Source: a virus
Length of the DNA: 29,408 nt
Strand: one strand, 5' to 3'
IMG/VR virus record: IMGVR_UViG_3300043540_000020
Span: 1 to 29,408 of that record
Part shown: positions 1 to 29,408 of the stretch, piece by piece
Layout: each line of letters opens with the position of its first letter
How positions within the stretch are numbered: the stretch's first letter is position 1
Translations under genes and position numbers: made by a program
Notes under the pieces: model-generated
Databases searched by the model: none
What the model was told of the DNA's origin: nothing
The model's input: only the letters and a program-made list of their open reading frames with translations

Positions 1-221
1 AGAGTATGGTCGAATTGACTTTCCAGAACCTTCTTCAGCTCTTTCAAACCACCGTAGTCAGCTGCCCAATTGCGGACATCCAAATCATTGGTGCCGAAAT
101 AGAATTTCATGCTGAAACTATAGCCGTGAATCAGATTGCAATGGGAATCTGCTCTCCATTGTCTATATGCACAGGGGAATGCATCAATGTATTCCTTTGT
201 CGATGTAAATTTGTAATTCAT
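1..221 (-). CDS. queD: QueD-like 6-pyruvoyl-tetrahydropterin / 6-carboxytetrahydropterin synthase, 3' end outside window
   Basis: The first 73 residues are visible; the gene runs off the left edge. Canonical QueD converts 7,8-dihydroneopterin triphosphate to 6-carboxytetrahydropterin, the second step toward preQ0. Family landmarks seen are the catalytic Cys28 in HCNLIHGYSF, His32, the ADYGGLK segment (54-60, equivalent to the DFG.LK region) and the FDHT segment with Asp71-His72. Two of the three expected zinc histidines are replaced: the AAH position reads C-A-Tyr19 and the HGH position reads H-G-Tyr34. It starts one base after the stop of the preceding gene, so it is probably translated with it, and folE lies four genes upstream in the same run. 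I recall similar HGY-type relatives in other T4-like phages. Assignment to the fold is fairly sure; the exact reaction is not. Confidence 0.8.
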   Translation of the reverse strand, partial: MNYKFTSTKEYIDAFPCAYRQWRADSHCNLIHGYSFSMKFYFGTNDLDVRNWAADYGGLKELKKVLESQFDHT

Positions 222-222
222 G

Positions 223-582
223 TTATTCAAGCTCTATGCTTGCCTGTATAAATCTTGCATTAGGGAAAAATTCTTTTGCACGATTGACTAAGTCCATCGG
301 AAAAGTATTGTCCTGGTTATATTGCTCAATAGCTCTTACTATATTACGCTTTTCCGCCTCAAGAACAAACTCTTCAAGAGTCCACCCGTGTTCCTCCAAG
401 CATTTAAGTCTTTCGTAGTGCCTGACCAGTTCGTGTTTTCTAGATTCGAACGCGCCAGTGCCTAATTGAAAAATTGGCGGATGCTTTGTATGGGCGGCCG
501 CCAAAAATCCGTCTAATTCTTCAAACGGAGTCTGTTTAAGCTTGCGGAATGTTTTTTCTTCTTGAATCGATGTATCTGTCAT
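223..582 (-). CDS. hypothetical protein, 119 aa
   Basis: I do not recognise this protein. It is hydrophilic and probably mostly helical, with a charged middle (residues about 45-95 rich in E, K and R) and an acidic C-terminus, no membrane segment and no obvious motif. The ATG lies 47 bases inside the end of the cupin gene, an unusually long overlap for this phage; the AAGG just before it is very close to the start codon. No later in-frame ATG was found near the N-terminus, so I keep this start. The stop is one base before the QueD-like start, which places it in the cupin-to-QueD transcription run. Context hints at the pterin/deazaguanine set but gives no function. Confidence 0.7.
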   Translation of the reverse strand: MTDTSIQEEKTFRKLKQTPFEELDGFLAAAHTKHPPIFQLGTGAFESRKHELVRHYERLKCLEEHGWTLEEFVLEAEKRNIVRAIEQYNQDNTFPMDLVNRAKEFFPNARFIQASIELE

Positions 583-1027
583 ACCTTACCCACTTAAATG
601 TATCTAGATTCCAGTTTTTGTGAGTTAGAAATCCCCATTCACGCTTTTGTGGACCAGGCATAAACAAAGTCCAGCAATCTACACCGGGCTCGACTTCAAT
701 TCTGTGAAAACTTTCAGCGTTGCACGTTCTGAAGTGACCAGGGCCACGCCAAACACGTTCCTCACTGAAGATTGTTCCATCACTTAGCTTCTTAGGGATC
801 CATTCCCAGTATCCACCCTTCAAAATGAATGTAGCGTAGGGCCACGGATGGTCGTGAAGATCGTCCGGGTCGCTACGCAGGAATTGATGCAGGAAAATGT
901 TGAACGGAAACTTCTTACGGTCCTTCAGAAACAAATAGTAACGAACAAGGTAGGGTTCCTTGCTCTCTCGGTCCATAATGATCCGCTTTCTATCTAATTT
1001 TTCTAATAACCGTAAGAAGAAGTTCAT
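536..1027 (-). CDS. cupin-fold protein, 163 aa
   Basis: A small single-domain protein with a cupin-like metal site: LHDHPWPY supplies the H-x-H pair, followed by the glycine-rich turn ILKGGYWE, and a second strand pair carries FHRIEVE. Many cupins of this shape bind Fe or another divalent metal and act as dioxygenases, isomerases or epimerases; the substrate here cannot be told. The reading frame is open for 19 codons further upstream, but the ATG at 1027 is preceded by a strong GGAGAGGAG Shine-Dalgarno sequence and overlaps the upstream TGA as ATGA, so I use it. The 3' end overlaps the next gene by 47 bases. Similar cupin-like proteins are common as unknowns in large phages. Confidence 0.8.
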   Translation of the reverse strand: MNFFLRLLEKLDRKRIIMDRESKEPYLVRYYLFLKDRKKFPFNIFLHQFLRSDPDDLHDHPWPYATFILKGGYWEWIPKKLSDGTIFSEERVWRGPGHFRTCNAESFHRIEVEPGVDCWTLFMPGPQKREWGFLTHKNWNLDTFKWVRYDRYIDSRRKNIPQA

Positions 1028-1185
1028 ACTAGCTCCTCTCCAATACCCAAGATCTCTGCTACGATGAGTAAAATACCGCACCACATCAAAGAACCGCTGG
1101 TAATCAGAACTGCACCAGCGCCAATACGAATGGCGCTCTTAACTAAACTAATGAAAAGGTGATATCTTGCGTCTGGTTGTTCCAT
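1024..1185 (-). CDS. small membrane protein, 53 aa
   Basis: This short gene has ATG at 1185 preceded by a TAGGAG ribosome site, one base after the folE stop, and its TGA overlaps the cupin ATG as ATGA, which strongly supports translation. The product has a polar N-terminus (MEQPDARYHLF), a first hydrophobic helix (about residues 10-30, rich in I, A, G, V) and a second hydrophobic stretch (about 33-47, CGILLIVAEILGIG). It is probably an inner-membrane peptide crossing once or twice. No family is recognised. Its place between folE and the cupin gene does not show whether it shares their pathway or is just co-transcribed. Confidence 0.75.
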   Translation of the reverse strand: MEQPDARYHLFISLVKSAIRIGAGAVLITSGSLMWCGILLIVAEILGIGEELV

Positions 1186-1186
1186 A

Positions 1187-1870
1187 TTAGCTCCTACGTG
1201 CTACAAGGTTCATGAACTCTGCACGGACTGCTGGTTCATCCTTGAAACAACCACCTAATTTGCTGGTAATTGTGCTCGAACCAACGTCCTCGACACCACG
1301 CGACTTCACGCAATAGTGTTGGGCGTCAATAACCACCGCAATATTGTCTGTTTCCAGAATAAATTGCAATGCGTGGTAGATTTGCTCTGTTAGACGTTCC
1401 TGAATTTGTGGACGCTTGGAGAAATATTCAACGATGCGGTTGATCTTCGACAGACCAAGTACCTTTTGCTTAGGAATATAAGCAACAGTGGCAACACCGT
1501 CTATGATAACAAAGTGGTGTTCGCAGTTCGATTGTACATTGACATTTCTTTCAACCACCATCTCGTCGTACTTCATCTTGTTGTCGACTGTAGTGCATTT
1601 TGGAAACGCTTCGTAGTCCAGACCCCAGAAGATTTCGTTGACATACATCTTAGCAACACGCTTTGGTGTTTCGATCAGGCTGTCGTCCGTCAGATCTAAT
1701 TGCAGAACACGCATGATCTGGGTGAAATGCCCTTCGATGGCATCAATCTTTGCCTTTCGGTCGCCTTCGAATAGCTCTGTGTTAATCGGAGTTTCTACTC
1801 CGCACTTAACTAGGTGGGCGTGGACTTGTTGACCCAGAATGGGGTCGCATTTTGTTTTATTGAATGACAT
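1187..1870 (-). CDS. folE: GTP cyclohydrolase I (FolE)
   Basis: It hydrolyses GTP to 7,8-dihydroneopterin triphosphate and formate, the entry step to folate and to 7-deazaguanines. The 227-residue length fits the family. The zinc and catalytic signature is intact: Cys116 and His119 in NCEHHF, and His185 and Cys187 in [10 protein letters not shown], matching E. coli Cys110, His113, His179 and Cys181. The conserved [20 protein letters not shown] segment lies at about 139-158. The ATG is preceded by AAGGAAGG at good distance. With a QueD-like gene four genes downstream, the likely role is supply of precursor for preQ0-type modification of DNA or tRNA; the QueE/QueC/transglycosylase steps would be outside the window. 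Folate supply for the phage thymidylate synthase is the alternative. Confidence 0.96.
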
Positions 1871-1916
1871 ATGAATCCTTCCTTAAGCGGATATGAGTTT
1901 TGAAAAGTTGTTACCG

Positions 1917-1929
1917 TTGTGTAACACAA
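1917..1929. promoter_or_regulatory. 13-base palindrome upstream of folE, possible operator
   Basis: Perfect inverted repeat with 6-base arms around one central base (ttgtgt-a-acacaa), in the 69-base gap between folE and the glycosyltransferase. The ten bases TTGTGTTACA of the minus strand recur in the sigma70-like promoter of the nuclease gene near 18430. A regulator binding site is an inference. Confidence 0.35.
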
Positions 1930-1930
1930 G

Positions 1931-1938
1931 TATTTAGC
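1931..1938 (-). promoter_or_regulatory. possible late promoter variant GCTAAATA
   Basis: GCTAAATA lies 61 bases upstream of folE. It differs from the T4 late core at two bases and is further from the start than the other copies, so it may be chance. Confidence 0.25.
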
Positions 1939-1939
1939 C

Positions 1940-3007
1940 TTACGAACCGACTCGCTTAAGGATTTCGGTAGCGGAAAAGAACTTCTCTGTTAGCATTTTT
2001 CTTTGTGGTCCGCAGAACTTTTGCCAATTGGAATAATTGTGCATCATTGCATTGATTCTGTCTTCCAAGTTGGTTCTGAACTGCAAATAGTGTTCATAAT
2101 CCTTTGTCCACTCGCTTGGATAGCGCAAAGCGTCAGAATACATTTCAGCATAGCTCAGTCTGTCGGGCACAAGTGGTAATGCATCCACAATCCAACCTTC
2201 ATAACAACCAATACCTAGTGTTTCTTGCAAACTTGCGGAGAAAACAATCTTTGCTTCTCCCAGCAGCGCATGATATTGATCCTTTGTGAGTGTATGGTCT
2301 TGGCAAACAACCCATTCATACTGCGGATTACGCGCAGCCAGGTCTCTAAAGATTTCTACTTGCTTCTCCGGAGCAATTCTGTGTGGGAATACGATAAGAT
2401 CACGCTTCTTCATGCCCTTCCACGGAGTTAGAACTGATTCCATATACTCCATTGGCCATCCACTGCGGACAATCTTGCCAGTCTTTCTGTGCATGTCAGT
2501 CCAAAGTGTTGGTGCAGCATCCGGCCCAAATGTCTTTGCAAACAGTTGAATATGAAACTCTGTCGCAAAGTAATTATGATCGATAGCATCGAAGAAACTT
2601 TCTTCTGCCTTCCTGACCCAGGGCTTGTTACCAATCAAACGACCAAGAAAATCGTGTGGATCATAGCTACCTGCGTGCCAAAGTGCATGAATAGTTACAG
2701 GAATCTGCAACAATTCACTCATATATTTTAGATTAACAATGCCGGGGTGCCAAGCATCTGTAAACAGGAAGTGATCTCCTGCTTTGATCTTACCCTCGCA
2801 GAACATTCTTCCCATAATCTCTACTTGGCGTGCCTTGTAGACATTTGTACCACCGAAGTTCAGGAATGCACCAGGTGTTGTTGCTTTAGGAATATCGTTC
2901 GGCCCCTCGATAATCACTGCATCCCCGAACAGGGTCGGCACGTGGGTTTTCCACTGCCCTGTGTATCGGGTATCAACTGCTTCGATGTCTACAATGTAAA
3001 CAGTCAT
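1940..3007 (-). CDS. GT-B glycosyltransferase (GT4-like), 355 aa
   Basis: Probably transfers a sugar from a nucleotide-sugar donor. The C-terminal half shows the glycosyltransferase-4 pattern: a VFPHRIAPEKQ segment (phosphate-binding Arg/Lys), WVVCQDH ending a strand, and SASLQETLGIGCYEGW followed by PLVPDRLSY, equivalent to the donor-binding E-x7-E region. The N-terminal half holds LFTDAWHPG and IHALWHAG, as expected for an acceptor-side Rossmann domain. There is no signal peptide. The start at 3007 overlaps the preceding TGA by one base (TGATG); the frame is open 13 codons further but that would overlap the upstream gene without need. Together with two sugar-type dehydrogenases upstream it suggests modification of DNA, virion protein or host surface by a phage-made sugar. 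Acceptor unknown. Confidence 0.85.
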   Translation of the reverse strand: MTVYIVDIEAVDTRYTGQWKTHVPTLFGDAVIIEGPNDIPKATTPGAFLNFGGTNVYKARQVEIMGRMFCEGKIKAGDHFLFTDAWHPGIVNLKYMSELLQIPVTIHALWHAGSYDPHDFLGRLIGNKPWVRKAEESFFDAIDHNYFATEFHIQLFAKTFGPDAAPTLWTDMHRKTGKIVRSGWPMEYMESVLTPWKGMKKRDLIVFPHRIAPEKQVEIFRDLAARNPQYEWVVCQDHTLTKDQYHALLGEAKIVFSASLQETLGIGCYEGWIVDALPLVPDRLSYAEMYSDALRYPSEWTKDYEHYLQFRTNLEDRINAMMHNYSNWQKFCGPQRKMLTEKFFSATEILKRVGS

Positions 3008-3522
3008 CAAAGTTCTACCGGAGTGTCGCCAACATAGTCTTTCCAAGAAGTATATGTGGCTCTTGTCATCAATTCGCTAAGTGGATGGCACCATACGCCA
3101 GGATTTGTGTCACCCCAGGTGTTGTCGTCCAATTTCAATGTTGCATTGTAGTTGAATGCCTTGATATTTGGAATCTTTACCGAAATCATTGGGATGAACT
3201 TGTGATGATCGTTCCAATCATACACGGTAATTTCGCTTGCATAGGATACATCGAAGTCCAGTGTAACCCACAAGTCATTACGCAGCAAACCGTCAATGAA
3301 ATCGTCCCAGTCTTCCCAATCCGACTCGTTAACTGGCTTGAAACACTGGCTTGTACCTAGATAGATATGCTTTGAGCCAACTTTCTTAGCCAAAGCAACG
3401 ATATCTGTAACTGGCTTAATGCCAACAACGAAAAGAGTATGTTCTCCCTTCATCGGTGTGTTTTCTACTTCAATGCCAGTAAAGAAATCTACTAACTGGC
3501 GGCCTTCTGTATTTAGATCCAT
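3007..3522 (-). CDS. conserved phage protein, 171 aa, unknown function
   Basis: An alpha/beta-looking soluble protein. TLFVVGIKPVTDIVALAKK (about 29-47) looks like a strand-helix unit, followed by HIYLGTSQCF, WVTLDFDVSY, FIPMISVKIP and a C-terminal NPGVWCHPLSELM segment. I recall similar proteins beside glycosyltransferase genes in cyanophage-type T4-like genomes, but know no assigned function. It starts one base after the dehydrogenase stop, with GTGGAA as a modest ribosome site, and its TGA overlaps the glycosyltransferase ATG, so the two are likely translated together. A role in the same sugar-transfer pathway is an inference from this arrangement only. Confidence 0.8.
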   Translation of the reverse strand: MDLNTEGRQLVDFFTGIEVENTPMKGEHTLFVVGIKPVTDIVALAKKVGSKHIYLGTSQCFKPVNESDWEDWDDFIDGLLRNDLWVTLDFDVSYASEITVYDWNDHHKFIPMISVKIPNIKAFNYNATLKLDDNTWGDTNPGVWCHPLSELMTRATYTSWKDYVGDTPVEL

Positions 3523-3523
3523 G

Positions 3524-4453
3524 TTATTTCCACTCTATGTAAGCCCGACCGAAGCCAGGTTGTCTGTTTTTACTGTCCGAAAAGGCATTTTGCCATTCTG
3601 TGTCTCTATCGTAACCTCTTGTCCAAAATTTATCTACGTTGATCTGGTTCTGCTCAACTAATTGGGCAGCTAATTCCATACTCTTAGTAAATGATGGTGC
3701 TCTTGGACTTGGAAATACGATTGTGCAAGCCTTCCAAAGCAAGCCCTGAAATGTTGTCCTGACCGGAGTAGTCTTTTCGGTACACATGATTACCAAAGCA
3801 CCGTTGTTGCAATAGTCGCCCGATACTGCAAGGTCTGTATCAACCAAGTCGATAATGATATCGTACAAACCCGACGGATAACCTTTCAATTCGACACCCA
3901 AAGACTCCCACAGGTCCTTATTACTTCTGCCAACAACATCAATCTGCATTGGAAGATCGTATTTGATTGTGTGCTTAATGGTTTGGTAGGCAACATAAGC
4001 AAGAAATCCGGAACCAAGGATCAGAATCTTGCTCTGCTTGTTCCTTGTTACCCTATTCTTGAATAGTTGTATTTCCTGCATGACAACATTGATACCGCAT
4101 GCTACAGGCTCAAGGATGAAACGTGGATGAGCAGCAGGAACCTTCACAAATTCCCCATGCCTTACGTTGTAGAAGTCTGCGTAAGCAGGCTCACCCCGCG
4201 TAGCTACAAAATCGCCTACTTTTACCAAATCTTTCAGGCTGTGCCCGACTTTAGTAACTTGTCCAAGCCCTTCGTGGCCTTGCATGTGCAAAGGTAGTGG
4301 GCCGAAGTTACCTTCCATCATGTCAACGTCGCTTCTGCAAACGCCGGTCATAATGGATTTGACTTCCAGCTCAACAAAGCTGGGGTCCGGCTTATCCCAT
4401 TCAGTTTCCTTAAATGATCCGTCTCCTTCAGTGTGAAGTAATCTTACTTTCAT
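3524..4453 (-). CDS. zinc-type alcohol/polyol dehydrogenase (MDR family), 309 aa
   Basis: Medium-chain dehydrogenase/reductase, probably NAD(P)-dependent oxidation of a sugar or alcohol. Catalytic-zinc features are present: Cys39 in GVCRSD, His60-Glu61 in MQGHEGLG, and Glu115 in EPVACGINVV. The Rossmann glycine motif is LILGSGFLAYVA (about 144-155). The four-cysteine structural-zinc loop of classical alcohol dehydrogenases is missing, and the protein is about 30-40 residues shorter than usual, so it is a compact member. The start overlaps the Gfo/Idh stop as ATGA, giving a coupled pair of oxidoreductases. With the downstream glycosyltransferase it looks like part of a sugar-nucleotide or sugar-modification cassette. 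The substrate cannot be read from the sequence. Confidence 0.85.
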   Translation of the reverse strand: MKVRLLHTEGDGSFKETEWDKPDPSFVELEVKSIMTGVCRSDVDMMEGNFGPLPLHMQGHEGLGQVTKVGHSLKDLVKVGDFVATRGEPAYADFYNVRHGEFVKVPAAHPRFILEPVACGINVVMQEIQLFKNRVTRNKQSKILILGSGFLAYVAYQTIKHTIKYDLPMQIDVVGRSNKDLWESLGVELKGYPSGLYDIIIDLVDTDLAVSGDYCNNGALVIMCTEKTTPVRTTFQGLLWKACTIVFPSPRAPSFTKSMELAAQLVEQNQINVDKFWTRGYDRDTEWQNAFSDSKNRQPGFGRAYIEWK

Positions 4454-5388
4454 ATTTCGCTAACCATCCTGTGAATCCATAGATCAATTTCGTATTGGTT
4501 GACCCAGAACACAGCAGTATTTAGATTGTCGAAACAATCTTGGATCATATTCTTGTATGCGTACTCTGGACATAGGCCCAATTCGTACTTGACTTCCTCT
4601 TCTCCCAAGTCAAACACAATGTTTCGTTCGTCTGCGTCGACTGTTCTCCAGTCTGCCTCGAGTCTGATGAATCTTTCTGGGATACCATCGTGTTTGTACA
4701 TGTTGAAATCCAGCCAAGCAACATCATCTACGTTGTAAATGCCGTTTGCATTCACTGTTCCGTATTCTGTGCTCACCAAATCATACAATGACCACTCGCG
4801 TTCCTTGCCATTTCCAGTAACATCAAGCTCTTTGTATGTTTCTGGGAATAGTGCTACCACTAAACTCAACAAATGTGGCATCAAATCGCGACTCACACCA
4901 CCGAAAGCCAAGTCTTTTGTAGTGAACCAAGTACCTGGACCCGGAACACGGTCAAAATTCAACCAATTTAGGTGGATTGCACGGGATGCATATGCTGATT
5001 GTTGCATTTCTTTGATGTTATCACGCCACATATTGTTCTTTACCATCATAAATCTGGTCTCTGGGAACATTCTCTGGAGTGCTTCTAACCGTTCGGCCGA
5101 CTTCAGACCCGGCTTTTCAATGAAAACAATCTTTGCATAGGGTGCAATCTGTTGTGCAATGGCTTCATGGGTCCAATTCGGCGTACAGATATGAGCTGTG
5201 TCAATCTGTTGCAAAGGTCGGCCAGTTTCTACAAGAGAATCGATGGCCCCACCCACTGTAAGCCAGTCTGCCTTCTTTGCCGGATCCCTATCTACTGTGT
5301 AAACCGTAGATCCAAGTTCCTTTAGGACACCTTTGTACAATTGACCAATGCCCATACCTATAACTAAGGATTTTTTAATAGATGCCAT
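4450..5388 (-). CDS. Gfo/Idh/MocA-family oxidoreductase, 312 aa
   Basis: NAD(P)-dependent oxidoreductase typical of sugar and inositol dehydrogenases. The N-terminal Rossmann domain carries VIGMGIGQLYKG (9-20) and an acidic residue ending the second strand (TVDRD). TPNWTHEAIA (69-78) and the hallmark Glu91-Lys92-Pro93 in FIEKPG follow. The C-terminal domain includes GGVSRDLMPHLLSL, resembling the catalytic GG..D..xH segment. Length is slightly below the usual 330-390. It overlaps the upstream small gene by 14 bases and the downstream dehydrogenase by 4. The pairing of two dehydrogenases of different folds next to a glycosyltransferase suggests successive oxidation of one sugar substrate, an inference from order only. 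Confidence 0.88.
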   Translation of the reverse strand: MASIKKSLVIGMGIGQLYKGVLKELGSTVYTVDRDPAKKADWLTVGGAIDSLVETGRPLQQIDTAHICTPNWTHEAIAQQIAPYAKIVFIEKPGLKSAERLEALQRMFPETRFMMVKNNMWRDNIKEMQQSAYASRAIHLNWLNFDRVPGPGTWFTTKDLAFGGVSRDLMPHLLSLVVALFPETYKELDVTGNGKEREWSLYDLVSTEYGTVNANGIYNVDDVAWLDFNMYKHDGIPERFIRLEADWRTVDADERNIVFDLGEEEVKYELGLCPEYAYKNMIQDCFDNLNTAVFWVNQYEIDLWIHRMVSEI

Positions 5389-5740
5389 ATTTGCTCTTCA
5401 TTGTGTTAAAATTCGATTGTTCCGAATTATAGCCAGTCAATTTATCGTTCAATACATTTACAAACTTTATAATAGAAGCCAAATCAATTTTTACTTGTAT
5501 AAGTTCACCACGCAATGCCATGACTTCATTCTTTAATGCCATTTTATCTGCGTCATGCGACATATTATCCATTAGCAACGAGGAAATGATGCCGGTTCGA
5601 TCTGGAATGCCTTTAAGTTTTTCTACAACAAGGTCATGACCCAACAATTGTTGAAGTTCTTCCTTTGTAAGAGAGTTAAAGACTCGTTCTACGAGTTTAA
5701 TTTTCTCCTGGTCATCAGGTGTTGCATAGGTGATATTCAT
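5375..5740 (-). CDS. hypothetical protein with helical/coiled-coil region, 121 aa
   Basis: No family recognised. The N-terminal half (LVERVFNSLTKEELQQLLGHD) is helical and charged; residues about 65-100 (MALKNEVMALRGELIQVKIDL) have heptad-like spacing of L, V and I and probably form a coiled coil, followed by a polar tail. The ATG overlaps the thyA stop as ATGA, so its translation is likely coupled to thyA, and its 3' end overlaps the Gfo/Idh gene. No membrane segment or catalytic motif is visible. It may be an oligomerising accessory protein, but nothing ties it to thymidylate synthesis beyond position. Confidence 0.75.
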   Translation of the reverse strand: MNITYATPDDQEKIKLVERVFNSLTKEELQQLLGHDLVVEKLKGIPDRTGIISSLLMDNMSHDADKMALKNEVMALRGELIQVKIDLASIIKFVNVLNDKLTGYNSEQSNFNTMKSKYGIY

Positions 5741-6606
5741 ACTGCCATATTCGGTTTGTCTGCAATATCAGGATGTGGATCATATCCGATCAATTCAATA
5801 TCGCTCCATTGCAGATTCATAATGTCATCAATTGTAGCAAGATTCTTATTGATGTTCAATGTCGGTAAAGTTTTCGGTTCTCGGGTAAGCATTTCGTTAA
5901 CCATATCGAACTGGTTCGAATAGATATGAACATCCCACCCCATGTAAACAAGTTCACCGGGGATGAGTCCAAGATGCTTTGCGAAAATATGATTCAACAG
6001 TGCATATCCCATGATGTTGAATGGTAATCCGTAAGGAACGTCATTGCTACGCATGACAAAGGAAGTGTGGAGTTTCCCAACTGGGTCTACGGAATACATG
6101 TGAAGCATATGGCAAGGAGGCAATGCCATTTCATTAAGCTGCCCTGGATTCCAGCCAGTTACCACATGGCGTCTGCCAAATGGATCACGCTTAATACCGT
6201 CTAGGAGATTCTTGATCTGGTCGGTTTCCATCGTCTCGTCGGGGTGGTCAGGATTGACACTTTCCCAATGGCGCCATTGATAACCATAGCCTTTGCCCAT
6301 ATCGCCTTCCGGCAAATGATGCAGCCCTCTGCCGTCCAGAAACTCTCTGGAAGTATTACCCTTCCAGATGTTAATCTTCTTTTCTTCCAGCAACTTAGTA
6401 TCGGTGTGGCCGCGAAGGAAGAACATCGTCTCTTCAAAGGCGATGCGTAACGGAACTTTTCTTAGGGTTGTGATTGGAAAGCCATCTGCTAAGTCGAACC
6501 TTAGATGCCTTCCGAAAACCGCTCTCGAGCTACCTACGTCGGTGCGGTCTGGTTTGTCGATGCCATTTGTCATGACATCCTGTAATAATTCTTTGAACTG
6601 TTTCAT
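5737..6606 (-). CDS. thyA: thymidylate synthase ThyA
   Basis: Folate-dependent conversion of dUMP to dTMP, raising the thymidine pool for phage DNA synthesis. The 289 residues carry the full signature: Arg21 in the N-terminal RTDVG loop, Arg145-Arg146 in GRRHVVT, catalytic Cys165 in LPPCHML, RSND (186-189), Asn197 in GLPFNI, and His227/Tyr229 in DVHIYSNQ. The C-terminus ends PHPDIADKPNMAV, close to the usual PHP...AV tail that closes the active site. Asn197 favours dUMP over dCMP, arguing against a hydroxymethylase. GGGAG sits seven bases before the ATG. Upstream lies a sigma70-like promoter overlapping a perfect palindrome, which suggests early, possibly repressible expression. Confidence 0.97.
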   Translation of the reverse strand: MKQFKELLQDVMTNGIDKPDRTDVGSSRAVFGRHLRFDLADGFPITTLRKVPLRIAFEETMFFLRGHTDTKLLEEKKINIWKGNTSREFLDGRGLHHLPEGDMGKGYGYQWRHWESVNPDHPDETMETDQIKNLLDGIKRDPFGRRHVVTGWNPGQLNEMALPPCHMLHMYSVDPVGKLHTSFVMRSNDVPYGLPFNIMGYALLNHIFAKHLGLIPGELVYMGWDVHIYSNQFDMVNEMLTREPKTLPTLNINKNLATIDDIMNLQWSDIELIGYDPHPDIADKPNMAV

Positions 6607-6617
6607 GTAGTCTCCCG

Positions 6618-6636
6618 GTGTTGTAATTTACAACAC
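6618..6636. promoter_or_regulatory. perfect 19-base palindrome before thyA, likely operator
   Basis: Nine-base arms gtgttgtaa and ttacaacac flank a single central t. It covers the -10 region of the proposed thyA promoter and ends just before the GGGAG ribosome site. A DNA-binding site is likeliest; as RNA it could form a 7-bp stem with a 5-base loop. Confidence 0.6.
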
Positions 6637-6654
6637 TAGGGCTACGAAAGTCAA
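6625..6654 (-). promoter_or_regulatory. sigma70-like promoter for thyA
   Basis: On the minus strand TTGACT (6649-6654) is followed after 18 bases by TAAATT (6625-6630). The -35 overlaps the TGA of the upstream 82-residue gene. The -10 is only 4/6 to consensus, so this is a prediction. Confidence 0.45.
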
Positions 6655-6899
6655 AGATTTTCGGACAACTTGCGGATAACGTAAGTTTCCTCTGAAATAT
6701 TTTCGACGAAGTCGGTATGTGAATATTCTTCATCGAACATCTTTATGGTTCCACTGTACGAAGTATGGTATGTCACAAACTTCCTGTAGTATGTTTTCAT
6801 CCATACTTTCTCACCACCAGCAAGTAAAGTCGGCAAGAAAGCAAACTTTCTCTTGTAGGTCGGGAACGAATTCAATCCATCTCTCCAATCTTCTGCCAT
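6651..6899 (-). CDS. small conserved-type phage protein, 82 aa
   Basis: Soluble, aromatic- and lysine-rich protein. FAFLPTLLAGGEKVWMKTYYRKF (about 19-41) resembles a short pattern I recall in small unknown phage proteins, but no function is known to me. The ATG lies directly after the T-run of a UUCG hairpin that ends the lysin gene, with no recognisable Shine-Dalgarno sequence; an internal Met34 is possible but would remove the best-looking part of the protein. Its TGA overlaps the proposed -35 of the thyA promoter. Expression may depend on read-through of the terminator. The gene is plausible but the start is uncertain. Confidence 0.6.
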   Translation of the reverse strand: MAEDWRDGLNSFPTYKRKFAFLPTLLAGGEKVWMKTYYRKFVTYHTSYSGTIKMFDEEYSHTDFVENISEETYVIRKLSENL

Positions 6900-6901
6900 G
6901 T

Positions 6902-6923
6902 AAAAATGGAGGCCGAAGCCCCC
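6902..6923 (-). terminator. UUCG-loop intrinsic terminator after the lysin gene
   Basis: On the minus strand GGGGGC-TTCG-GCCTCC forms a 6-bp stem with one mismatch and a UUCG tetraloop, then A and five Ts. It lies 6 bases after the SleB-type gene stop and ends 2 bases before the next ATG. Confidence 0.65.
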
Positions 6924-6929
6924 ATCCCG

Positions 6930-7487
6930 TTAATCCTCCTTAGGCGGAGGCATTTTGTAGAAATCATGGTTACCGATTCTCATAGTCCTTTTCAACGTAT
7001 GCCGCCACGCGGGCTGACTCGTAAAGGGATTATGGAAATAGGTTGCACCATTCGTGTTGTCTTCGGTTTTTTCCGCTAGCGTCTGTATGGCTATCATACT
7101 AGCTACCTGGAATTGATCTACCACCCGTTGGTCGATCTCACCGGTTTTCGTTCTCACAGGTATTTCTCTACCCTTCTTGTCATTTTCGCAATACCAGGAA
7201 AACGCGCAGACAAGCTTTCGACTAATTCTAGAAATAGCAGTTTGTTTTACTACCTCGCAAACAGTTTTTGGAAACCGAGGATCATTCACACGGTTCAGGG
7301 TAACAGAAGCAACTGCAAATTGTCCTCTGATATCCTCATTCCGAGCCTCGTAGTAGATATTTTCGGCCAAGCAATAAGCTTCTTCCGGATCTACACGAGC
7401 TGCCTGCTCGGCTGTTAAGCCAAGCACGTCGGTGCTCTGAAGGAGAAATACCAGCAATAGTTTTGCTGTTATCATCTTTCTCTCCAT
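6930..7487 (-). CDS. SleB-type cell wall hydrolase (endolysin), 185 aa
   Basis: Peptidoglycan hydrolase of the SleB/CwlJ family (Hydrolase_2), likely the phage lysin. A basic N-terminus and hydrophobic stretch (ITAKLLLVFLLQSTDVLG, about 6-23) look like a signal peptide or signal anchor, implying Sec export. The domain runs from about 38 to 180: CLAENIYYEARNE with the expected catalytic Glu47, GQFAVASVTLNRV, CAFSWYCEN, ATYFHNP and a C-terminal GNHDFYK. GGAGG is six bases before the ATG at 7487; an alternative Met5 also has a GGAGAG site. A GCTAAATA late-type octamer lies 32 bases upstream and a UUCG terminator follows, as expected for a late lysis gene with its own transcript. No holin or spanin was recognised in the window. 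Confidence 0.9.
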   Translation of the reverse strand: MERKMITAKLLLVFLLQSTDVLGLTAEQAARVDPEEAYCLAENIYYEARNEDIRGQFAVASVTLNRVNDPRFPKTVCEVVKQTAISRISRKLVCAFSWYCENDKKGREIPVRTKTGEIDQRVVDQFQVASMIAIQTLAEKTEDNTNGATYFHNPFTSQPAWRHTLKRTMRIGNHDFYKMPPPKED

Positions 7488-7518
7488 TTTGTTCCTCCGT
7501 TTTTAGTGGAGGTAAGAA

Positions 7519-7526
7519 TATTTAGC
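7519..7526 (-). promoter_or_regulatory. possible late promoter GCTAAATA for the lysin gene
   Basis: GCTAAATA 32 bases upstream of the SleB-type gene, two mismatches from TATAAATA. It sits in the divergent gap with the plus-strand late promoter at 7576. Confidence 0.45.
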
Positions 7527-7575
7527 ATATTCTAATCACCATTATAACATATGTGATGTCGTAAGTCAACGTATA

Positions 7576-7583
7576 GATAAATA
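7576..7583 (+). promoter_or_regulatory. late promoter GATAAATA, plus strand
   Basis: TATAGATAAATAACA, with the core GATAAATA 23 bases before the ATG of the only plus-strand gene. Same core as the minus-strand copies at 21409, 24087, 24723, 25439 and 29311. Confidence 0.7.
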
Positions 7584-7606
7584 ACAAAAAGGAGTATTGA
7601 CCTACC

Positions 7607-9310
7607 ATGAAAATTACCCATATTGATACCGCTGATATCTTTGAAGAATTTCAGCAAAGATTCGAGAGTTCTCCAGAGGCCGCACCAGTTTGGCAAGTCG
7701 GGCAACATGCTCTAACACATATCGGCGGAAAGTGGTTGCCGTGCGTTATTACAAAACCGCCTCACAAAGAAACCGGTAATTATGGAGTTCGCTTCAAGCA
7801 CGCTGGAAAAACATTCAATACTGTTTCCAGCTTAGAACAATTGAAGCCAATGACTGAGGGTGGAATCGGCGGTGGGTCTCTTGGTCAAGGCATCAATCAG
7901 TGGAACACAAATAATCCGGTAAGTTATGAACACGTTCTGGACGAAGTAGAAAATACTGTTCTGGAACAATTTGCTGAATGGATGGCTGAACAAAGTATTA
8001 ACGAACTCAGCGTGGACAAGATGCAAGCATACAAAGACAAGGTATCTTCACCACAAACCTTTAGAACTCGTCAGCTGGGCAAATTGCCTAAGGGCGTAGA
8101 GGGAAAGGCAGCAGCAACCCGCAAGATTAACGCAAAAATGGGCAATCGTATGGCTGCTCCAGCCCAGGCTCGTGCTACATACGAGGAGAGACTTGCAGAG
8201 TTTACAGAGCTAGACGAGGCCCCATTCGACCCTAATGAATTTAGCGACATCCTGGGTAAGCAACATGCCGAACAACAGGCCGCAAAGAAAATGCCTGTCA
8301 AGGATATTCCATTCCACAACTGGACTATTCGTTACCGTCCTGCTTCGAAGCCTGGCGAGAAAGTCCAATGGCAAGTAATGGACAAGAAGGGCGATGTAAA
8401 GGGTAGGGGCGAAGCAATGTCCGATAAGGAAGCTGTTGGTGCTGCCGAAGATTACATCAAGAAGGGAACCGATACACGCCAACAAGCTACCGACAAGGTT
8501 ACTATTGACTTCAATGTAAACTTCACAAAGGAATTTGGAGATGAATTCTTTGCGAACATTATTGCAGATAATTCCGGTCCAGCACTTTTGATTGCATATC
8601 AACAAGAACCTGGAATGAAGCGCAGCTATGCACGTAACCAGAAAGAAAAGATGACTGCAACAACCACCAAGTTGACTTGCATCCCAATGAGTGCTAAGGA
8701 AGCAAACGATGCTGGCCTACAGCCAAACGGCCGTTATATCCTAGGCGATAAGCAAGACATGGGTGAATATGCAATGTTCCCACTCATCTACCAAAGCACT
8801 GTTCAAGGCAAGGGCGACATGATGAAAATGGGCAAGCCTGGACTAACTGTTGCCCACAACCGTGATGTGGCAGAAGATTGCTGGGATGGATATAAGCAAC
8901 TTGGAATGAAAGACAAGGACGGTAAACAAGTTCCTAACTGTGTTCCAACTGAAGAAGAAATCGAGGAAGCATACGAAGGTCCTTGGCATGGAGATCCAGT
9001 AAAGAATGCTAAGTCTCCAAAGAGCTCTATGCAAGGCGCTGGAGATGTCCGCCTAAGCGATATGATTAAAGACACCATTGATACACACGGTGTAAAATGG
9101 GCCTTTGAATACTACGTCAAGAAGCACGGCATGCCTCCAAGACACTTCCAAATCCTATCGGGTCTTACTGCTAAACCAGCAGCAAAGAAACCAGAGCAGA
9201 AGCCATCCGCACAAGTTCTTCCATTCCCACAGAAGAAGCCTGCTCCAGCACAGCAGCCTGATAAAAAGGGTTGGTGGGCTAGCATGATGGACAAGCTAGC
9301 AGCAGAATAA
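7607..9310 (+). CDS. probable internal virion/structural protein, 567 aa
   Basis: Function not recognised. The only plus-strand gene, it has its own late-type promoter, an AAGGAG site 12 bases before the ATG and a strong terminator just after the stop, as for an abundant virion protein. The N-terminus (about 25-82) contains a small basic beta-rich segment (KWLPCVITKPP, YGVRFKHAGK). A DCWDGYKQLG...PNCVP motif (about residues 423-446) resembles peptides I recall in virion or capsid-core proteins of marine T4-like phages. A Pro/Ala/Lys-rich linker (about 520-553) leads to a C-terminal KKGWWASMMDKL helix. PMTEGGIGGG near residue 83 resembles a prohead-protease site (hydrophobic-x-Glu). No catalytic motif or membrane segment is seen. 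Confidence 0.75.
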   Translation: MKITHIDTADIFEEFQQRFESSPEAAPVWQVGQHALTHIGGKWLPCVITKPPHKETGNYGVRFKHAGKTFNTVSSLEQLKPMTEGGIGGGSLGQGINQWNTNNPVSYEHVLDEVENTVLEQFAEWMAEQSINELSVDKMQAYKDKVSSPQTFRTRQLGKLPKGVEGKAAATRKINAKMGNRMAAPAQARATYEERLAEFTELDEAPFDPNEFSDILGKQHAEQQAAKKMPVKDIPFHNWTIRYRPASKPGEKVQWQVMDKKGDVKGRGEAMSDKEAVGAAEDYIKKGTDTRQQATDKVTIDFNVNFTKEFGDEFFANIIADNSGPALLIAYQQEPGMKRSYARNQKEKMTATTTKLTCIPMSAKEANDAGLQPNGRYILGDKQDMGEYAMFPLIYQSTVQGKGDMMKMGKPGLTVAHNRDVAEDCWDGYKQLGMKDKDGKQVPNCVPTEEEIEEAYEGPWHGDPVKNAKSPKSSMQGAGDVRLSDMIKDTIDTHGVKWAFEYYVKKHGMPPRHFQILSGLTAKPAAKKPEQKPSAQVLPFPQKKPAPAQQPDKKGWWASMMDKLAAE

Positions 9311-9336
9311 AAAAAGGGCCCCGGAGGGCCCTTTTT
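9311..9336 (+). terminator. strong intrinsic terminator, probably bidirectional
   Basis: AAAAAGGGCCC, a 4-base loop, then GGGCCCTTTTT: a perfect 6-bp GC stem flanked by A5 and T5, immediately after the plus-strand gene's TAA. The symmetric A/T flanks would also stop transcription from the facing nadV relic. Confidence 0.88.
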
Positions 9337-9354
9337 ATTGCTTTTTACGGCAAT

Positions 9355-9658
9355 TTACCGAGCAGGTTGCTTGGCACGTTCACGGCTTTCCGTGAACGTT
9401 GTTTCGTTGTAAGCCTTTCCGTCCATGTAGCGACGGACCAGCTGGTAACCGTGCTGTGCTCCATGGCAGGAATGCTGAAGCCGCAGACTTCTGCGTCATG
9501 GTATTCCATTGCAGCCATGATGCCCGACACAGTGTCAGTGCCCATGAAGTTCACCAGGTGGGCATGCCACTCGGGCCTGCGCTTTCCAGGTTCGACACAC
9601 CACGCGCACCGAAGTCATGCAGCTTGAAGTCGATCAGCGACGGGTCGCCATTCGACAT
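9355..9658 (-). pseudogene. nadV: nicotinamide phosphoribosyltransferase (nadV) relic
   Basis: Intact NadV/NAMPT (about 460-490 residues) makes NMN from nicotinamide for NAD salvage, and some large phages carry it. Only pieces remain, in three frames. Piece one (9658-9551) reads GDPSLIDFKLHDFGARGVSN then LESAG and hits a TGA. Piece two (frame entered near 9560, down to about 9438) reads AHLVNFMGTDTV, then SIPAMEHSTVTSW, the conserved substrate-site region. Piece three (about 9443-9355) reads LVRRYMDGKAYNETTFTESR then ERAK and a stop, resembling the NAMPT C-terminal tail. The N-terminal third and roughly 200 residues between pieces two and three are missing. At least two frameshifts are needed, so the gene is dead. 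Bases here look more GC-rich than in the neighbours. The rest of the 617-base gap holds the amber-broken ORF and a terminator. Confidence 0.85.
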
Positions 9659-9872
9659 AGGATTCCCATTGTTCCTTGATTGCCCTGAAGGCTTGCAGCA
9701 GCCAACAAAACACCGAGAAGAGGACCAGAATCAAGGTGGCAAGCAAGGCCTTTGCTCCGAGGGTAAGGCCCGAAACGGCAGACTATACAAACAGACTAAT
9801 CAACACTGTTGCAGTCTTTTCAGACGCATCAAGATTTGTCCACCACCAATTCAAAAATCTAAACAGTTCCAT
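9615..9872 (-). pseudogene. small membrane-protein ORF broken by an in-frame TAG
   Basis: From ATG 9872 the frame reads 29 residues (MELFRFLNWWWTNLDASEKT...) to a TAG at 9783-9785, then stays open another 55 codons to a TGA at 9615. The second part has a clear membrane helix (ALLATLILVLFSVFCWLL, about residues 42-59 of the joined frame) followed by a polar helix AIKEQWESYVEW. It reads as one former 84-residue membrane protein. Its last codons overlap the nadV relic, so the original 3' end may have been lost in the same deletion. TAG is a normal stop elsewhere in the window (end of the 11712-12503 gene), so recoding is unlikely. Separate translation of two short pieces cannot be excluded. Confidence 0.6.
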
Positions 9873-9927
9873 AAAACACCTGTAGTTGATGCCTAATTAT
9901 ACTGTGTCTTCTTTACTTCGCAACTGG

Positions 9928-10593
9928 TTAAGGCTTAGTGCTTGTCGGAAAAGGATACATAGCCACTTCCGGTGGCTTCGGAAAAGGTTTTGGTAATTCC
10001 AGCTTCTCCGTTACAAACTTGTCTCGGAAATTGGCAGCAATGAATTTACCCTTGGATTCTGCTTCGTAGAATTCCCAGAACAGATCGTGCGGAATTCCAA
10101 AATATTTGTAGTACCCACCGTTCTTGAATTTGATAATCAGATCACCATCCGTCCAATGAAAATCTTTCCCTGTACCTTCCGTTCTGCCCGCCCAATGGTA
10201 ACCCGAAACAGAGCTACTGTTTTTCACGGGGTTCAGGCGATTCGGAACAGGGCCCTTAATCATCTCGGCAGGATATGCCTTGAAGAACCAGTGGCCCCAT
10301 TCTGCTGGAGTAACATCAGATTGAAGACCGTGAACCCAGAACCCACCTACTTCTTGCTGACCATATTGTGGGTTCATGGGATATTGGCGATAGTTACGTT
10401 CCCATTCGAAGTCTATAGTTCCTTCCCAGATCACCTTTGTAGGATCTGCTGGGTCGAAAACAGTAAGGTAGTCGCCGTCGGCCAAACAGTTCAGTCCATC
10501 GTAGCCCTCGCGGCCATCTTCATAAACTGACCAGATAATTCCCTCCGTCCCTGTTTCAAAGAACGGTTCCAGCTTTCCCTTAATTGTTGTCAT
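9928..10593 (-). CDS. KTSC-domain phage protein, 221 aa
   Basis: Two parts. Residues about 8-115 (EGIIWSVYEDGREGYDGLNC, then GDYLTVFD and IWEGTID) form a beta-rich domain that I recall as widespread but uncharacterised in phages. Residues about 126-195 match a KTSC domain: SSVSGYHW, DLIIKFKNGGYYKYFGIPH and an FYEAESKGKFIAANFRDKF end; KTSC resembles the C-terminal part of lysyl-tRNA synthetases and may bind nucleic acid. A proline-rich tail follows. The ATG overlaps the phosphoesterase stop as ATGA, with AGGACATTCAA before it. It is the last gene of the run driven by the promoter at 12525. Molecular role unknown. Confidence 0.82.
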   Translation of the reverse strand: MTTIKGKLEPFFETGTEGIIWSVYEDGREGYDGLNCLADGDYLTVFDPADPTKVIWEGTIDFEWERNYRQYPMNPQYGQQEVGGFWVHGLQSDVTPAEWGHWFFKAYPAEMIKGPVPNRLNPVKNSSSVSGYHWAGRTEGTGKDFHWTDGDLIIKFKNGGYYKYFGIPHDLFWEFYEAESKGKFIAANFRDKFVTEKLELPKPFPKPPEVAMYPFPTSTKP

Positions 10594-11351
10594 TTGAATG
10601 TCCTATAGCTGTCGATATAAAAATCCTTCTTGCCATGCAATATTAATGCACCGGTCAAGAAACCACCCTTGCCGCAACCAGTATCGATAAAGATTGCCTT
10701 ACCACCATTCGCATTAGTCTTAACCAACGGTTCTTCAATTGCAACTTGGTGGATTGGCTTTCTGTCATGTCCGACGATAACGGTCTTGCCCATCGGGATT
10801 TCTTCGATCCAGTTGTAGTAGCGGATAGGGTATCCATCCGGATGCACCTCTCCAGTCACTTCGCCGTACAAAGCACGTGAAGTGAACGAACTACCAAACT
10901 TACCTTTTGGATCCCACATATCGGGGTGGCTTGCAGCATGCACCAAGTAGATATTATCGAACTTGTGGAACATGCCAGCCTGACCGGTGAACGTCTGGAT
11001 CTCGGCGTACATTCTCAAAAACTCGTCCATCCTTTCCGGACCAACTTTTTCCAATGTGCCGCGACCATCCATGCTGAATCTTACCTTCGCACCGTTCCTA
11101 TACCTGAAGAACTTGTTGTCGTGGTTACCAATGACGAAGCCGGCGTGGCCATCGTACATTCTTTTATGCATTGCTGCAACCACTTCGTATGGATGTTCTC
11201 CGCGGTCAACCAAATCTCCCAATCCCATGAAGAAGTAGTTTTCCTTAGTGGCGAAATCCAAAGCCGCAGCGAATTGGTCGTAATCGGAATGAACATCTCC
11301 GAATACTAACATTCCGTCATACGTCTTTACGTGCTCTGCTAAGTTAAACAT
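10590..11351 (-). CDS. calcineurin-like metallophosphoesterase (PrpE/PP1-like phosphatase)
   Basis: Two-metal phosphoesterase, possibly a protein phosphatase, a diadenosine-tetraphosphate hydrolase or an RNA-end phosphatase. All family motifs are present (numbered from an alternative start at 11363, 4 residues longer): GDVH (Asp23, His25), GDLVDRG (Asp50, Arg54), GNHD (Asn80, His81), VHAAS (His142) and VGHDRKP (His199). IFIDTGCGKGG near the C-terminus resembles the PrpE/ApaH type. I prefer ATG 11351, which has GGAA ten bases before it and begins just after the upstream TGA; the start at 11363 lacks a good ribosome site and overlaps the upstream gene. It shares an ATGA junction with the KTSC gene. 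The substrate is not evident. Confidence 0.9.
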   Translation of the reverse strand: MFNLAEHVKTYDGMLVFGDVHSDYDQFAAALDFATKENYFFMGLGDLVDRGEHPYEVVAAMHKRMYDGHAGFVIGNHDNKFFRYRNGAKVRFSMDGRGTLEKVGPERMDEFLRMYAEIQTFTGQAGMFHKFDNIYLVHAASHPDMWDPKGKFGSSFTSRALYGEVTGEVHPDGYPIRYYNWIEEIPMGKTVIVGHDRKPIHQVAIEEPLVKTNANGGKAIFIDTGCGKGGFLTGALILHGKKDFYIDSYRTFK

Positions 11352-11352
11352 T

Positions 11353-11721
11353 TCAAATTCCATCTTCTGGTGGCCAAGGATAGGGTATCCAACCCATACG
11401 GTTAAAGCATTCCTTCACTATGTCAGATATGTCACTTTCACTGCCGGAGCAATAAAAGTCCATGTAATCTTCCGTTGTATTGTAGTGCAGATTGCGGATG
11501 TCCGCAATGATTCCGCCCGCATAGCGCCAGGAACAACTCCACACACCGGGTTCATCACCTTTCAATCTGGCTACGGTCATATCATGCGGAGTAAGCCAAT
11601 CTTTCTTCTTCCAACGCATATTACACAATGCACGGTAAAAGTCCTTGGCAATTTCCACATCTTTCAGATAGGCTGCAACTATTGCATCCTTCTTCATCTC
11701 CGCTTCTAAATCTACGTCCAA
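11353..11721 (-). CDS. conserved phage protein, 122 aa, unknown
   Basis: Begins with TTG at 11721, seven bases after a clear AAGGA, and overlaps the upstream gene's TAG region by 10 bases; no ATG fits as well. The product has an acidic helical N-terminus (VDLEAEMKKDAIVAAYLKDV), then a Trp/Tyr-rich core WSCSWRYAGGIIADIRN (about 61-77) and DYMDFYCSGSESDISDIVKE, ending with GWIPYPWPP. I recall the WRYAGG...YCSG pattern from unknown proteins in other phages, including ones annotated only as hypothetical. No enzymatic motif is seen. It belongs to the early-type run 12503-9928. Confidence 0.8.
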   Translation of the reverse strand: MDVDLEAEMKKDAIVAAYLKDVEIAKDFYRALCNMRWKKKDWLTPHDMTVARLKGDEPGVWSCSWRYAGGIIADIRNLHYNTTEDYMDFYCSGSESDISDIVKECFNRMGWIPYPWPPEDGI

Positions 11722-12503
11722 AGCGTCTTCCTTATTTTCATCAGGCGAATGAGCATAGCTTCGTCCTCATTATCCCATTGTTCATCCTGCTCGTTTCTTT
11801 TCTCGATCGACTCGATGTAGGCCTTATATTCTTCCGTAGTGCGGTCATAATCTGTATCGAAAATGTCCAGCAAACTGTCTTCATCGTCGTCGTTAGCAAC
11901 TTTCTTCCGAGGACTTAGCAGTTCAATCTCCACTCTTGCCGGGCGAGTCTCGACCCACCACTTGTATAAGGCAATTTTCTCCCGAGCTGCGATGGCCTGA
12001 CCGGGAGATTGTTCGTGTGGCGGTAAGGAAGGATCGTCCAGTGTGGCTTCCCACTCCAGGTGCTTCATTCCGCGCACGGGGTCTCTGAATGACCACTTGT
12101 AACCAAGAGGTAGCTTTCTTTTCCAGAAACTGAGTTTTTCACGCCTGTCCGAATCCTCGAAACACCACGAACGCCACGCAAGTTCTCCTTCGACAAAATC
12201 TTTCAACATGTCAAAGTTAACGTGGAGCATGATTGTTCTCTTATCGTAATAGTTTGGCTTGAGCTCAGTTTTTACGATGTGGTACTTATCATATGTGCGA
12301 TAGCGAATCCAGTCGCGGATTGCTTCGTATTTCCACTTTACAGGAAGAACAGTCCTTCTACGCAAGTCGTGCATAATCCAAAAACGAATAGGCGCCTTTT
12401 GTCTGTACTCTTGGCGGAACAACCTCCAACCCTTGCTTGACAGAGCACCGGGTGGATTATAATCCATCCAATTTTTGAATCTTTTGAGATATTTCATTAA
12501 CAT
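11712..12503 (-). CDS. conserved phage protein, 263 aa, unknown
   Basis: First gene behind a near-consensus sigma70 promoter, with GGA seven bases before the ATG. The N-terminal half is very basic and rich in W, R and Y (KAPIRFWIMHDLRRRTVLPV), the middle holds YDKRTIMLHVNFDMLKDFVE (about 86-105), a pattern I recall from conserved unknown proteins of T4-like phages. The C-terminal part is acidic (NDDDEDSLLDIFDTDYD) and helical. The charge split suggests nucleic-acid contact at one end, which is an inference. It ends with TAG, showing that amber is a normal stop in this genome. Confidence 0.82.
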   Translation of the reverse strand: MLMKYLKRFKNWMDYNPPGALSSKGWRLFRQEYRQKAPIRFWIMHDLRRRTVLPVKWKYEAIRDWIRYRTYDKYHIVKTELKPNYYDKRTIMLHVNFDMLKDFVEGELAWRSWCFEDSDRREKLSFWKRKLPLGYKWSFRDPVRGMKHLEWEATLDDPSLPPHEQSPGQAIAAREKIALYKWWVETRPARVEIELLSPRKKVANDDDEDSLLDIFDTDYDRTTEEYKAYIESIEKRNEQDEQWDNEDEAMLIRLMKIRKTLWT

Positions 12504-12524
12504 AAGAGAATCCAGTTAGGGCAC

Positions 12525-12553
12525 ATATTACTGCACCGTAACCGGATTGTCAA
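12525..12553 (-). promoter_or_regulatory. sigma70-type early promoter, near consensus
   Basis: Minus strand TTGACA (12548-12553, exact -35), a 17-base spacer, then TAATAT (12525-12530). It starts directly after the TAA of the 64-residue gene and 22 bases before the next ATG. It likely drives the genes from 12503 to 9928 with host RNA polymerase. Confidence 0.7.
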
Positions 12554-12748
12554 TTAGGAATTGGCTTTGGAGACGAACTGGTTCAGCTTCTCTGCTTCAG
12601 CAATTACTTCTTCCGATGTTGCTGCTGTGGTAACGTTGTTACCATTCGCCACTCCCTTTGCGTTGTGCTGGGCATGTAGAATTGTTTGTGCAAGTTGCAA
12701 CAATTCTAGGCGGATTTCGTATGGGGTCTTTCCAACTTTGTTAGACAT
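12554..12748 (-). CDS. small conserved-type phage protein, 64 aa
   Basis: Helical protein: YEIRLELLQLAQTILHAQHN (about 10-29), a short NGNNVTTAATS linker, then a second helix SEEVIAEAEKLNQFVSKAN. The YEIRLE..LA pattern resembles small conserved proteins of cyanophage-type T4-like genomes, but no function is known to me. AGGA lies 11 bases before the ATG. The stop abuts the promoter at 12525. It follows the 102-residue gene by 15 bases and is probably co-transcribed with it and the nrd genes. Confidence 0.75.
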   Translation of the reverse strand: MSNKVGKTPYEIRLELLQLAQTILHAQHNAKGVANGNNVTTAATSEEVIAEAEKLNQFVSKANS

Positions 12749-12763
12749 AATGTGTGTCCTGTA

Positions 12764-13072
12764 TTATTGAGTAATGATTGAGCTCTTTTTCGGTAGAGCG
12801 ATACCTGTTGTGATACTTTCGTATTGCGATTCCAATTCTGGAGGGGCTTCGCCCTGAATTACCGGCTTTGGAATTATCACTGGCTTGTCTGGATCGGCCA
12901 GCATCAAGATTGGAACAAATTGCACACCCTTTGGTGTTTGTCCAATAGTCAGCGGCTTGGATACTGTGTACGAGCCCATTGTCTCGTCGATTACCTTGCA
13001 TACAAACTCCTCGCCAGAACCTAGCTTAAAGATTGCAATGTACGGCATTTCTTTCTGTTTCTGTGTTAACAT
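12764..13072 (-). CDS. small beta-barrel-like phage protein, 102 aa
   Basis: The start at 13072 overlaps the nrdB TAA (TAATG); the frame is open five codons further but would overlap nrdB coding sequence. The protein has strand-like segments IAIFKLGSGEEFVCKVID, YTVSKPLTIG and VQFVPILMLAD, then a proline-rich part and a polar tail. The pattern (F-K-L-x-S/T-G-E-E/D-x-V/I near the start, a KPL turn, then a middle hydrophobic strand) recalls small Sm-like or Hfq-like barrels found in T4-like phages, a resemblance rather than an assignment. Its position directly after nrdB suggests shared transcription with the nucleotide-supply genes. Confidence 0.72.
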   Translation of the reverse strand: MLTQKQKEMPYIAIFKLGSGEEFVCKVIDETMGSYTVSKPLTIGQTPKGVQFVPILMLADPDKPVIIPKPVIQGEAPPELESQYESITTGIALPKKSSIITQ

Positions 13073-14088
13073 TAAAAATCGTCCCATCCTTTTACAACTT
13101 CAGAACGGCTGTATTCTGTAACCTTGGTTTCAAAGAAGTTTTCACGCTTCTCTGCAGATAGATATTCGTAAGGGTTCTTTGTGTAGCCCTTGTATACTAC
13201 GCCCAGGCCAAGCAACTTGGTTCTTTGGTTGGTTAAATATTTGACAAAGTTTTCGGTACTCGCTGTCGAGATGCCGAGAATTCTGTCGCCGTAAACTTCG
13301 ATACCCCAGGCAATTTCCTCTTCGGCCGCTTTTGTCAGTGCATCCAAAAGGATTTGTCTGTCATCCTCGCTATTCATATCGAACAACTCGCGGATGATAT
13401 TTGCGAACATATTAACGTGAGTTACCTCGTCGTTTTCAATGTACTTAATCATCTTCGCAACGTTTGCTACCTTGTTACGTGCAGCAAGTTGATAGAAGAA
13501 TTGAAATCCGTTGTAGAAGTAGATACCTTCAAGTGCAAAGTCAGCAGCAATTGCAATCTTGAAATTACGCAGAGTTTTGTCATCGACAAATTGCTGAAAC
13601 TGACTAGCAATGAATTTATTCCGCTTCAACAATAGGGGATTATCTCTCCAGTAGTTGTAAATTTCTTCACGTTCTACATTTGGAAAAAGTTCTAGCAGCA
13701 GATACTGGTAGGACTGAGAGTGAATCAATTCCTGAAATGCCTGAATGGTAAACAAGCCACTTACTTCAGGTGCGGTAATATAGTCTGCAAGATTTGGCAA
13801 ATTTGCCACTTGCATACTGTCCAAAGCAATCAAGAACGACAGTGTGTTCTTAAATGCTTCCATTTCGTCTTTTGTCAATTCCTTGATGGTAACCTTGTCG
13901 TCAACTAAAGAAACCTTTTCGGGAATCCAGAAGTTGTTTACCATGATCTTATAGAGCTTACTTGCCCATTGGTACTTAACACTGTTCAGGTTAAGAATAC
14001 CGGTGGCAGTGCCGTTAATCATGTTACGTGCGTTCATCGAGTCGTCGCCAAACTCGTTGAAAATTGTCTTTGCTGTGAGTTCTGTCAT
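13072..14088 (-). CDS. nrdB: class I ribonucleotide reductase small subunit NrdB
   Basis: Radical-generating beta subunit for reduction of ribonucleotides, partner of the NrdA encoded immediately upstream. The 338 residues carry a full di-metal site: Asp90, Glu120 and His123 in ELIHSQSY, Glu187, Glu221 and His224 in ENDEVTH. Tyr127 sits four residues after His123, as in the E. coli radical tyrosine Tyr122, so this should be a tyrosyl-radical enzyme. The C-terminal tail SRSEVVKGWDDF would dock into NrdA. AAGG lies eight bases before the ATG and nine bases separate it from the nrdA stop. Cytoplasmic. Confidence 0.96.
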   Translation of the reverse strand: MTELTAKTIFNEFGDDSMNARNMINGTATGILNLNSVKYQWASKLYKIMVNNFWIPEKVSLVDDKVTIKELTKDEMEAFKNTLSFLIALDSMQVANLPNLADYITAPEVSGLFTIQAFQELIHSQSYQYLLLELFPNVEREEIYNYWRDNPLLLKRNKFIASQFQQFVDDKTLRNFKIAIAADFALEGIYFYNGFQFFYQLAARNKVANVAKMIKYIENDEVTHVNMFANIIRELFDMNSEDDRQILLDALTKAAEEEIAWGIEVYGDRILGISTASTENFVKYLTNQRTKLLGLGVVYKGYTKNPYEYLSAEKRENFFETKVTEYSRSEVVKGWDDF

Positions 14089-14097
14089 GTGTTTACC

Positions 14098-16311
14098 TTA
14101 ACCTGCGCATGCTACGCAATTTTCTTCTTCTGGCTTACCAGAGGCGTCAACAGACGCATTATTCTTGATTGTTCTTACGTAGTAGATTGCCTTAACCTTC
14201 TTCTTATGTGCATAGTGAATTGCATCATACAGCTCTTTGGCTTCAAAGTTTTCCTTGCGCTGGTCAAATATTAACTCCATCGAGCAGCCCGTGTCAATAA
14301 ACTTCTGCAATTCGCAAACTACGTCGATAATTTCTTTTGCAGTATGCTTTGGGAATGTCTTTGCATAGCCAAGCGGATTATCTTTCAAATACTTTGCTAC
14401 CACTACTAGCTTGCCGTTCTTATTGTCTTCAGAAAAGAAAGCATCATATACAGGCAAAACGCTTGCACTAGAGTCCATGTAAATGGAGGTGCTGGTGTTA
14501 GGCGCTGGGCTTGTCAACTGACTATTTCGCATACCGAATTGGGTAATTGCTGCCTGTGCTGCATCCCAATCATACTTGCCAGATGCGTGTTCCTTGAACT
14601 GCTCAATACGGTTGCCGTTCTTCCATTCCGAGTTATCGAAAGCTTCGAACGAGCCAAAACGCTTTGCAAGTTCAACGCTTTGCATAACAGCGTGATACTC
14701 CACGCATTCTGAAATTTCACGAATGTAATCTAGGTCACGGAAGTTCAGGAACTCACGAGCTAGGTGGTCATGCAAACCTTGCAAGCCAATACCGATGGTG
14801 CGATATCTATTATTGTGTGCTTCCGTAATAGACAGCGGCGCGTTAGTAAGACTAATGCCGTAGTCGAGGATCTTGCAAGACAATGCTGCAATCTTGCCTA
14901 ATTCTGTGAAGTTTTTGATGTTGCCAAGCACAATAGAGGCTAGGTTACATACGTGTCCTAGCTGATCCGGCATAACATTGGAGAAAGACTCAGTGCAAAG
15001 GTTTACGTTGGTAATACCGATGTTGCCCGGATCGTTCTTGTTAGGATTGTATTCATTAATTGTGTCAGTGAATGCAACATATGGCAATCCTGTTTCAAAT
15101 TGCATACGCATGATAATCTTCATCAAGTCACGTGCGTTATCAAATCTACGTGTAATCTTGAGCTTACCATCCGCTGCTGCTTGTTCAATCTCCAGATATG
15201 CTTCGGTGAATGCAGGACCGTAAAGTCCACGGATATCAATGCCAAGCTTCTTCTTTACTTCGAATGGGCAGAATGTTGTCCAACCACCCTTCTGTTCATC
15301 ACGCTCCATGAAAATGTCAGGGATAGTGACTTGAGGGAAGATGTCGTAAGCCTTCATTCTTGGATCACCGTGTTCGGTTTGCATATCCAGGAAGTCCAGA
15401 ATATCATTGTGCCAAATAGGCAATGCAACTGTACCGGCGCCGGCACGCTTGCCGCCCTGATTAACAGCAACAAGGGTGTCATTCAAAATCTTAATCCACT
15501 GAACAATAGTGCCGGCAGCGTTTTCATATCCATTTACATCAGATCCCTTAGCACGAAGCAAGCCCATGAAAATTCCGAGGCCGCCACCGTTCTTAGAAAT
15601 TTGCGCTACGTTGTAGACGTTGTTGAAAATACTGTCCAGGTCATCTTCCATTGCAATAATGAAGCAAGATGCGATGTTTCCGCCCTTACGTAGATTAGAG
15701 AGGAAAGGTGTAGCTAAAGAAATCTTACGTTGCGATAATGCATTGTAGACTTCCTTAACGAACTTGATACGTGTTTCCTTTGGCTCAAGTTGACCGAAAC
15801 GCATTGCATTCACCATGTGCATATGCTGGTTCATTTCATACTTGCCCAGATATTTCTTCTTAGCTGTAATCAGACTGGCGTAACTATAGTCCAAGTCACG
15901 ATTCATTTTCACAGCAGTGGCAAGTTCGTCAAGGTCTGCATCGGAATATGTTTCGATTAGTTCCTTCGTGTAAAGACCTTTCTTTACATTGTAATGAACT
16001 ACTTCCTTAAAAGACTTTCCACGTAGGGTAAAGTTTGCCCATTCATCCATTGCCAGAGCACGGCCTGCAACATTCACCCAATCGGGGGCAGACGGTGTGG
16101 CAAGTTGAATAGCATGTTGAATAACATTCAATTGAATGTCACGGGTTTTGATACCCGGTTTTAGAAACTGGTCGAATTTCGATTCGAGTTCCAAGTGATT
16201 AACGTCCTGACCTTCGGAGGCCATCTGGATGGACTTCTTGATCTTGGAGACATCATAAGGCTCTTTTGTTCCGTCTCTCTTTTCTACCATAATTTCTTTT
16301 GATGATGCCAT
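14098..16311 (-). CDS. nrdA: class I ribonucleotide reductase large subunit NrdA
   Basis: Catalytic alpha subunit converting NDPs to dNDPs, feeding phage DNA synthesis. The 737-residue protein has an N-terminal ATP-cone (VEKRDGTKEPYDVSKIKKSI) for allosteric control, then active-site residues close to E. coli numbering: Cys216 in NIASCF, Asn437, Cys439 and Glu441 in NLCTES, and Cys455 in HVCNLAS. Tyr710-Tyr711 (AIYYVRT) end the radical path, and the C-terminal Cys732/Cys735 pair (ENCVACAG) would be re-reduced by thioredoxin or glutaredoxin; none is encoded in the window. AAAGGA lies close before the ATG, with the leader GAGAGAAAAGGAT shared with late genes. Paired with nrdB. Confidence 0.97.
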   Translation of the reverse strand: MASSKEIMVEKRDGTKEPYDVSKIKKSIQMASEGQDVNHLELESKFDQFLKPGIKTRDIQLNVIQHAIQLATPSAPDWVNVAGRALAMDEWANFTLRGKSFKEVVHYNVKKGLYTKELIETYSDADLDELATAVKMNRDLDYSYASLITAKKKYLGKYEMNQHMHMVNAMRFGQLEPKETRIKFVKEVYNALSQRKISLATPFLSNLRKGGNIASCFIIAMEDDLDSIFNNVYNVAQISKNGGGLGIFMGLLRAKGSDVNGYENAAGTIVQWIKILNDTLVAVNQGGKRAGAGTVALPIWHNDILDFLDMQTEHGDPRMKAYDIFPQVTIPDIFMERDEQKGGWTTFCPFEVKKKLGIDIRGLYGPAFTEAYLEIEQAAADGKLKITRRFDNARDLMKIIMRMQFETGLPYVAFTDTINEYNPNKNDPGNIGITNVNLCTESFSNVMPDQLGHVCNLASIVLGNIKNFTELGKIAALSCKILDYGISLTNAPLSITEAHNNRYRTIGIGLQGLHDHLAREFLNFRDLDYIREISECVEYHAVMQSVELAKRFGSFEAFDNSEWKNGNRIEQFKEHASGKYDWDAAQAAITQFGMRNSQLTSPAPNTSTSIYMDSSASVLPVYDAFFSEDNKNGKLVVVAKYLKDNPLGYAKTFPKHTAKEIIDVVCELQKFIDTGCSMELIFDQRKENFEAKELYDAIHYAHKKKVKAIYYVRTIKNNASVDASGKPEEENCVACAG

Positions 16312-16325
16312 AATCCTTTTCTCTC

Positions 16326-16757
16326 TTATGTTATTGATTTTATTCTGTCTTTCGTGAAGGTCTCTAGTACCTTGAAGTCGCTGACTAATACGGAGTAACT
16401 ACTTACCTGTCCTAACTCATAGTTCAATATATACTGATAATCAATAACAGGGAGTAGAAATAGCTCTCCGTTGTCATCCACCAGGTGTAAAACAGGGTCT
16501 CTTCCTACCATGACTAATGTGTGAAACATTAGCAAGCTGATAGAGCTTGTACAAAAAGTTCCGTGGAATAGAATCTCCCACGGTGTTGGCCAATCGTCCG
16601 GTGCATAGTAGTCGAGTGACCTGTGGCCAATAGGCATGGCGGCACAAAATTTAGCAATTTCTCTGAGCTGATCTTCTAGATTCAAGGATGCTATGTCTTT
16701 CCTTAAACTTTTCCAAAGACGAAGCCGCTCATCACTGGGCGTAATATTCCAATTCAT
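16326..16757 (-). CDS. conserved phage protein, 143 aa, unknown
   Basis: A Trp/Leu-rich soluble protein. The N-terminal helix region (RLRLWKSLRKDIASLN) is followed by YYAPDDWPTPWEILFHGTFC (about 50-69) and SSISLLMFHTLVMVG, then strands LHLVDDNGELFLLPVIDYQY. I recall the WPTPWEILF...C..SIS pattern in unknown proteins of T4-like phages; the Cys plus later His/Asp residues faintly suggest a cysteine-peptidase-like fold, but I cannot support it. The ATG follows AAAATAA with no clear ribosome site. It lies between the tail-fibre-like gene and nrdA, with 13-14 base gaps. Confidence 0.78.
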   Translation of the reverse strand: MNWNITPSDERLRLWKSLRKDIASLNLEDQLREIAKFCAAMPIGHRSLDYYAPDDWPTPWEILFHGTFCTSSISLLMFHTLVMVGRDPVLHLVDDNGELFLLPVIDYQYILNYELGQVSSYSVLVSDFKVLETFTKDRIKSIT

Positions 16758-16770
16758 TTATTTTCTGAGA

Positions 16771-17724
16771 TTAGACCCACTGAATAGTGGATGTACTGAA
16801 TACTAAATCTACAGGGAAGTTGTGCTGATACATAATCTGAATGTGAGTTGGAGCTAACGGATTATCGTATCTAGCTGAGAAACTAATGTCATAAGCAGGT
16901 GTTAGATTAATTTCATTAGAAACATCTACTAAGTTGACAGGAGTAACTGGTGGGAAAGGATACGGCGGTACTGGAGGAACTGGATTCATTGGGCTTACCA
17001 CAGCGGTAATCTTTATTTCACCATTTCTTGCAAATGTCGGGCCTACCGCACCAGCCAATGTTAATGGTGGTGGAAGATCCGGCGGAGCATCAGTTAAGTC
17101 GTATAAGAGAGAAAAGAAGTTTGTTGGCAAATATGTCAATTCCGGAATGACAGTCGGTATGCCGACTGGTGGAAGTGATAGTGTCAATGGGAGCAATTTC
17201 AGCCCCATGATATCTGCAATAGCAATTTCTACATATTCACCATTCAGATTGCCCGTAAACATACGGCGCGAATCTGTACATAGAGCAATTTCACCTGGCA
17301 TTAGAACGCCGGGATAGTTTGCCAAATTGTAAGGCATGATGAAACTTGCAACCCCGTAAGGGTTGAACGCACCTGTGTTAGGAGACAAACAGCTAATGAA
17401 AGTCAGGCCAGGTGTGGTTGTAGTGTCAATACCAGAAACTGTATATGTGTCGTTGTAAATTGCTGGATCAACACCAGTAACAACAATTGTCGATCCTACC
17501 ACAAGCAATGTGTCATACGGTGGAACAACCAGGGCAGAACTAACCGTGAAGGTTACAACAGTTCCTGTTCCAACAACGTCGAAAATTAGAACCGGAGGAG
17601 AAGTTTGCCAAAGGGTATCGCCGAATCCGCCAATGCCATGATAGCCGACTGGATACAGAGCGTCGAACTGATCTTGAGTTCCGCGTCTGTTTTGAATTCG
17701 TGTAACTGTTACCGGTGTTGCCAT
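16771..17724 (-). CDS. tail-fibre-like virion protein, 317 aa
   Basis: The N-terminus TRIQNRRGTQDQFDALYP and the later LMPGEIALCTDSRRMFTGNL segment (141-160) are the two halves of a motif common at the start of phage fibre and appendage proteins (R-R-x-T ... L-x-x-G-E-I-x-x-x-T-D-T-x-x-x-x-x-G). Here they are split by a roughly 85-residue beta-rich insert (about 47-135, GTGTVVTFTVSSALVVPPYD and YNDTYTVSGI). The C-terminal half is Pro-rich and ends in strands (IQIMYQHNFPVDLVFSTS). AAGG is ten bases before the ATG and an exact TATAAATA core lies 25 bases upstream. It is probably a minor appendage or adhesin; no receptor-binding specificity can be read. Confidence 0.78.
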   Translation of the reverse strand: MATPVTVTRIQNRRGTQDQFDALYPVGYHGIGGFGDTLWQTSPPVLIFDVVGTGTVVTFTVSSALVVPPYDTLLVVGSTIVVTGVDPAIYNDTYTVSGIDTTTTPGLTFISCLSPNTGAFNPYGVASFIMPYNLANYPGVLMPGEIALCTDSRRMFTGNLNGEYVEIAIADIMGLKLLPLTLSLPPVGIPTVIPELTYLPTNFFSLLYDLTDAPPDLPPPLTLAGAVGPTFARNGEIKITAVVSPMNPVPPVPPYPFPPVTPVNLVDVSNEINLTPAYDISFSARYDNPLAPTHIQIMYQHNFPVDLVFSTSTIQWV

Positions 17725-17748
17725 TGCGCCTTATCCTTTTCTGTTTAC

Positions 17749-17756
17749 TATTTATA
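17749..17756 (-). promoter_or_regulatory. late promoter, exact TATAAATA
   Basis: Minus-strand TATAAATA, identical to the T4 late core, 24 bases before the tail-fibre-like gene start and overlapping the stop of the nuclease gene. The strongest single sign of a gp55-type late sigma in this phage. Confidence 0.82.
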
Positions 17757-18417
17757 CGAATCCGTACTTCTCATAATACGCGCATACTTTGTCTGCCCAC
17801 ATTTTCTGGTAGTGGGTAAACTCGACTCCCTCGATAATGAACTCTTGATAGTTCGCTTCTCGAGTAGCAATCATTACAACACCCTTTTGAATATCTGTGC
17901 CAAACATCTCATTATGCGATAGGGCATACGCTCCTAGCTGCATAAAGTAGTCCTCGATCCACTCTTTTTTCTTGTCTTTTAGGCTATTTTTGTAGTCCAT
18001 AATAGCTGGTGTGCCATCGTGTACGCCCACCAGGTCTGTAGTCCCTGCATAGAGCCCGGGAGAGTACAGCATGACCTCGGAACCCCATACTTCGCTTACC
18101 TTGCACAAGCCTTTCTTGATGATGAGCTTTGCCAATGTTTGGGACATTATGTTGCCCTTCATCGGCAATCCTAAGATATGATTTTCAAGGTTGGTGTGCA
18201 TCGACTGACCGAGGCCGCCGGCCTCGACCTTAATGCGTTCCGCTTCTTGCACACCGACGCGTTCTTGCCACGCCTTGATGTGTGTCAAGTCTTTCATCTT
18301 GCCTAGGATTGTGGTGACGCTAGGGAGTGGTCGGCCTTCGCCTACAATGTACCGTCTACCGTGAGGACCTTCGCATCTCTGCAAAGGTTTATAATCGAAC
18401 TTTTTCGTTATGAGCAT
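17752..18417 (-). CDS. PD-(D/E)XK exonuclease, RecB/MGME1-like, 221 aa
   Basis: Metal-dependent DNA exonuclease of the RecB/Cas4/MGME1 type. Core motifs in order: LPSVTTIL (31-38), GQSMHTNLE with His74, SEVMLYS with Glu114, AGTTDLVG with Asp128, IMDYKNS with Asp141 and Lys143, and Gln160 in YFMQLGAYA, the full PD-(D/E)XK set plus the QxxxY-like helix. Length fits the stand-alone phage versions, which carry no helicase domain or Fe-S cysteine cluster. A sigma70-like promoter 7-35 bases upstream suggests early expression although it sits between late genes. The ribosome site is weak (TGATAG). Likely role: DNA end processing in replication, recombination or host-DNA breakdown. Confidence 0.9.
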   Translation of the reverse strand: MLITKKFDYKPLQRCEGPHGRRYIVGEGRPLPSVTTILGKMKDLTHIKAWQERVGVQEAERIKVEAGGLGQSMHTNLENHILGLPMKGNIMSQTLAKLIIKKGLCKVSEVWGSEVMLYSPGLYAGTTDLVGVHDGTPAIMDYKNSLKDKKKEWIEDYFMQLGAYALSHNEMFGTDIQKGVVMIATREANYQEFIIEGVEFTHYQKMWADKVCAYYEKYGFV

Positions 18418-18423
18418 CTATCA

Positions 18424-18452
18424 ACTGTAACACAAAGAGTATCACGAGTCAA
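18424..18452 (-). promoter_or_regulatory. sigma70-like early promoter for the nuclease gene
   Basis: Minus strand TTGACT (18447-18452), a 17-base spacer, then TACAGT (18424-18429) with TG one base upstream (extended -10). It shares TTGTGTTACA with the folE upstream region. Confidence 0.6.
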
Positions 18453-18456
18453 TGCT

Positions 18457-19626
18457 TTACCAGCAAATCTTCCACTGAATCGTGGAACCCGTTGCAGGAT
18501 TTGTCTGCTGCATAATTGTATAACCGAGGCCCTTGAAATAAGCCAACACCGAATTCATTTGCATTGCAATAGGCTTGTTGGTAGTTGTGCCTGCCCAAAC
18601 CTGCCAATACAATGTAGGATTTGTGCCAAAGGTATTCTGGTTTGCATTGATGGTAACCACTGCCGGAGTAGCCGGTGGATTAGGCAATGCTGCTGTCGGA
18701 GGATTCATTACTGTACCGGTAGCAGAACTTGTGTAGTTGTTACCTGGATTATTTACAGCAATAGAAGAAACACTTGTACCGGTAAGGTTAACAGTGGTAG
18801 TAGCGCCTGTACCTGGATCAGAGATAACCAAATAAGGCTTAAATGGTGCATAACCATTTCCGCCATTGTCTACAGAAATACCAACAACCCCACCTGCGTT
18901 GTCTGTTAATACAGTTCCGATAAATCCTGTGCCGCCTGGATAAGCAACAGAGTTGTTCAATGTCGAAGCAATTTCAACTGTAGCCACGCTTGGCTGATAT
19001 CCGGAGCCTGCATTAAGAACTTGCACCGAAACAATTTGTCCTGTGAGGCTGACTGCGGTGATAGCGAAAACTGCGTCTACATATGCTACGTTTGGAGCAA
19101 CTGCTCTTGAAGCAGTTACGGTATCGTTGACGGTATAACCCGAACCGGCATTCACAATGTTCACACCAACGATATTTCCCAAACCGTTTACAAGTGGTTG
19201 CAAATCAGCACCGAAGCCCAATACAGAGCTAACGTTCATTGTTGCTGGAATTGGCTGATATCCAGAGCCGTTGGATACCATGGTAAACGAAAGAATTGCG
19301 CTTCCGTTTGTCACTACCGAAGCACTTGCTCCGATGCCAGGACCACCTAGTGGAGGAATGATTTTAGCAAATGGTGTATCTGTGAAATAATTAGAGCCAC
19401 CATTAACAACAGTGACGCTAGAAACGCCACTTACAAAAGTCATCGGGGTGTTGCCGCCAACTGTGGTACACATTTGACCACCGCCGGGTTGGCATTGACT
19501 GGAGGCCGCAAGAATAGCTTGCTGAAGCATGCAAATTTCTTCCCATACGACTGGGTAATTTGTTGCCAATTGCTCCATTGTTGCAGCATTTGGGAAACCT
19601 GAGCCTGGTGTGCAGCAATCTGCCAT
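18457..19626 (-). CDS. virion protein with six GSGY-type repeats, 389 aa
   Basis: Probable structural or adhesin protein. After a Cys-containing N-terminal helix region (about 1-50, MEQLATNYPVVWEEICMLQQ) it has six copies of a turn motif with 40-50 residue spacing: NGGSNY (75), NGSGY (119), NAGSGY (159), NAGSGY (205), NGGNGY (254) and NPGNNY (293), each preceded by a V/I strand and followed by a Pro/Thr-rich strand. Such V-x-N-x-G-x-G-Y repeats occur in many phage tail and capsid decoration proteins and probably form stacked beta units. The C-terminal domain (about 320-389) ends in IQWKICW. AAAGGA is seven bases before the ATG. Probably expressed from the late promoter at 21409. Confidence 0.78.
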   Translation of the reverse strand: MADCCTPGSGFPNAATMEQLATNYPVVWEEICMLQQAILAASSQCQPGGGQMCTTVGGNTPMTFVSGVSSVTVVNGGSNYFTDTPFAKIIPPLGGPGIGASASVVTNGSAILSFTMVSNGSGYQPIPATMNVSSVLGFGADLQPLVNGLGNIVGVNIVNAGSGYTVNDTVTASRAVAPNVAYVDAVFAITAVSLTGQIVSVQVLNAGSGYQPSVATVEIASTLNNSVAYPGGTGFIGTVLTDNAGGVVGISVDNGGNGYAPFKPYLVISDPGTGATTTVNLTGTSVSSIAVNNPGNNYTSSATGTVMNPPTAALPNPPATPAVVTINANQNTFGTNPTLYWQVWAGTTTNKPIAMQMNSVLAYFKGLGYTIMQQTNPATGSTIQWKICW

Positions 19627-19644
19627 TCTTAGTCCTTTGCCGCC

Positions 19645-19971
19645 TTAAGAAAGTGGATTAGCTTTCTGGGCTAATGAACTTACGTGTGCAGCATTATCTT
19701 GTCCGGAACCCGTAGATGCCTGTGCTTGGTTATCTTCAGGTCCTTGTAAATTCACAACGGTTGGAGTTGCACTCGTTACGTTAGGATTTCTGCTTAGAAG
19801 AGTAAGGATACTGTGTACGTTGACAGAGTATCCCATTTGTGTTAATTGAGCAACTAAATCGTTGGTGTTCAGTGCTTCAGACCCGTTGCCCTTGGCACCA
19901 ACTAGGAGATTATTCAGATCAGTTTCGAGACTCTCTGCATAATTCTCTTGGAGGATTTCTCTTGCTCTCAT
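19645..19971 (-). CDS. hypothetical late protein, 108 aa
   Basis: Starts five bases after the preceding stop. The N-terminal MRAREILQENYAESLETDL resembles the short conserved N-termini I recall in late proteins of T4-like phages, with a possible prohead-protease site (Leu-Gln-Glu). Residues about 36-70 (TNDLVAQLTQMGYSVNVHSI) look like a small helical domain; the tail is low-complexity (Q, A, S, G). No enzyme motif or membrane segment. Ribosome site is poor (AGAG touching the ATG), so coupling to the upstream gene is likely. It may be a virion core or scaffold-associated protein, by context only. Confidence 0.65.
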   Translation of the reverse strand: MRAREILQENYAESLETDLNNLLVGAKGNGSEALNTNDLVAQLTQMGYSVNVHSILTLLSRNPNVTSATPTVVNLQGPEDNQAQASTGSGQDNAAHVSSLAQKANPLS

Positions 19972-19976
19972 CTCTA

Positions 19977-21377
19977 TTAGCGTGTAGCTTCTTTGAGTTT
20001 CTTAGCCTTCTCGACGATACGCTTCATTTCAGCAATCTTCTTTCTTAGCTGAGCAGCAGATTCCATTTTCTTTTCACGGCCGAGTGGCTGTTCTTCTTCA
20101 GCGCCGCCGAATTCGTCTCCCATTGCGTCGCCTTCAAGCTCATCGTCTAGGTTGTCTAGGTCGAGATCAGCACCAGCTGACAAATCGCCATCGGCGTCAC
20201 CGTCCATAGCCATGTCAACGTCCTTATCCATGTCAACTGCGGCGTCAAATTGACCGGTTGCTGCCATATTTCCAACGGCATCATCGACCTGACCCTTAGC
20301 TGTATAGAGAGCGTCCATAACGCTCTGCAATGCGCCGTAAATTTGTGTCTGGAATGCCGAAGCAGATTCCATACCATATGTTTCGCGCATTTGATCTGTT
20401 ACTGGTGGAAGATCTTCGTTTTGTAGACGACCAATCTTTTCAACCATTTCTTGAAGTTCTTGTGCAAAGCCCTTTGCGGCCATCATAACTTCAGCCTGGC
20501 TTACTTCTGTTTCGAGCAAAGCGCGAAGGTGCTTTACCAAATTTTCTGATTCTTTCATAGCTATTCCTTTTTTACGTGCGGCAGCTTGAGCTGCGAATGG
20601 GTCTGGCATCATGCGGCCGGTGTTTGGATTTCTTACCATCGGTACTTGCTCGTCGTGCGATTGTGGGGCAAGTGACAACGATGGGTTATTTAGCGCTCTT
20701 AGAGCATGCCTTGCTTGAGGAGTGTTTGGAACTTCTGCAGCGTGGCCACCCATAGCAGTATCGCGTTGGCGGTCGCCCTTAGGTGTGTGGGTGAAAGGAT
20801 CGTCCATTCCTTCTTCGATGTCGGATTCCTTCATGCTTTCATCTTCTGCACCAGTGTCATCGTCTTCCATAACACCCATTGTAGGAACACCAGATGGTGC
20901 GCCTTGGTTTGCCATGGATGGCATTGCTGGTTGGGCAATACCGCAGCAATTGGCTCTTACCCTTGCTTCAACAACTTCGTCCGGAAAGCGATATCTACTG
21001 GAACGGTATTCTTTCATTGCCTGGCGAATTGCATCTTCAATTTCGTCGCCGACCTTAACCGAATCTGTAACGTAGTTAGAAAGATTTGTTACCACAGATT
21101 CAAATTCAGGTTGGTGATAAGACTGAATCATTGCAAATTCATTTAGGCTACGGATCCCTTCAAGGATCATTAGTCTCTTAGAAATTTCTGGTGACTCCTT
21201 AGCGTCGCCGCCTTGGATTTTCAACTGAACGATTTCATCTTGGATCTGTTCGACAATAATTGCCAAGTTCTTGCCATCGATGTCTTCGGCGAGTTTGAAC
21301 CCGTAATTTGTCTCAAGATACTGATTGATCTTTCTAAATTTAGTGTTTGGTACAGTGCCAATATCATTCAAAAGCAT
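19977..21377 (-). CDS. acidic scaffold/core-like late protein, 466 aa
   Basis: N-terminal alpha-helical domain (about 1-150, KFRKINQYLETNYGFKLAED), then a Gly/Pro/Met linker, a second helical region (about 275-370, QELQEMVEKIGRLQ and SVMDALYTAKGQVDDAV), a strongly acidic stretch of D/A/G repeats (DLDLDNLDDELEGD, about 393-430), and a basic coiled-coil C-terminus (KKIAEMKRIVEKAKKLKE). The acidic then basic coiled-coil layout resembles prohead core or scaffold proteins (T4 gp22, gp67, gp68 style), but no homology is claimed. Met-Lys-Glu sites may be cut by a prohead protease. A GATAAATA late core lies 32 bases upstream of the ATG. It heads the run 21377-18457. Confidence 0.75.
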   Translation of the reverse strand: MLLNDIGTVPNTKFRKINQYLETNYGFKLAEDIDGKNLAIIVEQIQDEIVQLKIQGGDAKESPEISKRLMILEGIRSLNEFAMIQSYHQPEFESVVTNLSNYVTDSVKVGDEIEDAIRQAMKEYRSSRYRFPDEVVEARVRANCCGIAQPAMPSMANQGAPSGVPTMGVMEDDDTGAEDESMKESDIEEGMDDPFTHTPKGDRQRDTAMGGHAAEVPNTPQARHALRALNNPSLSLAPQSHDEQVPMVRNPNTGRMMPDPFAAQAAARKKGIAMKESENLVKHLRALLETEVSQAEVMMAAKGFAQELQEMVEKIGRLQNEDLPPVTDQMRETYGMESASAFQTQIYGALQSVMDALYTAKGQVDDAVGNMAATGQFDAAVDMDKDVDMAMDGDADGDLSAGADLDLDNLDDELEGDAMGDEFGGAEEEQPLGREKKMESAAQLRKKIAEMKRIVEKAKKLKEATR

Positions 21378-21408
21378 AATTAACCGTTCCTGTTCGCGTT
21401 ATTTCTAT

Positions 21409-21416
21409 TATTTATC
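21409..21416 (-). promoter_or_regulatory. late promoter GATAAATA
   Basis: TGATAAATAATAG on the minus strand, 31 bases before the scaffold-like gene. One mismatch to TATAAATA; the same core occurs at five other starts. Confidence 0.72.
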
Positions 21417-21418
21417 AT

Positions 21419-21886
21419 TTAGAATGTGGTTTTAACTCTTTTGAAAGAACCGATCTTGTCCTTAGTCATTTTCGCAAGTGACTCAGCAACTTGAAATTTA
21501 TCTTCCAAAATGCACATCTTCTCAATGTCGTTTTTCTTTTTAGCTGCCTTGAAACAGTGTAGATAATGGATCATGTCATTATGATATTTAGAGTATCTAT
21601 CCTCTAGTGCCAGTACCTGCTTGATAATTCCATGCTCGCCGGCGTTATGCCTTTGTGCAATAATCAATGCCACATCAAAAACGGAAATGTTTTCGTACAG
21701 TGTAGATTTATCAATAGATCTAACATCGTAATAACCATTTGAGTTTTTCTCTACAATGGTTGTGCCGATGAAAGTAGAATTCTTCGAACGCTTGATAGGA
21801 TCTCCATTCTTAATGGCGATAGACGCAGCTTGGTTAAGTGCGTCATCGAAAACCACTAACAATCGAGATTTATCTTTTACGTTCAT
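21419..21886 (-). CDS. hypothetical late protein, 155 aa
   Basis: I do not recognise it. A beta-strand N-terminus (RLLVVFDDALNQAASIAIK, STFIGTTIVEKN) is followed by a long helical part (about 70-150: VFDVALIIAQRH, MIHYLHCFKAAKKKND, KMCILEDKFQVAESLAKMTK). Soluble and basic overall. The ATG overlaps the stop of the Pro/Gln-linker gene as ATGA, so the two are translated together. Its stop lies just before the late promoter at 21409. Placed among core-like proteins, it may be a minor head protein, without direct evidence. Confidence 0.7.
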   Translation of the reverse strand: MNVKDKSRLLVVFDDALNQAASIAIKNGDPIKRSKNSTFIGTTIVEKNSNGYYDVRSIDKSTLYENISVFDVALIIAQRHNAGEHGIIKQVLALEDRYSKYHNDMIHYLHCFKAAKKKNDIEKMCILEDKFQVAESLAKMTKDKIGSFKRVKTTF

Positions 21887-22596
21887 TTCTTTAGACCGTT
21901 TCTCTTTCTTGTCGCAGTAGGAATTCCTCTTGCTGCGTTGGTTGCCGAAAGCTCTCCTGAAGCCTGAAATGGTTTTGTGTCGCCAACAATAGTCTTTGGA
22001 GGTGCTGTTCTTGTGTATTCTTTCTTAGGAGCTTCTTCAACACCGCGACGCTTTACTTTACCCATTGCGGCTGGAGCTACTGCTACTGCACCAGCGCCTG
22101 TTGCTCCACAGCTAGCGTCTTCCTTGATTCCGGCTAGCTCACGTAGACGACGGCGAAATTCCGCATCTTCGGTTTGTTGTTGGCCAGGCTGAACAGGCTG
22201 TCCGGGAACTACAGGTACTTTCGATCCTGGCGGCATCAACTGCTGAGCTTGTTGTTGAATTGCCTGTCCTGCAACAGGAGGTTGTCCTGGCTGCTGGCCG
22301 GCTTGGGCAGGTTGTGTTCCTGGCTGAATTGGTTGCAAAGGTTGTCCCGGTGTAGGGACCGCTTTTCCAGCTTGCGGCGCTGCATTTGGAGCAGGCTGCT
22401 GTTGTTGTGGAGAAATGACTTTACCCGATGGAGGAACAATGCCAGCTGTCGCTTCAATTAGTCTATGATAGTCTTTGAACGACATGGATGCAATTGCGCT
22501 TCTAGCATCCTCTACAGCAATGGAATTACTTTCCATTAAGCGTGATACGGCATCATTGTATGCCAGTGATGAAATTTTTGGATTGTTAGTAAGCAT
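21883..22596 (-). CDS. Pro/Gln-rich linker protein, probable late core protein, 237 aa
   Basis: Three parts: a helical N-terminal domain (about 1-52, AYNDAVSRLMESNSIAVEDA), a low-complexity linker of P, Q, G and A (about 54-141, PGQPLQPIQPGTQPAQAGQQ), and a C-terminal region with FRRRLRELAGIKEDASCGAT (about 147-166), then basic, Ala-rich tail. The ELAGIKEDASCGAT segment matches a pattern I recall in late proteins of T4-like phages, and Ile-Lys-Glu would fit a T4 gp21-type prohead protease cleavage site. The start shares bases with the upstream stop (TAATG). Function unknown; likely internal to the head or prohead. Confidence 0.72.
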   Translation of the reverse strand: MLTNNPKISSLAYNDAVSRLMESNSIAVEDARSAIASMSFKDYHRLIEATAGIVPPSGKVISPQQQQPAPNAAPQAGKAVPTPGQPLQPIQPGTQPAQAGQQPGQPPVAGQAIQQQAQQLMPPGSKVPVVPGQPVQPGQQQTEDAEFRRRLRELAGIKEDASCGATGAGAVAVAPAAMGKVKRRGVEEAPKKEYTRTAPPKTIVGDTKPFQASGELSATNAARGIPTATRKRNGLKK

Positions 22597-23096
22597 TATA
22601 TCTGGTCCAGCCTGTTAAAAGAAATGTTCTGAGCCCAGCCTGTCGGGCTTCCGGTAACTGTTGTGACACGGACGCCGCTAGGTAAAATAACGCCATCCAA
22701 GTCATCGATAAGTAAACCCACTGGGCCCGGAGTGCCATATGGTGTGAAATTGTAGAATTGAACTCCTCGTTCAACTGCAAATTTCCAAATAAACCCTTCC
22801 CCACTTAATTCGAGTGTGTATTCGGCTAGCTGAGGCACTGCGATTGGATCCTGCAAAACTACAGGCATGGCACGCAAGCCAATACTCATCAATAGAACTT
22901 CAAAGTTCTTCTGGCTCTCGTCCAAAGGTTGTCCTGTCACCATAATATTGATTAGGCGGGACAATTCCTGACTTGGCGGAGGGTTTGGGTTAGGGTCTGA
23001 AAAGCAACCAGGGCTCGAAGCGAAGCAGATGTAATACTGCAAATCCGCCGTTAAGTTCTGCATTGCTGATGCGGCACCGTGTATCTTTAGGGGCAT
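22596..23096 (-). CDS. virion protein of the repeated N-motif group, 166 aa
   Basis: The N-terminus MPLKIHGAASAMQNLTADLQ lines up with three neighbouring genes (M-x-x-K-x-N/H-G-x-x-x-x-x-x-x-L-T), the most diverged member. The rest is beta-rich with Pro/Gly turns (PNPNPPPSQELSRL, YTLELSGEGFIWKFAVERG, LIDDLDGVILPSGVRVTTV), consistent with a small tail or decoration protein. AAGGA is six bases before the ATG, in a leader (AGAGAAAAGGATAA) similar to that of the tail-fibre-like gene. GGTAAATA, a weak late core, lies 17 bases upstream. It overlaps the next gene at TAATG. No function assigned. Confidence 0.72.
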   Translation of the reverse strand: MPLKIHGAASAMQNLTADLQYYICFASSPGCFSDPNPNPPPSQELSRLINIMVTGQPLDESQKNFEVLLMSIGLRAMPVVLQDPIAVPQLAEYTLELSGEGFIWKFAVERGVQFYNFTPYGTPGPVGLLIDDLDGVILPSGVRVTTVTGSPTGWAQNISFNRLDQI

Positions 23097-23112
23097 AATT
23101 TATCCTTTTCTC

Positions 23113-23120
23113 TATTTACC
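23113..23120 (-). promoter_or_regulatory. possible late promoter GGTAAATA
   Basis: GGTAAATAGAGAAAAGGATAA on the minus strand resembles the exact copy's context TATAAATAGTAAACAGAAAA. Two mismatches in the first three bases and a short distance (16 bases) to the ATG lower confidence. Confidence 0.4.
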
Positions 23121-23126
23121 ATGTAC

Positions 23127-24062
23127 TTAATGGTTGTATGAACCAATCTGGAGGTTCCACGTTGTGCCGTTGACAATGAATATTAGTTCTGCTGTTGCAT
23201 CGTACTCAATAGAATTTGTTGCTCCCAGGTCTGTTGCAATCGAATCCAATACGTTACCGACATTTACAAAAACAGTTGGGTTTGGTTGTCCGGTTACCTT
23301 TGCAACGACTATCGCGGAACCTTGCGGAATACTTGCCGATGTCAGTGTTGGAAGTGTAACAGTACCTGCACCAGTAACGAAATACTTTTTACCAATTTGC
23401 AAGTTAGTTCCTGGAGGTACGGGAATGTATCCATTCGGTACAGCCAAAGAATTGATAGTAACGGTTTTAGCGCCTGCATTAGTAACAATGCTTGTGTTGG
23501 TGCCTGCGATAAATGTTAAGGTATCGTTCGGGCCTGCGTTAATTGTGGGTTGCGATGGAGATGCAATGTGAGCAAAGGAATTTCCGCCAGTATTTGGCGT
23601 AAAAATCAGCCCTGTTGCGGTAGGATTAACTGTGACAACATACCCTGCAGAGCCTGCATAGGTACTAGGAGTATCTGTTAATTGCAGGAAGGATGTTGCG
23701 CCTGGTCCACCACCTAAGTCCCAAATGTAAGGAACTTCTGTGCAAGTGCAAACCGAGCAATCCACATGGTCTGTTCCGACATCATTACCGAGGGATCTTA
23801 CCATTGCTGTAATTGACGGGCCGTCCCAGTCCGATCTGTTAATTTCTAATGCAAACGAAAGGTTATACTGATTCGGGTTCATAATGTTGATGTACCCAAA
23901 TCTAGATATATTTGTAAAGATGATTTCTGCTGCTGAAAACGGTACTGGTTGACCAAACTGGTTTACTGCGCCACTGAAATCTGCACCTTCGAGAACGAAA
24001 TGTCGTAGTGAGCCAGTGAGCATCTGCTCATCAAAGACCCCACCGTTTGTTCTAATTGGCAT
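23127..24062 (-). CDS. virion protein of the repeated N-motif group, 311 aa
   Basis: The N-terminus MPIRTNGGVFDEQMLTGSLRHF closely matches that of the next gene (MTFKVNGGIINSQTLTGSLRFF), so the two share an N-terminal module of about 30-100 residues. The middle contains a CSVCTC cluster (about 101-106) then WDLGGGPGATSFLQLTDTPS, a Gly/Ser/Thr-rich pattern known from phage tail proteins. The C-terminal part (about 210-305) is beta-rich (YIPVPPGTNLQIGKKYFVTG) and resembles small beta-sandwich domains seen in phage fibre proteins. It has a GATAAATA core 25 bases upstream and GAGGA seven bases before the ATG. Probably a tail or surface decoration protein. Confidence 0.78.
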   Translation of the reverse strand: MPIRTNGGVFDEQMLTGSLRHFVLEGADFSGAVNQFGQPVPFSAAEIIFTNISRFGYINIMNPNQYNLSFALEINRSDWDGPSITAMVRSLGNDVGTDHVDCSVCTCTEVPYIWDLGGGPGATSFLQLTDTPSTYAGSAGYVVTVNPTATGLIFTPNTGGNSFAHIASPSQPTINAGPNDTLTFIAGTNTSIVTNAGAKTVTINSLAVPNGYIPVPPGTNLQIGKKYFVTGAGTVTLPTLTSASIPQGSAIVVAKVTGQPNPTVFVNVGNVLDSIATDLGATNSIEYDATAELIFIVNGTTWNLQIGSYNH

Positions 24063-24086
24063 ATTGTATTCCTCGAATATTTCATG

Positions 24087-24094
24087 TATTTATC
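24087..24094 (-). promoter_or_regulatory. late promoter GATAAATA
   Basis: CCTGATAAATACATGAAAT on the minus strand, 24 bases before the 311-residue gene. TGATAAATACAT is identical to the core at 24723. Confidence 0.78.
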
Positions 24095-24112
24095 AGGAAA
24101 TCCAGAATCCCA

Positions 24113-24141
24113 CAAAAAAGAAAAGCTCCCGAAGGAGCCTT
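24113..24141 (-). terminator. UUCG-loop intrinsic terminator
   Basis: Minus strand AAGGCTCC-TTCG-GGAGCTTTT then CTTTTTT: 5 perfect pairs plus a wobble and A-T pairs, a UUCG tetraloop and a T-run, 20 bases after the 178-residue gene. Confidence 0.82.
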
Positions 24142-24160
24142 TGCTTTTGAGTCGAAATAC

Positions 24161-24697
24161 TTACGCTAATTTGAACGGAACTTCGACGATTGTAACTGCG
24201 CCAAGGTTGGCAACTGCTGTTACTGGTGGTGCAGCCGGGTCAGGCGCGCCAACTGAAACATAAACAGTTTGATTGCCAAGGGATTGAACTGCTGCCTGCA
24301 TCTGTGGAGCGGCTGCTGTTGGATCTTCTGGCATATTTGCTGGAGGTACGCTGTAGCTAGGAACATCGGAGCCCCAGCCAAATGCACTAGCCGAACAAGC
24401 AAACTGAATTTCTGTAGTTGCACCATAAAGGGCTGGTTGGCAGCTGATAAGAACTACGTCACATTGCTTTGTAAGTTCTACGAAAGCCAATGCTGCTGCA
24501 CTGTTTGGAACAGGCTTATCTGGTCCTACGACGAAATAAGAAGTTGTACCGGGGCCAGGGCCACCAGAAACAGATACTGGCAAGTTAACAGAACCATCCG
24601 AAACAGTCCAAGCAAACGGGCCAGTCATTTTGAAAAATCTAAGGCTGCCTGTCAGTGTCTGACTGTTGATAATACCGCCATTTACTTTGAAAGTCAT
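24161..24697 (-). CDS. virion protein of the repeated N-motif group, 178 aa
   Basis: The N-terminal module MTFKVNGGIINSQTLTGSLR is shared with the 311-residue neighbour. The remainder is beta-rich and Gly/Pro/Ala-rich (SVSGGPGPGTTSYFVVGPDK, PEDPTAAAPQMQAAVQSLG) and ends with a hydrophobic strand VTIVEVPFKLA. AGGAG lies nine bases before the ATG. It has its own GATAAATA promoter and its own UUCG terminator, so it is expressed as a single-gene late transcript, as expected for an abundant virion component. A tail-tube-like or decoration role is possible; sequence alone does not decide. Confidence 0.78.
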   Translation of the reverse strand: MTFKVNGGIINSQTLTGSLRFFKMTGPFAWTVSDGSVNLPVSVSGGPGPGTTSYFVVGPDKPVPNSAAALAFVELTKQCDVVLISCQPALYGATTEIQFACSASAFGWGSDVPSYSVPPANMPEDPTAAAPQMQAAVQSLGNQTVYVSVGAPDPAAPPVTAVANLGAVTIVEVPFKLA

Positions 24698-24722
24698 GAG
24701 TGAAATCTCCTACAAGTTAATG

Positions 24723-24730
24723 TATTTATC
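24723..24730 (-). promoter_or_regulatory. late promoter GATAAATA
   Basis: GTGATAAATACATTAACT on the minus strand, 25 bases before the 178-residue gene and just after the terminator of the 194-residue gene. Confidence 0.78.
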
Positions 24731-24754
24731 ACAATCTAGAAATTTTTAGTCAAC

Positions 24755-24776
24755 AAAAAAGGCCCCGAAGGACCTT
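24755..24776 (-). terminator. UUCG-loop intrinsic terminator
   Basis: Minus strand AAGGTCC-TTCG-GGGCCTT followed by TTTT: a 7-bp stem with one G-T pair and a UUCG tetraloop, 29 bases after the 194-residue gene. Confidence 0.87.
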
Positions 24777-24805
24777 TCTTGAACTGCCTGCTAAACCTTT
24801 TCGGA

Positions 24806-25390
24806 TTAGACGCCTGGGGCTGGGTAGTAACCTGGTGTACCAGTTGGGCTGTTTGTTGGTGTTGCACCGGAAGTTGCACCTGGGCCAAGTACCAATGCTG
24901 CGTTAGCTTCTGTAGCAACTGGCATTGTGCCGTCCATGTATACAAATTCCATGTTGAAAGTAACTGCCGAAGCTGTTACGCCAACTGTTGCGCCAACTAC
25001 GTCTGTAGGTGCTGCACCTGCTGTGGTGACCTTAGCTTGTGCGTTAAGAACTGGAAGAGCAGTAGCGATAACGCCGACATTGTCAGAGAACCAACCTTCT
25101 GCATTGCCGAGCATAACGTCAACGCTGAAAGTAGCTGTATCGAAACGGCTGATTGCAAGAACTGTAGCCTTTGTTTCAAGTGTCTTAAGAGCCTGAACCA
25201 TTGCGCTTTCTACGACGCCGAAGCTCGAGTCAGCAACTGTACCTGCGCCAGCTGGTGTAGCTGTACCTAGAACTACTAGGTCGGCTGCTGCCAATGCTGT
25301 GATGTCCTTGCTGAAAGTTAGCTTGATGAAAGCAACCTTCTTTTCTACCCAAATACCACTATATGCGGCACCATTGATTTTTTGTGTCAT
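24806..25390 (-). CDS. abundant-type virion protein, 194 aa
   Basis: Ala/Val/Thr-rich protein with an N-terminus (MTQKINGAAYSGIWVEKKVA) that loosely follows the neighbouring motif (K-x-N-G). Strand-like segments (FIKLTFSKDITALAAADLVV, TFSVDVMLGNAEGWF, AVTFNMEFVYMDG) alternate with Gly/Ala turns, and the C-terminus is a Pro/Gly/Thr-rich tail (SGATPTNSPTGTPGYYPAPG). Late core GATAAATA 49 bases upstream, a strong AAGGAG nine bases before the ATG and a UUCG terminator directly after make it a single-gene late transcript, typical of a major tail or decoration protein. Which one cannot be said. Confidence 0.78.
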   Translation of the reverse strand: MTQKINGAAYSGIWVEKKVAFIKLTFSKDITALAAADLVVLGTATPAGAGTVADSSFGVVESAMVQALKTLETKATVLAISRFDTATFSVDVMLGNAEGWFSDNVGVIATALPVLNAQAKVTTAGAAPTDVVGATVGVTASAVTFNMEFVYMDGTMPVATEANAALVLGPGATSGATPTNSPTGTPGYYPAPGV

Positions 25391-25437
25391 TTTGAATAAC
25401 TCCTTAAATTTGTGACAGAATTGTCCTGTTCATAAAC

Positions 25438-26277
25438 TTATTTATCTCCTGCGGAGAAATATTTGGATATTTCAGGAGGATATTCATATCCATTTACAAC
25501 GTCTTTTTCGGTAAAGTTGTGTGCCATACTTTCGAAGATAGCTTCTTGAATGCTTACCTCATGCGTGCGCTTTACTGCTTCAATCACAGATTCTAAACTA
25601 TTCATATCGGCGATAGTGCCCTTACCCTTGAAAAGAATCTGCGCAATCCTTTCTTGATCTGTAATGGGCGCTTGAAGGTCAATATCTTTCTGTGTTTTAT
25701 TCCAGGTTCCGTTACTTCCCTTACTTGTTCGCAGAATACGGATAAGGCCCCTTGGGCTCCACTTCCATCTTACTTGGCGGACTGGACGGTCAAAACTATC
25801 TTTCTGATCCGATACTTCTGCGTCAACAACGCCTGCCACCGAAGCAATGGCAATGTTTCTGTGAAGTCCTTTGAATTTGGATTCTGCGCCGGGCGCCCAA
25901 TTAAACATCTTCAGCAGAGTGTAATCTCCGAAGTTAAAGTCTACTTGAACATAACCTGTTCTTGGTAATCTGCCATCTTTGCTGGAATCATAATTCACAA
26001 TAGGATACTTGATATGCAGCAAAGCACCATTCAAATTCACGTTATCTTCGCCTACAATTTGTACGGCGTCTTTTAAGAGTTGCTTGGCGCCACCAGACCA
26101 CCATTTCTTGTCTAATACAAGATCGATATCTCCGGAGTAAGGCTTTTTACCAGTCGACCCCAAAACGTAATCGTTTAAGTCGAAAGGAAACTCGAAATCA
26201 TCTGACAATTTCGTAAGGGTGGGTTTGACTTCATCGATGTAGATGGTACCGCACCCAGGGACTGCATTTCCACTCAT
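25438..26277 (-). CDS. Pol-beta-superfamily nucleotidyltransferase, 279 aa
   Basis: The classic nucleotidyltransferase pattern is clear: Gly40-Ser41 in VLGSTGKKPYSGDIDLVLD, with Asp50 and Asp52 as the first carboxylates, and Asp113 in YVQVDFNFGD as the third. This is the metal-binding triad of enzymes that transfer a nucleotide to RNA, protein or small molecules. After the core come a basic segment (FDRPVRQVRWKWSPRGLIRI, about 162-181) and a helical C-terminus (SLESVIEAVKRTHEVSIQEA). It overlaps the 72-residue gene as ATGA, two genes after a ligase-superfamily nucleotidyltransferase. The target is unknown; RNA end repair or tagging is the natural guess given its neighbour. No signal peptide. 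Confidence 0.85.
   Translation of the reverse strand: MSGNAVPGCGTIYIDEVKPTLTKLSDDFEFPFDLNDYVLGSTGKKPYSGDIDLVLDKKWWSGGAKQLLKDAVQIVGEDNVNLNGALLHIKYPIVNYDSSKDGRLPRTGYVQVDFNFGDYTLLKMFNWAPGAESKFKGLHRNIAIASVAGVVDAEVSDQKDSFDRPVRQVRWKWSPRGLIRILRTSKGSNGTWNKTQKDIDLQAPITDQERIAQILFKGKGTIADMNSLESVIEAVKRTHEVSIQEAIFESMAHNFTEKDVVNGYEYPPEISKYFSAGDK
25439..25446 (-). promoter_or_regulatory. late promoter GATAAATA
   Basis: GGAGATAAATAAGTT on the minus strand, overlapping the stop of the nucleotidyltransferase gene and 48 bases before the 194-residue virion gene. The distance is longer than for the others. Confidence 0.62.
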
Positions 26278-26492
26278 TGTATAATGTCGTTTATGTTTAG
26301 ATGGATTTTGTCTAACAGGCTGTTGTAATGTTTCCTGGACTTCATACCTTTTTTCCAGGATTGGATAACTTGATTCTTGATTCGTTGGACGTTGATGTCA
26401 TCTTTGGCGCCGGCCTTCAGGGTGTGCAATAGCTTAATGTACTGATCGGATTTTAGTACATCGTTCAAATCAACAAGTTCATCAAGTCTCAT
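26274..26492 (-). CDS. small helical protein between two nucleotidyltransferase genes, 72 aa
   Basis: Entirely helical-looking and basic in its middle: LDELVDLNDVLKSDQYIKLL, then INVQRIKNQVIQSWKKGMKS, ending LLDKIHLNINDIIQ. No known family. Its ATG lies 11 bases inside the end of the ligase-like gene and its TGA overlaps the Pol-beta-type start as ATGA, so all three are probably translated in sequence from one mRNA. The lysine/arginine-rich centre could bind nucleic acid. A bridging subunit for the two enzymes is an attractive but untested inference. It lacks the R-x4-6-H motif of HEPN toxins. Confidence 0.7.
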   Translation of the reverse strand: MRLDELVDLNDVLKSDQYIKLLHTLKAGAKDDINVQRIKNQVIQSWKKGMKSRKHYNSLLDKIHLNINDIIQ

Positions 26493-27684
26493 TTTCTATA
26501 TCTCTCAATTGCTTACCCAGGAATACCATAATCATCTCTTCGATGTTATTGGATTTTTCCAGGCCTTTTTCCATAGTGTCTAATAGAGCGAAAAAGGTAG
26601 CAAATGTTTCTTTCGTCCGCTGTATGCTAGTGGGCGAATAGCCGTGATTGAACACCTTTATCTCTTCCTCATATTTATCTAGTCTTCGAGAAAGAATACT
26701 TCGTGTCTTCCGTACAGTAAACAACCAATGCGGCAATCTTGTAGTACCGTCCATGAGGTATGCAAGTCGTTCTTCCGTATTTTTTCCCATACTTCTGAGG
26801 TATTTCTTGGCCATAATAGTGCCAAGTACGTCGTGGCCCAGGTCTGTTGCTATGTCAACTAACATTCTACCAAGAATGCTGTTTACATATTTCGGACTGC
26901 GTGGATACTCCATTAGCTCATCTCTGTGCTTCCACTGATGATTCTTCTCAGTAAGGAAGACATCCTTATCCACTACTTTGAATCTATGTCCGGTGACAGG
27001 GTTTACAAGAACAATGCCTTCAATCCACCCGTCGCTAGGTCCGAATGCACTAGGTGTCATCCTGACAAATTGTTCAAGTATGGTATTCTTAACCTCGGCA
27101 GGATCCCTAAGTCTGGAAACGTGAGTTGGGATTTTGTTGGGTATAACAGGAGTTCTGGAAAATTTCCAAGTATTCTCAACTGTCTTATAAAAGATGTCGC
27201 GGCCATTCGGAGAGAACGGGGTCATAATGGAAATGTTTAGTGAGTGACCATCAAGCTTCTGCTTGAGTTGGTCAATATCAACAGTTCCTTCTGTTGTGCG
27301 AAGGAAAATGATGTAACTGGTGTCGGCCGAGTATGGTACCACGTTTGGTACTTCCCCGTACAAGACTTCTGCCTCGACCTGATCTCCTGGTTCGAGACCG
27401 GCACTTTTCAAGTGTGTCAATACACTTTCTAACACAATATGCGCAGAGCGCTTATACGTGTTAGAAAATGTAACCCCGTATTCTTCCACATTATAGACTC
27501 TACCACCACCGTGTGTTTCACGTGATGTATAGAATCCTTTGTCGTCTATACCAAACAATATTTCGGAACCATCGACTTTTTCAGTAATCTCATATTCTGC
27601 AATGCGTTCCATTGCATTTTGAAACTCTTTTACAGGAAGATCTTCGATATGCGGTATACCTCGTGATCTTCCTGTTTTAGTCAT
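26482..27684 (-). CDS. ligase-superfamily nucleotidyltransferase (RNA-ligase-like), 400 aa
   Basis: Covalent nucleotidyltransferase motifs appear in order: motif I EKVDGSE with Lys36 as the predicted AMP-bearing lysine and Asp38-Gly39, motif Ia near Arg55 (YTSRE), motif III VEAEVLYGE with Glu104, motif IV IEGIVLV with Glu222, and motif V FKVVDK with Lys236. GIPHIEDLPVKEF at the start recalls RNA-ligase-like proteins of cyanophage-type T4-like phages. The C-terminal 150 residues are a helical domain without a recognised OB fold, which argues for an RNA-ligase type rather than a DNA ligase. GGAAGG lies before the ATG, and an ATGA overlap joins the upstream gene. Probably joins or adenylylates RNA ends; substrate unknown. 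Confidence 0.85.
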   Translation of the reverse strand: MTKTGRSRGIPHIEDLPVKEFQNAMERIAEYEITEKVDGSEILFGIDDKGFYTSRETHGGGRVYNVEEYGVTFSNTYKRSAHIVLESVLTHLKSAGLEPGDQVEAEVLYGEVPNVVPYSADTSYIIFLRTTEGTVDIDQLKQKLDGHSLNISIMTPFSPNGRDIFYKTVENTWKFSRTPVIPNKIPTHVSRLRDPAEVKNTILEQFVRMTPSAFGPSDGWIEGIVLVNPVTGHRFKVVDKDVFLTEKNHQWKHRDELMEYPRSPKYVNSILGRMLVDIATDLGHDVLGTIMAKKYLRSMGKNTEERLAYLMDGTTRLPHWLFTVRKTRSILSRRLDKYEEEIKVFNHGYSPTSIQRTKETFATFFALLDTMEKGLEKSNNIEEMIMVFLGKQLRDIENET

Positions 27685-28193
27685 TTTCTTTGCCTTCCTA
27701 GGGACTGTTGTTCAAATTCTCGTTGCATCCTCGGCAAGCCCAAGCGCTCTTCTCTGATTATACGCTCAAAAACTGTTCTGACTTGCTCAACCACGACTTT
27801 GCCTTCGTAGGCGTATGCTTCCTCGATGTCGTATTGATGCTCCAAGAACGCAGCAATTTCTTCTGCGTATCCGTTATCCTTGATATACTTTGCAAGTTGG
27901 GTTACGATGCCACTGTTTCCAGTGTCATGCGCTCCGTACTTTGTATCGAATGTATCACGGAATACTTTGTTGATTTCCTTACGCTCATAACCAAGCGATT
28001 TCAGAACTTGTGCAATTTTACGGCTGTCATCCGGATAGCCAGCAGCAGCCCATGCTTTCTGAAGATCAGATAATTCTAGGCCGCCCTTCTTCTTTCCCAA
28101 CCAGCTTTTTGTAACTGGCTTTATTTCGGCTGCCTTCTTTAATACGTCCTGAACGTCATGCTTGTTTAAGAAGCCTTCTGTGATTTTACGCAT
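27681..28193 (-). CDS. hypothetical late protein, 170 aa
   Basis: Helical, charged protein. MRKITEGFLNKHDVQDVLKK at the start resembles a segment of the preceding protein (RKIKEGL...DVEQVFSLL), suggesting a shared short module or shared protease site. Residues about 38-90 (LELSDLQKAWAAAGYPDDSR, YERKEINKVF) look like a compact helical domain, followed by a longer C-terminal helix (VRTVFERIIREERLGL) and a basic tail. No enzyme motif. It overlaps its upstream gene by 8 bases and the ligase-like gene by 4, so it belongs to the same mRNA as the nucleotidyltransferase pair. Confidence 0.68.
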   Translation of the reverse strand: MRKITEGFLNKHDVQDVLKKAAEIKPVTKSWLGKKKGGLELSDLQKAWAAAGYPDDSRKIAQVLKSLGYERKEINKVFRDTFDTKYGAHDTGNSGIVTQLAKYIKDNGYAEEIAAFLEHQYDIEEAYAYEGKVVVEQVRTVFERIIREERLGLPRMQREFEQQSLGRQRK

Positions 28194-29013
28194 CGGTCAA
28201 TAATCTCCACAAGGACTTACGCTGTGAATCCGTCATTTTGTTCTGGATAGCAAGTTTGATCTTCTCTACTTCAATTTGTTTCTGTTCGTCAGATTTTTCC
28301 TCTGGCTTCTCGCCTGTGTCAAGTGGTTCCGACCCAGGAGCAACTTCATTTTCTTTCGACAAAAGAGAGAAAACTTGCTCTACGTCTTTTTCATCCAGAT
28401 TAAAAGTTGTGTCGTCGAGACCTTCTTTAATCTTACGAAGTCTGAATCTAGGTTTGTATCCGGGCTTGTCGGAATCTTTTTCTGGTTCTTGCTCTTGTTT
28501 AGGAGCAGGTAAACGCTTAGGATCCTTAGGCTCATTGGGAATCTCTTTGAAGTCTACGTCAGACACGCTGTTAGGATCATACTTTAGCTTGGGATTTTCT
28601 TTGCCAGTGAGTTTCTTGGGATCGCCTTGATCTTCTGGTCCACGTAGTCGCGGAGTATTATCCACAACGTCTGCGTCACCCATGCGCTTAACAGGATGTT
28701 CTCCCGGACGCATTCCATAATGCATCCATGTAGATAGGTCCTTGCCGGGCTCTTTTGGCTTTTCTGGTGTTGGGTTATTCTGTAATTTAGCAGGGCCGGA
28801 GCCGGCTTGCTTCTTTCCTCCAACCATCCCGACAGCATTATAAATCTGCTCTTCGGTATAGTGTGTATTGTCACGGAGGAACTTAATTACATCGTCAGAT
28901 GTAACTTCGCGCTTGTATCTAAGTTTACCATCAGGATCGGATTTGTATGCAACAATCTGGTTATTCTTTAGATACGAAATCCAAGCTTTGGTGAGTTTTG
29001 GATTAGCTGCCAT
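28186..29013 (-). CDS. hypothetical late protein with charged linker, 275 aa
   Basis: An N-terminal helical domain (about 1-62, KLTKAWISYLKNNQIVAYKS, TSDDVIKFLRDNTHYTEEQI) is joined by a long Pro/Lys/Glu/Asp-rich disordered stretch (about 65-190) to a C-terminal helical part (FRLRKIKEGLDDTTFNLDEK, LAIQNKMTDSQRKSLWRLL). Ile-Lys-Glu before Gly-Leu fits a prohead-protease-like site. The start is uncertain: ATG 29013 is used, but ATG 29025 and GTG 29034 are in frame, and the ribosome site (GAGGA) is not well spaced for any. It overlaps the upstream gene by 11 bases. Function unknown. Confidence 0.68.
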   Translation of the reverse strand: MAANPKLTKAWISYLKNNQIVAYKSDPDGKLRYKREVTSDDVIKFLRDNTHYTEEQIYNAVGMVGGKKQAGSGPAKLQNNPTPEKPKEPGKDLSTWMHYGMRPGEHPVKRMGDADVVDNTPRLRGPEDQGDPKKLTGKENPKLKYDPNSVSDVDFKEIPNEPKDPKRLPAPKQEQEPEKDSDKPGYKPRFRLRKIKEGLDDTTFNLDEKDVEQVFSLLSKENEVAPGSEPLDTGEKPEEKSDEQKQIEVEKIKLAIQNKMTDSQRKSLWRLLTDA

Positions 29014-29287
29014 ATCCGTCTTCATCCTCTTCACACAGTCCGCCCTTAATGCGTTTTACCATACGGGTGAAACGATTGGGATCGGCGCCGCGTATACTGG
29101 AGACAAAACGTTTCTTAAGCTGTTCAGCTTCCTCTGGAGTAAAATACTCGTCAATCGACTCGAGGAGATTAATGGCTGAAACAATAATATGCTGGGCTCT
29201 GGCTTCAATCAGTTCTTCCTTGCCCTTTTGAGGGACATAGGTACTGATTTCTTCCAGTATCGACCTGCTTTTACGATTAATAGGCAA
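29003..29287 (-). CDS. hypothetical late protein with TTG start, 94 aa
   Basis: Starts with TTG at 29287, seven bases after a clean GGAG; the only nearby ATG (29294) is followed at once by a stop. A GATAAATA late core lies 24 bases upstream. The product is helical: SILEEISTYVPQKGKEELIE, then AQHIIVSAINLLESIDEYFT, a PEEAEQLKKRFVSS helix and an acidic C-terminus (CEEDEDGYGS). No family recognised. It opens the run that ends in the Pol-beta-type nucleotidyltransferase, so the whole run is likely late. Confidence 0.7.
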   Translation of the reverse strand: MPINRKSRSILEEISTYVPQKGKEELIEARAQHIIVSAINLLESIDEYFTPEEAEQLKKRFVSSIRGADPNRFTRMVKRIKGGLCEEDEDGYGS

Positions 29288-29310
29288 TTTACATCTCCAA
29301 TTGTTTTAAC

Positions 29311-29318
29311 TATTTATC
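29311..29318 (-). promoter_or_regulatory. late promoter GATAAATA
   Basis: CTTGATAAATAGTTAAAAC on the minus strand, 23 bases before the TTG start at 29287. It is placed to drive the run through 25438, including both nucleotidyltransferases. Confidence 0.72.
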
Positions 29319-29324
29319 AAGTTC

Positions 29325-29408
29325 TCATTTTCTTTTCAGAAATTGGCGAAGTGCTAATCCGCCCTCGATTGGGTTTACCTTTGAATCGTTCGCAGTCATT
29401 TTCGTTAT
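29325..29408 (-). CDS. C-terminus of a gene cut by the right edge
   Basis: The last 27 residues are open to the window end: ITKMTANDSKVNPIEGGLAL then RQFLKRK and TGA. The Met at residue 4 could be an internal residue or a start; with no ribosome site visible before it, and only six bases of upstream context inside the window, I take the piece as the end of a longer protein. The basic tail gives no family. The stop lies 7 bases before the late promoter at 29311. Confidence 0.45.
   Translation of the reverse strand: MTKMTANDSKVNPIEGGLALRQFLKRK

Follow-up and report, generated by a model that had tools for sequence, protein, structure and literature searches.

Probable remnant of a NadM-NadV NAD-salvage locus in a large phage

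Phage NadV combines nicotinamide with PRPP to give NMN, which NadM then adenylylates to NAD, as stated in excerpts of two reports (PMC9503650, PMC7824862). Restoration of NAD counters NAD-depleting defences, and the second pathway of this kind was named NARP2 (excerpt of PMC12300627); the family is described as restoring NAD during infection and countering NADase defence (excerpts of PMC12300627 and PMC9503650). NadV was reported for 33% of jumbo phages, and all NadM-bearing phages also carried NadV (excerpt of PMC9503650). NARP2 homologues are core genes in Schizotequatroviruses (excerpt of PMC12028318), and nadV/natV has been described for Vibrio phage KVP40 (excerpt of PMC6715854). In NARP1 (Adps and Namat), the catalytic core of Namat is Nampt-like (excerpt of PMC12774641). 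No decayed phage nadV was named in the open-licence PMC literature, among the matches listed.

The window, that is, the whole stretch of DNA analysed here, makes up an entire virus record, linear and 29,408 bases long. Most probably it represents part of a jumbo-phage genome, because three related contigs (IMG/VR sisters) have lengths of 363-385 kb and one structural protein of the window resembles its counterpart in PA5oct-like jumbo phages (29% identity). Like NARP2, which we take to be the NadV-NadM pair, the locus holds NadV sequence in the form of relic pieces, and its sisters carry NadM and NadV close together at the same place; unlike NARP2, the window is without NadM, and its NadV lies in three out-of-frame pieces from which no enzyme is possible. 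The operon regarded as ancestral was found at the orthologous locus in eight of eight contigs that hold both flanks, and the NadM-NadV neighbourhood was absent from the window. The intact nadV genes of L092, L105 and L108 (IMG/VR) have the same neighbours as the relic (86-95% identity to piece 2, 83-87% to piece 1); unlike the relic, intact sister nadV is a single open frame of 460-462 aa. The Nampt-like core of Namat is a point of likeness to NARP1, whereas the partner gene in the sisters is NadM-like; because of this partner, the ancestral locus would be of the NARP2 kind.

The relic lies in a 617-nt stretch between a KTSC-domain protein gene (9928-10593, minus strand; PF13619), whose homologue is found 5' of NadM in many sisters, and a convergent gene for a 567-aa protein (7607-9310, plus strand), which in many sisters stands 3' of nadV on the opposite strand. 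This stretch is the largest gap between the frames taken as genes; the next-largest is 119 nt. Apart from this stretch, 37 such frames cover the window without leaving any gap longer than 119 nt. The window has no N bases. A two-way hairpin resembling an intrinsic terminator was found by consensus scan between the relic and the convergent gene (9311-9336). Used as single-protein queries against the viral contigs, the KTSC and 567-aa neighbours gave no relatives, and 12 kb of the window gave no match to phage genomes by megablast. Elsewhere in the window, a 400-aa protein (26482-27684) showed a weak RNA-ligase match (PF09414, E 0.0027, under the cut-off), and among ten window proteins scanned with PADLOC there was a single weak match (the 1940-3046 protein, E 3.6e-4, 22 residues).

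Three NAMPT-like pieces were located in three frames on the minus strand at 9355-9652, and homology of the relic to the sisters starts at about 9653. Piece 1 (NGDPSLIDFKLHDFGARGVSNLESAGPSG; 9566-9652, minus strand) corresponds to sister NadV codons 163-191 and has 25 of 29 residues in common with NadV of L092. Between pieces 1 and 2 there is a one-base frameshift (9562-9566, minus strand), seen as a two-base codon and as the single gap in blastn against L091/L092; among nine NadV references it was placed at 9562-9565 by six and at 9592 by three. Piece 2 (AHLVNFMGTDTV...EHSTVTSW; 9438-9563, minus strand) matches PF04095, corresponds to sister codons 193-234 and is identical to L092 at 40 of 42 residues and to L093 at 41 of 42. 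Piece 3 (QLVRRYMDGKAYNETTFTESRERAKQPAR, followed by its own stop codon; 9355-9444, minus strand) is the C-terminal tail, from about codon 432 to the stop, and was assigned by sister matches: 19 of 28 residues are identical to L105 and likewise to L111 (against L105, 72% over 25 residues, E 7e-7). About 200 codons are lost between pieces 2 and 3. At this internal junction the two pieces overlap by 7 nt (9438-9444, minus strand), the shared bases reading as TSW in piece 2 and as QLV in piece 3; TSW is encoded by all six sisters compared, and QLV stands at the 3' side in L096. The internal deletion is likely to have occurred between short direct repeats.

In place of a complete frame of 460-490 aa with NAMPT_N, the relic thus consists of three pieces in three frames, and NAMPT_N (PF18127) had no match anywhere in the window. 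Piece 2 retains the EHST motif; the part of the gene in which relatives have RPDSG has been deleted. We take EHST to contain the catalytic His and RPDSG to be the PRPP site. Judged from the sequence, the pieces cannot encode a working NadV enzyme, because the RPDSG region and the N-terminal domain are missing.

The identity of the relic was established by several comparisons. PF04095 matched the minus strand at 9408-9563 (E 1.1e-7, 26 bits, above the cut-off). By blastn, the relic matched nadV of 14 phage records (60-80% identity, best E 2e-14) and, more closely, the sister contigs L091/L092 (83% identity over 217 nt with one gap, E 2.4e-58). The frameshift-tolerant alignment to NadV proposed in the preliminary description was run against nine phage NadVs and gave scores of 169-235. 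For a control, the NadV of one reference, X1, was aligned with 46 further 631-nt stretches of the window; the maximum was 52, versus 216 for the relic with the same NadV. The alignment bridged to the C-terminal piece in one of the nine references (BcepSaruman), after a gap of 204 residues, and closer sisters matched this piece directly. By sequence homology the relic belongs to the NAPRTase/NAMPT family. NAMPT segments in three frames, a missing N-terminal third (codons 1-162 are absent) and the loss of about 200 residues between pieces had been noticed in the preliminary description, and all of these observations were borne out.

Synteny gave the decisive evidence. Relatives were collected by a scan with the relic peptide (457 relatives, of which the best 80 were kept as loci). 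The flanking genes of the window are common to 18 of these 80 loci (L091-L098, L100, L101, L103, L105-L108, L111, L144 and L145). As far as each contig extends, and with some genes missing in some contigs, the shared order is nrdA, nrdB, several small genes, PPase, KTSC, NadM, small ORFs, NadV, the convergent gene, lysin, thyA and folE. Among the best 80 of 457 loci, nadV is an open frame of at least 430 aa in 73, cut in six and broken in one (L097). Contigs were also chosen independently of NadV, by scans anchored on nrdB, lysin and folE. Both flanks are held by eight distinct contigs (L096, L255, L267, L271, L306, L309, L416 and L420), and NadM and an open NadV lie between the flanks in every one of them; L352, which had passed the automatic two-flank filter, was set aside as not belonging to the sisters, its two hits being a 64-aa protein and, 145 nt away, a lysin match of 38%. 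In the same scans, nadV is uncut by a contig end in 16 contigs and open in 15 (the one-flank contigs among these are L307, L310, L312, L313, L257, L266 and L408). The sixteenth is L097 with its broken nadV, and in L268 the gene is cut by the contig end. The distance between the flanking matches is about 4.1-6.8 kb in the eight sisters (taken from PPase in two, and to lysin in one) versus 617 nt in the window. A single PF04095 (NAPRTase-family) gene, at this locus, was found in each of ten sister records, most of which are fragments; a second PF04095 row for L291 is part of the same frame.

Two observations on the sister contigs are added here. In L097 (8190-8985; IMGVR 3300033114_000049) there is a frameshift near nadV codon 257, with the NadM frame open, which represents either another lesion of a milder kind or an error in the sequence. 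L092, L098 and L100 have an nrdA match of only 25% and no nrdB match, versus at least 80% in other sisters, which suggests that the ribonucleotide reductase has been exchanged in part of the clade.

The damage extends beyond nadV. A small membrane-protein gene (9653-9872, minus strand) was recognised by tblastn (E 7e-7 to the L091/L092 ORF between KTSC and NadM) and by alignment; the profile for this family had been trained on a set that included the window, so the score of the window was circular and tblastn was relied on. The gene carries an in-frame TAG at 9783-9785, and its usual C-terminal tail is gone at the junction, where nadV sequence follows directly. Recoding of TAG was ruled out: 37 frames are open under table 11, one of them ending in TAG, and nine homologues of the membrane gene without a stop at this site further contradict it. 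No similarity to NadM was detected in the window at E 0.01. When the ORFs between the flanks of seven sisters were compared with the window, only the membrane gene, KTSC/PPase parts and NadV matched at E 0.01; nadM and the small genes after it have left no detectable trace. The membrane proteins encoded 5' of NadM form a fast-evolving family of about 90 aa (start approximately MEFLRFIKWWW, end approximately IVxRLxG), present in tandem copies in several contigs (L092:6154-6719, L278:4275-4850, L279).

In an nrdB tree of 56 rows, the window grouped with L252, L251 and L253 (100/99 support). The contigs of these three, the closest by nrdB, end before the locus. The group lies inside a 41-row set (93/88, with the fork open) together with the NadV-bearing L267, L257, L268, L271, L291, L255, L096 and L266, and the simplest reading is that nadV was lost in the lineage of the window. 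The proposal that an ancestor had NAD salvage and that the lineage lost it is therefore supported by NadM and NadV at the same position in the sisters and by the nrdB tree, with its fork open; the loss of NadM and the small genes, the damage to the membrane gene and the apparent recency of the event had escaped the preliminary description.

Selection was analysed over 71 codons with 12 sisters chosen by hand from 23 loci. The nonsynonymous share was 0.25 between relic and sister (median, 12 pairs) and 0.24 between sisters (66 pairs), versus a neutral share of 0.77 (mean of 500 simulations); dS was saturated in six of the 12 relic-sister pairs. Because the share in the relic is close to that of the sisters and far from the neutral value, most of the divergence would have arisen under selection. 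At sites identical in the 12 sisters, the relic has four private changes, two of which are immediately beside the frameshift and may result from the position assigned to it; the corresponding count is 0 in ten sisters, 1 in one and 2 in one. Inactivation looks recent, because the remaining sequence still shows purifying selection, and first signs of decay appear to be present. The lesion was observed in one contig; among the viral contigs, from which very close records may be missing, no second one with the deletion junction at 9438-9444 was found.

A four-gene cassette is found elsewhere in the window, at 1940-5388 (glycosyltransferase-like, unknown, ADH-like with the N-terminal Pfam domain only, and MocA-like oxidoreductase). 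The order MocA-ADH-unknown-glycosyltransferase, with about 50% MocA identity, recurs in many of a separate set of 80 viral loci, and in L391, L393, L396, L413 and L419 the cassette is directly followed, as in the window, by folE (82-85% identical to that of the window). Cassette and folE may have been acquired together from another phage group. A MocA match was found in one of the 19 sister records (L145, elsewhere in the contig, 40% identity); of the 19, all but L251, whose contig ends before the locus, bear nadV. Conversely, PF04095 was found in none of 40 searched records sharing this MocA gene (40 of that separate set of 80 loci). This rare co-occurrence is offered as a lead only. A causal link between the cassette and the loss of nadV is not claimed; the comparison is confounded, with different phage groups and mostly fragments.

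Other origins of the observed structure were weighed. The window is a metagenomic contig, and an assembly or amplification artefact, by which an operon intact in the phage was misjoined in the contig, would fit the internal junction, where the overlap is short, as in some amplification chimeras; L097 is an example of a nadV frame broken in a contig. We consider such an error improbable. The k-mers commonly used in assembly are much longer than the overlap of about 7 nt, and the lesions, namely two deletions, a frameshift and the nonsense codon of the neighbour, are clustered at one spot and accompanied by private substitutions at invariant sites. The indel error rate of the contig looks low, because the 37 frames tile the rest of the window; the whole window is free of N. 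Base composition suggested that an already incomplete gene might have been acquired by horizontal transfer and had no function at any time in this lineage: GC is 57% at 9345-9644 versus 44.5% in the window, and this excess of 12 points is slightly more than the 3-10 points by which nadV exceeds its locus in 23 sister loci. The missing PF04095 in all records searched with a MocA gene points the same way. Sister nadV genes are, however, likewise GC-richer than their own loci, which weakens the idea of a foreign fragment; the relic stands at the position of the intact gene in the sisters and adjoins the remains of the membrane gene that precedes NadM; and the top one among the listed bacterial matches has 79% over 42 residues (best 80 of 231), whereas phage contigs reach 98% (best 80 of 457). 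Transfer as a fragment is largely refuted by synteny and is judged very unlikely.

Two further explanations accept the decay and differ in its consequence. NAD salvage might persist because the genome encodes, at another site, a second nadV or an alternative route such as NARP1, so that no function was lost. Only about 29 kb of the genome has been seen, versus 363-385 kb in three sister records, which leaves room for such a gene; the single PF04095 gene of the ten sister records at this very locus, albeit mostly in fragments, makes it unlikely. Retention of the remnant for a new role, as a regulatory RNA or a short peptide, would be in keeping with a perfect 10-bp inverted repeat with a 4-nt loop inside piece 3 (9376-9399), for which ten sisters pair 5-7 of 10 positions, and with a match of the Rfam MicX model to 9301-9405 (plus strand, E 3.8e-4). 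All five Rfam matches are far under their gathering scores (MicX, 28 versus 75) and centred on the terminator hairpin, and the pieces have no common open frame; a new role is accordingly judged very unlikely. The repeat itself may be the product of a template switch that corrected a quasi-palindrome.

The relic is best explained, at a probability of about 0.87, as what is left of an NAD-salvage locus of the NadM-NadV (NARP2) type that a large phage has recently lost. The remains are those of an ordinary dead gene, a decayed copy from a known pathway. One deletion would have begun in the 3' end of the membrane gene, taken out nadM and ended near nadV codon 162, and another would have removed approximately codons 235-432 between short repeats; the one-base frameshift and the nonsense codon in the membrane gene would have been added at some time. 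When intact, NadV would have made NMN from nicotinamide and PRPP and NadM would have converted it to NAD, restoring the NAD destroyed by NADase defences. A host change or replacement by another gene had been suggested as possible causes in the preliminary description. The simplest guess is that the pathway became dispensable in a host without NAD-depleting defence, or because the phage encodes a different counter-defence in another part of its genome.

Descriptions of phage NAD-salvage genes usually record presence or absence; at this locus a recent loss can be seen in detail beside intact sister loci. Short PF04095 matches in phage contigs should accordingly be treated with caution, as they need not amount to working NAD salvage. 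For the clade as a whole, a bolder and rather doubtful proposal is that an NAD-restoring counter-defence was nearly fixed and that one lineage shed it recently, when selection for it vanished or was taken over, maybe together with the gain of the MocA/ADH/glycosyltransferase cassette. The locus allows one to ask when a counter-defence becomes dispensable.
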